Positions 1 to 64,000 of a stretch of DNA of 64,000 nt are shown here, piece after piece. The notes beneath the pieces are model-generated. The model did no database searches. It was not told the origin of the DNA and saw only the letters and a program-made list of their open reading frames with translations. The translations under genes and the position numbers were made by a program. Location of the stretch: positions 1 through 64,000 of the forward strand of contig NZ_BAKG01000010.1 in NCBI RefSeq assembly GCF_000614065.1. The letters run 5' to 3'. Position 1 is the first letter of the stretch. Each line of letters starts with the position of its first letter. This DNA is from Prevotella dentasini JCM 15908 (GTDB lineage Bacteria; Bacteroidota; Bacteroidia; Bacteroidales; Bacteroidaceae).

Positions 1-1
1 G

Positions 2-2950
2 ACTGCCCTGAACTGTGGCGTTGAGTTGGACAAGCTCGGAATCCTTGATAAGTATGGGGTGAAAGTGCTTGGTACGCCGGTTAGGGCTATCATGAATACG
101 GAAGACCGTGAACTTTTTGTAGAGCAGCTTGACGAAATTAGTGTAAAAACCATCAAAAGTGAGGCTTGTGAAAATATAGAGAATGCCCGTAAGGCTGCCC
201 AAACATTGGGTTATCCTGTCATTGTTCGTGCTGCCTACGCATTGGGTGGACTGGGTAGCGGTTTTGCTGACAATGAAGAAGAACTCAATAAACTTTGTGA
301 GAAAGCGTTCTCCTTCTCTCCCCAAGTGCTCGTAGAAAAAAGCCTGAAAGGGTGGAAAGAGATAGAGTATGAGGTGGTTCGCGACCGTTATGATAATTGT
401 ATCACGGTCTGTAACATGGAGAACTTCGACCCTTTGGGTATCCATACGGGCGAATCTATAGTCATTGCTCCATCTCAAACCCTCACCAACAGCGAATATC
501 ACAAGCTCAGAGCTTTGGCTATTAAGATAGTGCGCCATATTGGAATCGTAGGTGAGTGTAACGTTCAGTATGCTTTTGATCCGCAAAGCGAGGACTATCG
601 GGTCATTGAAGTAAATGCACGGCTTTCCCGTTCTTCTGCATTGGCAAGCAAAGCGACGGGCTATCCGCTTGCCTTTGTGGCTGCCAAACTTGGGATGGGC
701 TACGGACTCTTTGAGCTGAAGAACTCTGTTACAAAAACGACCTCAGCTTTCTTTGAACCTGCCCTTGACTATGTTGTCTGCAAGATACCACGCTGGGACT
801 TGAGCAAATTCCGTGGCGTGGACAAGGAACTCGGCTCCAGTATGAAGTCGGTTGGTGAAGTTATGGCTATCGGGCGTAATTTTGAGGAAGCTATCCAAAA
901 GGGATTGCGCATGATAGGACAGGGGATGCATGGTTTTGTTGAGAATAAAGAACTTGAGATTGTTGATATAGATGCTGCTTTACGCGAGCCAACGGATAAG
1001 CGAATTTTCGTCATTTCAAAAGCTATGCATAAAGGCTATACGGTTGATCAAATCCATGAACTTACTAAGATTGACGGTTGGTTTCTCTATAAACTCAAGC
1101 ATATCATTGATATTGACGAGGAGTTGAAGACAAAAAATGTCAATACCCTTGGCAAGGATTTGCTGCGTGATGCAAAGGTTTACGGCTTTACTGACTTCCA
1201 GATAGCTCGTGCGGTAGGGTTGGAAGGTGAGGCACGCAATATGCACAAGGCGATGCTGATTGTTCGTAAGCTCCGTAAGAGCTATGGCATCCTTCCGGTC
1301 GTCAAACAGATAGATACTCTTGCTGCCGAATATCCGGCACAGACCAATTACCTCTACGTTACTTACGCAGGAATAAATTCTGATATCAATTTCAGCAACG
1401 ACCGAAATAATGTTATCGTCTTGGGATCAGGAGCTTACCGCATAGGCAGCTCCGTAGAGTTTGACTGGTGTGGCGTACAGGCCTTGAACACCATTCGTAA
1501 ACAGGGCTACCGCTCCATTATGATTAATTATAACCCCGAAACCGTATCGACCGACTACGATATGTGCGACCGGCTCTACTTTGACGAGCTGACATTCGAA
1601 CGTGTCATGGACATTGTTGATATGGAAACGCCACATGGCGTGATTGTCTCCACGGGCGGACAGATTCCAAACAACTTGGCAATGTATCTTGATGCAGAGA
1701 ATGTTCCTATCCTTGGAACAGCAGCCAAAGACATTGACAATGCCGAAGACCGTGCTAAGTTCTCGTCAATGCTAACTAATAACGGCATCAACCAGCCGGA
1801 ATGGAGTGCACTGACGAGTATGGAAGACATTGGGGAGTTTGTTGACCGTGTTGGTTTTCCGGTTCTCGTGCGTCCTTCCTATGTTCTTTCGGGTGCAGCT
1901 ATGAACATCTGTTCCAATAAGGACGAGCTGACCCGATTCCTTCAGCTGGCTGCCAACGTTAGTGAGGATCATCCGGTTGTCGTCAGCAAGTTTATAGAAA
2001 ATGCTAAGGAAATAGAAATGGATGCAGTAGCACGCGACGGAGAAATCCTTGCATATGCTATTTCCGAACACATTGAGTTTGCCGGTGTACACTCTGGCGA
2101 TGCTACGATTCAGTTCCCACCACAGAAACTTTACGTAGAAACGGTGCGTCGCATCAAGCGCATTAGTCGTCAGATAGCAAAGGCTTTGCATATCAACGGT
2201 CCATTCAATATTCAATATATGGCTCGTGAGAATGATATTCTTGTCATAGAATGTAATCTTCGTGCAAGTCGTTCCTTCCCGTTTGTCAGCAAGGTTTTGA
2301 AGTTGAATCTGATTGATTTGGCTACCAAGGTGATGTTAGGATTGCCGGTAGAGAAGCCTAATAAGAACCTTTTCGATCTCGACTATGTAGGCATCAAGGC
2401 AAGTCAGTTTTCGTTTAACCGACTGCAAAAGGCAGATCCGGTGCTCGGAGTAGACATGAGCTCCACTGGGGAAGTCGGTTGTCTTGGAGACGATACTTCC
2501 ACAGCCTTACTGAAGAGTATGCTTTCGGTTGGTCAACGTATTCCGGCCAAGAACATTCTCCTCTCTACAGGTGGTGCTAAGCAGAAAGCTGAAATGCTTG
2601 ATGCAGCCAAAATGCTGAAACAGAACGGCTATAACTTGTTTGCCACAGGTGGCACTTCTAAATATCTGGCAGAGAATGGCATTGAAAACACGTTGGTCTA
2701 TTGGCCTTCAGACGAAGAGAAACAGCCTCAGGCATTGGACTTACTGCGTGAGAAACAACTTGATATGGTAGTTAATATTCCGAAGGACCTTACTCCACGC
2801 GAGTTGACCAACGGCTATAAAATACGCCGTGCAGCCATAGACCTTAACGTCCCGTTGATAACGAATAGCCGACTGGCAAGTGCATTTATCTATGCCTTCT
2901 GTACCGTCAAGCCCGATGATATTGACGTCAAGGCTTGGGGTGAGTATTAA
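2..2950 (+). CDS. carB: Carbamoyl-phosphate synthase large subunit (5' end off window)
   Basis: This is the large subunit of carbamoyl phosphate synthetase. It uses ammonia delivered by CarA, bicarbonate and two ATP to make carbamoyl phosphate for pyrimidine and arginine synthesis. The frame is open from base 2 without a start, so roughly 90 residues of a usual ~1,070 are missing off the left edge. Both ATP-grasp halves are visible, with metal/ATP motifs EVNARLSRSS (first half) and ECNLRASRSF (second half) separated by the helical oligomerisation region. The last ~135 residues form the MGS-like allosteric domain (STGGAKQKAE, FATGGTSKYL). No frameshift is seen. The neighbouring carA is presumably upstream, off the window. 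Confidence 0.97.
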   Translation, partial: TALNCGVELDKLGILDKYGVKVLGTPVRAIMNTEDRELFVEQLDEISVKTIKSEACENIENARKAAQTLGYPVIVRAAYALGGLGSGFADNEEELNKLCEKAFSFSPQVLVEKSLKGWKEIEYEVVRDRYDNCITVCNMENFDPLGIHTGESIVIAPSQTLTNSEYHKLRALAIKIVRHIGIVGECNVQYAFDPQSEDYRVIEVNARLSRSSALASKATGYPLAFVAAKLGMGYGLFELKNSVTKTTSAFFEPALDYVVCKIPRWDLSKFRGVDKELGSSMKSVGEVMAIGRNFEEAIQKGLRMIGQGMHGFVENKELEIVDIDAALREPTDKRIFVISKAMHKGYTVDQIHELTKIDGWFLYKLKHIIDIDEELKTKNVNTLGKDLLRDAKVYGFTDFQIARAVGLEGEARNMHKAMLIVRKLRKSYGILPVVKQIDTLAAEYPAQTNYLYVTYAGINSDINFSNDRNNVIVLGSGAYRIGSSVEFDWCGVQALNTIRKQGYRSIMINYNPETVSTDYDMCDRLYFDELTFERVMDIVDMETPHGVIVSTGGQIPNNLAMYLDAENVPILGTAAKDIDNAEDRAKFSSMLTNNGINQPEWSALTSMEDIGEFVDRVGFPVLVRPSYVLSGAAMNICSNKDELTRFLQLAANVSEDHPVVVSKFIENAKEIEMDAVARDGEILAYAISEHIEFAGVHSGDATIQFPPQKLYVETVRRIKRISRQIAKALHINGPFNIQYMARENDILVIECNLRASRSFPFVSKVLKLNLIDLATKVMLGLPVEKPNKNLFDLDYVGIKASQFSFNRLQKADPVLGVDMSSTGEVGCLGDDTSTALLKSMLSVGQRIPAKNILLSTGGAKQKAEMLDAAKMLKQNGYNLFATGGTSKYLAENGIENTLVYWPSDEEKQPQALDLLREKQLDMVVNIPKDLTPRELTNGYKIRRAAIDLNVPLITNSRLASAFIYAFCTVKPDDIDVKAWGEY

Positions 2951-2971
2951 AATTGAAACAATCATCATGCG

Positions 2972-3012
2972 ACAGGCTCATCTTCATCGTGAGGGTGAGC
3001 CTGTTCTTTTTA
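2972..3012 (+). terminator. Terminator hairpin after carB
   Basis: Inverted arms ACAGGCTCA (2972-2980) and TGAGCCTGT (2996-3004) are followed by a T-rich tract (tctttttat). It sits 21 nt past the carB stop and looks like its intrinsic terminator. Confidence 0.75.
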
Positions 3013-3369
3013 TGGAGAATCAAGAAAATGCAGCTGAGAATAAAGTTCTTTGCCAATTCTTTGAGAAGTTTACTAAAATTAGAAAACCATGCTTGTATGG
3101 TTCTTGGTGATGGGGAACATTTTGCAGGTAATGGATATGACAGTACCAATTATGTGCGACTTTATGCTGAAGGCCGGGAAATAGGACAATATGAGTATCA
3201 CCCCGAAAAGTCGAAGTAAACGGATACAATTTATATAGACAAGCCATTAGCCTTTATTTCTCACATGAAAACTTACCGGTCTGTAAAGATTGAGACTGCT
3301 ACTTCCACGAGCGGAACGTTGGTTTATGAATTTGATGCTCCGTCGAGGCTTGACAAGAAGAAATCCTAA
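3012..3369 (+). pseudogene. Decayed small gene, function unknown
   Basis: No intact ORF explains this stretch, but one frame reads as protein-like from about 3028 to 3369, interrupted by an in-frame TAA at 3217-3219. Before the stop it contains HACMVLGDGEHFAGNGYDS and EGREIGQYEYHPEKSK. After it comes DTIYIDKPLAFISHMKTYRS and then a short beta-rich tail ending at 3367-3369. The layout (beta strands, then a KPLxFI segment, then a tail VYEFDA) recalls the VasI/TagO-type fold of secreted small proteins, but this is a weak impression. A second frame (start 3012) is also open and may be the original N-terminus, which would imply a frame change as well. It is read as a remnant; it could also be noise. 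Confidence 0.4.
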
Positions 3370-3463
3370 GTAATGTAAGTTCGATGAATTATAAGTTTTT
3401 AGGTGTAATGGACATTTGGCAGGCTGAAAATCATCTTCAATGTCCATTACGCCTGATTAAGCC

Positions 3464-4239
3464 TTATTTGCTCGTGATTAGTCCACTACGCTTAGGGCGT
3501 TTGTAGGAGCGATAGTCGTCAAGCTCTATTTCGACATCAGGCTCTTGCAGATTGCCATTGACAGGCAGATGGAACTTCATATACTTGATGTTCAGTCCCC
3601 GTTCAATCCATTGGTTCTCATAGTATGTATGGATACCGAGGATTTCGCGTGTACTTTCGTCCATTGTGGATAAAGCACTTCCGTACAGGTCTTCGGTCCG
3701 AAAGAGGGTGGGCAGTTGGTTACATTCTACCAAATAGCTGTATAGGTAAAGAGAAAGTTGGAGTCTGTCTTCAGATGTATTATACCGCCATCAATAAGGA
3801 AATGGCGATAGCGTGTAAGAAAGAAAGTAGAAGTCAGCCGTTTATGAACATTCTTCATCTGTGGGTCTGAGAATGTTAACCAGATTTCCTGTACTTCGTC
3901 TTTGCCAAAGAAACGGTCTATGATTTCAATGTTAGTGCGGAGAAAAGCAACATTGGACAGATTTTCATCCAGCGCCTGTTTAGCCCCCGTATAGATGCGT
4001 GCTCCCTTTATGTCTATTCCTATAAAGTTGATGTTAGGATAAAGCCGTGCCAACCCTACGGTATACTCTCCCTTTCCGCAGCCCAGCTCCAAAATGACGG
4101 GATTGTCATTATGGAAATATTGTTCACGCCAGTGTCCCTTCATATCGAAAGGAATCTTGCTGATAACGCCATAGGGATACTGGAAGACGTTGCTGAACGT
4201 TTCCATTTCTGCGAACTTCTGTAGCTTACCTTTACTCAT
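3464..4239 (-). CDS. trmB: tRNA (guanine-N7-)-methyltransferase, frameshifted in this sequence
   Basis: TrmB uses SAM to methylate N7 of G46 in tRNA. The N-terminal part (from 4239) has the SAM motif [10 protein letters not shown], then [11 protein letters not shown] and the family motif [14 protein letters not shown]. The C-terminal part continues in another frame from about 3733 ([18 protein letters not shown]). The two join cleanly if one G is added near 3738 (ACAGC to ACAGGC), giving [14 protein letters not shown] and a ~258-residue protein, normal for Bacteroidetes TrmB. The start at 4239 is chosen over the upstream in-frame ATG because homologs begin MxKGKLxKFAE and a -7 box ends 6 nt before it. 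The break is probably a sequencing error. Confidence 0.88.
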
Positions 4240-4245
4240 AGGGTG

Positions 4246-4253
4246 CAAAGATA
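4246..4253 (-). promoter_or_regulatory. -7 box of trmB, likely leaderless start
   Basis: On the minus strand this reads TATCTTTG, matching the Bacteroidetes TAnnTTTG -7 consensus. Only 6 nt separate it from the ATG at 4239, so the transcript should begin at or next to the start codon. Confidence 0.6.
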
Positions 4254-4266
4254 CAATAAAATTTGG

Positions 4267-4393
4267 AATTAGGAATGTCAAATTCAGAGTTCAATCATTC
4301 ATGGACAGGAAAGATTGAATAAAGTTCTCTCCGCTCTTGCTGCATTTCCATTCATAATGGGCAATGCGGATTCTGAACCTAACATTCCTAATT
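4267..4393. repeat. 127-bp region bounded by long inverted repeat
   Basis: The arms AATTAGGAATGT (4267-4278) and ACATTCCTAATT (4382-4393) are perfect inverted repeats. The symmetry continues inward, with TTCAGA on the left matched by TCTGAA on the right after a 4-nt mismatch. The region fills the gap between trmB and ilvE, and the left arm lies in the trmB promoter. It could be a small MITE-like element or a structured RNA/terminator; no transposase is present. Confidence 0.5.
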
Positions 4394-4402
4394 GACATTA
4401 TC

Positions 4403-5419
4403 TTATTCTATTACCACCGTGGTCCAACCATGCTTGTCTTCTATAGTGCCGTACTGGATACCCCGCAGCGTATTATAGAGTTTGGTAGACCATGGTCCCG
4501 GCTTTTCACCAAAGTTATATACTTTCCCCGTATCCATGTCGTCCAGATGGGAAATCGGTGATATGACGGCTGCCGTTCCGCAGGCACCCGCTTCCTCGAA
4601 CGACTCCAGCTCCTCTTCCGGGATAGGGCGGCACTCTACTTTCATGCCCAAGTCTTCGGCTATCTGCATCAGGCTCTTGTTGGTAATGGACGGGAGAATA
4701 GAGGACGACTTTGGAGTAATGTATGTGTTGTTCTTGATGCCAAAGAAGTTAGCCGCCCCACACTCGTCTACATATTTCTTTTCCCTTGAGTCGAGATAGA
4801 ACTCGGAAGCATATCCCTTGTCGTGAGCAATGCTGTTTGCCTTCAGCGAGGCTGCGTAGTTGCCGCCTACCTTATACGTACCGGTACCCAACGGGGCTGC
4901 ACGGTCAAAACCACGGATAATGGTGTACGGGTTGCTGGAGAAGCCTCCCTTGAAATACGGACCTACCGGCGTAACAAAGATTAGGAAGCAGTATTCTTTT
5001 GCCGGCTTGACCCCGACCTGTGCCGACGTGCCGATAAGCAGCGGGCGGATATAGAGCGTGGCTCCACTCTCGTAGGTCGGTATATATTCTTGATTGAGGC
5101 GAACAACTTTCTTCACCATTTCCTCAAAGATGCCTGTCGGAAGCTCGGGCATCATGATGCCCCGGCAAGTACGTTGCAGCCGTGCTGCATTTTCCTCCAT
5201 TCTGAACACACGCACTTTCCCATCCGGACATCTGAAGGCTTTCAGCCCTTCGAATGCTTCCTGTCCATAGTGGAGGCAGGTTGCTGCCATGTGGAGTTTC
5301 AGGTATTCGTCAGAACAAACTTCTATTTCCCCCCACTTGCCGTCGCGGTAGTAGCAACGGACGTTATAGTCGGTTGGCAGGTAGCCAAAGGACAAGTTTC
5401 CCCAATCTAAATCTTTCAT
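4403..5419 (-). CDS. ilvE: Branched-chain amino acid aminotransferase
   Basis: This is a PLP-dependent class IV aminotransferase catalysing the last step of Leu, Ile and Val synthesis with glutamate/2-oxoglutarate as partner. At 338 residues it has the length of the BCAT II type. Visible features are HYGQEAFEGLKAFR near residue 50, the PLP lysine in GTGTYKVGGNYAAS, and the cofactor-phosphate region SPISHLDD/EEAGACGTAAVI near the C-terminus. The start MKDLDWGNLSFGY fits the family. A -7 box at 5459-5466 lies about 40 nt upstream. It does not overlap trmB; the inverted repeat at 4267-4393 separates them, so they are probably separate units. Confidence 0.95.
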   Translation of the reverse strand: MKDLDWGNLSFGYLPTDYNVRCYYRDGKWGEIEVCSDEYLKLHMAATCLHYGQEAFEGLKAFRCPDGKVRVFRMEENAARLQRTCRGIMMPELPTGIFEEMVKKVVRLNQEYIPTYESGATLYIRPLLIGTSAQVGVKPAKEYCFLIFVTPVGPYFKGGFSSNPYTIIRGFDRAAPLGTGTYKVGGNYAASLKANSIAHDKGYASEFYLDSREKKYVDECGAANFFGIKNNTYITPKSSSILPSITNKSLMQIAEDLGMKVECRPIPEEELESFEEAGACGTAAVISPISHLDDMDTGKVYNFGEKPGPWSTKLYNTLRGIQYGTIEDKHGWTTVVIE

Positions 5420-5458
5420 GTCGTTTTATTTTAAGTCCTTACTCGTTATGTCTCGTGG

Positions 5459-5466
5459 CAAAAGTA
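5459..5466 (-). promoter_or_regulatory. -7 box upstream of ilvE
   Basis: Minus-strand TACTTTTG fits the TAnnTTTG consensus, 39 nt upstream of the ilvE start. Confidence 0.45.
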
Positions 5467-5551
5467 CAAACATTTCTTTTAATCTGCAATTGTTTTTCTG
5501 ATAATAATTCGGATAATAAAGCAAAATTGCCTTAAAAGAACGAAACTTTTG

Positions 5552-5746
5552 CTACTTGGCTTTCAGAAGTTTCTTTATCTCCATATCGGTTTTCTTGAGT
5601 CTGTCCCTGCACATTCTGACCAGCATCTGCGCTTGCTTCAGCTGTCCGGCCATCTCATCGAGGTCAAGTTCTCCGTTCTCCATTCTGGTTACTATCGCCT
5701 CAAGCTGTGCGATAGCTTCTTCATATTTCATGTCCTTCTTATTCAT
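5552..5746 (-). CDS. xseB: Exodeoxyribonuclease VII small subunit
   Basis: Small subunit of exonuclease VII, which degrades single-stranded DNA together with XseA. The 64-residue helical protein shows the family core MKYEEAIAQLEAIVTRMENG, then LDLDEM and a basic C-terminus. The frame is open upstream to 5842, but the start at 5746 (MNKKDMKYEEA) is chosen because homologs begin there and the extra N-terminal residues are low-complexity and basic. It lies 88 nt downstream of xseA on the same strand, as expected for a two-gene operon. Confidence 0.9.
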   Translation of the reverse strand: MNKKDMKYEEAIAQLEAIVTRMENGELDLDEMAGQLKQAQMLVRMCRDRLKKTDMEIKKLLKAK

Positions 5747-5834
5747 TGTATCTATATATTGGTTCCTGTTTGTCTTTCTCATTATGCGGATAGTCCGACG
5801 GCGTCTGGGATGCCGGCTTGTTCTTCTTGCCGGC

Positions 5835-7130
5835 TTATACAACGGTCGACTCCACGCAGCCCTTTTCGGTTTTCGTCGTCAGCCTGTCGCCTGTCCGGAG
5901 CTGGCGTGGGTTTCTTACAATCTGTCCGTCGTAGTAGGTTATTGAGTATCCGAGCCTTAAAAGGCGGTCAGGGTCAAGTGATTCGGCACGCTGCGAAAGC
6001 ATTTCCAGTCGGTGGCGCCTTTCTGCAAAATTTCTCTGCAATGCCTGCGGAATGGCCGTGGCAAGCATTTCCAGCCGGTGGGTGCCTTTCGTCTGTCTTT
6101 CTGCGACGGCGACGGTAATGCGTTGCAGTTTTCTCTCTATGCGCATCTCCTGCCGTTGCCTTACCAGCGAGAATAGGGTAGGGATATTGGCCGAAAGCCG
6201 TTGCAAGCGCAGGTGCTCGCGTTCCATTCGTTCCCTTGTCCGTATCGAAAGCCGTTCCTGTGCGGTCTCTATCCTCTGCAACGTGCCGGCAAGATGCCCG
6301 ACAAGGAAGGCTGCGGCTGCCGTAGGTGTCTTTACCCGTGTGTGGGCAATCATGTCGAGAATACTCTCGTCGCGCTCGTGCCCTATGCCGGTGATAACGG
6401 GCAGGGGGAAGTTGGCTACGTTCTCCGCCAGTTGCAGCGTATCAAATCCGCTGAGGTCTGCCGTAGCTCCTCCTCCGCGTATAATGACTACGCAGTCTGT
6501 CTCTTCTTCCCTTTTGTTGATGGCGTCAAGTGCGGCTATGATACTCCTCTCAGCCTGCTCGCCTTGCATGATGGCGGGAAAGAGCGTCACGTCGAAGGCG
6601 AATCCGTATTCATTGTTTTCCAACTGATTGCAGAAGTCTCCATAGCCTGCTGCCGTTTCGGAGGAGATAACGGCTATGTGCCGGGCAAACAATGGCAGGC
6701 GCAGTTCTTTCTGAAGGTCGAATACTCCCTCCGCCTTCAGTTGCCTGATGATTTCCTGCCGCCGGCGTGCCATGTCGCCCATCGTGTATTCGGGATTGAT
6801 GTTGTCGACTATCCACGAAAATCCGTATTGCGGATGAAACTGGGCATGCACTTGCAGCAGCAGTTTCAGCCCGGCACGCACCTGAAGTCCTGTGATTTTT
6901 TCAAAATAGGGCTTCACCTGCGACCATGTCGTCCGCCAGCACTTTGCTGAAGCCCGGGCTATCGGTGTGTTAGTTCCTTCTTCTTTCTGAATCAGCTCCA
7001 TGTAGAAGTGCCCGCGGTTCTCGCGCCCTTCGGAGAGTTCGGCCTCTACCCAATACGAATGTGGTATTGTTGTCGAAATGACATTTGCGACGAGCGAATT
7101 AAGCTCGTAAAGGGATATGTGCTGCTGCAT
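5835..7130 (-). CDS. xseA: Exodeoxyribonuclease VII large subunit
   Basis: Catalytic subunit of exonuclease VII. The N-terminal OB fold (HISLYELNSLV, SYWVEAELSE, RGHFYMEL) binds ssDNA. The nuclease domain carries IAVISSETAAGYGDF, VVIIRGGGATADLSGFD and the GIGHERDESILDMIAHTRVK motif with TPTAAA. A long helical segment follows, and the C-terminal LGYSITYYDGQIV strand closes the protein. The start at 7130 (MQQHISLYEL) is preferred to the upstream ATG at 7166: homologs begin here, and a -7 box at 7172-7179 would then leave a ~35-nt leader. It is followed by xseB. Confidence 0.95.
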   Translation of the reverse strand: MQQHISLYELNSLVANVISTTIPHSYWVEAELSEGRENRGHFYMELIQKEEGTNTPIARASAKCWRTTWSQVKPYFEKITGLQVRAGLKLLLQVHAQFHPQYGFSWIVDNINPEYTMGDMARRRQEIIRQLKAEGVFDLQKELRLPLFARHIAVISSETAAGYGDFCNQLENNEYGFAFDVTLFPAIMQGEQAERSIIAALDAINKREEETDCVVIIRGGGATADLSGFDTLQLAENVANFPLPVITGIGHERDESILDMIAHTRVKTPTAAAAFLVGHLAGTLQRIETAQERLSIRTRERMEREHLRLQRLSANIPTLFSLVRQRQEMRIERKLQRITVAVAERQTKGTHRLEMLATAIPQALQRNFAERRHRLEMLSQRAESLDPDRLLRLGYSITYYDGQIVRNPRQLRTGDRLTTKTEKGCVESTVV

Positions 7131-7171
7131 GAGAGGCGGCTGAGGGGCTGTTCTGTGAATGTTCATAGCTG

Positions 7172-7179
7172 CAAAGTTA
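7172..7179 (-). promoter_or_regulatory. -7 box upstream of xseA
   Basis: Minus-strand TAACTTTG, a perfect fit to TAnnTTTG. If the ATG at 7166 were used the mRNA would be leaderless; with 7130 it has a short leader. Confidence 0.5.
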
Positions 7180-7374
7180 ATAAAGAAATATCAGAAACAT
7201 CCATCGCGGTGCGGTATTCTTTCTGCGCAATAGGCGAAAAGCGTCTTCCGTACAGGGGGTGGACGCCCCCTCCGCGGCATACGCATGACCGTGCAGGCAG
7301 GGCCGTAATGCAGCTTTTCGGAGAACTTTCATTAAAGAATGTTGAGAGTATGTGGCTGTCTGACAAAATATGCT

Positions 7375-7382
7375 TAACTTTG
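7375..7382 (+). promoter_or_regulatory. -7 box upstream of the HAD gene
   Basis: TAACTTTG, 31 nt before the ATG at 7414. Confidence 0.5.
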
Positions 7383-7413
7383 TTCCTCGTCGAAAAAGAT
7401 TTGTTTTGCAAGA

Positions 7414-8400
7414 ATGAAAAAAACGCTAACAACGTCCCCCTTGTCCTCCGTCAAGTTGTGGCTCTCACGCTTATCCTTCCGCACGGGCGTCATCGTCCTG
7501 CTGCTCTGTATACCTTTCTATATAGCGTCATTTGCCCAGATGCTGCTTCCGCTTTCGGTTGGCGCAAAGAGTATTCTGTGGGCTGCGCTGTTCGGGACGG
7601 CCAAGGCGTTTCAGTATAGCGGGCTTGCCATCCTCGGTGCAGAGGGCTATAGACGGTTAAAGCGTTCGTTGAGAAAGAGGGGAAAGGAGGCCGGGCTACC
7701 TGCCGTCAGGCTGATTATATTCGATTTCGACGGTACGCTGGGCGATTCGCAGAAGCTCATAACCGATACCATGCTCGCCACCATAGATCGTCTGGGACTG
7801 GAAAAGCGGAGTAGGGAGGAGTGCGCGCGCACCATCGGGCTGCCCTTGGCGAAATGCTTCTCCAGCATGATTCCCATGACCGACGGGCAGGCCGAACACT
7901 GTGCACAGACCTACCGCGAGATATTCGACCAGAAGAATGTCGCCGGAGCCGTGCAGCCGTTTCCCGGTGTCATCGGGATGCTGAAGCAGCTTGCAGCCAA
8001 CGGCTATATTCTCTCCATTGCGAGCAGCCGCAGCCACCGCTCTCTGGCAGACTTTGTAGACCAGTTCGGGCTTCAGTCCTGCTTCTCCTATCTTGTCGGG
8101 GCAGACGACGTAATCCGGCACAAGCCCGAGGCAGAGCCCGTAACCAAGACCCTGAACCATTTCGGACTGCAGGCCGGCGAGGCCGTCGTGGTAGGAGACA
8201 CGGCTTTCGACATAGAGATGGGGCGCAATGCCGGGACACTGACTTGCGGGGTGGACTACGGAAACGGAACGCGCGAAGAGCTGAGACAGGCCGGAGCTGA
8301 CGGAATCATCAGCCATATCAGCGAACTCGCGTCGGAGTTTCTGCCCCGGCATACATTAGGCGGCAAGGCAAATCCCCGGCGGCAGAGCCGGTGTGACTGA
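7414..8400 (+). CDS. HAD-family phosphatase with N-terminal membrane segment
   Basis: Residues 1-90 hold two hydrophobic segments (GVIVLLLCIPFYIASFAQML and the segment around SILWAALFGTAKAF) followed by a basic stretch. Residues ~100-310 are a Gph/PGP-like HAD hydrolase: nucleophile motif FDFDGTLGDS, SIASSRS (motif II), GADDVIRHKPEAEP (motif III lysine) and VVGDTAFDIEMGRNAG (motif IV). The substrate is unknown; phosphoglycolate or another small phosphate ester is possible. The N-terminal part looks like a free-standing small membrane protein, so this may be a true fusion or two genes merged by a lost base in the purine run near 7675-7690. A -7 box lies upstream. Confidence 0.8.
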   Translation: MKKTLTTSPLSSVKLWLSRLSFRTGVIVLLLCIPFYIASFAQMLLPLSVGAKSILWAALFGTAKAFQYSGLAILGAEGYRRLKRSLRKRGKEAGLPAVRLIIFDFDGTLGDSQKLITDTMLATIDRLGLEKRSREECARTIGLPLAKCFSSMIPMTDGQAEHCAQTYREIFDQKNVAGAVQPFPGVIGMLKQLAANGYILSIASSRSHRSLADFVDQFGLQSCFSYLVGADDVIRHKPEAEPVTKTLNHFGLQAGEAVVVGDTAFDIEMGRNAGTLTCGVDYGNGTREELRQAGADGIISHISELASEFLPRHTLGGKANPRRQSRCD

Positions 8401-8530
8401 AGAGAAGCCGGGCCGCATCAGGCGCCTGCGGCAGCAAAGTAACATGAATCCCCCCGTATCAGGCCATCCGGCACATGGAAGGCCCGAGACCGCACAGCGG
8501 GGATGACAATAAAGGAAAATAAGGACAAAT

Positions 8531-8890
8531 ATGTTTTACGTTTCAAAGGAAATGGAAATATCGGCTGCACATCAGCTGAAACTTAGCTACGAAAGCAAGT
8601 GTACGCAACTCCACGGGCACAACTGGCGTGTGCGAGTGTATTGCAAGTCGGAGGAGCTGGACGAAAACGGAATGGTGGCCGACTTCACTCACATAAAGCA
8701 GGCCATACACGGCTATCTCGACCACGGCTATCTGAACGAGCTGCTCCCTGTCAATCCGACTGCGGAGAATATTGCACGGTGGATAACCGGGCAGATTCCT
8801 ACCTGCTATAAGGCCGAGGTGCAGGAGACGGAAGGCAACATAGCCGTGTATGTGGACGAGAGCAAGACCAACGGCAGGGAGGCCCTATGA
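8531..8890 (+). CDS. queD: 6-carboxy-5,6,7,8-tetrahydropterin synthase
   Basis: QueD converts dihydroneopterin triphosphate to 6-carboxytetrahydropterin, the second step of queuosine precursor (preQ0) synthesis. The 119-residue protein has zinc-ligand histidines in SAAHQL and LHGHNW and the catalytic cysteine in ESKCTQLHGH. A second conserved region, DFTHIKQAIHGYLDHGYLN, follows. Its last bases overlap queE by 4 nt (ATGA), indicating translational coupling. The upstream gap 8401-8530 shows no recognisable preQ1 aptamer. Confidence 0.94.
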   Translation: MFYVSKEMEISAAHQLKLSYESKCTQLHGHNWRVRVYCKSEELDENGMVADFTHIKQAIHGYLDHGYLNELLPVNPTAENIARWITGQIPTCYKAEVQETEGNIAVYVDESKTNGREAL

Positions 8891-9489
8891 TGCAGGAAAG
8901 ACAATATCGCATCAACGAAATCTTCTATTCCCTTCAGGGCGAGGGCTTCTGGGCAGGCCGTCCGGCCGTCTTCGTGCGCTTTTCGGGCTGCAACCTTGCC
9001 TGTCCGTTTTGCGATACCGACTTCTCCGGCTACGAGCTGATGGATGCCGGGACCATTCTGGAGCACGTAGAACGGTGGGGAAAGTGCCGCTTTGTCGTCC
9101 TTACGGGAGGAGAACCGGCACTTCAGGCAGACAATGCCCTAATAGACCTGCTTCACCGGCACGGCTACTATGTGGCCATGGAAACAAACGGAACCTGCCA
9201 GCCCCCACAGGCCGTCGACTGGCTGACGGTCTCGCCCAAGACGTCGTTCGTGAGAAGCAGGGGCGTGCGTCCCGTAGTGGAGCGTGCGCACGAGGTGAAG
9301 GTCGTATTCGACGGACAGGCCGAAGTGTCCGACGAGAAAATAAAGGCCATCCACTACTACCTGCAGCCATGCGATACGGGCGACGAAGGGCGCAACAGGG
9401 AGATATTGTACGCCTGTATAGAATACGTAAAGGCCCATCCGAAGTGGATGCTTTCGCTGCAGCAGCATAAGATTCTGAATATCAGATAA
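8887..9489 (+). CDS. queE: 7-carboxy-7-deazaguanine synthase (radical SAM)
   Basis: QueE rearranges carboxytetrahydropterin into 7-carboxy-7-deazaguanine, the next step of queuosine synthesis after QueD. The radical-SAM cluster motif CNLACPFC (CX3CX2C) is near residue 35, preceded by EIFYSLQGEGFWAGRP as in the family. The SAM-binding LTGGEPALQ and METNGT motifs follow. At 200 residues it is of usual length. It overlaps queD by 4 nt and is followed within 20 nt by a small gene, so the cluster is probably one operon. Confidence 0.95.
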   Translation: MMQERQYRINEIFYSLQGEGFWAGRPAVFVRFSGCNLACPFCDTDFSGYELMDAGTILEHVERWGKCRFVVLTGGEPALQADNALIDLLHRHGYYVAMETNGTCQPPQAVDWLTVSPKTSFVRSRGVRPVVERAHEVKVVFDGQAEVSDEKIKAIHYYLQPCDTGDEGRNREILYACIEYVKAHPKWMLSLQQHKILNIR

Positions 9490-9509
9490 CGGAGGACAGA
9501 CGGCAGGTG

Positions 9510-9776
9510 ATGATAACAAAGGACAGCATTGAGTCTGCATATTGCTTCTTCCATCAGAAGTATCGGGTCTATGCCTTCTCGCACAGCGACATGCAGCGAG
9601 ACGACATAGAATACGCTATCAGCTCGTATGTGGAAGGCATGAGCCGGGAACTCTATTCGGCACTTGCCGGAAACCGCGGAGACTTCCTCCTCTGTCATGC
9701 TTCCTTCGACAGCGACATGAGAGAGGCCATTGCCCGTCTGGAGAACCTGATGGACGGGAGGCAGACAATAAAGTAA
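9510..9776 (+). CDS. Hypothetical protein, 88 aa, in the queDE operon
   Basis: Not recognised. The ORF starts at ATG 9510 (a GTG at 9507 is in frame), with GGAGG about 15 nt upstream, and lies 20 nt after queE. The product is acidic and probably all-helical (KDSIESAYCFFHQKYRVYAF, ARLENLMDG), soluble, without signal peptide. Codon use resembles queE. The position suggests co-transcription with queDE, but nothing shows a queuosine role. Confidence 0.75.
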   Translation: MITKDSIESAYCFFHQKYRVYAFSHSDMQRDDIEYAISSYVEGMSRELYSALAGNRGDFLLCHASFDSDMREAIARLENLMDGRQTIK

Positions 9777-9797
9777 CTTCAAAATAAGGAGCAGAAC

Positions 9798-9935
9798 ATG
9801 AACTTTGACAGAACAGAGAACGAACCCCGGAGGGCGGAACTGGTCCGTGCCTTGGAACATTCCATCAACCAGCTGACTTTGCCGGAACTGGAGGCATTGT
9901 ACTATGACTTGGTGGCAAAGGACTATATCCGCTAA
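9798..9935 (+). CDS. Small protein of 45 aa
   Basis: A 45-codon ORF with AAGGAG seven nt before the ATG, unusually good for this organism. The product begins MNFDRTENEPRRAELVRALE and continues with two predicted amphipathic helices (HSINQLTLPELEALYYDLVA) ending KDYIR. Leucine and acidic residues are regularly spaced as in a helical hairpin. It lies 21 nt after the preceding small gene, so it is probably the last gene of the queDE unit. Function unknown. Confidence 0.6.
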   Translation: MNFDRTENEPRRAELVRALEHSINQLTLPELEALYYDLVAKDYIR

Positions 9936-10030
9936 GCAAGCCGCCATGCAGAATGTACCGCATCTCCCGCAGACTTGCCAGCTTATCCCGCCCCCGTGTT
10001 TTATAATGACTATTAACAAATTTAGACTGT

Positions 10031-11536
10031 ATGACTTTTGTTGGTTTGTTGTTGGTGGCAGGCATAACATTCGGCAGCATGGATTCCATTTCTTCTGCCA
10101 GAATATCGCCTGACGCATGCAGAGACACGGCGGCCGCCTCGGCCGCTACGGAGACTGCCGGCTCTGCCATTGTGGAGCAAAGAACAAAACGGCCGTGGAG
10201 AGCCGTTGCCGAAACCGCAGCATCCAACCTCGCTATTCTGGCCGTCGACCGCTATGTCCTCAACAAGGATTTTGCAAAGGTAACATGGCATACTATCGGG
10301 AAGAACTTCTCGCTTTCGAAGTGGTATTGGGACAGCGATGTTTTCCGTACAAACCTGATGCTGCATCCCTATCACGGCTCTCTTTATTACAATGCTGCCC
10401 GAAGCAATGGCATGAGCTACCTTGAGGCGATTCCTTTCGTCGTAGGCGGAAGCCTGATGTGGGAACTTGCCGGGGAAATGGAACAGCCCTCAATCAATGA
10501 TTTTCTGACAACGTCGGCAGGCGGATTGGCCATAGGCGAGGTTACGAACAGATTGTCGGAAATGGTGTATGACGAGAAAGCCAGAGGGTTGGAACGGGTT
10601 GTGCGCGAAATCACCGGGGCATTGGTAAACCCGTCAGGTGCCATCACACGCCTGATGGACGGTAAGACCTTTCGCGTAAGGAAAGATTCTGATTCGCTTT
10701 ATGGAAAATCTGTACGCCAAAGAGCTAAAATGGATATGTCCCTTCTCTTGAGCGGACGATACTTAGGAGTATGGAAAGAAACGGAATCGCGCCGTCTGGG
10801 GAGTACCTTGAATCTTGACATTCTTTATGGCTTGCCCGTTTCAGGAGCAAATTCCAAACCTTATGATTTCTTCCGGGCCAGCATCGGGGTTGATTTCTCA
10901 GGAAAAGAATCCTTGGTAAGCAACCTGAACATTATAGGACAGCTGAAAAACTGGATGCTGAAAGAAACAGAAGCCAATTGCCTTTCCTTGGGCATCTATC
11001 AGAATTTCGACTATTATTGCACAGATTCCATTCACGCCAAGACACCCTATAAAATATCCGAGGCTGCCAGCATTGGTATTGGCTTGGCATGGTATCGCCA
11101 GTTGGGCCGGACAAGAAATTTTCAAGAGCTTTATGTGAATGGCGTTATACTTGGCGGTGCGCTTTCAGATTATCGTGCGAACCGGTGTAGAAGAGATTAC
11201 AGCATCGGAAGTGGCTGTAGTCTGAAAAGCCTGACGGGGTTTGATTACAACAACTGGTTGCGTCTACGGCTACTGGCAGACATGAAATTCATTCACTCAT
11301 GGAAGGGCTACGAGGACGAAGATGAAACCAAGCAGTATATTGAATACAGCGTGATGGGGGACCGCGGAAATGTCGTTACCTTCCTTTTGCGCCCCTCCCT
11401 CGAGCTTTCTCTCAACAGGCATTGGGGCATGGAGGCTTCTGCATTTTACGTCTTCCGCGATTTCTGTTATAGATACCATGCTCAGGTTTCCTCTACGGCC
11501 TATGATTATAGGTTGGGAATAAAGTATAGGTTTTGA
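10031..11536 (+). CDS. DUF3943 family outer-membrane-type protein
   Basis: A 501-residue protein with a short hydrophobic N-terminus (signal peptide; FVGLLLVAGITFG). A conserved region around residues 85-180 resembles the DUF3943 domain: WYWDSDVFRTNLMLHPYHGS, then YYNAARSNGMSYLEAIPFV and GEVTNRLSEM. The C-terminal ~270 residues alternate beta-strand-like segments and end with IKYRF, the terminal aromatic typical of barrel proteins sorted by the BAM complex. Function unknown; expected in the outer membrane. The first ORF methionine is used. The upstream gap is short and lacks a clear promoter. Confidence 0.8.
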   Translation: MTFVGLLLVAGITFGSMDSISSARISPDACRDTAAASAATETAGSAIVEQRTKRPWRAVAETAASNLAILAVDRYVLNKDFAKVTWHTIGKNFSLSKWYWDSDVFRTNLMLHPYHGSLYYNAARSNGMSYLEAIPFVVGGSLMWELAGEMEQPSINDFLTTSAGGLAIGEVTNRLSEMVYDEKARGLERVVREITGALVNPSGAITRLMDGKTFRVRKDSDSLYGKSVRQRAKMDMSLLLSGRYLGVWKETESRRLGSTLNLDILYGLPVSGANSKPYDFFRASIGVDFSGKESLVSNLNIIGQLKNWMLKETEANCLSLGIYQNFDYYCTDSIHAKTPYKISEAASIGIGLAWYRQLGRTRNFQELYVNGVILGGALSDYRANRCRRDYSIGSGCSLKSLTGFDYNNWLRLRLLADMKFIHSWKGYEDEDETKQYIEYSVMGDRGNVVTFLLRPSLELSLNRHWGMEASAFYVFRDFCYRYHAQVSSTAYDYRLGIKYRF

Positions 11537-11641
11537 AATTGTCGTTTTCCGCCTCTGAATAGTCTGTCGTAAGATGTTTTCCGGCACTCTTGCCCGTTAT
11601 GTCTCTTTCATTATCCCAAAGGGACGGTTTTACCAGACGTT

Positions 11642-11729
11642 GGTAATCCGGTTACCAGTGGTTGGTAATTCAATTACCAGTGGTTGGTAATCCGATTACC
11701 AGTGGTTGGTAATCCTGTTACCAGACGTC
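11642..11729. repeat. Tandem array, four 22-bp units with 15-bp dyads (GGTAAT type)
   Basis: Four units begin at 11642, 11664, 11686 and 11708, exactly 22 bp apart. Each has a 15-bp dyad such as GGTAATCCGATTACC or GGTAATTCAATTACC, followed by a 7-nt spacer AGTGGTT (AGACGTC in the last). The spacer side is itself a dyad (TTACCA-N5-TGGTAA), so symmetry runs continuously. A partial unit (TTTTACCAGACGTT) precedes the array. It lies 105 nt after the DUF3943 gene. Confidence 0.9.
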
Positions 11730-11800
11730 TGTAATCAAGGAAAGAGAGAACTTTGAAGGCAAGAACTCTTGTAAATATCCAAGTTGTTAATAAGAAAAAC

Positions 11801-11832
11801 GCGCGGATGCATCCCTGCATCCGCGCATCTTT
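11801..11832 (+). terminator. GC-rich hairpin, probable terminator
   Basis: GCGCGGATGCA (11801-11811) pairs with TGCATCCGCGC (11816-11826), followed by atctttct. It probably ends transcription of the DUF3943 gene beyond the 22-bp array. The rest of the 11537-12097 gap is AT-rich with no gene. Confidence 0.65.
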
Positions 11833-12085
11833 CTGTTGTCATGTATAACTCCAAACTGTCATTCTGAATAATCTTTATACCAAGAGGCCAACGCCCGGTT
11901 ACCTGAAAACTCTCCTTTCTAAAAAACTACTTAAACACTATTATGATTGAATGATGGTGCAAAGATATTAATAATCCGGAAGATTGCCATTACGAATTAA
12001 ACTTTATTTTTTGCGATTTTAACGGATAAGTCTTAATTCTGCTTAATCCTCATGGCAACAGGACGTTAGGGTAATGATATTTTTG

Positions 12086-12093
12086 TAATTTTG
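12086..12093 (+). promoter_or_regulatory. -7 box of the MATE gene, likely leaderless
   Basis: TAATTTTG followed by only 4 nt (cagc) before the GTG start at 12098. Confidence 0.55.
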
Positions 12094-12097
12094 CAGC

Positions 12098-13444
12098 GTG
12101 AAAGAGATAAACAAAGACATATTGGCACTTGCCGTTCCTTCTATCGTCAGCAATATAACCGTCCCTCTCTTAGGCTTGGTAGACCTGACGATAGTCGGGC
12201 ACATCGGCAGCGAGAACTACATTGGCGCAATAGCCGTCGGCTCAATGATATTCAATGTCATCTACTGGGTGTTGGGCTTTTTGCGGATGGGGACAAGTGG
12301 CATGACCTCGCAGGCTTACGGACGCAGCGATTTTGCCGGGAGTGGGCGCATCCTCCTGCGTGCCCTCGCCATAGGATGGGGAATGGGCATTGCCTTCATT
12401 GTCTGTCAGCGGTGGATGGAAAGTGCCATGTCGTTTCTGCTCCATACTCCACAGGATGCAGCATCGCTGGTTTCCGCCTATTTCCGGATTGTCATCTGGG
12501 GTGCCCCGGCCATGTTAGGGCTTTACGGACTGACTGGGTGGTTTGTCGGCATGCAGAATACGCGTGTGCCAATGATGGTGGCCATTGTGCAGAATGTGGT
12601 CAACATAGCATGCTCGCTTTTCTTTGTCTATGTACTGGGATGGAGGATAGAGGGAGTTGCGGCAGGAACACTGATAGCCCAGTGGGCAGGATTCCTGATG
12701 GCGTCGGGCTGCCTTGTCTTTCTGTCGCGTCCGGGCAGGGCTTTTGAAGAGCTGCGCCTGATAAAGGGAAAACTTACGGACTTCATACGCACAACTTTGT
12801 ATGAAGGTTCGGCTTGGAAACGCTTTTTCGTTGTCAACCGTGATATTTTTCTGCGCACGCTCTGCTTAGTGGCTGTCAATATGACCTTTACTGCTGCCGG
12901 GGGCAGGCAGGGGGCAATGATGCTGGCTGTCAATACGCTGTTGATGACGATGTTTACGCTTTTTTCATACGTGATGGATGGATTCGCATACGCCGGAGAG
13001 GCATTGAGCGGAAAATATTACGGAGCAGGCGATAGGGTAGGGCTGCATCGTGTTGTCCGTCAGCTGTTCCTCTTCGGGGCAGGCATGGTGGTGCTGTTTA
13101 CGGCTGTCTATGTCGCTGGCGGTACACGATTCCTGCATTTTCTGACCGATGACGGGAATGTTGTCTTAGCTGCCCAGCCCTATCTTTTATGGGCTTATCT
13201 CATTCCGACAGCCGGCGTGGCAGCCTTTATATTCGATGGCGTATTTATCGGAATAACGGAGACAAAAGGAATGTTGGTCTCGTCGATGTTGGCGGCTGGC
13301 ATCTTCTTTGCCGTGTATAGGGAAGGATGGACGGCTTGGGGCAACCATGCGCTGTGGCTGGCCTTCCTGCTCTTCCTGTCGGTGAGGGGCATTACGCAAT
13401 GGTTTTGGGCAAGAGTGCGTATTTTTCCTGCTTTTAGGAAATGA
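12098..13444 (+). CDS. MATE family efflux transporter (DinF type)
   Basis: A 448-residue multidrug/toxin extrusion protein with about 12 hydrophobic segments. The N-terminal pattern is that of the DinF branch: LALAVPSIVSNITVPLLGLV, then DLTIVGHIGS, followed by GFLRMGTSGMTSQAYG. A matching segment in the second half (DGFAYAGEALSGKYYGAGD) reflects the internal duplication of MATE proteins. The predicted location is the inner membrane, with Na+ or H+ driven export; the substrate is not known. The start is GTG at 12098; no ATG lies nearby in frame, and the protein begins in register with homologs. Confidence 0.92.
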   Translation: MKEINKDILALAVPSIVSNITVPLLGLVDLTIVGHIGSENYIGAIAVGSMIFNVIYWVLGFLRMGTSGMTSQAYGRSDFAGSGRILLRALAIGWGMGIAFIVCQRWMESAMSFLLHTPQDAASLVSAYFRIVIWGAPAMLGLYGLTGWFVGMQNTRVPMMVAIVQNVVNIACSLFFVYVLGWRIEGVAAGTLIAQWAGFLMASGCLVFLSRPGRAFEELRLIKGKLTDFIRTTLYEGSAWKRFFVVNRDIFLRTLCLVAVNMTFTAAGGRQGAMMLAVNTLLMTMFTLFSYVMDGFAYAGEALSGKYYGAGDRVGLHRVVRQLFLFGAGMVVLFTAVYVAGGTRFLHFLTDDGNVVLAAQPYLLWAYLIPTAGVAAFIFDGVFIGITETKGMLVSSMLAAGIFFAVYREGWTAWGNHALWLAFLLFLSVRGITQWFWARVRIFPAFRK

Positions 13445-13465
13445 TGACTTTGGTTGAATGGTAAA

Positions 13466-14580
13466 ATGAATAATGTAAACAGAATGTGGATAGTATTCTT
13501 TCTTTTGTTGCTGCTTGCGGGATGCGGCTATCTGAGTTGGCATATATGGAACATCTTGCCTTTCGGAAATATAGGGAAGTGGCTGCTTGTAGGCTTATTG
13601 GCAGCCTGCATGGTGTGTTTCTTTACCAACTTTATTTTTGGACTGGACAACAAGCCGATGGCAGTGGGTTCGGTACTTTATGAAGTCGGCAATTCGTCAA
13701 TCTTCGTGGCGTTGTATCTTGCAATGATATTTATCGCGCTCGATTTGGGACGTTTGGCGCGCTTGATTCCCAAATCGTTTTTCTATCATAACGGTGTGGC
13801 ATCGTTGGGTATCTTTCTTTTTGTCTTCGGTCTTTTCCTCTATGGAAACCTACATTATTATAATAAGGTGAGAGTGCCGTTAGTCCTGAAGTCTGCAAAG
13901 CCATTGTCCAAGCCTGTCAGGATGGTAATGATGACCGACCTGCACTTAGGCTATCACAACCGCGTGGATGAATTTCGGAAATGGATAGACAAAGTGAATC
14001 TCGAGCAGCCCGACCTTGTGCTGATAGGTGGTGATATTGTAGACGGCAGCATCCGTGCTATCCGCGAGCAGGGGATGGCGGAAGAGTTCCGCAGGCTGAA
14101 GGCTCCAGTCTACGCTTGTCTGGGTAATCATGAGTATTATGGAGGACGAAAAGAGGCAATGCGGTTTTATGAGGATGCCGGTATTAGGTTGCTGATAGAC
14201 GAGGTTGCAAAAGTAACGGTAAGGATGGTGCCGACACGCTTATCGTTATCGGACGCGACGATCGTACCAATAAGAGCCGGAAGAGTGTACGGGCACTGAT
14301 GGCAGAAGCACCGAAAGGGTATTATACTATTTTGATGGATCATCAGCCTTATCACTTGGAAGAAGCCGAACAGGCCGGGATTGACTTCCAGCTGTCAGGA
14401 CACACACATCATGGACAGGTCTGGCCCGTCAGTTGGATAGAAGATTTGATTTACGAGAAAGCTTTCGGCCCGTTGCGGAAAGGCAAGACCGACTATTACG
14501 TCTCGTCGGGTATCGGCATTTGGGGCGGTAAGTTCAGGATAGGAACCCGGTCAGAGTATCTTGTGGTCGACTTGAAATAG
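13466..14580 (+). CDS. Membrane metallophosphoesterase, frameshifted in this sequence
   Basis: A calcineurin-like phosphoesterase of the YkuE/YaeI type. The first ~140 residues hold four to five membrane segments (FFLLLLLAGCGYLSWHIW and others). The catalytic domain then shows MTDLHLGYH, LIGGDIVDG and GNHEYYGG in the first frame, and SGHTHHGQVWP with a final GTRSEYLVVDL in the second. The frame changes near 14218. Adding one G (ACGGT to ACGGGT) gives KVTGKDGADTLIVIGRDD and a continuous ~371-residue protein. It starts at ATG 13466, 21 nt after the MATE stop, so co-transcription is likely. The substrate is unknown; YkuE-like enzymes act on lipid-linked phosphates. Confidence 0.85.
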
Positions 14581-14707
14581 ACGGCTGTAGAACGTATCTA
14601 TAGTCTGTTGAATCATTCTTTTGCCTTTTTCTTCCCGCCTTCTGCATCAAGTCCGGCAATGCCAAATGTACCGGGAATATATGGGCATCGGGAAAAGTTT
14701 GGTGAAC

Positions 14708-14908
14708 TTAGTTTCTGTAAAGCCAATATACTGCACACGCTATACAGAGGGCCAGAACGCATGCTAAGATGAGAAAGATACGGCCTATAAGTTTGCGTCG
14801 TCGTACATCAGCAGAATATCTATTGCTGTTAAAAGCCGTATAATGACTTTCATGATAGTGACGACTACGATGATGATGCTTGCGAGAGTTTGATAAATCT
14901 TCAGACAT
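14708..14908 (-). CDS. Small single-pass membrane protein, 66 aa
   Basis: The N-terminal half is hydrophilic and rich in His, Ser, Arg and Tyr (KHHHRSRHYHESHY). A basic stretch RRRKLIGR is followed by one transmembrane helix (IFLILACVLALCIACAVYW) and LYRN. The positive-inside rule would put the His-rich part in the cytoplasm. A -7 box lies 46 nt upstream at 14954. Function unknown. Confidence 0.6.
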   Translation of the reverse strand: MSEDLSNSRKHHHRSRHYHESHYTAFNSNRYSADVRRRKLIGRIFLILACVLALCIACAVYWLYRN

Positions 14909-14953
14909 AGTTTGTAAAATAATAAAATAGTCTATATTAATTTTTTAGGGTTG

Positions 14954-14961
14954 CAAAGGTA
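14954..14961 (-). promoter_or_regulatory. -7 box upstream of the 66-aa membrane protein gene
   Basis: Minus-strand TACCTTTG, 46 nt from the start at 14908. Confidence 0.5.
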
Positions 14962-14965
14962 AATA

Positions 14966-15000
14966 AAAATGCGGACATAACCTAAGTTATCCCGCATTTT
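14966..15000 (-). terminator. Terminator of the porin gene
   Basis: AAAATGCGG ... CCGCATTTT arms with an inner ATAAC/GTTAT stem lie 35 nt past the porin stop. Confidence 0.7.
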
Positions 15001-15034
15001 AATACATTCTTCATTAAGACTTTTATAGCAAGGC

Positions 15035-16147
15035 TTAAAAACGGAAGCTGAGTTGCATATCTATAATAGAATAGTTGGGCTTTGCCAATGCACGGTCGTG
15101 TATGTAGGCATATTCACCGGAAAGTTTGATGTTTTTGCTGAACTCATAATCTATACCGATTTCATATTGTGTGCGCTGCTTGGCTGCTCCCTTGGATGGC
15201 TGATACATGTCGTAGCGTGCCTTGGCATGTAGTTTTTCCTTAATAATAGGTGCAATAACCATAGCATAGACACCCTGTGCCTTATCCCCATTGCTGCTCA
15301 GTGCACAATCTGATGCCGAGGCATCATTGGTGTTGTTCATCGTTTTTGCAAATGCGTAGCCTGTGGAATGTGCATATTCCGAACGGATAGTCCAGTCGTT
15401 GGTGCAGTATTCTGCCGAGAACGCATAACGTCTCTGTTGCAACTTGCGTATACCATTGTGGTCGCCTTCAGCATCGGTCCATTGCCCTTTACGTGCATAC
15501 GAACCTCTCCATCCGAACCATCCGAGTCGCATTCCCTTGACAGGCATTACCCACAGACCTCCTATGAGATTCTTCTGCTGGTCAATATCTTTCACATTGA
15601 TACCTTGACCGTCGGTAACTGCCACCTGATAGTGAATCAGATTACGGCCCTTGCTGTTCTTGAGAAAGTCTCCCTGAACCTGCACACCGATGTCGCGGCC
15701 GTTAGAACTATGTGTGCCGGCACGGTCAGAAAATCCTGCCAGTTTGTCAACCACCTGTGCATATCCCATAAATCCTTGCTCTACAGGGTGGATAGGATTC
15801 TCAAAAGTAAACGGATTCTTGAATTGTCCTGCTTTTACACGGAAGAAACTATACTTCTGCCATTCTACGAAAAGGTCTACTAAGCGTGGCGAAGAGCCAA
15901 GCGTAGAGGTGTTTCCATTGAATTGTATCTGCATTTTCCAATACCAGTCGCTGAGAATCCTTCCGTCTAAAGCAATACGTGCATTTCTGAGGTTGAACGA
16001 ATTAGACTTGGAGTTTTCTTTTCCGTTGTACTGATACTGTACAATTCCAAATCCCGAAAGTTTCACATTATTAATCCATTTCGGAGTTTGTGCCGTCGCA
16101 GTAAGGCTGCTGAATATGACGGCTGTTGCCAATAAAAGTTTTTTCAT
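15035..16147 (-). CDS. Phosphate-selective-type porin (OprO/OprP family)
   Basis: A 370-residue outer-membrane beta-barrel. The signal peptide LLLATAVIFSSLTATAQ is followed by strands such as LSGFGIVQYQYNG, FNLRNARIALDGRILSDW and FRVKAGQFKNPFTFENP, the last being the OprO/P-type signature. The final residues MQLSFRF give the aromatic barrel-sorting end. It starts at MKKLLLA (16147), not the upstream in-frame ATG at 16192, because the signal peptide begins there. A -7 box at 16250-16257 implies a ~100-nt leader. The solute passed is not evident; many Bacteroidetes members are not phosphate specific. Confidence 0.88.
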   Translation of the reverse strand: MKKLLLATAVIFSSLTATAQTPKWINNVKLSGFGIVQYQYNGKENSKSNSFNLRNARIALDGRILSDWYWKMQIQFNGNTSTLGSSPRLVDLFVEWQKYSFFRVKAGQFKNPFTFENPIHPVEQGFMGYAQVVDKLAGFSDRAGTHSSNGRDIGVQVQGDFLKNSKGRNLIHYQVAVTDGQGINVKDIDQQKNLIGGLWVMPVKGMRLGWFGWRGSYARKGQWTDAEGDHNGIRKLQQRRYAFSAEYCTNDWTIRSEYAHSTGYAFAKTMNNTNDASASDCALSSNGDKAQGVYAMVIAPIIKEKLHAKARYDMYQPSKGAAKQRTQYEIGIDYEFSKNIKLSGEYAYIHDRALAKPNYSIIDMQLSFRF

Positions 16148-16249
16148 ATTATTTGTTAGGTTGTTAGTTGTCTCTATTTGGTTATTCGGCATGCTTTATG
16201 CTGTTGCATCATAACTTAAGGGCAAATAGGCAATATGTCCACCTCCTTG

Positions 16250-16257
16250 CAAAATTA
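16250..16257 (-). promoter_or_regulatory. -7 box of the porin gene
   Basis: Minus-strand TAATTTTG, with a ~100-nt untranslated leader to the start at 16147. Confidence 0.45.
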
Positions 16258-16420
16258 ATAATTATAAATTATAAATCAAAATCATTCGTTGTTTTTTTGT
16301 TTACTTTTGATTAACACAAGCTATTTATTTATCATAATGCCGATTATGCGATAAATTTGCGGAATCGTAAAACTGGCTAACGCAGATACAGATATTGATT
16401 AAAATGGATACATAAGAAAA

Positions 16421-16455
16421 TCTCCTCATATTTCTGAAACAGAAAAATGAGGAGA
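16421..16455 (-). terminator. Terminator of the phosphohexose mutase gene
   Basis: TCTCCTCAT-A-TTTCTG pairs with CAGAAAA-ATGAGGAGA around a short AAA loop, 24 nt past the gene's stop at 16479. Confidence 0.75.
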
Positions 16456-16478
16456 AGTTATTTGTGAGGAGAAAGATA

Positions 16479-18227
16479 TTAATCTACATTCAAACTCTTC
16501 TTGATAGCAGCAATTTTCTTTCTTGCACGCTCTTCGCAAATCTTGTAGTCATTGGCTTCCTTCATAATATCCTTGACCTCAAGATAGAACTTTATTTTAG
16601 GCTCAGTCCCAGAAGGACGAACACTTACCTTCGTGTCATCATCACAGAACCATTGCAGTACATTGCTGGTTGCCGGCATATCCAGTTTTTCTATCGAACC
16701 ATCAGCTTTCCTCACTTCTAAGGTCTTGTAGTCTTTCCATATACAAACCTTGCTGCCACCAAGTTCCAGAGGCGGATTTTCACGGAAGTTCCTCATCATA
16801 TTCTGGATTTCTTCTGCTCCGCTCTTGCCCGGACGCTCTACATTGATAGTAAATTCGTTACTATAGCCATATTCCAGATAGATGTCCATCAAAATGTCAT
16901 AAAGTGTCTTGCCATGGTCTTTGGCGTATGCACAAATTTCAGCCAGCAGTGAGCAAGCACTGACTGCATCCTTATCGCGTACAAAATCCTCAGCCAAAAA
17001 GCCATAGCTTTCCTCACCGCCACCGATATACTGCTTCTCGCCTTCAGAGACGGCAATCTCACGGGCAATCCACTTGAAACCAGTATAACAATCACGCATT
17101 TCGATGTGCTGTTTGGCAGCAATCTTGGCAATAACCTCTGTTGTAACAATGGTTTTCACGATAAAATCGGTTGGTTGCATCTTGCCGACTGCCTGACGAT
17201 TGGTTATGATATACCACAAGAAGAGTAAACAAGTCTGATTGCCATTTATCAGCACCCATTCGCCCTTATCGTCCTTGCAAGCCATTCCAACACGGTCGGC
17301 ATCAGGGTCGGATGCCATCAGAATGTCAGCATCTAATGCCTTTGCATCACGCAAGCCCAATGTCAATGCTTCTGCAATCTCCGGATTCGGACGGTCTACC
17401 GTCGAGAAATTGCCATCTCTTACCATCTGCTCTTTCACGCAGTTCACATTATCGAATCCCCAGAACTTCAGAGATTGCGGAATCATCATCATGCCTGTAC
17501 CATGAAGCGGCGTATAGACAATCTTCAGGTCGTGTTGACGCTTGATAACTTCAGGGTCAATGCAGATTGTCTTTATTTGCTCCAGATAAATCTTGTCGAT
17601 TTCTTCTCCGATAATCTGAATTAGCTCCTTGTTTCCGTCAAACTTAACGTCTTCAACCTTTACTTTGTTTACTTCGCCAATGATACCTGTGTCGTGCGGA
17701 CTCAATACCTGAGCACCGTCTTCCCAATAAGCCTTGTAACCATTATATTCGCGTGGGTTGTGGCTTGCTGTAATATTGACACCTGCCTGTGCCTTCAAGT
17801 GGCGGATGGCAAAGGAACATTCCGGGGTCGGACGCATGTCTTCAAAAAGATAGACCCTAATGCCATTAGCTGAGAATATATTGGCAACAGTCTCGGCATA
17901 CAAACGCGAATTGTTGCGGCAATCGTGGCAAACGACAACGCTGATTTGCTCTTTATCCTTAAAGTTTATTTTCAGATAATTGGCAAATCCCTGTGTGGCC
18001 ATGCCTACGGTATAGACATTCATTCGGTTAGACCCTGCCCCCATGATACCGCGGAGACCGCCTGTTCCAAACTCAAGGTCTTTATAGAAAGATTCAATAA
18101 GGTCATTCTTGTCTTCCTTATCTATCATGGCCTGAACGACTTTTCGTGTTTCTTCGTCAAACGCTGGCGACAACCATTGTTTGGCTTTTGCTTCGCACTG
18201 GGCGATGAGTGTCTGATTATTTTCCAT
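16479..18227 (-). CDS. Phosphoglucomutase / phosphomannomutase
   Basis: An alpha-D-phosphohexomutase of 582 residues, the long form interconverting hexose 1- and 6-phosphates. Domain 1 has the catalytic phosphoserine loop TASHNPREYNGYK after GTGGLRGIMG. Domain 2 has the metal site ASDPDADRVG. Domain 3 carries the sugar-specificity loop GGGEESYGF. The C-terminal domain has VSVRPSGTEPKIKFY for phosphate binding. Length and motifs fit PgcA-like phosphoglucomutase; phosphomannomutase activity cannot be excluded. A -7 box at 18268-18275 lies 40 nt upstream, and a terminator follows. Confidence 0.93.
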   Translation of the reverse strand: MENNQTLIAQCEAKAKQWLSPAFDEETRKVVQAMIDKEDKNDLIESFYKDLEFGTGGLRGIMGAGSNRMNVYTVGMATQGFANYLKINFKDKEQISVVVCHDCRNNSRLYAETVANIFSANGIRVYLFEDMRPTPECSFAIRHLKAQAGVNITASHNPREYNGYKAYWEDGAQVLSPHDTGIIGEVNKVKVEDVKFDGNKELIQIIGEEIDKIYLEQIKTICIDPEVIKRQHDLKIVYTPLHGTGMMMIPQSLKFWGFDNVNCVKEQMVRDGNFSTVDRPNPEIAEALTLGLRDAKALDADILMASDPDADRVGMACKDDKGEWVLINGNQTCLLFLWYIITNRQAVGKMQPTDFIVKTIVTTEVIAKIAAKQHIEMRDCYTGFKWIAREIAVSEGEKQYIGGGEESYGFLAEDFVRDKDAVSACSLLAEICAYAKDHGKTLYDILMDIYLEYGYSNEFTINVERPGKSGAEEIQNMMRNFRENPPLELGGSKVCIWKDYKTLEVRKADGSIEKLDMPATSNVLQWFCDDDTKVSVRPSGTEPKIKFYLEVKDIMKEANDYKICEERARKKIAAIKKSLNVD

Positions 18228-18267
18228 AATAAAAATATATTGGGAATAATTGATTTATTATTATCTG

Positions 18268-18275
18268 CAAATATA
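18268..18275 (-). promoter_or_regulatory. -7 box of the phosphohexose mutase gene
   Basis: Minus-strand TATATTTG, 40 nt upstream of the start at 18227. Confidence 0.45.
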
Positions 18276-18439
18276 CTCATTTATTCCGAAAAGCAACACT
18301 TCGTTGGATTATTTTTTGTATTTTTGTACCTGATTTAATCAATATTGATGATGGTGCCAACAACCTCCATTCATCATTTGCTGTTGTTTTTCCGTGCTGT
18401 CCGAGGACAACTATGGAGAGCACGAAAACTGGTCATTAT

Positions 18440-18778
18440 ATGGATTTATATTTTGAAGGCGTCATTTTAGCCATTTGTACATTTCTAATCATAGGATTCT
18501 GTCATCCTTTAGTAATAAAGACCGAATACTATTTCGGTACCAAGCCGTGGACTCTATGGCTGATAGGCGGTGTTGCCTGCTGTACGGGAGCATTGTTCAT
18601 TGCCAACATCTTCTGGTCTGCCCTGTTGGGTGTTACCGGTGCATCCCTGCTTTGGGGCATCGGGGAGCTTTTCGAGCAGAAGCGCAGAGTAGAAAGAGGT
18701 TGGTTCCCGATGAATCCCAAACGGAGAAATTGCTATAAGACTGATAGTCGTCCCTCCGAAACAGAGCAGAAAGCATAG
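18440..18778 (+). CDS. DUF4491 family membrane protein
   Basis: A ~112-residue protein with three hydrophobic segments (GVILAICTFLIIGFCHPLVI, LWLIGGVACCTGALFIANIF, WSALLGVTGASLLWG). It then has the family signature GIGELFEQKRRVERGWFPMN. The start at 18440 (MDLYFEGV) matches how homologs begin; an in-frame ATG at 18413 with GAGGA upstream is the alternative. Function unknown. It ends 4 nt before rlmH, so the two are probably co-transcribed. Confidence 0.85.
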   Translation: MDLYFEGVILAICTFLIIGFCHPLVIKTEYYFGTKPWTLWLIGGVACCTGALFIANIFWSALLGVTGASLLWGIGELFEQKRRVERGWFPMNPKRRNCYKTDSRPSETEQKA

Positions 18779-18782
18779 ACGT

Positions 18783-19253
18783 ATGAAGGCTGTACTTATA
18801 TTGGTCGGGAAGACGCAAAACAAGCATTTTATTGCGGGAATCAAGGATTATGTTGAGCGCATCTGCCACTATCTCCCCTACTCCATCATTGTTATTCCAG
18901 AATTAAAGAATACCAAGAATATCACGGAAAACCAGCAAAAAGAGCGTGAGGGAGAATTAATTCTCAAGGAAATTCAGCTATCCGACACGGTTGTACTTTT
19001 GGACGAACACGGCAAGGAGTTTCGTTCAGTGGAATATGCAGACTGGTTACAGAGGAAACTGAACACTGCGCGAAGGCTGGTCTTTGTCATCGGTGGCCCA
19101 TACGGGTTTTCAGATGCCGTTTACAAGCGTTCAAACGAGATGATTAGCCTCTCCCAAATGACTTTCTCCCACCAGATGGTTCGCCTCATCTTTGTAGAAC
19201 AGCTCTATCGTGCGTGCACTATTATAAAAGGAGAACCCTACCACCATGAATAG
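18783..19253 (+). CDS. rlmH: 23S rRNA (pseudouridine1915-N3)-methyltransferase
   Basis: RlmH is a SPOUT-fold methyltransferase acting on pseudouridine 1915 in helix 69 of 23S rRNA on assembled ribosomes. The 156-residue protein shows LLDEHGKEFRSVEYA, the SAM-binding VFVIGGPYGFSDAVY and ISLSQMTFSHQMVRLIFVEQ with the conserved C-terminal YRACTIIKGEPYHHE. It starts 4 nt after the DUF4491 gene. Confidence 0.96.
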   Translation: MKAVLILVGKTQNKHFIAGIKDYVERICHYLPYSIIVIPELKNTKNITENQQKEREGELILKEIQLSDTVVLLDEHGKEFRSVEYADWLQRKLNTARRLVFVIGGPYGFSDAVYKRSNEMISLSQMTFSHQMVRLIFVEQLYRACTIIKGEPYHHE

Positions 19254-19496
19254 TCCGTCCATGATGAAAACTGGACAAACCGGACGTTGACGCTAAAAAA
19301 GAACATATATACATTTGCATGAAAACGACACCCTTTCGTTTAAAATAAGGTCTATCCGTAGAATACAATTACAGAGTATTCTACCCCATTTCCAGTGTAT
19401 AAAAGAATAAACAAACCGTACAAAAAAATGCTTTAAGTTTATATCTTTATAGTATATCAAAATGCGCTCTTACAGAGCATGATAGAGGCGTTTACC
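19254..19496. other. AT-rich gap before the 22-bp array
   Basis: No gene, hairpin or RNA is recognised here. The stretch is AT-rich, and a short palindromic GCTCTTACAGAGC occurs just before the array. Confidence 0.5.
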
Positions 19497-19562
19497 GAAA
19501 GTGCCACTTTCACCATGCGAAAGTGGCACTTTGACTTGCTAAAACAGCCACTTTCGTTTTCC
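19497..19562. repeat. Tandem array, three 22-bp units (AAA-N7-TTT type)
   Basis: Units begin at 19497, 19519 and 19541. The cores are AAAGTGCCACTTT, AAAGTGGCACTTT and AAACAGCCACTTT, each AAA-N7-TTT, separated by 9 nt. The first two are near-perfect dyads. The array lies in the rlmH-pyrG gap, 139 nt before the pyrG -7 box. Confidence 0.9.
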
Positions 19563-19700
19563 GGCTATCCCTTGTTGACCTGCTCGCCGTTGCTTTCTCT
19601 GTTCAGACTTTGCCCATGCTCGCTACCACACAATACGATAACGATGAGAACAAGGAAAATAAAAAAGTACATCAAGATGTTATTTTACCAGTTTTTTTAG

Positions 19701-19708
19701 TATCTTTG
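19701..19708 (+). promoter_or_regulatory. -7 box upstream of pyrG
   Basis: TATCTTTG, 65 nt before the GTG start of pyrG. Confidence 0.55.
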
Positions 19709-19773
19709 CACATTCATAGTTGGTTAATTTTACGATTATTCCGATTAAATATAAACATAACAGATAAACTATC

Positions 19774-21381
19774 GTGGCTGAAACAAAGTACATCTTCGTT
19801 ACTGGCGGTGTCGTATCATCGTTGGGAAAAGGAATTATTTCGTCGTCAATCGGTAAACTTCTGCAAGCAAGGGGGTACAATATCACCATTCAGAAGTTTG
19901 ACCCCTACATCAACATCGACCCGGGTACGCTGAACCCTTATGAGCATGGGGAGTGCTACGTAACGGTTGATGGTATGGAGACCGACCTTGACCTTGGACA
20001 CTATGAACGGTTTACAGGCATCAAGACTACCAAAGCCAACTCCATGACGACGGGTAGAATCTACAAGAGCGTCATCGACAAGGAACGCCGAGGCGACTAC
20101 TTGGGCAAGACCATTCAGGTGGTTCCCCATATCACAGACGAAATCAAGCGAAACATCAAACAGCTCGGACTAAAATATAATTACGACTTTGTTATAACGG
20201 AGATTGGCGGTACTATCGGTGATATAGAGTCGGCACCATTTCTCGAAGCCATCCGACAGATGAAGTGGGAACTGGGTAAACGCGCCATCAATCTACATCT
20301 TACATACGTTCCTTATCTGAAGGCTGCAGGCGAACTGAAGACCAAGCCGACCCAGCACAGCGTGAAGGAACTCCAAAGCGTGGGTATTCAGCCCGACCTT
20401 CTTGTCCTTCGCACAGAACAGCATCTCGGAGACGGCATCCGCAAGAAGGTTGCAGCTTTCTGCAATGTAGACTTCGACTGTGTCGTGCAGAGCGAGGACC
20501 TGCCTTGTATATACGAAGTTCCTGTCAAGATGCAGGAACAGGGACTTGACGTTGCTATTCTCCGCAAGTGCGGTGAAGAAATTAAGCCGACACCGGAACT
20601 GGGTCCTTGGAAGGCTTTCCTTGAGCGACGGAAAAATGCAACCGAAGAGATACACATAGGATTGGTCGGTAAATACGACTTGCAGGATGCCTACAAGAGT
20701 ATTCGTGAAAGCCTCTCACAGGCAGGAACATACAACGACCACAAAACCGTTCTGACATTCATCAACTCCGAAGAACTTACAGAGGAGAATGTGGCAGAGC
20801 GTCTGGCAGGTCAGGATGGCATAGTTGTCTGCCCGGGATTCGGACAGCGTGGTATTGACGGGAAAGTTATCGCAGCCCATTACACCCGTACCCACAACAT
20901 TCCCACCTTTGGCATTTGCCTCGGAATGCAGATGATGGTCATAGAGTTTGCCCGTAACGTTCTGGGATATAAGGATGCCAACTCACGCGAGATAGACGAG
21001 AAAACTATCCACAACGTTATAGACATCATGGAAGAACAGAAGAACATTACCAATATGGGGGGTACCATGCGTCTCGGAGCCTATGAATGTGTGCTGCGGC
21101 AGGATTCCCGTACTTTTGAGATTTACCATCAGGAGCATATTCAGGAACGCCACCGCCACCGCTATGAGTTTAACAACGACTATGAAAAAGAATACGAGAA
21201 GAACGGCATGATGTGCGTGGGCCGCAATCCAGAGAGCGACCTCGTAGAGATTGTTGAGATTCCCGGGCTGAAGTGGTATATCGGAACCCAGTTCCACCCC
21301 GAGTATCAATCCACCGTTCTTAACCCACATCCACTCTTCCTCGACTTCATCAAGACAGCAATAGAAAACAAGCAAAAATAA
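19774..21381 (+). CDS. pyrG: CTP synthase
   Basis: CTP synthase aminates UTP to CTP with glutamine and ATP. Its N-terminal amidoligase domain has KYIFVTGGVVSSLGKGI, KFDPYINIDPGTLNP and EIGGTIGDIES. The C-terminal class I glutamine amidotransferase domain has the nucleophile motif FGICLGMQ and the His-Glu pair in GTQFHPEYQS. At 535 residues it is full length. The start is GTG (MAETKYIFVTGG). It ends 3 nt before yidC, so the two form an operon. Confidence 0.97.
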   Translation: MAETKYIFVTGGVVSSLGKGIISSSIGKLLQARGYNITIQKFDPYINIDPGTLNPYEHGECYVTVDGMETDLDLGHYERFTGIKTTKANSMTTGRIYKSVIDKERRGDYLGKTIQVVPHITDEIKRNIKQLGLKYNYDFVITEIGGTIGDIESAPFLEAIRQMKWELGKRAINLHLTYVPYLKAAGELKTKPTQHSVKELQSVGIQPDLLVLRTEQHLGDGIRKKVAAFCNVDFDCVVQSEDLPCIYEVPVKMQEQGLDVAILRKCGEEIKPTPELGPWKAFLERRKNATEEIHIGLVGKYDLQDAYKSIRESLSQAGTYNDHKTVLTFINSEELTEENVAERLAGQDGIVVCPGFGQRGIDGKVIAAHYTRTHNIPTFGICLGMQMMVIEFARNVLGYKDANSREIDEKTIHNVIDIMEEQKNITNMGGTMRLGAYECVLRQDSRTFEIYHQEHIQERHRHRYEFNNDYEKEYEKNGMMCVGRNPESDLVEIVEIPGLKWYIGTQFHPEYQSTVLNPHPLFLDFIKTAIENKQK

Positions 21382-21384
21382 TCA

Positions 21385-23310
21385 ATGGATAAGAATACAA
21401 TTGCAGGGTTTGTACTGATAGCCCTCGTACTCTTCGGGTTCGCTTGGTGGCAGCAGCCATCGGCTGAACAGATAGCAGAACAACGGAAGGAATTTGTAAA
21501 AGATTCGATAGCTGCGGTAAAGAAGGCGCAGGCGCAGAAGGCGGCCGACCTGAAACAGCAGCAGAAAAAGGCGGCAAGCGTAGCCGACTCTACAGCCCTT
21601 TTTCATGCAGCCTTGCAAGGAACAGCCCAAGACATCGTACTGAAAAATGGCAACGTAGAGCTAACCCTTGGAACAAAAGGCGGTGTAGTCAAGAAAGCCG
21701 TTATCAAGAACTACATCGGGCACGATGTTAAGGTGAAGGATGGCTCTAATGACAAGGGAGATGTTACCCTGTTTGACGAGAATGACCATAGCCTAAACCT
21801 CATGCTGGCCGCCAAGGAGGTCAACATCGAAACCAAAGACCTCTACTTCGTTCCATCCAATCAGACCGACTCTACCGTAACGCTGACAGCTACGGCTGGT
21901 GCAGGCAAGACCCTGACCCTCAATTATCGCCTTGGAAAGACCTATATGCTCCATGTAGACTTCCGCGCTACTGGCATGAGCGGACTTTTCGCACCGGGAT
22001 ACAACAAGATGGACATTGACTGGCAGGAAAAATGCCGCCAGCAGGAATTGGGCTATACTTTTGAAAACCGCTATGCCACCCTTACTTATAAGGAGGCCGA
22101 GGGTGGTACTGACTACCTGAGCGAAACCTCCGAGGCCCATGAAACGACCGAAGAAGCCATAGACTGGGTAGCCTACAAGAATCAGTTCTTCTCGGCAGTG
22201 CTCATTTCCAAGGACGGATTTGCCCAAGGGGCTTCTCTGGCCAGCACGCCTCTAAGCAAGGACACACACTATCTGAAGCAGTATTCCAGTCAGCTGAAGA
22301 CAGCTTTCGACCCTACAGGCAAGAAAGCTTCGGAGTTTGAACTCTACATTGGCCCCAACGATTTCCGCCTTTTGCAAAAGGTTGAAAAGGAAAGCACCTT
22401 TGGCAAAGACCTTGACATGCAGCGTCTGGTATATCTCGGATGGCCGCTTTTCCGCACCATCAACCGTTGGTTTACTCTCTATGTGTTCGACTGGTTGAGT
22501 AAGATTTTCCCAATGGGCGTCGTGTTGATTCTCATCACTATGCTGTTGAAGGCTATTACCTACCCGATGGTAAAGAAAAGCTATATGAGTTCGGCCAAAA
22601 TGCGCGTATTGAAACCGAAACTTGATGAGGCTACTAAGCAGTACAATAAACCTGAAGACCAAATGCAGAAGCAGCAGGCCATGATGCAGATGTATTCAGA
22701 ATACGGAGTGAGTCCGCTTTCGGGCTGTCTCCCCATGCTTATTCAGATGCCTATTTGGATTGCTATGTTCAATTTTGTTCCCAATGCTATCCAACTGCGT
22801 GGTCAGAGTTTTCTTTGGATTGACGATCTCAGTACCTTCGACCCAGTCTTTACATGGAATCAGAACTTGTGGCTCATCGGTGACCACCTGTCGCTGACTT
22901 GTATACTCTTCTGTGCAGCCAACGTTCTGTATTCTTGGTTCACCATGCAGCAGCAGAAAGACCAAATGGTGGGTCAGCAGGCAGACCAGATGAAGATGAT
23001 GCAGTGGATGATGTACCTCATGCCTGTCTTCTTCTTCTTCATGTTCAACGACTATTCTTCCGGCCTTAACTTCTACTACTTTGTTTCTCTTTTCTTTTCA
23101 GCGGCCATTATGTGGATGCTCCGTAAGACAACCGACGACGAGAAACTTCTTGCCATACTGGAAGCACGCCGTGCTGACAACAAGAAGAATCCGAAGAAGG
23201 CAAGCGGCCTGATGGCCCGTATGCAGGCTATTCAACAAATGCAGCAACAGCAGCAGGAAGAGCTGAGACGCAGACAGGAAGAACTGAACAAAAAGAAAAA
23301 AGGAATATAA
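21385..23310 (+). CDS. yidC: Membrane protein insertase YidC
   Basis: YidC inserts and folds inner-membrane proteins, alone or with SecYEG. The 641-residue protein starts with the typical anchor MDKNTIAGFVLIALVLFGFA. A large periplasmic beta domain (~60-350) is followed by the conserved five-helix core (MGVVLILITMLLKAITYPM, SPLSGCLPMLIQMPIWIAMF). A Q-rich basic C-terminal tail (MQQQQQEELRRRQEEL) follows, as in Bacteroidetes homologs that bind ribosomes. It is 3 nt downstream of pyrG and 40 nt before the peptidase gene. Confidence 0.96.
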   Translation: MDKNTIAGFVLIALVLFGFAWWQQPSAEQIAEQRKEFVKDSIAAVKKAQAQKAADLKQQQKKAASVADSTALFHAALQGTAQDIVLKNGNVELTLGTKGGVVKKAVIKNYIGHDVKVKDGSNDKGDVTLFDENDHSLNLMLAAKEVNIETKDLYFVPSNQTDSTVTLTATAGAGKTLTLNYRLGKTYMLHVDFRATGMSGLFAPGYNKMDIDWQEKCRQQELGYTFENRYATLTYKEAEGGTDYLSETSEAHETTEEAIDWVAYKNQFFSAVLISKDGFAQGASLASTPLSKDTHYLKQYSSQLKTAFDPTGKKASEFELYIGPNDFRLLQKVEKESTFGKDLDMQRLVYLGWPLFRTINRWFTLYVFDWLSKIFPMGVVLILITMLLKAITYPMVKKSYMSSAKMRVLKPKLDEATKQYNKPEDQMQKQQAMMQMYSEYGVSPLSGCLPMLIQMPIWIAMFNFVPNAIQLRGQSFLWIDDLSTFDPVFTWNQNLWLIGDHLSLTCILFCAANVLYSWFTMQQQKDQMVGQQADQMKMMQWMMYLMPVFFFFMFNDYSSGLNFYYFVSLFFSAAIMWMLRKTTDDEKLLAILEARRADNKKNPKKASGLMARMQAIQQMQQQQQEELRRRQEELNKKKKGI

Positions 23311-23350
23311 GATAGTCTATAAAACAGGCTTCTAACCAAAAATCAAGAAT

Positions 23351-25516
23351 ATGAATAAAAACATTTCAGTTGCCATAACTGCTGCCCTGCTGATGGGCAG
23401 TGGTATGGCTCAAGCACAAGACGTGAACATCGGAAAGAGCAACATTACGTTGTCAAGCGATCTGATGACCCCAGAGGCTTTATGGGCTATGGGGCGAATC
23501 GGATCGGCACAGGCTTCGCCTAACGGACAGAAGATAGTCTACCAAGTAGGCTATTATAGTGTGAAGGAAAACAAAGGGCATCAGGTTCTTTGCATCATGG
23601 ATGCTGACGGCAAGAACGCACGCCAGTTGACAACTTCGGCAAAGAGCGAATCTGACGCTGCATGGCTGGACGACAACACAATAGCTTTCCTTTCGGAAGG
23701 CCAATTGTGGACAATGGATGCCAATGGGGGGAGTAGAAAACAATTGTCTCATTCTAAAATTGATATTGAGGGATTTCGCTTTTCTCCCGACCGTAGCCGT
23801 GTGGTGCTGATAAAGAGCATCCCTTACTATGGAACCATCAGCAAGAATCCATCCGATTTATCAAAGGCAAGCGGAATGCTCATTACCGACATGAACTACC
23901 GTCACTGGGATCACTATGTGAAAACAAATACCCATCCTTTCCTTGCCAATGTACAGGCAAGCGGAATTGATGAAGGAATAGACATCATGGAAGGGGAGCC
24001 ATACGAAAGTCCTGTTGCTCCGTTTGGTGGAATAGAACAAATAGACTGGAGCAAAGACTCAAAGACAATTGCTTACACAAGTCGCAAGCGCGAAGGGGTT
24101 CAGTATGCCATCTCTACTGATACAGACATATACCTTTATAATATAGAGACAGGCAAGACGACAAACATCTGTAAGCCGGCAGATTATCAAGAACCTGCGG
24201 TAGATGCAACCAAGTCAATGCGTAATCAGGCTGTCAACCATCAGGAGGGCGACATGAATGTGGGATACGATGTTAATCCTAAATTCTCTCCCGACGGACG
24301 GTATATTGCATGGCAAAGCATGGCCCACAACGGATACGAAAGCGACCGTAACCGCCTTTGTATCTATGAGCTGAGCACTGGCAAAAAGAGCTATGTAACC
24401 GAAAGTTTCGACTCTAATGTTGACGACTATACATGGGCACCCGACTCCAAGCAACTTTATTTTATTGGCTGCTGGCATGCTGTTATCAATGTATATCAGA
24501 CCAATCTGAAAGGTGAGGTAAAACAACTGACCGATGGACAGCACAACTATGTTGGAATTTCTCTCCTTGGCAAGGATGGCAAGAAGCTCCTCGGGCTTCG
24601 GCAGAGTATGTCGCAGGCTACCGAACTATATGCCGTTACACCGTCGAAGAAAGAAAAGGACAGCAAGCAAGAGCAGATTAGCTTCGAGAACAAAGCCATC
24701 TACGACCAGCTGGCATTGGGTGAAGTGCATGACCGCTGGGTGAAGACCACCGATGGAAAAGACATGCAGGTATGGATTATCACTCCTCCTCACTTCGACC
24801 CCAATAAGAAGTATCCAACCCTTCTCTATTGTGAGGGCGGTCCGCAAAGCCCTGTATCGCAGTTCTGGAGCTTCCGATGGAACTTCCAGATGATGGCTGC
24901 ACATGGCTATGTTGTTGTTGCTCCTAACCGTCGCGGCCTTCCTGGATATGGTAGCGAATGGAACGAGGAAATCAGTAGTGATTGGACAGGGCAGTGCATG
25001 AAGGACTATCTTTCTGCCATTGACGATGCTGCGGCCAACCTGCCTTTTGTTGACAAAGACCGGCTTGGTGCTGTAGGTGCTTCGTTTGGTGGATTCTCCG
25101 TCTACTATTTGGCAGGACACCATGACAAACGCTTCAAGTGCTTTATTGCTCACGACGGAGCTTTCAACTTGGAAAGCATGTACACTGATACCGAAGAGGC
25201 ATGGTTCAGCAACTGGGAGTATGACGATGCTTACTGGAACAAAGACCAGACGGCGGCAGCCAAGCGGACATACGCTAACAGCCCACATCTTGACGTTGAC
25301 AAGTGGGACACTCCTATCCTATGTATCCACGGAGAAAAAGACTACCGCATCAATGCTACGCAGGGCATGGGGGCCTTCAATGCGGCACGTCTCCGCGGTA
25401 TCCCTGCAGAACTTCTCCTCTTCCCGGACGAAAATCACTGGGTGTTGAAGCCACAGAATGGTGTCCTGTGGCAGCGTACTTTCTTCAATTGGCTTGACCG
25501 TTGGCTGAAGAAGTAA
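23351..25516 (+). CDS. S9 family dipeptidyl-peptidase (DPP5-like)
   Basis: A secreted serine peptidase of 721 residues. It has a signal peptide (AITAALLMGSGMAQAQ), an N-terminal beta-propeller (repeats such as FSPDRSRVVLI, FSPDGRYIAWQS, WAPDSKQLYFIG) and a C-terminal alpha/beta-hydrolase. The catalytic triad is visible as Ser in GASFGGFS, Asp in GEKDYRI and His in ENHWVL. It most resembles DPP5 of Porphyromonas, which releases dipeptides in the periplasm of bacteria living on peptides. Specificity cannot be read from the sequence. It probably lies in the pyrG-yidC transcription unit or has its own weak promoter in the 40-nt gap. Confidence 0.9.
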   Translation: MNKNISVAITAALLMGSGMAQAQDVNIGKSNITLSSDLMTPEALWAMGRIGSAQASPNGQKIVYQVGYYSVKENKGHQVLCIMDADGKNARQLTTSAKSESDAAWLDDNTIAFLSEGQLWTMDANGGSRKQLSHSKIDIEGFRFSPDRSRVVLIKSIPYYGTISKNPSDLSKASGMLITDMNYRHWDHYVKTNTHPFLANVQASGIDEGIDIMEGEPYESPVAPFGGIEQIDWSKDSKTIAYTSRKREGVQYAISTDTDIYLYNIETGKTTNICKPADYQEPAVDATKSMRNQAVNHQEGDMNVGYDVNPKFSPDGRYIAWQSMAHNGYESDRNRLCIYELSTGKKSYVTESFDSNVDDYTWAPDSKQLYFIGCWHAVINVYQTNLKGEVKQLTDGQHNYVGISLLGKDGKKLLGLRQSMSQATELYAVTPSKKEKDSKQEQISFENKAIYDQLALGEVHDRWVKTTDGKDMQVWIITPPHFDPNKKYPTLLYCEGGPQSPVSQFWSFRWNFQMMAAHGYVVVAPNRRGLPGYGSEWNEEISSDWTGQCMKDYLSAIDDAAANLPFVDKDRLGAVGASFGGFSVYYLAGHHDKRFKCFIAHDGAFNLESMYTDTEEAWFSNWEYDDAYWNKDQTAAAKRTYANSPHLDVDKWDTPILCIHGEKDYRINATQGMGAFNAARLRGIPAELLLFPDENHWVLKPQNGVLWQRTFFNWLDRWLKK

Positions 25517-25581
25517 GCTTTATTTGCCTATCCACAAAGTACAATTCAAACGAAATATAAGTTATAAATTAAATAAATATC

Positions 25582-27204
25582 ATGACAGAAAAAATGAAAA
25601 CAACAACTGAGAGATTCGGCGGCAATGCGCTGGACGGCTCTCCTCCTTTTGTCTTTGGCAATGTTCTGTTCCTACATCTTTGTAGACATCCTTTCTCCTA
25701 TTAAGGATTTGATGCTTCAGCAAAGAGGTTGGGACTCCACTGCGTTCGGTACTATGCAGGGTTCGGAGACATTCCTCAACGTCTTTGTCTTCTTCCTTAT
25801 CTTTGCAGGTATTATCCTTGATAAGATGGGCGTGCGCTTTACGGCTGTTTTGTCGGGAGCGGTAATGTTGGCAGGTGCGCTTATCAAATATTACGCCATC
25901 AGCGAAAGTTTTGCAGGCAGTGCCCTTGACGTTTGGTTTACCAATAACCTTAACCACATTCCTGTCTTTGAGCAGTTGGGCGTTTCTCCTTTCTATGAGG
26001 GCATGCCGTCATCTGCCAAGGTTGCTGCTTGTGGCTTTATGATATTCGGCTGTGGTACCGAGATGGCAGGTATCACGGTTTCACGTGGTATTGTAAAGTG
26101 GTTTAAGGGACGCGAGATGGCACTGGCCATGGGTTCAGAAATGGCTTTGGCTCGTCTTGGTGTTGCTACCTGTATGATTTTCTCTCCGTTCTTTGCCAAG
26201 TTGGGCGGAAGCATCGATGTTTCCCGTTCGGTAGCGTTCGGTGTCGTGCTTATCTGTATTGCGTTGATGATGTTCGTTGTTTATTTCTTTATGGATAAGA
26301 AGCTTGATTCTCAGACAGGCGAGGCCGAAGAGAAGGAAGACCCATTCAAAATCAGCGATTTGGGCAAGATTCTCACCAGTATGGGCTTCTGGCTCGTAGC
26401 ACTGCTCTGCGTGCTCTATTATTCGGCTATTTTCCCATTCCAGAAGTATGCCGTAAACATGCTCCAGTGTAACCTTACATTTACAGAGCTTCCTGCCGAC
26501 TCTTTCTGGGCATCCTCAAGCGTTACCATCGTTCAGTATGTTATCATGTTGGTTGTTGCAGCGACAGCATTCATGTTCAACTTCATGAAGAATAAAGCAA
26601 TCAAGAATTTGACGCTTGTGCTCTCTGTTGCAAGTCTTGTACTCTACTGCTATATGGGCTACATGCGCCAGTCGGCAGAATCCATCTTTGCTGTATTCCC
26701 ACTCCTTGCAGTAGGTATCACACCAATTCTGGGAAGTTATGTAGACCACAAGGGCAAGGCAGCTTCCATGCTCATCTTAGGTTCTATGCTCTTGATTCTT
26801 TGCCATCTCACCTTTGCCTTTGTTCTTCCGATATTCAAGACAAGTCAGGTAGGAGGCGTCATCGTAGCCTATGTAACGATTCTCATCCTTGGAGCATCAT
26901 TCTCTTTGGTTCCAGCCTCTTTGTGGCCAAGCGTGCCGAAGTTGGTAGATGCAAAGATTATCGGCTCTGCTTATGCCTCATCTTTTGGATTCAGAACATA
27001 GGCCTATGGCTGTTCCCACTGCTTATTGGCAAGGTTCTTGACAAAACGAATGTTGGAGTAACCGACCCTACGCAGCTCAACTATACAGCTCCGCTGATCA
27101 TGCTTGCCGGTTTGGGTGTAGTCGCCCTGATTATTGGACTCATCTTGAAGGTAGTTGACAAGAAGAAGCACCTTGGACTTGAAGAGCCAAATATTAAAGG
27201 CTAA
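25582..27204 (+). CDS. Glucose/galactose-type MFS transporter, frameshifted in this sequence
   Basis: A 12-helix major facilitator (FCSYIFVDILSPIKDLM, RGIVKWFKGREMALAMGSEM, LFPLLIGKVLDKTN). It probably takes up a hexose, since galE faces it. It is broken at two points. Near 26978 the frame changes between GSAYAS and IFWIQNIGLW; one missing base, most simply a C (TCATC to TCCATC), repairs it. Near 25620 the N-terminal MTEKMKTTTERFGG frame must join RWTALLLLSL; two missing G in the GGCGG run would do so, or the gene starts at ATG 25625. A bidirectional terminator follows. Confidence 0.82.
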
Positions 27205-27221
27205 ATAATTATAATCAAGAC

Positions 27222-27256
27222 AAAAGGCAGGAAACCATTTGGATTTCCTGCCTTTT
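27222..27256. terminator. Bidirectional terminator between MFS gene and galE
   Basis: AAAAGGCAGGAAA (27222-27234) and TTTCCTGCCTTTT (27244-27256) form a perfect 13-bp stem with A and T flanks, working for the + strand MFS gene and possibly the - strand galE. Confidence 0.85.
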
Positions 27257-27368
27257 ATCATACCATTCTATTTATTTTCAATCAGATACAGGAGGAGTAT
27301 AGATGTTTAACGTTATCTTTAGACGCCATCTGCCTCCTTGCCGATAATCTTTTTGGGAAGTACAGAGT

Positions 27369-28406
27369 CTACATAACCCCATCCTCACGAAGTTTCTGCT
27401 GCCACTTCCACGCACTGGCAAGAACATCAGCAAGCGGTGTGTCAGCCTTCCACCCCAATACGGTGTTAGCATGGGTACAGTCGCCCCAAATCTTCTCAAT
27501 GTCTCCTTCACGACGTGGTCCATATTTCCAGTTCACCTTTACACCCGTTGCCTGCTCGAAAGTTGTAACGATTTCGAGAGTGGAATTACCACTGCCCGTC
27601 CCTATATTGAAATATTCGACAGGTTCAGTCTGCTTATCAAGTACACGGGCCATCGCGGCCACATGTGCCTTGGCAAGGTCTACGACATATATATAGTCGC
27701 GGATACAGGTGCCGTCGGGGGTATTGTAATCGTTACCAAAGATTGTCAGCTGCTCGCGGATACCCATCGCGGTTTGGGTTACATAAGGTATGAGGTTGTT
27801 GGGAACGCCATTGGGCAGTTCGCCGATAAGGGCTGTAGGATGCGCCCCTATAGGATTGAAGTAGCGGAGCACGATACTCTTGATGCCGGCACCGCTGTGG
27901 ATATAGTCGTAAATAATCTGTTCGTTGATTTCCTTTGTATTGCCATAGGGCGATGTTGCCTTTTGGTGCGGGGCACTCTCGGTAACAGGAAGATGCTCGG
28001 GCTTCGGCTGGCCATAGACGGTACAGGAACTGGAAAAGATAATGCCTTTTACGCCATATTCGGGCATCAGTTCAAGAAGATTGATAAGCGAAATTACATT
28101 GTTGCGGTAGTACATCAAGGGCTGTTGAACACTTTCGCCCACTGCCTTGGAGGCAGCAAAATGAATGATGCCTTCTATGGCAGGATATTTTCTGAATACG
28201 CTTTCGGTCGCTTCTTTATCGCGAAGGTCCACTTGCTCGAAAGCCGGCCGAACACCCGTAATCTTCTCTATGCCGTCAAGCACCTCAATCTTTGAATTGG
28301 ACAGATTGTCTACAATAACTACATTGTAGCCTGCCTCTATCAGCTCTACCGTCGTGTGCGAACCGATGAAGCCCGTACCGCCAGTTACTAAAATGGTCTG
28401 TTTCAT
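27369..28406 (-). CDS. galE: UDP-glucose 4-epimerase
   Basis: GalE interconverts UDP-glucose and UDP-galactose using bound NAD+. It is an extended SDR of 345 residues with the Rossmann motif VTGGTGFIGSHT, NAD contacts VDNLSNS and HFAASKAVGES, the catalytic Ser region SSSCTVYGQP and the YxxxK motif YGNTK. The substrate-binding region ends in YNIGTGSGNSTLE-like sequence (FNIGTGSGNS). Its convergence with a hexose transporter suggests a Leloir-pathway setting. The -7 box at 28561-28568 gives a ~150-nt leader. Confidence 0.95.
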   Translation of the reverse strand: MKQTILVTGGTGFIGSHTTVELIEAGYNVVIVDNLSNSKIEVLDGIEKITGVRPAFEQVDLRDKEATESVFRKYPAIEGIIHFAASKAVGESVQQPLMYYRNNVISLINLLELMPEYGVKGIIFSSSCTVYGQPKPEHLPVTESAPHQKATSPYGNTKEINEQIIYDYIHSGAGIKSIVLRYFNPIGAHPTALIGELPNGVPNNLIPYVTQTAMGIREQLTIFGNDYNTPDGTCIRDYIYVVDLAKAHVAAMARVLDKQTEPVEYFNIGTGSGNSTLEIVTTFEQATGVKVNWKYGPRREGDIEKIWGDCTHANTVLGWKADTPLADVLASAWKWQQKLREDGVM

Positions 28407-28560
28407 ATAGCCTGAATATTTGGGAGTTAAAGGAACTAAGGGAGTTGGAAGAATGAAAGCCTGATATACGACGGCTTATCGCTCCTGATATGTTTTCCCG
28501 TATGTCCGATGCAGCATCACCAAGCCATTTGTTCCGATGCGCCGGCGACAATCTGCCGTG

Positions 28561-28568
28561 CAAAGGTA
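28561..28568 (-). promoter_or_regulatory. -7 box upstream of galE
   Basis: Minus-strand TACCTTTG, about 155 nt before the start at 28406. Confidence 0.45.
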
Positions 28569-28642
28569 GGGAATATTTCAGACCCTAACAATAAAAAAAG
28601 AGAAAAAGGCGAGAAGAATAACCAAATAACTAAAAGTTTCTG

Positions 28643-28650
28643 TATCTTTG
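28643..28650 (+). promoter_or_regulatory. -7 box upstream of the gene at 28675
   Basis: TATCTTTG, 24 nt before the ATG at 28675. Confidence 0.5.
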
Positions 28651-28674
28651 TAGACATAGAATAAATTAGTCGTT

Positions 28675-29117
28675 ATGAAACCAACAGAACAAACACAGCA
28701 ACAGACTGAACGCTTTCTCAAGAAAGTGGCACAGAAGTTCCTGCCGACGAAGAGGCTGGGCTGATGACGGATATTCACATCAGGGTATCACAAGACAGCG
28801 GAGACTTGATGGCGTTCGACGATGATGACAAGGAAATTACCCGATGCGTCGTAGACCAATGGATAGACAATAAAGACGACAAGTTCTACCGGGATGTTGC
28901 AAACTTTCTACGTCTGGAACTAATGCGGATGAAAGAGATGGTAGACAACTTCGGCATTATGAAGCCCTACAGCTTTGTGCTCGAAAACGACGACAAGGAG
29001 AATATTGCCGAGCTTTATGTTGCAGACGGCGACACTATAATTATCGGAGGCGATTTGATGCAGGGGCTGGACGAAGAACTCAACAGCTTCCTGAAAGTAT
29101 TATTAGACGAGGAATAA
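28675..29117 (+). CDS. Hypothetical acidic protein, frameshifted in this sequence
   Basis: Not recognised. The first frame gives MKPTEQTQQQTERFLKKVAQ then stops. The second begins MTDIHIRVSQDSGDLMAFDD and runs to EEL..FLKVLLDEE. Adding one C near 28740 (TTCCTGCC to TTCCCTGCC) joins them as QKFPADEEAGLMTDIHI, about 147 residues. The product is soluble and very acidic, with DDDDKE, DNKDD and ENDDKEN clusters. There is no signal peptide. It has its own -7 box and lies divergent to galE. Confidence 0.7.
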
Positions 29118-29182
29118 CAAGATACAATAATATTTGTCCGATGCCCCCGGCAAAGAGACTATTAGCTTCACTTGAACAAACT

Positions 29183-29247
29183 TGTCCGATTTCCGCTTCA
29201 TGGAGAGTACTCTCATGGCAGCCTTACCATATCAGGGAAATCGGACA
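29183..29247. repeat. Inverted repeat with nested palindrome
   Basis: TGTCCGATTTCC (29183-29194) and GGAAATCGGACA (29236-29247) are perfect 12-bp arms. The middle holds a second symmetric sequence, CATGGAGAGTACTCTCATG, with a 12-bp perfect palindrome GAGAGTACTCTC. As RNA this would form two stacked hairpins upstream of the T9SS plug gene (start 29306). It may be a terminator/attenuator of the 28675 gene or a binding site. Confidence 0.6.
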
Positions 29248-29305
29248 CATACATTTACCCTGACACAAGCAGCTTATACAGATAATTCAAACAAAAAACA
29301 ACACG

Positions 29306-30538
29306 ATGAAAGGAAAACTACTGCTGCTCTCCGTATTCTTCACGTCCTGCCCGATATTGGCGCAACGCCACGAGATACTATCGCCAGACATTCGTTCCCT
29401 TCAGGTTGTAGCCAATGGCGACTGGCTCTCTCTACCAGTGGCAGAGCTGGGTAACGGAAGCATCAGCATCGATTTTGACGATACAACCCACGAATACCGC
29501 CGATATACCTATAGGATAGAACATTGCGAGGCAGACTGGACGACATCAACCGGACTCTTTGACAGCGACATCGTGAGCGGATTCATCAACGATAATACCA
29601 TTGACGACTATCAGCAATCGCTCCTTACCAATACACTCTATACACATTACCATATCACTTTACCGAATGAGAAGTGCCGTCCGAAACTATCGGGTAATTA
29701 CCGCCTGACCGTACTTGACACTGACGAACAGCCCGTGCTCTCAGCTTGCTTCATGCTGACCGAACCACAGGGAATGGGTGTGGGGCTGTCGGTAACAACC
29801 CAGACCGACGCCACCATCAATACGGCTCATCAGCAGGTAGGGATGGAACTCAGCTATGGAAACTATACCGTAACCGACCCAAACAGACAAATAAAGACCG
29901 TGGTACTGCAAAACCGAAGGTGGGATGATGCCCGATGGAACTCCCGGCCACAATACGTCATGGGCGACGGACTGCGGTGGAGCCACAACAAGGACTACAT
30001 CTTCATGGCAGGAAACGAATACCGAAAATTTGAAATACTGTCCACCGACTTTGCCACAATGGGCATTGAGCGGATTGGTTGGGACGGCAGCAACTTCCAA
30101 GCCTACCCGTTTACAGCCCTTCCACGTCCCAACTACCTTTACGACGAAGATGCTGACGGAGCCTTTGTAGTCAGAAACTCTAATGACGTGGAAGTCAACA
30201 CACAAAGCGACTATATGACCGTCCACTTCCAATACGCCTGTCCACGCCTGACTGCAGGCGAGATTTACCTGAACGGGGACTGGACTTACGACCGCTTTGA
30301 ACCGCAATACAGGATGGAATACAACGAAGACGCGAAGTCTTACGAGGCTGCCATCCCCCTGAAATTAGGCTACTACAACTACCAGTTCCTGCTCCTTGAT
30401 GCCAATGGGAGGACGAGTTTTCTACCCAGTGAAGGCAGTTTCTACCAGACAGAGAATACCTATCAGGCACTGGTATATTATCGTGAAACAGGCGGAAGAA
30501 CAGACCGCTTGGTAGGTTATCGCAGCATCAAAAAATAA
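29306..30538 (+). CDS. Type IX secretion system plug protein (DUF5103)
   Basis: A 410-residue secreted protein with signal peptide (LLLLSVFFTSCPILAQ). The DUF5103-type domain starts with LSPDIRSLQVVANGDWLSLP and YTYRIEHCEADWTTS. It continues with strands YHITLPNEKCRPKLSGNYRL and ends with an immunoglobulin-like part (GEIYLNGDWTYDRFEPQYRM, LKLGYYNYQFL). The family includes the plug that closes the SprA translocon of the T9SS, a secretion route restricted to Bacteroidota. No other T9SS gene is in this window. Confidence 0.85.
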   Translation: MKGKLLLLSVFFTSCPILAQRHEILSPDIRSLQVVANGDWLSLPVAELGNGSISIDFDDTTHEYRRYTYRIEHCEADWTTSTGLFDSDIVSGFINDNTIDDYQQSLLTNTLYTHYHITLPNEKCRPKLSGNYRLTVLDTDEQPVLSACFMLTEPQGMGVGLSVTTQTDATINTAHQQVGMELSYGNYTVTDPNRQIKTVVLQNRRWDDARWNSRPQYVMGDGLRWSHNKDYIFMAGNEYRKFEILSTDFATMGIERIGWDGSNFQAYPFTALPRPNYLYDEDADGAFVVRNSNDVEVNTQSDYMTVHFQYACPRLTAGEIYLNGDWTYDRFEPQYRMEYNEDAKSYEAAIPLKLGYYNYQFLLLDANGRTSFLPSEGSFYQTENTYQALVYYRETGGRTDRLVGYRSIKK

Positions 30539-30540
30539 TA

Positions 30541-30585
30541 TTCCCACACTTCGATTATCCACCGGGGACTATCGAAACGTGGGAA
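30541..30585 (+). terminator. Hairpin after the T9SS plug gene
   Basis: TTCCCACACTTCGAT and ATCGAAACGTGGGAA form imperfect 15-bp arms just after the stop codon. There is no strong U-tract, so this is a moderate call. Confidence 0.5.
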
Positions 30586-30629
30586 GAAAAGTCTGTTTAA
30601 TTGCAAAGAGGCAATAGGCTTCTCAATTA

Positions 30630-31214
30630 TCAAATATCCAAATCCGGTGCATTTTCCGCACCAGAAGCAGCCTCAAACTTTGCCATTTTGTTAAAGCCGA
30701 AAATGCCTGCGAGCATTGAGTTGGGGAAATGGCGGACTGTCTGGTTATACGCCTGTACCGATTCGTTAAACTTTCTTCGCGCCTCGTTGATTCTGTTCTC
30801 GGTTCCCTCCTCCTGTATCTGAAGCGACTTAAAATTCTCGCTTGCCTTCAGTTCCGGGTAGCGTTCGGAAACAGCAATCAGACGCGAAAAAGCCTGTGCA
30901 ACTTGGTTCTGTGCCGCTTCATATTGTTTCAATTTTTCCGGGGTAAGATTGCTGGCATCTAAGTGTATTTGAGTCGCAGCATTGCGCGCCTTTGTAACCT
31001 GTTCAAAAGTCTCACGCTCATGCTTTGCATACGCCTTGACAATCTTGGCCAGTTGCGGCATCATGTCAGCCCTGCGCTGATAGGCAGCCTGTACATTACT
31101 TAAGGCCGTCGTAGCCTCCTCCTCCTTATCAACCATTCCGTTGTACCCTGAAAAAGCCCACATTCCCACTACAACGAGGACGGCTACTAAAATCCATAAA
31201 GTCTTATTCTTCAT
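30630..31214 (-). CDS. LemA family protein
   Basis: A 194-residue membrane-anchored coiled-coil protein. The N-terminal helix (LWILVAVLVVVGMWAFSGYN) is followed by the LemA core MVDKEEEATTALSNVQAAYQ, RRADMMPQLAKIVKAYAKHE and the conserved end NQTVRHFPNSMLAGIFGFNK. The cellular role of LemA proteins is not settled. It lies 45 nt after the TPM-domain gene, a common pairing, and both are probably expressed together from the promoter at 32047. Confidence 0.93.
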   Translation of the reverse strand: MKNKTLWILVAVLVVVGMWAFSGYNGMVDKEEEATTALSNVQAAYQRRADMMPQLAKIVKAYAKHERETFEQVTKARNAATQIHLDASNLTPEKLKQYEAAQNQVAQAFSRLIAVSERYPELKASENFKSLQIQEEGTENRINEARRKFNESVQAYNQTVRHFPNSMLAGIFGFNKMAKFEAASGAENAPDLDI

Positions 31215-31259
31215 TGTTTTATACTATAATAGTTATATTAATTGTTTATTCTGAAATTG

Positions 31260-32042
31260 CTACCAGCCACCACCGGCACCACCACCGCCAAAGCTGCCAC
31301 CACCAAAACTTCCGCCCGAAAAACCACCGCCAAAGCTATGGTCGTTCAGATGTCCGGGATTTCCCCATATAATAGGCCCCCAACCACCCGTTCTGCCGCG
31401 TCCGCCACGTCCGCCTCCACGGTTGCCATTGCGCAGGACACTATAAATCCAAAACGCAATAAGTGCTATCAGGAAAATCATTGCTCCTACACCGTCGTCG
31501 TCGGCATCTGCTTTGCTTTCTATTCCAGTCTTTCCCGTCCTGAACTTAGAGTATACGGCTTTAGCAGTAGACAACACAGCCAGACTGACATTACCTTGCC
31601 GCATATTCTTCACTATACAGGCACGGCCAATGTCATCACATTCGGCATCGGTCAAATCGCCTTCCAACCCTTCTCCCGGAGCTATGAAATACTTTCTGTC
31701 GCCGACGGCTATGACCACGACAAGCCCCCTGTCGGTCTTCTTGTTGCCTACGCCTGCCTTGTTGCCTATATCCTGTGCTACCCTGAAGACGTCTCCGTTC
31801 TCAACATTCGAGACCACTACCCAAACGGTTTCTATGCCACATTCCTTTTCAAGCCTGTGCGCATAGACATCCGTAGAATCCCGTATGGCAGCATCCATCA
31901 GCTGTTCCGGATCGCATACATATCTGCGTGCATCCTGCAAATGTACCATCGGTATGTCAGTGGCTGTCCAGTCCTTTGCCATCAGCATAGGGTGCACAAA
32001 CAGCATCAGGTACAGGGTCAATATATAGCCAAATTGCTTCAT
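31260..32042 (-). CDS. TPM-domain membrane protein (YgcG type)
   Basis: A 260-residue protein with signal peptide (GYILTLYLMLFVHPMLMA) and a TPM domain at ~25-165 (TDVYAHRLEKECGIETVWVV, GNKAGVGNKKTDRGLVVVIA, YFIAPGEGLEGDLTDAECDD). One transmembrane helix (AMIFLIALIAFWIYSVL) and a Gly/Phe/Ser-rich tail (GGGFSGGSFGGGSFGG) follow. The TPM fold has been called a phosphatase in plants, but its bacterial function is unclear. It forms an operon with lemA. Confidence 0.88.
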   Translation of the reverse strand: MKQFGYILTLYLMLFVHPMLMAKDWTATDIPMVHLQDARRYVCDPEQLMDAAIRDSTDVYAHRLEKECGIETVWVVVSNVENGDVFRVAQDIGNKAGVGNKKTDRGLVVVIAVGDRKYFIAPGEGLEGDLTDAECDDIGRACIVKNMRQGNVSLAVLSTAKAVYSKFRTGKTGIESKADADDDGVGAMIFLIALIAFWIYSVLRNGNRGGGRGGRGRTGGWGPIIWGNPGHLNDHSFGGGFSGGSFGGGSFGGGGAGGGW

Positions 32043-32046
32043 ACTG

Positions 32047-32054
32047 CAAAATTA
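32047..32054 (-). promoter_or_regulatory. -7 box of the TPM-lemA operon, likely leaderless
   Basis: Minus-strand TAATTTTG, then four nt (CAGT) and the ATG at 32042. Confidence 0.55.
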
Positions 32055-32378
32055 GGCAAATTCTTTCATTGAAATCTTAAGGTTTATGTTTTTTTCTACA
32101 TTTTTGAGAAATGAGAGAAAGATAGTCATATATCTCCACACTGCCATCTTACATGTTGTCTTCCATATAGGGAAGCTCTCTCCTGCTAACTGGCATCGCG
32201 CAATATCCCGTTTCAAATACAGCATCCTTCACATATCAGGTACATGACATCCTTGTTGTATATACCTCAAAAACACTATGCCAAAACATACTTATGCCAT
32301 ATTCTGCCACTATTTCCCGACATTCAATATAACTAAAGTATAAACATATAATAGTCAGCACTTTACGAAGATTATGCC
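32055..32378. other. Gap without genes before a 22-bp array
   Basis: AT-rich sequence with no credible ORF, RNA or hairpin. It leads into the array at 32379. Confidence 0.5.
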
Positions 32379-32466
32379 AAAAAGGCTTTTTCACCTTGTC
32401 AAACGGGCACTTTCATAGGGTCAAAGTGTCCGTTTCACTTGGCCAAAGTAGCTGTTTCGTATGATG
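32379..32466. repeat. Tandem array, four 22-bp units (AAA-N7-TTT type)
   Basis: Units begin at 32379, 32401, 32423 and 32445. The cores are AAAGGCTTTTT-like in the first unit, then AAACGGGCACTTT, AAAGTGTCCGTTT and AAAGTAGCTGTTT. Unit 2 is the reverse complement of unit 3 with one mismatch, so orientation alternates. It lies between the TPM-lemA promoter and the gpx terminator. Confidence 0.85.
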
Positions 32467-32614
32467 ACCCAACATAAGCGGAAAAGAAAAAGCAAGAAAG
32501 GAAGGAGGAAAACTAATAAAAAGAAATTATAGAGATAGCCTTGTCTTGTTATTTGCAGAATCAAATTCGTCCAAGAGATGATAGTATTTTGACTCGTTCT
32601 TCTACATATAAATA

Positions 32615-32650
32615 AAGGTAGGAATAAGGAAGCCGCCTTATTCCTACCTT
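32615..32650 (-). terminator. Terminator of the glutathione peroxidase gene
   Basis: AAGGTAGGAATAAGG and CCTTATTCCTACCTT form a perfect 15-bp stem with a 6-nt loop, 23 nt past the gpx stop codon. Confidence 0.85.
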
Positions 32651-32672
32651 GATATTCTGAGCGATAGAAATA

Positions 32673-33224
32673 CTATTTCAGCAATTCTTCTATCTGTGCC
32701 TGAATATGCTCTATCTTCTCTGTTGGCTCGAAACGGGCTACAACTTGGCCTTTCTTGTTGATGAGAAACTTTGTGAAGTTCCATTTAATCTCCGCACTTT
32801 CCTTGTAGTCGGGGTCAGCTTCGGAAAGCATCTTGTCGAGAACAGGATAGATAGGATGAGTCTCGTCCCAACCTGCGAAGCCTTTCTGCTCCTTGAGGAA
32901 CTTGAAAAGTGGGTCTGCATCCTCTCCGTTTACCTTCACTTTCTTAAACCGCGGGAAGTCTGTGCCATAGTTGAGCTTGCAAAACTCGTGGATGCTTTCA
33001 TCGGTACCCGGAGCCTGCTGTCCGAATTGGTTGCAGGGAAAGTCAAGGATTTCAAATCCCTGTGTATGATATTTCTTGTAGGTTGCCTCCAACTCGTCAT
33101 AGGTTGGAGTGAAGCCGCACTTCGTTGCTGTGTTTACAATGAGTAAAACTTCGCCGGAATACTCTTTCAGTGAAACGTTTTTTCCTTTTCTGTCTTTAAC
33201 AGAGAAATCGTAAACTGTCTTCAT
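32673..33224 (-). CDS. Glutathione peroxidase family protein
   Basis: A thiol peroxidase of the glutathione peroxidase family, 183 residues, that reduces peroxides; in bacteria lacking glutathione the reductant is usually thioredoxin. The peroxidatic cysteine lies in NTATKCGFTPTYDELE (cysteine, not selenocysteine). The second active-site motif is FPCNQFGQQAPG, and the tryptophan/asparagine motif is KWNFTKFLI. It starts at MKTVYDFSV (33224); upstream in-frame codons reach 33305 but overlap the -7 box at 33276. A strong terminator follows. Confidence 0.93.
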   Translation of the reverse strand: MKTVYDFSVKDRKGKNVSLKEYSGEVLLIVNTATKCGFTPTYDELEATYKKYHTQGFEILDFPCNQFGQQAPGTDESIHEFCKLNYGTDFPRFKKVKVNGEDADPLFKFLKEQKGFAGWDETHPIYPVLDKMLSEADPDYKESAEIKWNFTKFLINKKGQVVARFEPTEKIEHIQAQIEELLK

Positions 33225-33275
33225 TTCTTGTTTTGAAATCTTTTTGTTATTCAATAAATTGGTATTGTATTTTTG

Positions 33276-33283
33276 CAAATTTA
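33276..33283 (-). promoter_or_regulatory. -7 box of gpx
   Basis: Minus-strand TAAATTTG, 51 nt from the start at 33224. Confidence 0.5.
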
Positions 33284-33433
33284 CGATATTTATTTCACAA
33301 AGCATTTGGAAGTTATATTAAAAGTCCTAAAATCAAGGAGGATATGTTAATCTGCCGACTACTTTTTTACAGGATAGGGAAATCCCTATATTAAAATAGT
33401 AATTCTATTCTTCATTTTATCCGATTAATTGTC

Positions 33434-33441
33434 TAATTTTG
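33434..33441 (+). promoter_or_regulatory. -7 box of the lipoprotein gene
   Basis: TAATTTTG, 41 nt before the ATG at 33483. Confidence 0.5.
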
Positions 33442-33482
33442 TATCGTCAGAAGAATTATAAATGCTTATAATATCAAAAATT

Positions 33483-34447
33483 ATGAAAAAAATAATGAAT
33501 TACTTGATGGCATTTGCCCTGTGTGCAATGCCGTTGGCGTTTGCAAGTTGTGACAGTAGTGATGATTACTGGGGAAGTCCCCGATATGAAATCAATATCG
33601 GTCAGGCAGTTTCTGACTATTTCAACCTCTACGGAGCCTTTGGCACGGATAGGCAGGAAACTGACAGGTGGTTTTTTTCCCATTATCCGATGCCTATGAC
33701 AGCGAATACAACGATTTCATAGCAGCTCTTAACAAGTATATTCTTAATATTGATGAAGTACTGGACGCTTATTTTGACAGCGAAAAAGGATTCGGAACAT
33801 TTGGAACAGACGAGACTACGGCGCGGAGATGGTTCTTTTCCAACTGCGATTATGCCATAGAAAGCGACTTCATCTATTTTTGGAAAGAAGCGGCCAACGA
33901 TATCCAGAAGTCCAAGGCATTGATGGCAAATATACTGTCAGGAGCCGCATGGAGGGGAAACCTGACCATGCACTACAAGAACACTGCCGCTGAGACTCAA
34001 TACACGGCTGTCGGCTGTACCGAAGAACTTGACTTTGACCTTGCCGCCACGGGGGCAGCCTATGGCCGCGGCAGGGAAGTGCGGACGGGAAAAGCCGACG
34101 GCTCGCCCGACAGCGAGGATTTCTTCAGTTGGTCGATAGATGATTACGGGAACATCATCATAGACTTTGACGACGCTGAGTTAGGGCAAGGCAAGGGTGT
34201 AGAGATGGTTATCTACTATAAGGACCTGAACTATCTAGACGATGATTCCTTTTCCGGGATAATGACCAGCAACACGCAGGGATTGCTTGAATATGATGAA
34301 TTCTCCCTTTCCCGCGCGACATACGCCAAGGCAAAGGGCAAGAAGACGAATCCCGCAGCCGGCAAAGTCTTCAGCGGAAAGAATACGAAGAGGCAAGACC
34401 TGAAACAAAAGAAGGTTGTTTCTACCCTCAAAGCTCCCATGAGATAA
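33483..34447 (+). CDS. Lipoprotein with duplicated WFFS motif, frameshifted in this sequence
   Basis: It has a lipoprotein signal (MNYLMAFALCAMPLAFASC, lipobox cysteine at about residue 22). The mature part carries two copies of an ~50-residue unit: INIGQAVSDYF..FGTDRQETDRWFFS and LNIDEVLDAYF..FGTDETTARRWFFS. A C-terminal domain has DDYGNIIIDFDDAELG and VEMVIYYKDLNY, and a Lys-rich tail ends the protein. The frame breaks near 33689. Restoring one G (CCGATG to CCGGATG) gives HYPDAYDSEYNDF and ~321 residues. Function unknown; probably surface or periplasmic. A strong terminator follows. Confidence 0.8.
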
Positions 34448-34464
34448 TTCCGTCATGCCTGAAA

Positions 34465-34505
34465 AGAGAAAGGATAGCCGATTTTTCCGGCTATCCTTTC
34501 TCTTT
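34465..34505 (+). terminator. Terminator after the lipoprotein gene
   Basis: AGAGAAAGGATAGCCG (34465-34480) pairs perfectly with CGGCTATCCTTTCTCT (34488-34503), followed by TT. Confidence 0.85.
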
Positions 34506-34614
34506 GGGACGGACGGCTTCCGCGATAGCCCCGCACCTTTTTCATAAACCGGGAACGGGTGCAGACGGCGGCGAGTAATGGGAAGCAGAGTTTTGCAGAA
34601 AGAAAAAATATACT

Positions 34615-34622
34615 TAACTTTG
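34615..34622 (+). promoter_or_regulatory. -7 box of topB
   Basis: TAACTTTG, 64 nt before the topB start. Confidence 0.5.
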
Positions 34623-34686
34623 CATGCCCTATCGGTGCCTTTCAATGAGGCCACACGCTCCATAAAGTAAAAATCCAGAAAAGAGA

Positions 34687-36584
34687 ATGAAAGTTTGCAT
34701 AGCAGAGAAACCGAGTGTCGCCAGAGACATTGCCCGCATCCTCGGAGCCAACAGCCCGCATGACGGATACATGGAAGGCAATGGCTATCAGGTTACATGG
34801 ACGTTCGGGCATCTCTGTGAGCTTAAGGAGCCGAACGACTATTGCGAGAACTGGAAACGGTGGAGCCTTGGGGCACTTCCCATGATTCCCCCCCGATTCG
34901 GCATAAAGCTCATAGAGGACGAGCGCATAAAGAAGCAATTTTCCGTCATAGAGAAGCTCTACCAGTCTGCCGACGAAATCATCAACTGCGGAGACGCCGG
35001 ACAGGAAGGCGAACTGATACAGCGGTGGGTGATGCAGAAGGCCGGCGTGAAATGTCCCGTAAAGCGGCTGTGGATTTCGTCAATGACCGACGAGGCCATC
35101 CGCGAAGCTTTGCCACGCTGAGAGAGCAAGAACAATATCAGCCTCTCTACCTTGCAGGCCTCTCCCGCGCCATCGGCGACTGGCTGCTCGGCATGAACGC
35201 TACCCGCCTCTACACCCTGAAGTACGGGAACAACGGCTATGGGCAAAACAGCCACGTCCTGTCCATAGGCCGGGTACAGACTCCCACGCTTGCCCTCATC
35301 GTACGACGCCAGAAAGAGATAGACAACTTCAAGCCGGAGCCTTACTGGGTACTGGCAACCATCTACCGCGACACCCAGTTCACAGCCACCAAGCAGATTC
35401 GCTTCCAAGGAAGAGGGCGGACTGGCCTTTGCCACCATCGAGGGAAAGCCGTTCGCCATCACGGGCGTAACGAAGAAGAAAGGAGCGGAACAGCCCCGGC
35501 AGCTCTACGACCTCACGTCCCTGCAGGTCGATTGCAACCGCAAGTTCGGCTACTCGGCCGAAATGACGCTGAACACCGTCCAGAGCCTCTACGAGAAGAA
35601 AATCACGACCTATCCCCGTGTCGACACGCAATATCTCTCGGACGACATTTATCCCAAGTGCCGCAAACCATGAACGGCCTTTTCCAAACGGAATTTGCAG
35701 GGAAGCGGCCCTATGCAGAGTGGGTAAAGGCACTCGGGGGAAGGCAGCTGCCGAAGCCCAAGCGCGTCTTCGACTCTTCCAAAGTAACCGACCACCATGC
35801 CATCATACCCACGGGGATTCCCCCGAAGGGGCTGACTGATGCCGAGCACAATGTCTTCGACCTCATTGCCCGCCGCTTCATCGCTGCATTTTATCCCGAC
35901 TGCAAGTTTTCCATCACAACGGTTTTGGGGATGGTCGACGAGGTGGAGTTCAAGGCATCGGGCAAGGAGATACTGGATTTGGGATGGAGGGCAGTTACCG
36001 CCCCGACCTCCCCTGAAGAAGACGACGTGAAGTCGCCGGAAGCCACAACTGCAGGCAGACAGGCAGGCAAGTCCCCGTCCGCCTCAGGGAAATCAGGAGA
36101 AGCCCTCCTCCCGGCCTTCGTGAAAGGAGAGTCCGGCCCCCACGCCCCTACCCTTACGGAAAAACAGACAACGCCCCCAAAGCACTATACCGAGGCCTCG
36201 CTTCTCCGTGCCATGGAGACGGCAGGGAAACTGGTCGACGACGACACGCTCCGGGCAGCCCTGAAAGAGAACGGAATAGGCCGCCCCTCGTCGCGCGCAG
36301 GCATCATTGAGACCCTGTTCAAGCGGCATTACATCCGCAGGAAGAAGAAGAACCTTGAAGCTACGGAGACGGGCATTGCCCTGATTGACACCATTCACGA
36401 GAAGCTGCTCACCTCGGCAGAGCTGACGGGAATCTGGGAGAAGAAACTCCGCGACATCGAGCACGGGAAATACGATGCGGCACAGTTCATCGACGAACTC
36501 AAGGTGCAGATAACCAATATAGTCTATGATGTCCTTGCCGACAATTCCAACAGAAAGATAATTCAGCAAGAAGCCGATTCTTAG
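34687..36584 (+). CDS. topB: DNA topoisomerase III, three frameshifts in this sequence
   Basis: A type IA topoisomerase that relaxes and decatenates DNA. The TOPRIM domain (MKVCIAEKPSVARDIARIL, INCGDAGQEGELIQRW) is in frame 1. The next block (LSRAIGDWLLGMNATRLYT, VLSIGRVQTPTLALIVRRQ) is in frame 3. The active tyrosine block (KKITTYPRVDTQYLSDD) returns to frame 1. The final block (DHHAIIPTG, SLLRAMETAGKLVDD, GIGRPSSRAGIIETL) is in frame 3. The breaks near 35107, 35393 and 35658 are repaired by GAAGC to GAAGGC, AAGC to AAGGGC and AAGTG to AAGGTG, giving ~633 residues. The first ~85 residues of the long open frame starting at 34842 are out of frame with the real protein. Confidence 0.88.
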
Positions 36585-36671
36585 ACTATCCCCGTGCCAC
36601 ATTCCGGCAGCTGCCCGGAACAAAGCCGGACGACCTTCTGCGAAAAGCCACCGGAAACGACTCCAAAAGCG

Positions 36672-36760
36672 AAAAATATGACGTCATATTTTTGCATCAA
36701 ATCTTGCTTTTGCCCCCTATAAGAGAACTTAAAATGTCTTATAAGACATTTTCGGTTTTC
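36672..36760. repeat. 22-bp palindromes and two degenerate 22-bp units
   Basis: A perfect 22-bp palindrome at 36672-36693 has the half-site AAAAATATGAC followed by its reverse complement, then GCA. The same 25 nt recur at 49106-49130. From 36717 two consecutive 22-bp units follow: CTATAAGAGA... (36717-36738) and TTATAAGACA... (36739-36760). A second perfect 22-bp palindrome spans their junction (36731-36752, half-site AAAATGTCTTA). The first unit matches the reverse complement of the array at 62954-63019. It lies between convergent genes. Confidence 0.85.
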
Positions 36761-36869
36761 ATGTATCGCTGATTATCAGCTGTTTACAGACTTCACCTTA
36801 CACCTTTCAGAAGACACGAATGTAAATGCTTTTTACGGCCGGGGCCAACGCTCCTCCCACAGCGAAAGA

Positions 36870-37988
36870 CTATTCTGCACGGTCGGCCAGCAAGCCGGCA
36901 TAGAAAGCCTCGTACTTCCGGGCAACTTTCCTGTAGTCGTGATGCTTCGCAACGTATTCCACGCTTTGCCGCCTGAGGCTTGGAATCATGTCCCTGTGGA
37001 GGACCAGCCGCTCAAGCTCCTCAAGGCAGCTTTCGTAGGTAGGCAGGACATTGATGATGGGATGCAGCTCCCGTTCTCCGAGAATCTCATAGTTCTCAGG
37101 CTCTCCTCCGCCCACGCATATTATGCCGCGGGCCATAGCCTCCAATGGATTCATGGAGGGAGTATAGCTGTACAGCTGGTCCAAGATGGCATCGGCACCC
37201 GACATCATCTTCACATACTGGCTGAAGGGAACTCCCTCGGCTATTTTCAGGTCGACCTTATCGGGATATTTGCTCCGGAGAGCCTGTGCGGCGGCCAGCA
37301 TCACGTCCGTTCCCTTGTATTCGGAGCGGTTTCTGCTGATGCCTATAAACAGATGCACTTTCTCTGCGGAAGCCGTATCCGCCGGCCGCTCCCGATATTC
37401 CTGCACCTGAACGGGGAAAGGAATGAAGACGGTCTTGGAGGGAAAGAGAGGCTCGTAGCACACCCAATATTCGTAAAGGCCCGCGACTATGCCGTCGCAG
37501 TCCGCTGCTATCAGCCTGTTCAGCCGTTCCTTCGCCGTCCCTGCCCAGTCCCGTCTTGCCTCCGTTGCCTCCTTGTTGCTGCGGAGCTTGTTCCCGATGT
37601 TGAAGTCGCTGTATCGCAGGGGCATCCGGGTACTGCACACGTCAACCCAATAATAGTCCATGCCAAAAGCGCATAGCACCAAGCGTCCGTTATGCTTCCT
37701 GAGATACCGGTAGACGGCGAAAAGCCGCTCCGCCCTCAATTCGAGGAACATGGGATTGATAAGCTGCACGATGTCGAAGCCCCTCAGCGACGGCAGCAGC
37801 CTCCATACCTTGCAGAGCAGCCGGATTCCGCCCAGCTTCCCGGGCTTGCGGCTCACGTCTATGTCTCTGGGGTAATCCTTCCAGAAGTCTCCGTTCGAGA
37901 CGACCGTAACGGAATGGCCGAGTTCGCGCAATCCCTTGGCAAGGGTGTTGTGCACATTACTGTACTCTCCTATCAGAAGTATCTTCAT
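36870..37988 (-). CDS. Glycosyltransferase (GT-B, family 4 like)
   Basis: A 372-residue sugar transferase of the GT-B fold. The N-terminal domain opens with MKILLIGEYSNVHNTLAKGL, typical of enzymes that bind the acceptor. The C-terminal nucleotide-sugar domain has LFIGISRNRSEYKGTD, then SGADAILDQLYSYTPSMNPLEAMARGIICV, the donor-binding region with an E-x7-E-like motif (EPENYEILGERE). It probably builds a surface polysaccharide or glycan. It lies 11 nt downstream of a second glycosyltransferase, forming an operon. The locus is GC-richer than the surrounding genes. Confidence 0.85.
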   Translation of the reverse strand: MKILLIGEYSNVHNTLAKGLRELGHSVTVVSNGDFWKDYPRDIDVSRKPGKLGGIRLLCKVWRLLPSLRGFDIVQLINPMFLELRAERLFAVYRYLRKHNGRLVLCAFGMDYYWVDVCSTRMPLRYSDFNIGNKLRSNKEATEARRDWAGTAKERLNRLIAADCDGIVAGLYEYWVCYEPLFPSKTVFIPFPVQVQEYRERPADTASAEKVHLFIGISRNRSEYKGTDVMLAAAQALRSKYPDKVDLKIAEGVPFSQYVKMMSGADAILDQLYSYTPSMNPLEAMARGIICVGGGEPENYEILGERELHPIINVLPTYESCLEELERLVLHRDMIPSLRRQSVEYVAKHHDYRKVARKYEAFYAGLLADRAE

Positions 37989-37999
37989 AGTCCGCCCTC

Positions 38000-38981
38000 C
38001 TACTTAGTCAGGGGAAGAAGCGTCCAAAGCGCCCTCCTGCCCAGCTTTGTGTTTGCCAATTTGCTGAAATACCTGTATTTCGGCGTGTAATTCTTCTCGG
38101 GCAACGGGAACAGCCCGCGCCGCGACAGCCGACTTAGGGCATGGTCGAGGAAAGAACGGCCGCGCGTCTGAACCATGATGTTGTAGATGTAGTCCATCGT
38201 GAGCTGGGAAACCCGCCTCCGCAGTGCCGCCTTGTCTCCGGCAGGCAGACGGTCGGCCTTCTCATGCAGGCTGACTATGATGCTTTCCATATCCATGAAG
38301 CGTCTTACCTTGGACCTTATATCTGCCTGTGCGTAATGGAATTGCTGCGGACACGGTAGTAGTAAGCCTGTGATTCCGTGGAAAAGACCCTGTCGGCACG
38401 CAGCACCAACTGTGGGGTGAACTCTTCGTCCTCATGGAGAATCCCCGGACGGAAACGCAGGTTGAGCAGAAGGGAGCGGCGGAACAGATAGCCGCAGGCA
38501 GAAGCCCTCAGGTTATGATGCCGCATAAGCTCGCTCCCCGTCAGGGGTCCCTCGTAGGAGAACCTTGTCTTGCCCTGCACCTGACTGGTCTCGCGGAACA
38601 GCACCATGTCCGCGTCTTTGTAGCGCAGCAAGTCTATGCACTGCTCGTAGGGAGGCCCTATCAGGTAATCGTCCGCATCGACGAACTGTACGAAGCTCCC
38701 CTGAGCCAGTTCTATGCCGGAGTTGCGGGCCTTGCTCAGGCCTCCGTTCTTCCTCCTGAAATAAAAGACCTCGTCGGCATAGCTCCCAGCTGTCCGAGGG
38801 GAGAAGTCTGCGAGCCGTCGTCGACTACTATGATTTCCCTCTCGTCCTCTCTCAGGCTCAGCGCAAGAATACTGGAGATACACTGCTTCAGCATCTCCGT
38901 CGGCTCGTCATAGTAAGTTATTATAAAACTTATCAACGGCTTGTTCTCGCTTTTTCTGTTGCAAACTGGCTGAGTCGTCAT
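38000..38981 (-). CDS. Family 2 glycosyltransferase, two frameshifts in this sequence
   Basis: A GT-A fold inverting glycosyltransferase. The N-terminus LISFIITYYDEPTEMLKQCI and EIIVVDDGSQTSP are in the first frame. GGLSKARNSGIELAQGSFVQ and the metal-binding FVDADDYL are in the second. A C-terminal helical part (MDMESIIVSLHEKAD) is in the third. Restoring a G/C at 38785-38787 (CTGGGAGC to CTGGGGAGC) joins QLGSYADEVFYFRRKNGG. Restoring one near 38323 (CAGATA to CAGGATA) joins ITHRQDIRSKVRRFMDM. The repaired protein has ~327 residues. It is upstream of the GT4-like gene in a probable surface-glycan operon. Confidence 0.85.
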
Positions 38982-39513
38982 GGGGCTTCAAGTTCTGTTA
39001 TATGGTAGGATGGCTGATTTGAGGGTGCCGCTATGGTTCGTCCGAAGTTGTCAGCTACAATTATGTGTCGCATGTCTGACGTACCATACTCCGCAAGCCG
39101 AAAGAATTTGCCCGGCGCGGAAAACACCTTATCTATATGCAAAAGTAATAAAAAGATTTTAGTTTTTCCAACATAAAGCCAAAAACATTCTCCTGTCATG
39201 CCGCGGTACGTTCCGGCTTCACGGCTTTACATGCCGTTACGCACGCTTTATACAGACACCAGTCCCCCTTTTCCGTTTCTCCCTGCCCACCTTATTATAA
39301 TTAAGACATATATCAATAACGCCGATATATTCTCCATGAAAAGACATGCCGACGATATGTGCCTGCCCGCCTTGTTGGTGAAAGATATTGACATCACCTC
39401 CAATATTCTGCAACCTATCCCCTTAAGTGCGGTTTATCGGTCAGCGGAAACTAACCTACTGAAAATAAAGAATATATGTATAATCACGATAAAAGCATGG
39501 CGATGGCAAGGCG
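38982..39513. other. Gene-poor region upstream of a 22-bp array
   Basis: About 530 nt between the divergent glycosyltransferase operon and pfkA. Open frames here (for example 39198-39602) have unnatural composition and I do not call them. No RNA gene or insertion sequence is recognised. Confidence 0.45.
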
Positions 39514-39557
39514 AAAGTGCCTCTTTCATGCAGCCAAAGTGCCGTTTTCGTCGGCTC
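39514..39557. repeat. Tandem array, two 22-bp units (AAA-N7-TTT type)
   Basis: Units begin at 39514 and 39536, with cores AAAGTGCCTCTTT and AAAGTGCCGTTTT. These are the same family as the arrays at 19497, 32379 and 57890. The array lies about 280 nt before the pfkA -7 box. Confidence 0.8.
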
Positions 39558-39835
39558 GCCAAGCCCGTATCGCGGAATGGCAGGGGCTTGGCAGAAGTTT
39601 AGACTGGCAAGCCCCATGAAATTAGTTTACCAAATACCTCTCCCTATAAGCCTGATTCCTGAATGAAGTAAGACGCCCGTATGCTTGCCGGGCAGATGCT
39701 ATGACAGGCTGACGGGAGTGCCAACAAATCGGCATTGACTTCCACTTTGAAAGAGGTTTCTATCCTTTATTACTATTAAATCAACTTAAACAATAAAAAA
39801 ACAGCTTGGTTCTTTGTTTATAAGTATTTATTTGC

Positions 39836-39843
39836 TAACTTTG
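39836..39843 (+). promoter_or_regulatory. -7 box of pfkA
   Basis: TAACTTTG, with TTTG about 20 nt upstream as a -33 candidate; 45 nt before the start. Confidence 0.55.
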
Positions 39844-39888
39844 TAGCAACTTTTTGAAAAGGACAATAAAACCGTATCTATACATAGT

Positions 39889-42481
<2,593 letters not shown>

Positions 42482-42509
42482 GTCTGAATCATAATAAATC
42501 AATATATCA

Positions 42510-42749
42510 ATGCTTACTCTGAGAATCGTATCACCTGAAAAGGTAATGTTTACAGGAGAAGTAGACTGTGTACTCGTTCCCGGTGAGAAGGGTCAGTTTG
42601 AAATTCTTTCCAACCATGCTGCCATCATCTCCACGTTGGTGGCAGGGAAGGTTGAGTACGGTGTCGGAGGCGAGAAGAAATCTTTTCAGATTCATAGTGG
42701 ATTTGTTGAGGTGAAGAAAAATGAAGTCAGTCTCTGTGTTGAACTCTGA
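42510..42749 (+). CDS. atpC: ATP synthase F1 subunit epsilon (short form)
   Basis: Epsilon subunit of the central stalk. Only the N-terminal beta-sandwich is present (LRIVSPEKVMFTGEVDCVLV, GQFEILSNHAAIISTLVAGK, SGFVEVKKNEVSLCVE). At 79 residues it lacks the C-terminal helical hairpin that inhibits ATP hydrolysis in E. coli, as is usual in this phylum. It is 28 nt after atpD. Confidence 0.93.
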   Translation: MLTLRIVSPEKVMFTGEVDCVLVPGEKGQFEILSNHAAIISTLVAGKVEYGVGGEKKSFQIHSGFVEVKKNEVSLCVEL

Positions 42750-42788
42750 TTGAATATCGAAAACAGCGAAAGAGCATAGAAATGAAGT

Positions 42789-43190
42789 ATGGACAATATT
42801 GACAGAATTACACGCAAGTATACAAGGTTGTCGCTATGGATAATTGCAGGCATAACCTTGTTGGGCTTATTGTTAGTCCAGTTGTTTGTGCGTATTTCTT
42901 TCGTCAACATCTTGGCTATCAGTGCTGTTTATTCTTTGATAACAAGTTTTCTTTATGGGCTTGCTTGGAAGTATATAGCACAACGTTCTCCCAATGTACT
43001 CGGAAAGTTCTATTTGGGAGCCTCTGGGTTGCGAATGTTGTTGGCATTTTGCGTAATCCTGTTGTACGTTATGGTAGTAAAAGACAGAAACAACGTTGTT
43101 CACTTCTCTATAGTATTCATGCTGTATTACTTAGCTATGCTTTTCTTTGATACATTTTACTTCTCGCACATTGAGAAAAAAAGAACATAA
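42789..43190 (+). CDS. AtpI-like membrane protein in the ATP synthase operon
   Basis: A 133-residue protein with four hydrophobic helices (LSLWIIAGITLLGLLLVQLF, SFVNILAISAVYSLITSFLY, MLLAFCVILLYVMVV, FSIVFMLYYLAMLFFDTFYF). It lies between atpC and atpB, where other bacteria have AtpI, a helper for c-ring assembly. Sequence resemblance to AtpI is not evident by eye, so the role is inferred from position and topology. Confidence 0.75.
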   Translation: MDNIDRITRKYTRLSLWIIAGITLLGLLLVQLFVRISFVNILAISAVYSLITSFLYGLAWKYIAQRSPNVLGKFYLGASGLRMLLAFCVILLYVMVVKDRNNVVHFSIVFMLYYLAMLFFDTFYFSHIEKKRT

Positions 43191-43201
43191 AAGATTAGAA
43201 G

Positions 43202-44302
43202 ATGAAATATTTCAGACAATTGCTCTGCGCTTTACTCTTTGCTTTTTTAGCATTGCCTGCAGCATCTATGGCCCATGAGAAAGGCAATGGATTAGATTTG
43301 CAAAGTGTCTTGTGGGGGCATATCAAGGATTCTTATGAATGGCACGTTACCAATATCGGCGATACCCCAGTCATAATAGATTTGCCTGTAATTGTCAAGA
43401 CATCTACCGGATGGTATACCGGATGGGGTTCGGACTTTGAGGAAGAATCTTTGGCAACAGGAGCACACAAAGGCTATCGTCCATGCAAGAAATCGTCTTC
43501 TTTGTTCATTGCAACAGTGGGCAACTATGAGCGGCGTATTGTTGAAATCTTGCCTGACGGGAAAGAGGTACGCCCCTTTGACCTCTCTATAACGAAGACC
43601 GTCTGTGTCTTGTTCATAGATGCTATCATTTTGTTGCTTTGTATCTTGCTTCCTGCACGTTGGTGCAAGAGGCATAGGATTGACGACCCTGCCCCAAAAG
43701 GTTTTACAGGTCTCATGCACATGTTTATCATGTATGTCTATGATGACGTGATTAAGCCAACGTTGGGAAAAGAATCCGACAAGTATGCTCCGTATCTTCT
43801 TACGTGCTTCTTTTTCATATTCATTGCAAACATCATGGGAATTATGCCATTCCCCCCGGGTGGTGGGAACCTTACGGGTAACATAGCCTGTACATTTTTC
43901 CTTGCCGTTTGTACATTCCTCGTAACAAACTTTACGGGTACGAAGCACTATTGGAAAGACATATTCTGGCCAGATGTTCCTACTTGGTTGAAAGTTCCTG
44001 TACCTCTGATGCCTGTTATAGAGATATTCGGTATCTTTACAAAGCCGTTTGCCCTGATGGTTCGACTTTTTGCCAATATGATGGCAGGACATGCCATAGC
44101 CTTGGCATTGACCTGTATCATCTTTATTATGGCTACTATGGGAGCCGTATTGGCATCTACCATGACAGCAGTGAGTGTCGGAATGAGCGTATTCATGATG
44201 CTGTTAGAGGTGTTGGTAAGTTTCATTCAGGCATTGGTATTCACTATGTTGAGTGCTGTCTTCATTTCGCTTGCCCATGTACATGAACCCAGTGAGGCCT
44301 AA
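43202..44302 (+). CDS. atpB: ATP synthase Fo subunit a
   Basis: Membrane stator subunit carrying the proton half-channels. It begins with a signal-like segment (LLCALLFAFLALPAASMA) and a ~130-residue extracytoplasmic domain, as in Bacteroidetes a subunits. Transmembrane helices follow, including FFFIFIANIMGIMPFPPGGG. The essential arginine is in FALMVRLFANMMAGH, and the final helix contains EVLVSFIQALVFTMLSAVFI. At 366 residues it is longer than the E. coli protein (271) because of the N-terminal domain. Confidence 0.94.
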   Translation: MKYFRQLLCALLFAFLALPAASMAHEKGNGLDLQSVLWGHIKDSYEWHVTNIGDTPVIIDLPVIVKTSTGWYTGWGSDFEEESLATGAHKGYRPCKKSSSLFIATVGNYERRIVEILPDGKEVRPFDLSITKTVCVLFIDAIILLLCILLPARWCKRHRIDDPAPKGFTGLMHMFIMYVYDDVIKPTLGKESDKYAPYLLTCFFFIFIANIMGIMPFPPGGGNLTGNIACTFFLAVCTFLVTNFTGTKHYWKDIFWPDVPTWLKVPVPLMPVIEIFGIFTKPFALMVRLFANMMAGHAIALALTCIIFIMATMGAVLASTMTAVSVGMSVFMMLLEVLVSFIQALVFTMLSAVFISLAHVHEPSEA

Positions 44303-44363
44303 AACACCTATAGACATAAAAATAGAAATATCATAAAATAATTAATAATTAAAAGTTAAAACT

Positions 44364-44603
44364 ATGTTGACATCATTGTTATTAGCAGCAGAAACTGCAA
44401 AGTTAGGCGCCGCAATCGGTGCAAGTATCGCAGCCGTAGGCGCAGGTCTTGGTATTGGCCGTATTGGTGGTCAGGCTATGGATGCCATGGCTCGTCAGCC
44501 GGAAAAGATTGGCGACCTTCGCTCCTCCATGATTATCGCTGCTGCCCTTGTTGAGGGTGTTGCTTTCTTTGCTGCCATCATCGCTCTTCTTTGTGTATTC
44601 TAA
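44364..44603 (+). CDS. atpE: ATP synthase Fo subunit c
   Basis: Proteolipid of the rotor ring, 79 residues, two helices joined by the polar loop ARQPEK. The Gly-rich first helix AAIGASIAAVGAGLGIGRIG is typical. The ion-binding glutamate is in AALVEGVAFFAAI. There is no Ser/Thr after the glutamate, as a sodium site would require, so proton coupling is expected. Confidence 0.95.
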   Translation: MLTSLLLAAETAKLGAAIGASIAAVGAGLGIGRIGGQAMDAMARQPEKIGDLRSSMIIAAALVEGVAFFAAIIALLCVF

Positions 44604-44663
44604 GCAGAATGCACAAAGGGTGAGTGAATATAAATAGAACAAAGAAAAGTAATTTAGCAGCTT

Positions 44664-45176
44664 ATGTCATTATTATTGCCAGATAGCGGCTTGTTGTTTT
44701 GGATGACGTTAGTCTTTCTTGTCGTCTTCTTGATTTTGTGGAAATATGGTTTTCCCTCTATCATCAAGATGGTAAACGACCGAAAGGCATATATAGACGA
44801 AAGTCTCCGAAAAGCTGGCGAAGCCAGTGAAAAGCTAGCCAATATCGAGAAAGAAGGCGAAGCCCTGCTTCGTACTGCTCGCGAAAAGCAGGCAACCATC
44901 TTGAGAGAGGCTTCAGAGACTCGCAATGCTATAGTCGAAAAAGCCCAAGCTCAGGCTCACGAAGAAAGTGCTCGTATTCTTGCTGATGCAAAAGTAGAGA
45001 TTGAAAGTGAAAAGCAGGCTGCCATTCGTGAAATCCGCACACAGGTAGCAGACTTGTCTGTACAGATAGCAGAGAAGATTCTACGCCAAAAACTTTCAAG
45101 TGAGGATATGCAGAAAAATCTTATTGACAGATTGCTGGATGAAGTTACTTCTGCCAAACAGAGTGACCGTAAATAG
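44664..45176 (+). CDS. atpF: ATP synthase Fo subunit b
   Basis: Peripheral-stalk subunit of 170 residues. One N-terminal transmembrane helix (FWMTLVFLVVFLILWKYGFP) is followed by a long charged coiled coil (AREKQATILREASETRNAIV, AQAHEESARILADAKVEIES). It ends with AEKILRQKLSSEDMQKNLID. It lies 60 nt after atpE and 7 nt before atpH. Confidence 0.95.
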   Translation: MSLLLPDSGLLFWMTLVFLVVFLILWKYGFPSIIKMVNDRKAYIDESLRKAGEASEKLANIEKEGEALLRTAREKQATILREASETRNAIVEKAQAQAHEESARILADAKVEIESEKQAAIREIRTQVADLSVQIAEKILRQKLSSEDMQKNLIDRLLDEVTSAKQSDRK

Positions 45177-45183
45177 ATAGCTT

Positions 45184-45720
45184 ATGGACTTAGGTGTAAT
45201 ATCTGTTCGCTATGCTCGGGCACTTCTAAAAAGTGCAATGGAGCAGAAAACGGAAGATCAGGTATATAGAGACATGCAAACACTTGCAGAAAGCTATATC
45301 GAAGTGCCTGATTTGCGGTCTGCCATAGCCAACCCTATGCTGCCGAAAGACAGGAAAGAGGAGTTGTTGGCTACTGCCTGTGGTATCAGTTCAACAGAAC
45401 TCACCAAGAAGTTTTTAGGGCTTGTGCTTCAGGAAGGTAGGGGAAACGCCCTGCAATTCATGGCAGCCTCTTATCTAATGCTTTACCGCAAGCAGAAGAA
45501 TATCATCCGGGGCAAACTGACTACAGCCGCTCCAGTCTCTCCTCAAACGCAAGAGAGAATGAAGGCTGTTGTCCAGACAAAGAGTCAAGGAACTGTAGAG
45601 TTTAATACCGAGGTTGATCCTGAAATTATCGGAGGGTTCATTCTGGAGTATGATACCTACAAGATGGATGTTAGCGTCAAGTCTAAATTGAATGCCATCC
45701 TCACACAATTAACGAAATAA
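45184..45720 (+). CDS. atpH: ATP synthase F1 subunit delta
   Basis: Delta subunit joining F1 to the peripheral stalk, 178 residues. The helical N-terminal domain begins ISVRYARALLKSAMEQ. The conserved C-terminal segment is DPEIIGGFILEYDTYKMDVS followed by SKLNAILTQL. It lies between atpF and atpA, 12 nt before the latter. Confidence 0.95.
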   Translation: MDLGVISVRYARALLKSAMEQKTEDQVYRDMQTLAESYIEVPDLRSAIANPMLPKDRKEELLATACGISSTELTKKFLGLVLQEGRGNALQFMAASYLMLYRKQKNIIRGKLTTAAPVSPQTQERMKAVVQTKSQGTVEFNTEVDPEIIGGFILEYDTYKMDVSVKSKLNAILTQLTK

Positions 45721-45732
45721 AAAAAGTAATAC

Positions 45733-47315
45733 ATGTCTGAAAGAATAAAACCAAGTGAAGTGTCAGAGGTCTTACTTCGCGAACTAAAAGGCATAAACTC
45801 GGAGGAGAAGTTTGACGAAGTGGGCACCGTACTGACCATTAGCGATGGTGTTGCTCGCATTTATGGACTTCGCAATGCCGAGGCCAATGAGCTTTTGGAG
45901 TTTGAGAATGGCACGATGGCCATTGTGATGAACTTGGAGGAGGACAATGTCGGTTGTATTCTTCTTGGTCCTACAGCAGGTATCAAGGAAGGTCAGAGTG
46001 TGAAGCGCACCCATCGTATTGCATCCATCCGGGTTAACGATAACTTTTTAGGACGCGTCGTCAATCCTCTTGGTGAAGCTATTGATGGCAAAGGCGACAT
46101 TGATTTGTCTGACGCATTTGAGATGCCGCTTGACCGCAAAGCTCCCGGTGTGATTTATCGTCAGCCAGTAAAGGAACCATTACAGACAGGCTTGAAGGCC
46201 GTTGACTCAATGATTCCTATTGGACGTGGTCAACGTGAGTTGATTATCGGCGACCGGCAAACCGGCAAGACTGCCATTGCAGTAGATACCATCATCAATC
46301 AAAAAAGTTTTTACGAACAAGGGAAGCCTGTTTACTGCATCTATGTTGCTATCGGACAGAAGGCATCTACGGTTGCCAATCTTGTTCAAACTTTGAAAGA
46401 GCATGGTGCCCTGCCCTATACAATTATTGTTAGTGCAACAGCTGCCGACCCTGCCGCTATGCAGTATTATGCTCCTTTTGCAGGAGCTGCCATTGGCGAA
46501 TACTTCCGCGATCGCGGCATGTCAGCCTTGTGGTTTACGACGACTTGTCCAAACAGGCTGTCGCCTATCGCGAAGTCTCCCTGATTCTACGTCGTCCATC
46601 AGGACGTGAAGCATATCCCGGAGATGTATTCTACCTCCATTCCCGCTTATTGGAGAGAGCAGCACGCATCAACGATCAGCAGGAGATTGCCGAGCAAATG
46701 AATGACCTGCCTGAATGTATGAAAGGTAAAGTAAGAGGTGGCGGCTCTCTGACTGCACTTCCGATTATTGAAACACAGGCAGGAGACGTTTCCGCATACA
46801 TTCCGACCAATGTAATTTCGATTACCGATGGCCAGATTTATCTTGAGACAGACCTGTTCAATCAGGGTTTCCGGCCGGCTATCAACGTTGGTATTTCCGT
46901 ATCACGTGTAGGCGGTTCTGCCCAAGTCAAGAGTATGAAGAAAGTAGCAGGTACTCTTAAGATTGATATGGCACAGTATCGTGAGTTGGAAGCCTTCTCC
47001 AAATTCTCTTCAGATATGGATAAGGTTACAGCCATGACACTTGACCGTGGACGCAAGAACAATCAGCTGCTTATCCAGCAACAATACACCCCGATGCCTG
47101 TGGGCGAACAGATTGCCATCTTGTATTGTGGTGTGAATGGATTAATGTCCGCAGTTCCAGTAGAGCGCATCAGAGAATGTCAGAATCAGTTCCTTGAAAG
47201 CATGCGTTCAAGCCATGCAGATATCATTACCAACCTCAGTTCAGGAAAGCTCCTTGATGGAGACGTGAAGGTAATAGAGGAAGTGATGAGTAACATATCC
47301 GGTCAATTCAAATAA
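45733..47315 (+). CDS. atpA: ATP synthase F1 subunit alpha, frameshifted in this sequence
   Basis: Regulatory nucleotide-binding alpha subunit. The first frame has [19 protein letters not shown], the Walker A motif [14 protein letters not shown] and [17 protein letters not shown]. The second frame continues [39 protein letters not shown] and [20 protein letters not shown]. The break near 46530 is repaired by one G (TTGTGG to TTGGTGG), giving [19 protein letters not shown] and 527 residues. This is probably a sequencing error, as the same operon shows an identical type of break in atpD. Confidence 0.95.
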
Positions 47316-47327
47316 TCACAATCAACA

Positions 47328-48302
47328 ATGCCATCTCTAAAGGAAATAAAAACTCGTATAGCCAGTGTCAACAGCACGCGTAAAATTACCAGTGCTATGA
47401 AAATGGTTGCATCGAGTAAACTCCATCACGCACAGGTAGCCATTGAGAACATGCTTCCATATGAACACATGTTGGAGCATATCTTAAAGACTTTTTTGGT
47501 CTCTACCCCTGACACGGATACCCCGTACGACGTAGTTCGACCTGTCAGAAAGGTTGCATTAATCGTCTTTTCTTCCAATAGCTCTCTATGTGGCGGCTTC
47601 AATGCCAACATCATCAAGATGATGCAGAATACCCTTGAGGACTATTACTCCAAAGGACTGACCAAGGACGACATTCTTGTATATCCGATAGGCAGGAAGA
47701 TAGCAGAGAAAGTGGCAAAGATGGGACTGAAGAGCATTGGCCGGTATCCAGATTTGGCAGATAAGCCAAATTCGGAAACATGCAGACAGATTGCCAGTGA
47801 AGTTGAACAAAAATGGCTTTCAGGAGAAGTTGACAAAGTAGAATTGATTTACCATCACTTCAAGAGTGCCGGTAGTCAGATTCTTACCCGCAAGACTTTC
47901 CTGCCAATAGACTTGGAAGCAGAGCTGTATGCCGACAACGAGCGTGATCTCTCGTCCAATATAGCTACTCAGAAAGCACAGCAATACTTGAAGGAACATG
48001 GGAAGAGTTCATCTTCTAAACCCAAGGAGAATGTTGTTCCGCTGAATGACAATTTCATTGTCGAGCCAGACTTGAAAACCGTATTGACGTCGTTGGTGCC
48101 CAAGCAGCTGCATCTAATGGTATATACATCTCTTTTAGACAGCAACGCCTCTGAACATGCAGCCCGCATGGTAGCCATGCAAACGGCAACTGACAATGCT
48201 GATGACCTGTTACGCAGTCTGAACTTGCAGTACAACAAGTCCCGACAAGCTGCCATTACCTCAGAATTGCTTGACATTGTGGGAGGTTCCGTCAATAGTT
48301 AA
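47328..48302 (+). CDS. atpG: ATP synthase F1 subunit gamma
   Basis: Central-stalk rotor subunit of 324 residues. N- and C-terminal helices forming the coiled coil are clear: SLKEIKTRIASVNSTRKITS with AMKMVASSKLHHAQ, and ASEHAARMVAMQTATDNADD with YNKSRQAAITSELLDIVGG. The middle domain includes SSNSSLCGGFNANII. It is longer than the E. coli protein (287) because of an insertion around 220-245 (KSSSSKPKENV). Last gene of the operon, followed by a strong terminator. Confidence 0.95.
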   Translation: MPSLKEIKTRIASVNSTRKITSAMKMVASSKLHHAQVAIENMLPYEHMLEHILKTFLVSTPDTDTPYDVVRPVRKVALIVFSSNSSLCGGFNANIIKMMQNTLEDYYSKGLTKDDILVYPIGRKIAEKVAKMGLKSIGRYPDLADKPNSETCRQIASEVEQKWLSGEVDKVELIYHHFKSAGSQILTRKTFLPIDLEAELYADNERDLSSNIATQKAQQYLKEHGKSSSSKPKENVVPLNDNFIVEPDLKTVLTSLVPKQLHLMVYTSLLDSNASEHAARMVAMQTATDNADDLLRSLNLQYNKSRQAAITSELLDIVGGSVNS

Positions 48303-48320
48303 GTGCTCTGATATGATGCA

Positions 48321-48360
48321 AAAGAAGCCCGGCAGGAGTAGCTCCTGCCGGGTTTCTTTT
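48321..48360 (+). terminator. Terminator of the ATP synthase operon
   Basis: GCCCGGCAGGAG and CTCCTGCCGGGT form a GC-rich stem flanked by AAAGAA and TTTCTTTT. Confidence 0.9.
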
Positions 48361-48450
48361 ATTACGACAACCGGCTGATTACGTGGAGAAAATAATACTT
48401 CGTGTTGAAACTTTTTCAACTTTATATTTGGTATATTTTGGGAATATCAT

Positions 48451-48458
48451 TAATTTTG
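48451..48458 (+). promoter_or_regulatory. -7 box of the Fur-family gene
   Basis: TAATTTTG, 27 nt before the ATG at 48486. Further TTTG elements lie upstream in an AT-rich stretch. Confidence 0.5.
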
Positions 48459-48485
48459 CAATATAAATAAATGACAGTACAATAA

Positions 48486-48935
48486 ATGAAGTTTGATCCC
48501 GCATATAAAAAACTGATGGAATGTGGCATTCGTCCATCCGTACAGCGGTTGGAAATTATGAGATACCTCCAAACGCATTTCACTCATCCCACTGTGGATG
48601 AAATCTATATGGGACTAAAGGAAAGGATACCTACCGTCAGCCGCACCACGGTATATAATACTCTGAGAATGTTTTCGGAGAAAAATGCTGCGCTGATGAT
48701 AACCATAGACGAACATCGCGTATGCTATGATGGAAATACAACCCCACATGCACACTTTTTCTGTAGGAAATGTGAAAAAATATATGACTTGATGGATATA
48801 AAACCATCAAGAGAATATTGCAAAGATATAAAGGGATTTGTCGTTGAAGATGCACAGCTCTACTATAGAGGCGTGTGTCCCAACTGCCAAAAAGAAGCAG
48901 AGGCAAGATTTGTTGCAGGCGAAGTAATAAATTAG
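48486..48935 (+). CDS. Fur family transcriptional regulator (PerR-like)
   Basis: A 149-residue metalloregulator. The winged-helix part has GIRPSVQRLEIMRYLQTHFT, HPTVDEIYMGLKERIPTVS and RTTVYNTLRMFSEK. The dimerisation domain shows HAHFFCRKCEKIYD and a second CPNC pair, the structural zinc site. The layout fits PerR (peroxide sensing) better than iron-sensing Fur, but the two cannot be separated with certainty. The adjacent pyruvate:ferredoxin oxidoreductase is an oxygen-sensitive enzyme, consistent with redox regulation though not proof. Confidence 0.9.
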   Translation: MKFDPAYKKLMECGIRPSVQRLEIMRYLQTHFTHPTVDEIYMGLKERIPTVSRTTVYNTLRMFSEKNAALMITIDEHRVCYDGNTTPHAHFFCRKCEKIYDLMDIKPSREYCKDIKGFVVEDAQLYYRGVCPNCQKEAEARFVAGEVIN

Positions 48936-49105
48936 CAACAAACAGCTGCATGACAAAGATGTAAGAGATTGTCAGATTTGCATGCTTTGCCATAGTTTGC
49001 TTGGTTTTTAGCTTTGCGCCTCTGTCTTGATGCTTTTCCATCCGTCAGGGTGAGGGGATTTCCTTGCCGGTTGGCATATCTTCAGGCTTTCACGGGCAAA
49101 TACAC

Positions 49106-49130
49106 AAAAATATGACGTCATATTTTTGCA
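49106..49130. repeat. 22-bp perfect palindrome, second copy
   Basis: The half-site AAAAATATGAC is followed by its reverse complement and then GCA, identical over 25 nt to 36672-36696. It lies between the convergent Fur-family and PFOR genes. Nothing else is recognised in 48936-49204. Confidence 0.85.
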
Positions 49131-49204
49131 CTTCGATTTGGAAAGTACAGCCCGAAATAATGTTTTTTGAGAGGATAGTAATAAAAACGCATGCTCTCAT
49201 GGCA

Positions 49205-49237
49205 AAAGAGGTTTCTCCATAACGGAGAAACCTCTTT
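49205..49237 (-). terminator. Terminator of the PFOR gene
   Basis: AAAGAGGTTTCTCC and GGAGAAACCTCTTT form a perfect 14-bp stem with a 5-nt loop, 35 nt past the stop at 49272. Confidence 0.85.
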
Positions 49238-49271
49238 AAAAATGTTCTATAAACTGCTATTTGCCCGGAAT

Positions 49272-52200
49272 TTATACTTCCTCGCTCCAGTCTTCCTTGC
49301 TCTTGCGGACATAGCTTTGGTAGCGAAGCTTGGCCATGTCCTCGCACGACTTGAAGAGTTCCTCACCTTCATTTGGATATGCCTTGAGAACAGAGAGGAA
49401 ACGGACTTCGCTGCGGAGGAAGTCTTGGAACTTAGCCCAGTCTGGGACCTTGGAGTCGAGAGAGAACGGATTCTTGCCTTCCTCTGCCAACTGCGGATTA
49501 TATCTCCAGAGATGCCAGTAACCGCACTCAACGGCATTGGCCTCCTGTGCCTGACTGCGTCCCATGCCACCCTTAATCTTCAGACCGTGGTTGATACACG
49601 GAGCGTAGGCGATGATGAGCGATGGGCCGGGATAGGCTTCTGCCTCGCGGATGGCCTTCAGGGTCTGCGCGTTGTCGGCACCCATGGCCACCTGTGCTAC
49701 GTAGACGTAGCCATACGTGGTGGCCATCAGGCCGAGGTCCTTCTTGCGTATGCGCTTTCCCTTGGCTGCAAACTGTGCGATGGCACCGAGTGGAGTAGAC
49801 TTGGAACTCTGGCCACCCGTATTGGAGTAGACCTCCGTGTCAAGAACGAGGATGTTGACGTCCTCGCCCGATGCAATGACGTGGTCGAGACCGCCATAAC
49901 CGATGTCGTAGGAAGCACCGTCGCCACCGATAATCCACTGGCTGCGCTTTACGAGATAGTGGTCGAGCGTCTTCAGTTCTGCGCAAGCTGTGCATCCACT
50001 TTCCGCGCCTGCTGCAATCAGCGGCTTCAGCTTGGCGGCTGCAACCTTCGAGGCATCGGCATTGTCCTTACTGTCAATCCATTCCTGTGCAGCCTCCTTG
50101 AAGTCTGCCGGAGTCTTGTCATCGGCAAGCAATTCGCTCAAGAGAACGGTGATGCGCTCACGCATCTTTTTGTTACCCATTGCCATACCCATGCCAAACT
50201 CGCAGAAATCCTCGAACAGGGAGTTGTTGAAGGCTGGGCCCTGACCATTCTCATTGGTTGTGTATGGAGTTGAAGGAACCGAGGCAGAGTAGATAGAGGA
50301 ACAGCCCGTAGCGTTGGCTATCATCTCGCGGTCGCCGAAGAGCTGCGAAACGAGCTTGACATACGGAGTCTCGCCACAGCCTGCACAAGCACCGGAGAAC
50401 TCAAAGAGTGGCTGGGCAAACTGAGAGTTCTTGGCGTTCGACTTGATGTCGACAAGGTTCTGCTTGCTCTTCACGTTCCTGACGAGGTAATCCCAGTTGG
50501 CTGCGCGGCGGTTGGCTTCTTCCTCACCGGCTACAAACTGCGTCATGGTGAGAGCCTTTTCTCCCTTCTTGCCCGGGCAGACGTCGGCACAGTTGCCGCA
50601 GCCCGTACAGTCAAGAACGGAAATCTCAATGCGGAACTGCATGCCCTTCAGCTGCTTGGGCGCAATGATGTCAAGGGTAGTCTCGTTGAAGTTCGCCTTC
50701 TCTGCCTCGTCAAGAACGAATGGACGGATAACGGCATGGGGGCAAACAAACGAACACTTGTTGCACTGAATACAATTCTCGGCGTTCCATGACGGAACGA
50801 AGGCAGCCACACCACGCTTGTCGTAAGCGGCTGTACCTACCGACCATGTACCGTCAACGGTGTTGTGCTTGACGAAATCAGAAACCTTCAGCAAATCGCC
50901 TGCCTGTGCGTTCATCGGACGGACGAGTTCCTTTACGAAGGCCGGGGCGTCGTCCGCCTTGCCGTCGTTGTCAGCCAGAGCAGCCCAAGCCGGGTCAACA
51001 GCCAGCTGCTTGTATTCGTTGCCACGGTCGACAGCTGCATAATTCTTGTCGACAATATCCTGTCCTTTCTTGCCATAGCTTTTCTCTATGAATTTCTTCA
51101 TCTGTTCAACGGCAAGGGCAATGGGAATAACCTCCGTAATGCGGAAGAAGGCAGACTGGAGGATGGTATTGGTACGGTTGCCCAAACCTATCTCCTGTGC
51201 AATCTTGGTGGCATTGATGTAGTAAACGGTGATATTGTTCTGTGCAAAATAACGTTTCACCTTGTTGGGGATGAAATTGACCAACTCTTCACCGTCGAAT
51301 ATCGTATTCAGCAGGAACGTGCCGTTCTTGCGCAGACCGCGTGTTACGTCGTACATATTCAGGTAGGCCTGAACGTGGCATGCTACGAAGTTGGGAGTGT
51401 TCACCTGATAGGTAGAACGGATTGGGCTGTCTCCGAAACGCAGATGAGAGCAGGTAAAGCCGCCTGACTTCTTGGAATCGTATGAGAAATAAGCCTGACA
51501 ATGCTTGTCGGTATTATCACCGATAATCTTAACAGAGTTCTTGTTCGCTCCGACAGTACCATCGGCGCCCAGCCCGTAGAACTTAGCCTCGAACATACCT
51601 TCGCCACCCAATGGAATCTCCTCTACTTCTGGGAGAGAAGTAAAGGTTACGTCATCAACAATGCCTACGGTAAAATGATTCTTTGGTTCCGGCAACTCAA
51701 GATTGTCATATACCGCGATTATCTTGGCAGGTGTGGTGTCGGCCGAGCCGAGACCGTAACGGCCTCCTACAATCAGCGGTTTGTCTTCTACATCGTAGAA
51801 TGCACTCTTTACGTCAAGGTATAATGGCTCCCCCTCTGCTCCCGGCTCCTTCGTGCGGTCAAGTACGGCAATGCGCTTAACCGTCTTGGGAACTGCTGCA
51901 AGCAGATGCTTGACAGAGAATGGGCGATAGAGATGAACGGCAACCATACCTACCTTCTTGCCTTGCTTCAGCAAGTAGTCGATAGCCTCACGGGCAGCCT
52001 CGGTAGCAGAACCCATCAGAATAATGATGTTCTCTGCATCTTCCGCTCCATAGTAGTCGAAAAGGTGATGTTCACGGCCGGTAATCTTGGTCAGCTCGTT
52101 GAGGTAGTGCTCGACAACTTCTGGCACATTCTGGTATGCAGCGTTGCTTGCCTCACGGTGAGTGAAGAAAGTCTCCGGGTTCTCGGCTGTACCGCGTACT

Positions 52201-52847
52201 ACTGGCCTCTCCGGAGTCATGGCGCGGTCGCGGAAACGCTTGATGTCTGCTTCATCAACCAACGGACGTATATCCTCATCGCCCAGACTTTCTATCTTGT
52301 GATATTCGTGCGATGTACGGAAACCGTCAAAGAAGTTGATAAATGGAACAGATGTCTTCAGTGTTGCCAAATGAGGAACTGCTGAAAGATCCATTACTTC
52401 CTGAACAGAGCCAGAACAGAATATGGCGAAGCCTGTCTGACGACATGCCATGACGTCCTGATGGTCGCCAAAGATGCAGAGAGCGTGGCTTGCAAGCGTA
52501 CGTGCAGAGACGTTGAACACACATGGCAAAAGTTCACCGGCAATCTTATACATGTTGGGAATCATCAAGAGAAGTCCCTGAGAAGCGGTGAAAGTTGTCG
52601 TGAGGGCACCCGACTGCAATGAACCATGTACGGCTCCGGCGGCACCTCCCTCTGACTGCATTTCCTGAACGCTGACAGTCTGACCCCACAGGTTCTTGCG
52701 CCCGCGTGCCGACCACTCGTCAACGTGTTCCGCCATCGGAGACGACGGAGTGATAGGATAGATAGCAGCCACCTCTGAGAACATATAGCTCACGTGGGCA
52801 GCGGCTTCGTTACCATCACAAGTGATAAACTTCTTTTCTTTAGCCAT
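49272..52847 (-). CDS. nifJ: Pyruvate:ferredoxin (flavodoxin) oxidoreductase
   Basis: A single-chain PFOR of 1,191 residues that decarboxylates pyruvate to acetyl-CoA, reducing ferredoxin; oxygen-sensitive and central to anaerobic metabolism. The N-terminal TPP-binding domain begins TCDGNEAAAHVSYMFSEVAA and has IYPITPSSPMAEHVDEW. The inserted ferredoxin domain holds two 4Fe-4S motifs, CIQCNKCSFVCPHA and CTGCGNCADVCPGKK. The C-terminal domain has the proximal cluster FEFSGACAGCGETPYVK and the TPP motif IGGDGASYDIGYGGLDHV. Intact, with its own terminator. Confidence 0.97.
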   Translation of the reverse strand: MAKEKKFITCDGNEAAAHVSYMFSEVAAIYPITPSSPMAEHVDEWSARGRKNLWGQTVSVQEMQSEGGAAGAVHGSLQSGALTTTFTASQGLLLMIPNMYKIAGELLPCVFNVSARTLASHALCIFGDHQDVMACRQTGFAIFCSGSVQEVMDLSAVPHLATLKTSVPFINFFDGFRTSHEYHKIESLGDEDIRPLVDEADIKRFRDRAMTPERPVVRGTAENPETFFTHREASNAAYQNVPEVVEHYLNELTKITGREHHLFDYYGAEDAENIIILMGSATEAAREAIDYLLKQGKKVGMVAVHLYRPFSVKHLLAAVPKTVKRIAVLDRTKEPGAEGEPLYLDVKSAFYDVEDKPLIVGGRYGLGSADTTPAKIIAVYDNLELPEPKNHFTVGIVDDVTFTSLPEVEEIPLGGEGMFEAKFYGLGADGTVGANKNSVKIIGDNTDKHCQAYFSYDSKKSGGFTCSHLRFGDSPIRSTYQVNTPNFVACHVQAYLNMYDVTRGLRKNGTFLLNTIFDGEELVNFIPNKVKRYFAQNNITVYYINATKIAQEIGLGNRTNTILQSAFFRITEVIPIALAVEQMKKFIEKSYGKKGQDIVDKNYAAVDRGNEYKQLAVDPAWAALADNDGKADDAPAFVKELVRPMNAQAGDLLKVSDFVKHNTVDGTWSVGTAAYDKRGVAAFVPSWNAENCIQCNKCSFVCPHAVIRPFVLDEAEKANFNETTLDIIAPKQLKGMQFRIEISVLDCTGCGNCADVCPGKKGEKALTMTQFVAGEEEANRRAANWDYLVRNVKSKQNLVDIKSNAKNSQFAQPLFEFSGACAGCGETPYVKLVSQLFGDREMIANATGCSSIYSASVPSTPYTTNENGQGPAFNNSLFEDFCEFGMGMAMGNKKMRERITVLLSELLADDKTPADFKEAAQEWIDSKDNADASKVAAAKLKPLIAAGAESGCTACAELKTLDHYLVKRSQWIIGGDGASYDIGYGGLDHVIASGEDVNILVLDTEVYSNTGGQSSKSTPLGAIAQFAAKGKRIRKKDLGLMATTYGYVYVAQVAMGADNAQTLKAIREAEAYPGPSLIIAYAPCINHGLKIKGGMGRSQAQEANAVECGYWHLWRYNPQLAEEGKNPFSLDSKVPDWAKFQDFLRSEVRFLSVLKAYPNEGEELFKSCEDMAKLRYQSYVRKSKEDWSEEV

Positions 52848-52956
52848 TTTGTAATTTATTAAATGAATGTTGTTATAATGTTTTTGTCTAAATCGTTATC
52901 AATGAGTCGTTATCTTTTTGTAAATCTCTTAATCTTCTTGCTGTCTACGTCTGACG

Positions 52957-54141
52957 CTAATAAAGAAACCCGAATAGCCATAGCGGGATTCGGTTATCCT
53001 TTCCTATTTCTGTGTTGTAACGTGCGTAAATGGTGTCGGGGCTGAACCGCATCTTTTTGTTTTCCGCATCGCAGACACGGAATTTTGTTGTCCCGTCTAT
53101 CAGGTAGACTCCCGGCTTGTTTCCCTCGTTTATTACGTGGCACCTCCACAGGGTGTTTACGAAGAATGTCTCCATCAGGTCCTGCCGTTCAAGCTGTATC
53201 GGATAGATGGCGTAGATGAGATTGGTATTGTTCAGCATCACCTTTGCCGGCTTTTTGGGAAATTCCTGTCCGATGGGATAAATAATATTAATCAGCCGGG
53301 CGTCTGCAAGGTACTTGATGTAGTTCATTACGGTTGCGCGGCTCGCACTGATGTCCTTTGCAAGACTGCTTATATTAGGCGACCTCGGCCCTTCCAATGC
53401 CAGTTGATAGAATAGTTTCTTTATTTTTGTAAGGTATTTCAGTTCTATCTGCTTGATGAGCAGAATGTCTACTTCCGTCATCATGTTCATTGTTTTCAGC
53501 AAGTTCTCCGAGAAGTTCCGATTCTCAAGAAAAAAAGGATAGAACCCGTGATGAATGTAATCCTGAAAATACTTGAGCGGACTCACCTTGGGCAAAATCT
53601 GCTTGGCGATGTGCTCGTGATTATGTATGATTTCTTGCAACGTGAAAGCCGGGAAACTGTTGCCTGTCCGTAGGTTGAGAAATTCCCGAAAAGAGAATCC
53701 GCTAAGGTTATAGCTTTTTACAATACCGTTCAGTTCAGGGTTCTCATCCTTCAGGCGCATTACGCTTGACCCTGTAAATACAATTTTCAGCTTGGGATAG
53801 TAATCGTAACAGCGTCTCAATTCACTGCTCCAGTTCGGCTGCTTGAAGACTTGGTCTATTAGGAGAACCCTTCCTCCGCGGCGATAGAACTCTCCCGCAA
53901 AGTCTGCAATGCCTCTACCCTGAAAGTAAAAATTATTCATGTTGATGTATAGGCATCCTCTGTCTGTAGTCCCAAAGTGTTCTTTGGCATATTGGAGCAG
54001 GAAAGTGGTCTTGCCGACCCCTCTGGTTCCCTTTATGCCTATCATACGGTCGTCCCAATTTATCTCGTCCATAAGGATGCGACGGACAGGGGCATAGGTA
54101 TGCTCAACAAGATAGGTATGGGTTCGGTAGAATGCGTCCAT
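52957..54141 (-). CDS. AAA (AAA_14/DUF4143) family ATPase
   Basis: A 394-residue P-loop ATPase. Walker A is GIKGTRGVGKTTFLLQYA; Walker B is GRVLLIDQVFKQP (Asp followed by Gln, unlike the usual DEV/DEI pair). The sensor-like VFTGSSVMRL and GFSFREFLNL follow. The C-terminal DUF4143 half has a winged-helix-like part (ISASRATVMNYIKYLADARL). Members of this family are widespread and expanded in Bacteroidetes and mostly of unknown role. The -7 box at 54165 gives a ~20-nt leader. It is divergent from the ATP-grasp-like gene. Confidence 0.88.
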   Translation of the reverse strand: MDAFYRTHTYLVEHTYAPVRRILMDEINWDDRMIGIKGTRGVGKTTFLLQYAKEHFGTTDRGCLYINMNNFYFQGRGIADFAGEFYRRGGRVLLIDQVFKQPNWSSELRRCYDYYPKLKIVFTGSSVMRLKDENPELNGIVKSYNLSGFSFREFLNLRTGNSFPAFTLQEIIHNHEHIAKQILPKVSPLKYFQDYIHHGFYPFFLENRNFSENLLKTMNMMTEVDILLIKQIELKYLTKIKKLFYQLALEGPRSPNISSLAKDISASRATVMNYIKYLADARLINIIYPIGQEFPKKPAKVMLNNTNLIYAIYPIQLERQDLMETFFVNTLWRCHVINEGNKPGVYLIDGTTKFRVCDAENKKMRFSPDTIYARYNTEIGKDNRIPLWLFGFLY

Positions 54142-54164
54142 CTTTATTCGTTGTTATATTAGTG

Positions 54165-54172
54165 CAAAGGTA
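54165..54172 (-). promoter_or_regulatory. -7 box of the AAA ATPase gene
   Basis: Minus-strand TACCTTTG, 23 nt from the start at 54141. Confidence 0.5.
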
Positions 54173-54256
54173 CTACTTTTTCCCAATATTGCAAACTCTA
54201 TATTGCAAAAATGAGATATTTTTTTGTTTTTATTTTGTGTAGACTTGGCTTTGCTG

Positions 54257-54264
54257 TAACTTTG
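54257..54264 (+). promoter_or_regulatory. -7 box of the ATP-grasp-like gene
   Basis: TAACTTTG, 19 nt before the ATG at 54284. Confidence 0.5.
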
Positions 54265-54283
54265 CAGTCCAAATATTACGACG

Positions 54284-55365
54284 ATGAGATTGCATGTTTT
54301 CAATCCAGAACACGAGATGGTTCTGGCACACAATGATAAGTATTTCACGCTCCGCATGCCGGCCGGCAGTTACGGGCCGACTTAGGTTTCCTTCCTGTAT
54401 TCTGGGCGGCAGATGGAGATATAGTGTTGGTAGACGATGCACCTGCAGCACTTCTTCATGTTGGTCGTTTCTCGCAATACGCCCATCGGGTGATTTTCGT
54501 TGAGAAGAAAGATGTTTGGAAATATGTCGACAATATAGAGGCCATAGAACCTTGGGGATGGGATTTGGCTCTCGCCTTTCAGCTAAGGCAGGCAGGAATA
54601 CCTCAGCATTTGCTGCCGCCTGATGATGAACTTGCCGTGTTGAGAAAACTTGCAAGCCGGCATACTTCGGCAGCAGTCCTGCAAATATTGAAAGCTAACG
54701 TAGGAAACAAGGCTTTGACGGGCGAGTCGAAGTATGTGGAAGGCTTGCCGGAATTGAAGGCAACAATAGCTGAGTACGGACAGGCTGTACTGAAAGCCCC
54801 TTGGAGCAGCAGTGGTCGGGGTATCAGATATGTATCGGGAGAGCTGGATAGCCTCATGGAGAATTGGGCAGGAAAGGTAATGGAGCGGCAGCAAGGACTG
54901 ACAGTAGAGCCATATTATAACAAGGTGAAAGACTTTGCAATGGAGTTTTCTGTCGTCAATGGAAAGGTGAGTTATTGCGGATTGTCTGTTTTCTATACGG
55001 CAAAATCAGCTTATACGGGTAACGTACTGACAGGTGAAGAGGATAAGAAAGCCGTGTTGGAACAATACATAGACCCGATTGTGCTTGAAAAGGTCAAGGA
55101 TGCTATTGTACGTTTGATCGGAGAGATGCTTCCGGCAGGATATTGTGGCGCATTTGGCGTAGACATGATGGTGGTGGCATGCCACAGCAACAAACAGACA
55201 GAACCGTCAGGATTTCTATTGCATCCGATGGTGGAAATCAATCTGCGCCGTACCATGGGGCACGTAGCCTTGTCCTTGTCTTCAGGCTCAACGGATATAA
55301 AACGAGTGATGAGAATAGACTATGACGGCTCCCACTATCGTTTACATATCAACAAAATCCGTTAA
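54284..55365 (+). CDS. ATP-grasp-like protein of unknown function, frameshifted in this sequence
   Basis: The start MRLHVFNPEHEMVLAHNDKY is followed by a break near 54353. Adding one C (CTCCGC to CTCCCGC) gives FTLPHAGRQLRADLGFLPVF and a ~360-residue protein. ATP-grasp-like motifs are VLKAPWSSSGRGIRYV (ATP-binding lysine and flexible loop), MVEPYYNKV-like LTVEPYYNKVKDFAMEFSVV and the metal-binding HPMVEINLRRTMGHVAL. Such proteins usually join a carboxylate to an amine or thiol. The partner substrates are not evident, and no pathway genes flank it. Confidence 0.75.
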
Positions 55366-55645
55366 GGCAGGACACAGGAAGAAGACAAGCGGAATTTCTT
55401 GAGAAAGACAACAGCCTGTAGGAACAGGCACGGCTTTTGGTACTTGCATGTTGGATACATCTGTTTGCCTGTAGGAACAGTTCCTTGAGCCTGTTCGGAA
55501 AAATTATAGAAAGAGAGCGTGTGCAGGGCAGACCTGAAACAGCGGACAGACGGGGATGCTTGTCCCTACGCAAGATAGTCGTCTAAAAACAAGAATGGGC
55601 TATCCTGCCTCTTTGTACACGCAAAGTTGCCTTGCTACAAGATTG
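55366..55645. other. Gap with imperfect CCTGTAGGAACAG repeats
   Basis: CCTGTAGGAACAG occurs twice (about 55415 and 55470), followed by GAGCCTGTTC. No gene or clear terminator. Confidence 0.4.
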
Positions 55646-56050
55646 TCAGTCTAAGTCAATCTCAATGATGCCGGAGAGCGGAATCGCCTGTCCTGTGTCC
55701 AAAATTATCTCGTGCGTATCTTCATTTATTGCCTTGATGGTCTGGGTTATGGTCAGATATGCCCCACCGTCTTTATACCCGTCGGGCTGAAAATACGTGA
55801 TGGATGCCGCAGGATGTTCATTGACGTGTGCTGCAATGGTGGTCATCTTGCGGTTAAGTTCCCGATAGTCATCCTCTGCCAGCTCTATCCTCTGTTCGGT
55901 ATAGCGTGCCTCCTCTTCTATGGCAGCCTGATAGCCTGTAAGGGCAGCGAAGGGAGCGAACTGAGCAGCGCGGTTGTAAAGGCTCATCGGTGGGTGAGTC
56001 TTCGATACAGGATGGGGAAGATGAATAATGTCGTCGTACGATTCGTTCAT
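55646..56050 (-). CDS. YolD-like partner of a Y-family polymerase
   Basis: A 134-residue protein. The N-terminal part [20 protein letters not shown] followed by [20 protein letters not shown] matches the YolD-like pattern, where small proteins pair with UmuC/DinB-type polymerases. The C-terminal half ([39 protein letters not shown]) forms beta strands. Its start codon overlaps the polymerase stop by 4 nt (56047-56050), so translation is coupled. It probably acts as an accessory factor of the polymerase. Confidence 0.8.
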
Positions 56051-57542
56051 GCCTTGTGTCCTCCTATTTGCTGATTGCGTTCTCTCGCCGTAGCTCCTTC
56101 TTCAAAGTTAAGGCCCCGCAGAAGCGAGTTTCTTCCAAATTTTTGTTTGATGCTGATAGTCGTTTCCTGTATTCTGCGCTCCTTTGCCAATGCTTTTTCT
56201 TCCTTTTCCCTTTTGTCTGCTAAGGCTTCATAGTCGGTAAACATGTCAAGTTGTACAGGTACGGCAGTCTGTCGGTGTGCCTGCTCTTCACTGACGACGT
56301 GGTTGGTAGAAATGTTAATGCGTCTTACCAACAGCTGTGCGTCTACAATCTGGTCGTAAAGCTGCACAACGGATTGGGTTATGAGGCGGGTAGACGAAGT
56401 GAAACGGTGAAGATTGGCTGTTCCATGGGCATATTTGGTACTTTCCTGCCGTACCAATCCGTATCTACCGGGCCTGTATAGTGGATGGATTGCCGGTTGA
56501 GGCTTTCTTTATCGTAGCCGATGCTGATGACAAGCTGGTCGGTAACGCATTGTTTCTCCACCAAGCTGAGAGCTATGTCTTCCGCCATTTCCTGCACGAC
56601 GATGCGGGCTTTGGAAAAGGTGTAGGCTTCCTGCAATACCTGTCCGCTACTCATAGAATTGTTTTCCGGACGATAGGCCTTTATCATCTCCATCGTGCAG
56701 GGCTCCCATCCCCACGCATGGTCAATGAGCAGTTCGGCATTGATACCGAACAGGTTATACAGCAACTCCTCGTGGTTGATGGAACAACGGGCAATCTTTC
56801 CCATGGTGTCCAGTCCGTAGCAGGCAAGCCGCTGAGCCGTCCCTCTGCCCACTCGCCAGAAATCTGTTATAGGCCGATGATTCCAGAGTTTCTCCCGGTA
56901 CGTCCTCTCGTCCAACTCCGCAATCCGCACCCCGTCCTTTCCGGCAGGAATATGCTTGGCCACAATATCCATGGCCACCTTGCAGAGATAGAGGTTGGTG
57001 CCGATACCTGCCGTTGCAGTGATTCCTGTCTGTCGGAATACATCCTGAATCATCTTCATTGCCAGTTCACGGGCGGTCATCTTGTAGCTCTTGAGGTAGT
57101 TGGTGGCATCAATAAACACCTCGTCTATGGAGTAGACATGGATGTCTTCGGACGAAATATACTTCAGATAGATGCTGTATATACGAGAACTATGTCTGAT
57201 ATAGTATGCCATACGTGGCACAGCGGCTATATAGTCTATTTCCCAATCAGGATGCTCTTTCAGCTCTTTGTCCGATATGGATTTCCCTGTCAGCCGCTGA
57301 CGGGGCGATTTTCTCCTTCTCTCCTCGTTTACTTCCTTTAGCCGTTGGTTGACTTCAAAGAGCCGTGCACGTCCGGGAATACCGTATGCTTTCAGCGATG
57401 GCGACACTGCCAAGCAGATAGTCTTCTCTGTACGGCTGACATCGGCAACGACAAGGTTGGTCGTAAGTGGGTCGAGACCGCGCTCGGCACACTCCGCGCT
57501 GGCATAAAACGACTTGAGGTCGATGGCTATGAAAGTGGGCAT
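56047..57542 (-). CDS. Y-family DNA polymerase (DinB/UmuC type), frameshifted in this sequence
   Basis: A translesion polymerase. The N-terminus [20 protein letters not shown] carries the first catalytic aspartate, and [15 protein letters not shown] the second pair (Asp-Glu). [20 protein letters not shown] and [20 protein letters not shown] (helix-hairpin-helix) follow. The little-finger domain [12 protein letters not shown] continues in another frame as [20 protein letters not shown]. The break near 56438 is repaired by one C/G (GTACCAAA to GTACCCAAA), giving ~498 residues with a C-terminal extension ([20 protein letters not shown]). It is coupled to the YolD-like gene. Confidence 0.87.
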
Positions 57543-57889
57543 GGGTGGAAATTGATATGCTCCTAAAGCGTTATTGACTATTTTCCCTATTGTTTTGGAT
57601 GAAGAGAGACAGGACGGAAGCGAAAGGGGAATAACACTCTGAAAAAGTCGTATTACAGGGTTATGGGACTTTTTGCCCCCGGTGTGGATGGAAAAAGACT
57701 ATATGCCCTTGGCTGAATGTACTTGCTGAATAGAAATCCTCCACTCCCTTAATTGTATAACTCAGTTTTCAAGTGCGGAGCAAAGTGCAATAAACAGCCT
57801 TTAATTTTCCACTTACTTAATTTGAAATATAACAGACTGGCTATCAGGCGTTTCTTCCTGTCCTGACAGAAGAACCGTGTTTGAAATAT
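57543..57889. other. Gap without genes before a 22-bp array
   Basis: About 350 nt without a credible ORF or RNA gene. A short CTTCCTGTCCTGACAGAAG symmetry occurs near 57855. The array follows directly. Confidence 0.45.
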
Positions 57890-57955
57890 GAAAGTGCCGC
57901 TTTCGCAGGCTGAAAGTGGCACTTTGACTGGCTCAAAGTGCCACTTTCATTTTAC
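57890..57955. repeat. Tandem array, three 22-bp units (AAA-N7-TTT type)
   Basis: Units begin at 57890, 57912 and 57934, with cores AAAGTGCCGCTTT, AAAGTGGCACTTT and AAAGTGCCACTTT. The second and third are close matches to those at 19497-19540. It lies 58 nt past the guaA stop (minus strand), on the polymerase side. Confidence 0.9.
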
Positions 57956-58013
57956 GGATAATACTTTCCCTTCTTTTGGCTTACAAGAAGGCGGAAGCTG
58001 CTATTGACCCGCC

Positions 58014-59556
58014 TTACTCCCACTCTATCGTCGAGGGCGGCTTTGAGGAGATGTCATAACATACTCGGTTGACTCCTTTCACCTTACGGATAATCTCGTT
58101 CGACACGTCTGCCATGAAGTCGTAAGGCAGGTGCGCCCAATCTGCCGTCATGGCATCCATAGAGGTTACGGCACGCAGGGCAACAGGATGCTCGTAAGTG
58201 CGCTCATCGCCCATCACCCCTACGGAGCGGATGGTGGAGAGAAGTACCGTACCTGCCTGCCATACATGGTCGTAGAGACTTGTGCCGTCGGGCATGGTGT
58301 AGTCGTGCATCTTCTCTATGTAGATATCGTCGGCATCTTGCAGGATACGCACTTTCTCACGGGTGATGTCGCCAAGGATGCGGACAGCCAAACCCGGACC
58401 GGGGAACGGATGACGCTTGATGAGACGTTCGGGCATGCCCATCTCGTAGCCTACACGGCGCACCTCGTCCTTGAAGAGCCATCGGAGCGGTTCGCAGAGC
58501 TGCAAGTGCATCTCCTTGGGCAGACCGCCAACGTTGTGGTGGCTCTTGATGACCATGCCTGTAATGCTCAGGCTCTCTATGCGGTCTGGGTAAATCGTTC
58601 CCTGAGCCAGCCATTTGGCATCGGTTATCTTCTTCGCCTCAGCATTGAAGACCTCTACAAAGTCGCGGCCGATAATCTTGCGTTTCTGCTCCGGGTCGGT
58701 TACCCCCTCCAAGTCCTTGAAGAACTTTTCCGAAGCGTCCACACCTATAACGTTCAGCCGAGGCCCTTATAGCTTCCATCACCTTCTCAAACTCATTCTT
58801 GCGCAACATGCCGTGGTCAACGAAGATACATGTAAGGTTCTTGCCAATGGCCTTGTTGAGCAAGGTGGCACAGACAGAAGAGTCCACACCGCCCGACAGA
58901 CCGAGGATGACACGGTCGTTGCCCACCTGCTCGCGGAGTTCCTTTACGGTACTTTCAACGAACGAGGCAGCACTCCACTCCTGCCGGCTGCCGCAGATGT
59001 CTACGACAAAGTTCTTCAAGAGCTGTTTGCCTTGGAGGGAATGATAGACCTCCGGGTGGAACTGAACGGCCCAGACGGGCTGTTTCGTAGAGGCAAAGGC
59101 GGCAAACCTGACATCGCCCGTAGAGGCGATAATCTCGTAGTCGTCGGGGATGGCCGTAATCGTGTCGCCATGGCTCATCCATACTTGCGAGCCTTTCTCG
59201 AATCCGCTGAAAAGCGGGTTGTCGAGCGCAATGCTTTCCAGATTTGCACGTCCATACTCGCGTGTACCAGTCTGCTCAACCTTACCACCGTTGACATGGG
59301 AAATAAACTGTGCACCGTAGCAGATGCCGAGCACGGGAACCTTTCCGATGAACTCGCTCAAGTCGACCTTGAACGCTTCAGGAGCGTGTACCGAATAGGG
59401 AGAACCCGAGAGAATCACACCTATGACCGATGGGTCGTCCTTCGGAAACTTGTTGTACGGCAGGATTTCACAGAAGGTATCCAACTCACGGACACGACGG
59501 CCAATAAGCTGCGTAGTCTGTGAGCCGAAATCCAAAATAATGATTTTCTGTTGCAT
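58014..59556 (-). CDS. guaA: GMP synthase (glutamine-hydrolysing), two adjacent lost bases
   Basis: Converts XMP to GMP with glutamine and ATP. The N-terminal amidotransferase has [18 protein letters not shown], the nucleophile in [10 protein letters not shown] and [11 protein letters not shown]. The ATP pyrophosphatase domain has the PP-loop [12 protein letters not shown] and [11 protein letters not shown]. The frame breaks between KVMEA and [12 protein letters not shown]. Restoring two bases (near 58757 and 58772; GGCTG to GGCCTG and GCTAT to GCCTAT) gives [18 protein letters not shown] and 514 residues. It starts at [11 protein letters not shown] (59556). The dimerisation domain ends TVVYDIS-like [15 protein letters not shown], as in homologs. 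Confidence 0.93.
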
Positions 59557-59691
59557 AAAATATAATTGTCTGTATTTTATTCTATATAGAATTAAGGGAG
59601 TCGGGCGAATACCTTCATGCAGTATCTTGGAGAGAGACTCCAAGCATATATTTGACTTGATTTCTCAAACTCTCTTTAGTCCTTGACTTCT

Positions 59692-60482
59692 TCAATCCTT
59701 GATTTCTTCCAAAAACGCTTCGGCATCTTTCAGCGTGTTGAGCTTGCCTACATCCATCAGTTTCAAATCGTCCTTGACACATCCACGGATGGTCAGGCGA
59801 TTGGCATACTTCAGGTAGAAATCCATTATCGGGAATCGCTCGGGACACTCTGCCTTCATCAGCCAAAGACAGTGGGATGAATGGTGTGGATGCCGGAGAA
59901 GGCGTAGAGCCGATAGCCATGCTGTATGAGATGCTCACCATCGGGCAGAACGAAACGAAGTTGTTGAATTGGCCTGTAGGGCGACTTCACCTCCCCCGTT
60001 TCAACATTAGTCCAACCAACGAGACGCATCACTTTGTCAAAGATAAGGTATCGCTTTGTAATACGGCGGCTGACAAGCAGCAAGGCATCTGCCTTGGTAT
60101 CGTTTTCCTCATTGGCAGACATTGCATAGAAGGCTCTCAAGTCTATATTGCTGAGTATATCCACATTGTGAATCAGTACAGGCTCACTATCAACAAAAAG
60201 CGGAGCAGCCTTCCTGATACCGCCTCCGGTATCAAGGAGCTGCTCCGTTTCGTCGGAAACAAAGATGTCTGTTCCGAAATTATGGTCGTTGAGATAATTC
60301 TTAATCTGATTGGCAAAGTGATGAACGTTTACGACGATACGGTCGCAACCGGCACTACGCAGACTAAGGATTGTATGTTCAATGAGCGGTTTGTCCCCCA
60401 CCCTTACCAGTGCTTTGGGCACCGTGTCGGTAAGCGGTTTTAACCGGGTTCCGAGACCAGCTGCAAAAATCATTGCTTGCAT
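59692..60482 (-). CDS. Sugar-1-phosphate nucleotidyltransferase (MurU-like), frameshifted
   Basis: A nucleotidyltransferase of ~263 residues. It opens with MIFAAGLGTRLKPLTDTVPK (NTP-binding signature), then VGDKPLIEHTILSLRSAGC and HNVDILSNIDL (metal-binding Asp). The frame ends early at GIHTIHPTVFG. Adding one G near 59863 (TTTGGC to TTTGGGC) extends it by 57 residues through LMKAECPERFPIMDFYLKYA to LEEIKD at 59692. It lies next to a kinase of the AmgK type, so it is probably MurU-like, making UDP-MurNAc from MurNAc-1-phosphate in cell-wall recycling. Specificity for another sugar is possible. Confidence 0.82.
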
Positions 60483-60505
60483 TAGCTTCACTTTTTTAAT
60501 GCGTG

Positions 60506-60513
60506 CAAATGTA
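60506..60513 (-). promoter_or_regulatory. -7 box of the nucleotidyltransferase gene
   Basis: Minus-strand TACATTTG, 23 nt from the start at 60482. Confidence 0.4.
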
Positions 60514-60641
60514 GCATTTTTTTTTCAGACACCAAAGGAATCGTTAGGGAAAATAAAGCCTCCAAGCCTAAAGAGAGAACCTCATTCCGTCCCCTCACAA
60601 AGAGGAAAAGAGTGATTATGCGAAAAAAAAGCAGCCTGCAA

Positions 60642-60682
60642 GATTCGGTTTGTGTGCGACCAAGTCTGCAATAAACCGAATC
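60642..60682. terminator. Hairpin between kinase and nucleotidyltransferase genes
   Basis: GATTCGGTTT and AAACCGAATC are perfect 10-bp arms with a 21-nt loop, 60 nt past the kinase stop (60743, minus strand). Possible terminator, followed on the minus strand by a T-rich tract around 60622-60630. Confidence 0.55.
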
Positions 60683-60742
60683 CCCGACAGAAAATCATCA
60701 GAGAGACTATAGGAAGGTCTCACATTCAACTTCTTTCCTTTT

Positions 60743-62320
60743 TTAGGGAGAAGTCGGGGAAGAAGCAGGTATCGTTTGTTCTATCCCTTGCTCCCTGTGC
60801 ATTATTCTCACTTCTATACCGTACTTCTCATGTATATGTTCTGCCAAATGCTGTGCACTATATACGGAACGGTGCTGACCGCCCGTACAGCCGAAGCTGA
60901 ACATCAAGTCGGTGAAACCACGCTGCATATACCGCTCCACGTGGTGCTCGGCAAGTTTGTACACGGGTTTGAGGAAATCAAGTATCTCACCGTCATCTTC
61001 CAAGAAGCGGATGACAGGCTCGTCCAACCCTGTTATTTTCTTATAAGGCTCGTAGCGGCCGGGATTATGCGTACTTCGGCAATCGAAAACATAGCCACCA
61101 CCATTACCCGACGTATCTTCCGGGATTCCCTTCTTGAAAGAGAAGCTGAACACGCGCACGATCAACGGGCCTTTTCCGTCGTATTTGGAGAACGTGGCAG
61201 GCCCGTCCAACGGATTCGCCTTGTAGATGTCGTTCTCGGCTATCTTGAATCCGTCCGACCGATTGGCAGCCGGTTGTTCTATACGGGCAAACTGCGGCAG
61301 TTCGGTCAGTCGGCGCAGCATGTCCATCATATAAGGATAAGGGAAAACCTTTTCTCCCAATGCCAGCAAGTCGCGTAGGTTCTGAATGGCAGGAGGAATG
61401 GAATCAACAAAATGCTTCTTCCGCTCAAAGTAGCCACGGAAGCCGTATGCGCCCAAGACTTGCAAGGTGCGGAAAAGGACGAAGAGCGAAAGCCGGTTGA
61501 CGAAATGCCGCTTCGAAGGCACTTCCGTATAATTTTTTAGGCTCTGATAGTATTCAAAGACCAATTCGCGACGCAGTTTGAAGGAATATTTAGCACTCGC
61601 CTGCCAGAGAAAGGAAGCGAGATCGTAGTAAAACGGACCTTTCCGCCCGCCTTGAAAGTCAATGAAGTAAGGACTTCCCATACTGTCCAGCATAATGTTC
61701 CGGGCTTGAAAATCGCGGTAGAGAAACGAGTCCATTTTCTCGGAGGTCAAATCTTTGGCAAACATACGGAAATTGGCCTCAAGTTTCAACTCGTGGAAAT
61801 CAAGCTCGGTTGCCTTCAGGAAGCAATACTTAAAGTAGTTCAGGTCGAAGAGTACACTCTCCTGATTAAACTCGGGCTGCGGATAACATTGGGAAAAGTC
61901 CAGCCCGCGTGCGCCCCGGAGCTGAATGTTCGGCAGCTCGCGGATAGTACGGCGTAGCAGCTTTTGCTCGGCAAGGTTATAGCGTCCGCCTGTTTCCCGT
62001 CCTCCACCGACAGCATCAAAAAGCGAAGTATCTCCAAGATCAGTTTGCAGATAGCAAGTCTCGTCGTCAGATACAGCCAAAACGTGCGGAACGGGCAGTT
62101 GCCGTTTCTCAAAATGCCGCGCAAGATAGACGAAGGCATGATTTTCGTCGCGGCTCGTACCGATGACGCCAATAACCGTCTCGCCATCCTCGTCAGCCAG
62201 CCGGTAGTATTCCCGGTTGCTGCCTGCCCCTGCCAGTTTCTCCACCTTGGCAGGCTGGCAGCCTTTCCATTTCTTATATAGTTCTGATAGTTTCTCCATT
62301 CCGTATAGTTTTTCTGTCAT
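60743..62320 (-). CDS. AmgK-like sugar kinase fused to RapZ C-terminal domain
   Basis: Residues ~1-335 are an aminoglycoside-phosphotransferase-fold kinase close to AmgK, the anomeric MurNAc/GlcNAc kinase. They include AGAGSNREYYRL, the catalytic loop FLYRDFQARNIMLD (Tyr in place of the usual His before Arg-Asp) and the metal-binding YFIDFQGGRKGPFYYDLASF. Residues ~385-520 are a RapZ C-terminal domain (VRVFSFSFKKGIPEDTSG, FDCRSTHNPGRYEPYKKITG, SFGCTGGQHRSVYSAQHLA), but the N-terminal RapZ ATPase domain is absent. In E. coli that C-terminal domain binds glucosamine 6-phosphate and small RNA. Met at 62299 is an alternative start. It is next to the MurU-like gene. Confidence 0.88.
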   Translation of the reverse strand: MTEKLYGMEKLSELYKKWKGCQPAKVEKLAGAGSNREYYRLADEDGETVIGVIGTSRDENHAFVYLARHFEKRQLPVPHVLAVSDDETCYLQTDLGDTSLFDAVGGGRETGGRYNLAEQKLLRRTIRELPNIQLRGARGLDFSQCYPQPEFNQESVLFDLNYFKYCFLKATELDFHELKLEANFRMFAKDLTSEKMDSFLYRDFQARNIMLDSMGSPYFIDFQGGRKGPFYYDLASFLWQASAKYSFKLRRELVFEYYQSLKNYTEVPSKRHFVNRLSLFVLFRTLQVLGAYGFRGYFERKKHFVDSIPPAIQNLRDLLALGEKVFPYPYMMDMLRRLTELPQFARIEQPAANRSDGFKIAENDIYKANPLDGPATFSKYDGKGPLIVRVFSFSFKKGIPEDTSGNGGGYVFDCRSTHNPGRYEPYKKITGLDEPVIRFLEDDGEILDFLKPVYKLAEHHVERYMQRGFTDLMFSFGCTGGQHRSVYSAQHLAEHIHEKYGIEVRIMHREQGIEQTIPASSPTSP

Positions 62321-62459
62321 TTATTCCCCATAGAAGTATAAAACACGGCTTCGGGCAAAAGACGGACAGACATAGGGATATATCCCCATATCGCAGCACA
62401 ACATCCTACCTTCAACCATCTTTGCACTTTGGTAAAACACGGCCTCATACAGGGAAAGC

Positions 62460-62696
62460 TTACACCTCGCCCTCCTCTTTTTCCGGAGAGGGGTTGGGGT
62501 TGAGGCTTTTCTTCCTGATTTCTTCCGCCTGCCTCTCTCCCCGCTTCTTGTTGTCGTACTCGCGCAAAAAACCGTCAATCAACAGCAGGATAGCAAGCAC
62601 GCCGCCCGTTATCCACAAAGACTTACTAATATAATAGATGCCGCCAATAACAATGAAGAGCACCAAGAACTCTTTCCAGTTGATAATTCGTTTCAT
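62460..62696 (-). CDS. Small membrane protein, 78 aa
   Basis: Two hydrophobic helices (WKEFLVLFIVIGGIYYISKS and LWITGGVLAILLLIDGFL) are followed by a charged tail (YDNKKRGERQAEEIRKKS) and a Pro/Glu-rich end. There is no recognised family. A -7 box ends 4 nt before the ATG, supporting a real, leaderless gene. Confidence 0.6.
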   Translation of the reverse strand: MKRIINWKEFLVLFIVIGGIYYISKSLWITGGVLAILLLIDGFLREYDNKKRGERQAEEIRKKSLNPNPSPEKEEGEV

Positions 62697-62700
62697 GCCG

Positions 62701-62708
62701 CAAAGTTA
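62701..62708 (-). promoter_or_regulatory. -7 box of the 78-aa gene, likely leaderless
   Basis: Minus-strand TAACTTTG, then 4 nt (CGGC) and the ATG at 62696. Confidence 0.55.
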
Positions 62709-62880
62709 GCGAAAAGATTAGAGAAACAGTTTGAAAAGCCGATAAGTTTTGAACAAAATATACTTTGCCCTATAGCAAGCACCGTTCAGCTTTTTGTAAC
62801 TTGCTGATTGCCGTCTATGAAAATATGGTGTGCGGATACACAGTGTTTCTAACAAAAAAGAAGACGTTACCGTGAAGTGC

Positions 62881-62909
62881 CCCCGAAAGTTAGACAAAAA
62901 CTTTCGGGG
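62881..62909. terminator. Hairpin CCCCGAAAGTT / AACTTTCGGGG
   Basis: Perfect 11-bp arms with a 7-nt loop and a following TTTATC. It could be a terminator on either strand or a remnant of an insertion-sequence end, since similar GAAAGTTAGACA ends occur in IS3-type elements; no transposase is nearby. Confidence 0.5.
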
Positions 62910-62953
62910 TTTATCATGCAAAAGAGGATTTTAGATGGGAGAAAAGTTTTAGC

Positions 62954-63019
62954 GGACAATTTTAAATCTCTTATAGGACAATTTTAAATCTCTTATAGGA
63001 CAATTTTAAATCTCTTATA
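62954..63019. repeat. Tandem array, three identical 22-bp units
   Basis: Units begin at 62954, 62976 and 62998 and are identical: GGACAATTTTAAATC followed by TCTTATA. On the minus strand the unit reads CTATAAGAGATTTAAAATTG followed by TC, which matches the unit at 36717-36738 in most positions. It lies between the maeB terminator and the 62881 hairpin. Confidence 0.95.
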
Positions 63020-63046
63020 GTGACAGCAATAAAATAGAATCATAAA

Positions 63047-63083
63047 AAGACTCCTTTAGATTCTTGAAATCCAAAGGAGTCTT
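63047..63083 (-). terminator. Terminator of the malic enzyme gene
   Basis: AAGACTCCTTT and AAAGGAGTCTT form a perfect 11-bp stem, extended inward by GATT/AATC, with a T-run on the minus strand, 58 nt past the stop at 63141. Confidence 0.8.
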
Positions 63084-63140
63084 ATCGGTTGGTTAATGGG
63101 GAGAATGGTTCCGGCTGCCCCGAAAGCCATTTCTCTGGTA

Positions 63141-64000
63141 TTATTTCTTGTTCTTTATCTTCTCAACATAGGCATCAATGACAGCCACTGCGGTAACGTT
63201 GACAATGTCCCGGACTGATGCTTCGAAATCGGTGAAATGGATAGGCTTGTTCAGTCCCATCTGAATCGGGCCGATAACCTCCGTTTCGGGACTGAGTCCC
63301 TGCAAGAGCTTGTAGCCGCTGTTGGCCGAGGAGAGGTCGGGAAAAACGAGCGTATTGACGTTCTTGCCTTTCAGGCGTGTGAAGGGGAACTTCTCGTCGC
63401 GTAGTTTTCTGTCAAGGGCAAAGTTTACCTGAATTTCTCCATCAATGGCGAGGTCGGGATTCTCTTTCTGGAGTATTTCTACTGCCGTATGTACCCGCAG
63501 GGGCGAGCCTGTGGTATCGGCACCGAAATTAGAGTAAGAGAGCATAGCTATGACCGGCTCGTCGTTGAAGAACCTCACCGAGTGGGCTGCCAACCGGGCA
63601 ACATCGGTAAGTACGTCGGAATCAGGATGACGGTTGATGAGCGTGTCGGCAATGTAGTAGACGCCTTTCTTGGTATTAAGGATGTGCATAGTGCCGAAGT
63701 GTCCGTATTCGGGACGGATGCCTATGACCTCCTTTGCAACCTTAATGGTGTTGCTGTATTTGGTATAAAGACCCGTAATGAAGGCATCGGCATCTCCGTT
63801 TTCGACCATGGACATACCGAAATAGTTGCGTTCGTACATCTTGTCGCAGGCCTCCTCGAAGATATATCCTGCCGGGCACGCTTCTCAGTGAGGTGCTTTG
63901 CATACGTGGCACGCCGTCCCTGCTCCTTGTCTGCACGCATATCAATGATTTCAATACCTGTAAGGTCGAGCTTCAGGCGATGGGCTACACGTGCCAGACG
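63141..64000 (-). CDS. maeB: NADP-malic enzyme, phosphotransacetylase-like C-terminal part (5' end off window), frameshifted
   Basis: The visible ~287 residues are the phosphotransacetylase-like domain that follows the malic enzyme domain in MaeB. This enzyme decarboxylates malate to pyruvate with NADP+, and the domain has a regulatory role there. Landmarks are RLARVAHRLKLDLTGIEIID at the edge, MYERNYFGMSMVENGDADAF, VARLAAHSVRFFNDEPVIAM and PIQMGLNKPIHFTDFEASVR. The frame breaks near 63869. Adding one G/C (CAGGAT to CAGGGAT) joins RARQGYIFEEACDKMYERN. The malic enzyme domain would lie beyond base 64000. A stand-alone phosphate acyltransferase is the alternative. Confidence 0.8.

Follow-up and report, generated by a model that had tools for sequence, protein, structure and literature searches.

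What a RapZ C-terminal domain does on a putative enzyme of cell-wall sugar metabolism is the question raised by this locus. RapZ is an RNA-binding sensor; here, in the 64,000-nucleotide stretch of Prevotella dentasini JCM 15908 DNA that we analysed (the window), its C-terminal domain is joined to a kinase resembling AmgK, next to a gene for a MurU-like enzyme. We interrogated the domain make-up of this locus, its spread among Bacteroidota and the conserved residues of its parts in order to weigh what the RapZ-derived half may contribute. We refer below to the kinase domain as K, to the RapZ C-terminal domain as R and to the nucleotidyltransferase as U.

A kinase and a RapZ domain share one open reading frame

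The fusion is encoded by a 525-aa open reading frame without interruption at 60743-62320(-). Pfam places an APH domain (PF01636) on residues 26-254 of the protein (E 2.6e-13) and the RapZ C-terminal domain (PF22740) on residues 387-511, covering profile positions 2-120 of 121 (E 1.8e-31), which bears out the first-pass annotation of an AmgK-like kinase fused to this domain. The features of the locus are as follows.

61301..62299, reverse strand: K, AmgK-like APH-fold kinase domain, residues 8-340 (PF01636; top NCBIfam kinase model AmgK NF045759; 3csv fold)
61697..61720, reverse strand: YRDFQARN, putative catalytic loop of K with Asp203 and Asn208 (conservation in the K alignment)
61172..61249, reverse strand: flexible linker, residues 358-383 (pLDDT <50 in the AlphaFold model)
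60788..61162, reverse strand: R, RapZ C-terminal domain, residues 387-511 (PF22740; fold match to 5o5s)
60866..60892, reverse strand: GCTGGQHRS anion-pocket loop, residues 477-485, holding E. coli positions C247, T248, G249, H252 and R253 (invariant in 49/49 R)
59859..60482, reverse strand: U, MurU-like nucleotidyltransferase, N-terminal three quarters, from the ATG at 60482 (PF00483; NF045761; whole-genome match with one TGA)
59692..59880, reverse strand: last quarter of U, out of frame with the rest, with an apparent frameshift near 59860 (three-frame translation)

Alignments of many of the best 80 relatives (of at least 593) begin at residue 8 of the fusion protein, and its true start may be Met8 (62299). 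The 26-residue linker is of low confidence in the model, which leaves R free to lie away from K. The source genome (2.55 Mb over 41 contigs, completeness 85.85%) contains a single PF22740 match. Both domains are recognised by existing Pfam models, and the architecture is thus not a hidden one.

The MurU-like neighbour that had also been reported is present, although its gene is split in this assembly. The open reading frame downstream of the fusion, 59859-60491(-), has MurU (NF045761) as its best NCBIfam match at 127.3 bits against a cut-off of 250, a score that covers only the first 210 codons, without the C-terminus. Intact relatives of U also remain below 250, at 125.4 (L066) and 138.4 bits (L046), and MurU is the top NCBIfam model for all six U proteins scanned. 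Frame 0 of U ends at 59859, whereas the conserved C-terminus, reaching to 59692, lies in a different frame; the translation of 59692..59880 resembles by eye the U C-terminus of a genome of the same genus (G394, L066), and this fragment alone has no Pfam match.

Other genes of the flank show similar damage. The GMP synthase gene downstream is likewise broken over two frames. Upstream, an open reading frame with a phosphate acetyl/butyryltransferase domain begins mid-domain (profile position 103), and the residues preceding it seem, by eye, to lie in another frame. In Hoylesella oralis (L113), the fusion is followed by an intact 247-aa U and then by a 523-aa open reading frame that starts like guaA; the order is the same in a genome of the window's genus (G423, L217), with 246 aa for U and 514 aa for the next frame. 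Since the GMP synthase gene is also split here and corresponds to a single 523-aa frame in L113, a pseudogene appears no likelier than an assembly error as the cause of the split in U.

R occurs with K and U across Bacteroidota

Of 395 Bacteroidota genomes, 49 carry R, spread over 36 of 170 genera; within the window's family, 78 of 101 genomes have it. A scan with one genome per species returned at least 593 stretches with a relative at E 1e-3, which may include other RapZ-domain proteins. We kept the best 80 of these for comparison, possibly without the window's own record; they bear labels such as Prevotella, Bacteroides, Phocaeicola, Parabacteroides and Paludibacter, and the best-scoring named ones are Prevotella-type, among them uncultured Prevotella, Hoylesella oralis and Leyella lascolaii.

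Using a profile built from the K domains of the carriers, we found matches in 134 of the 395 genomes at E 1e-10. Fifty of them are strong, at E 7e-80 or below, and the other 84 are weak, at E 5e-47 or above; we placed the boundary at this gap after inspecting the E-values. The weak matches all belong to one family (f18), and the strong ones are the 49 R carriers plus one further genome, G009. The U profile matches 141 genomes at E 1e-30, of which 51 are strong (E 6e-58 or better): the 50 genomes with strong K and G231. R is never found without K and U among the 395 genomes, and strong K is present in 49/49 genomes with R versus 1/346 without it. This association (Fisher p 4e-62, uncorrected for shared ancestry and with a K profile made from the carriers themselves) is far beyond chance. 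The fusion is real and conserved, not a local oddity.

The genes are also linked. In 38 of the 49 fetched loci, U is the same-strand neighbour of R or the fusion (37 directly, one with an open reading frame between), and the U profile search adds L073 as a 39th linked locus. Among neighbour groups spanning at least three families, K/R and U alone are conserved; the only other multi-family group comprises seven loci from four families at scattered offsets. U is unlinked in 7 of the 37 loci with a fusion. Within the best 80 of the at least 593 relatives, U is seen in the stretch examined for 51 and was not detected there for 29, so the K-R-U linkage looks looser among close relatives of the window than in the phylum as a whole. 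Taken phylum-wide, the linkage supports a functional tie of R to the AmgK/MurU-type pair.

K also occurs without R, in G009 and in the 84 genomes of f18. It is directly adjacent to U in G009, where a K of 330 aa overlaps U, and in 7/7 sampled loci of f18. Since such K-U pairs exist, the chemistry of K and U does not require R.

Fused, separate and single-chain forms

K and R share one open reading frame in 37 of the 49 carriers, and R is a gene of its own in the other 12. Eight of these 12 have the order K, R, U; in one (G331), R lies beside U with K elsewhere, and in three (G306, G271, G180) all of K, R and U are present with none linked. In G031, the separate R differs from the fused form by little beyond an in-frame stop. 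The window's family, in which fusion states were examined in detail for 10 of the 78 carriers, holds a single K-R-U chain in G402 (L212, 760 aa) and G474 (L213, 765 aa); at both junctions the U part is without a start Met. By open-frame length, one further carrier of the family exceeds 570 aa (G403), and there the extension is N-terminal, has no Pfam match and U is separate. K, R and U are separate genes with 4-nt overlaps in G431 (L216), while G351 of the same genus has K and R fused; G428 (L215) has K and R in different, overlapping frames.

In a kinase tree of 55 rows (the 49 carriers, G009 and five of the seven fetched f18 genomes), the carriers and G009 group against f18. With midpoint rooting, the first copy to branch is a fused one (G326), and a separate R requires at least three changes, or two when only well-supported branches are counted. 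These two observations point to an old fusion with later splits as the likely history. It is provisional, since G180, G009 and G017 sit on long branches in this tree, which is of K only, and bootstrap support is not settled.

K and U resemble AmgK and MurU

The residues R202, D203, F204, R207, N208 and D221 are invariant in 22/22 aligned K domains. We take Asp203 and Asn208 to be catalytic and Asp221 to be a putative metal site, after APH kinases; with PF01636 and D203, N208 and D221 conserved, K belongs to the APH fold, the roles of these residues being putative. The nearest solved structure, by fold and by sequence, is 3csv, a putative aminoglycoside phosphotransferase from Silicibacter, and the match to its 333-aa chain is confined to the kinase part of the fusion protein. 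Against the AmgK model NF045759, the window protein scores 56.7 bits, below the curated cut-off of 550. Four other strong-K proteins score 46.7-74.0 bits and one f18 protein 110.9. For all six K proteins scanned against NCBIfam, AmgK ranks first among the named kinase models.

The AmgK-MurU pair of Pseudomonas and Caulobacter likewise consists of an APH-fold kinase and a nucleotidyltransferase, and the two mostly adjoin in Bacteroidota too. Unlike that pair, the Bacteroidota K carries or neighbours a RapZ C-terminal domain, and the scores of K and U lie far below the equivalog cut-offs of the curated families. With scores this far below the cut-offs, MurNAc is only a putative substrate of K.

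Further doubt about the substrate comes from the earlier steps of the route. AnmK is the usual source of MurNAc-6P. It is missing in 18 of the 49 R carriers, the window's own genome included, and MurQ is missing in 29 of 49 at E 1e-20 (it is present in 20, in 18 of them above the family cut-off). The upstream MurNAc-6P route is therefore not general among carriers. AnmK also occurs in 0/84 f18 genomes with K and is missing in G009, but its absence in f18 counts for little because f18 is one family.

The low scores and the frequent absence of AnmK and MurQ could mean that the pair salvages a sugar other than MurNAc or GlcNAc, AmgK and MurU being just the nearest named families. We consider this very unlikely, given the top ranks of AmgK for K and of MurU for U and a K-U adjacency that mirrors Caulobacter, where the amgK and murU locus tags are consecutive (PMC13046382). 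Tannerella forsythia is described with AmgK and MurU in use (PMC7670621); it is not among the best 80 (of at least 593) relative loci.

R retains the dimer strand and most of the anion pocket

The closest known relatives of R are RapZ of E. coli and YvcJ of B. subtilis, and we compared it with E. coli RapZ. A model of R alone (pLDDT 92) matches the E. coli C-terminal domain (5o5s) over 123 residues at an rmsd of 1.6 (Z 19.0); the next fold matches listed, PFK-type and others, have Z of about 6. R shares with E. coli RapZ this fold, the anion-pocket loop and the dimer strand. It differs from it in being joined to a sugar kinase and in having lost H190, W191, K251, R238, the basic tail and the P-loop domain. 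The absence of the latter had been noted for this locus and extends to the phylum: PF03668 is found in 0/49 carrier genomes, the window's own included, in a search whose controls matched in 6 of 14 genomes.

As first described, the protein has the GCTGGQHRSVY motif intact. In E. coli numbering, C247, T248, G249, G250, H252, R253, S254, F181, D182, R184 and G200 are kept in 49/49 R. The E. coli anion pocket is nevertheless incomplete: C247, T248, G249, H252 and R253 are kept, but H190 is Gly in 49/49. In E. coli, exchanging the pocket residue H190 for Ala abolishes activity (PMC9841335), and the ligand of R may thus differ from that of the E. coli domain, which binds GlcN6P with a KD of 10 nM (PMC7073468). 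In addition, W191 is Arg or Lys in 48/49 and N236 is Arg in 45/49. W191 is needed in E. coli for contact with the P-loop domain (PMC5737377), and its loss is expected if that domain is gone. Together, the loss of H190, the Arg at N236 and the Arg/Lys at 191 suggest a re-tuned pocket, whose ligand may be another amino-sugar phosphate. Control of K by an amino-sugar phosphate is plausible on these residues, the pocket being mostly kept but with Gly at H190.

F181 and D182 are required for self-interaction of the E. coli C-terminal domain, which dimerises on its own (PMC5737377). Their invariance, the single K-R-U chains and the pairing of R with U in G331 would also fit an R that is an assembly part only, with its dimer strand joining two kinases and U for stability or channelling and any phosphate in the pocket without regulatory meaning. 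We hold this to be unlikely, as C247, T248, G249, G250, H252, R253, S254 and R184 would not be expected to stay invariant in all 49 copies of a pure scaffold.

The spacing of GCTGGQHRS is that of the C-X5-R-S motif of cysteine phosphatases, and R could then be a cysteine-dependent sugar phosphatase that strips the 6-phosphate from an amino sugar and passes the free sugar to K, as an analogue of MupP. C247-X5-R253-S254 is invariant in 49/49 R, and Pseudomonas MupP acts just before AmgK (PMC5371407). The C247S mutant of E. coli RapZ has no activity; its authors raise the idea that the SH group acts catalytically, and after GlcN6P the density looked as if chemically transformed (PMC9841335). On the other hand, the motif is common to E. 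coli RapZ, for which the literature drawn on here mentions no phosphatase activity and the main text of PMC9841335 does not use the word phosphatase, and AnmK is absent in 18 of the 49 carriers. No phosphatase-type relative of R appears among the fold matches listed (RapZ, PFK and P-loop-type folds). A phosphatase R is in our judgement improbable.

We also considered co-occurrence as a pointer to a MurNAc-6P phosphatase and set it aside. AnmK would be expected to follow R in that case; it is present in 31/49 carriers (one match, in G216, weak at 1.2e-10) and in 271/395 genomes overall, with no enrichment.

RNA control by R is unlikely

The first-pass annotation had allowed for RNA binding by R, and this part of it is not supported. 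Using the RNA-contact residues of E. coli RapZ given in PMC9841335, we found that K251 is Gln in 48/49 R, R238 is aromatic in 49/49, and R211 and K194 are mostly replaced in the 49 copies. K270 is uncharged in 49/49. The tail following R is short (2-23 aa, median 9) and of little charge (net -4 to +2, median 0); the RNA-binding tail is described as restricted to Enterobacteriaceae (PMC7073468). GlmZ (RF00083) is found above the cut-off in 0/25 carriers searched, out of 49, with one sub-threshold match of 25 bits in G150, and an Rfam scan of the window gave no match.

A case for an R that binds RNA, with the kinase under RNA control or itself regulating RNA, could be made from the retained fold and from the Lys or Arg kept at K170 (47/49), R196 (44/49) and R268 (41/49) and the R184 kept in all. 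Overall charge does not separate R from the E. coli RapZ C-terminal domain (net +3 for the latter versus a median of +1 for R, range -7 to +12), so the argument against RNA rests on the named residues and the tail. With those RNA-contact residues replaced, the tails short and uncharged and GlmZ at 0/25, RNA control by R is unlikely, and we regard the reading in which R binds RNA as very improbable.

Scans for regulatory signals near the genes of the window gave little. Promoter-like signals number 7 against 3.5 (sd 1.8) in shuffles and terminator-like signals 6 against 3.8 (sd 2.0), both about within two sd, and the TAnnTTTG pattern occurs 4 times against 2.1.

A proposed sensor and linker for cell-wall sugar salvage

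We propose, at about even confidence, that the fusion is a two-domain amino-sugar anomeric kinase in which R serves as a dimerising amino-sugar-phosphate sensor and linker for an AmgK-MurU-type salvage pair. In this proposal, whose substrate, ligand, R dimerisation and direction of regulation we infer, K would add a phosphate at C1 of an amino sugar from the cell wall, either MurNAc or GlcNAc or both, and the separate enzyme U would convert the sugar-1-phosphate to the UDP-sugar, along the lines of salvage by AmgK and MurU. R would be a RapZ C-terminal domain freed from its P-loop and RNA roles, dimerising through the conserved F-D strand, with the anion pocket that it retains taking up an amino-sugar phosphate. 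It would thereby tie K, and U, together and tune them to the level of amino-sugar phosphate; U is included in this tie because it is sometimes fused to R or encoded beside it. GlcN6P comes from the de novo route, and ample GlcN6P could hence turn salvage down, a direction that is our guess.

The phosphatase-like loop also allows a reading of wider reach, in which the RapZ C-terminal domain is by origin an amino-sugar salvage module, the K-R-U set is an assembly of three activities and the RNA role of RapZ is a later re-use. There, the C-X5-R-S loop would bind, and perhaps dephosphorylate, an amino-sugar 6-phosphate, and the Bacteroidota K-R-U, fused or in trans, would turn sugar 6-phosphate or free sugar into UDP-sugar. 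We think this quite unlikely.

In the literature searched, judged partly by title, we found no paper on the K-R fusion or joining RapZ with AmgK, and the function of the fusion appears to be unstudied there. At this locus the sensor half of RapZ stands alone, tied to a kinase that putatively acts on cell-wall sugars, in a main phylum of the gut and mouth. Through R, metabolite binding by RapZ can be studied apart from RNA, and the one-chain K-R-U proteins, together with their three-gene counterparts, allow a direct test of the physical link. Should R tune or complete salvage, it would bear on the supply of UDP-MurNAc in these bacteria and on their tolerance to drugs that block its synthesis.

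Reading frames around the fused kinase gene

The following stretches flank the gene for the AmgK-like kinase fused to the RapZ C-terminal domain and the adjacent MurU-like gene:

63141-64000: upstream PTA_PTB (phosphate acetyl/butyryltransferase) ORF, whose start falls mid-domain
58014-59643: guaA (GMP synthase), in two reading frames, with GATase and GMP_synt_C on separate ORFs
56379-57542: Y-family DNA polymerase-type ORF (PF00817), 387 aa, unbroken, past guaA

The PTA_PTB ORF seems to be broken across frames. In Hoylesella oralis (L113), a relative, we found a single 523-aa ORF whose start resembles that of guaA. Since the PTA_PTB ORF, the MurU-like gene and guaA all look broken, the pattern suggests base errors in the assembly of the window.

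Arrangement of the three domains in other genomes

At the loci from family f18 genomes (L198-L204), the AmgK-like gene directly overlaps the MurU-like gene, without any RapZ domain, and the MurU-like protein is longer (309-320 aa). Genome G231 carries a strong-group MurU-like gene (L208:6505-7260), with neither kinase nor RapZ domain above threshold. In those family f5 loci (L073-L079) that encode the RapZ domain as a separate gene, the kinase is strongly diverged, with ~30% identity to the window kinase and a branch of 2.15 in the kinase tree.

All three parts, from the kinase through the RapZ C-terminal domain to the MurU-like enzyme, lie on one polypeptide of 760 aa at L212:1453-3735 and of 765 aa at L213:1760-4057; these single-chain proteins come from two genera, both in the window's family.
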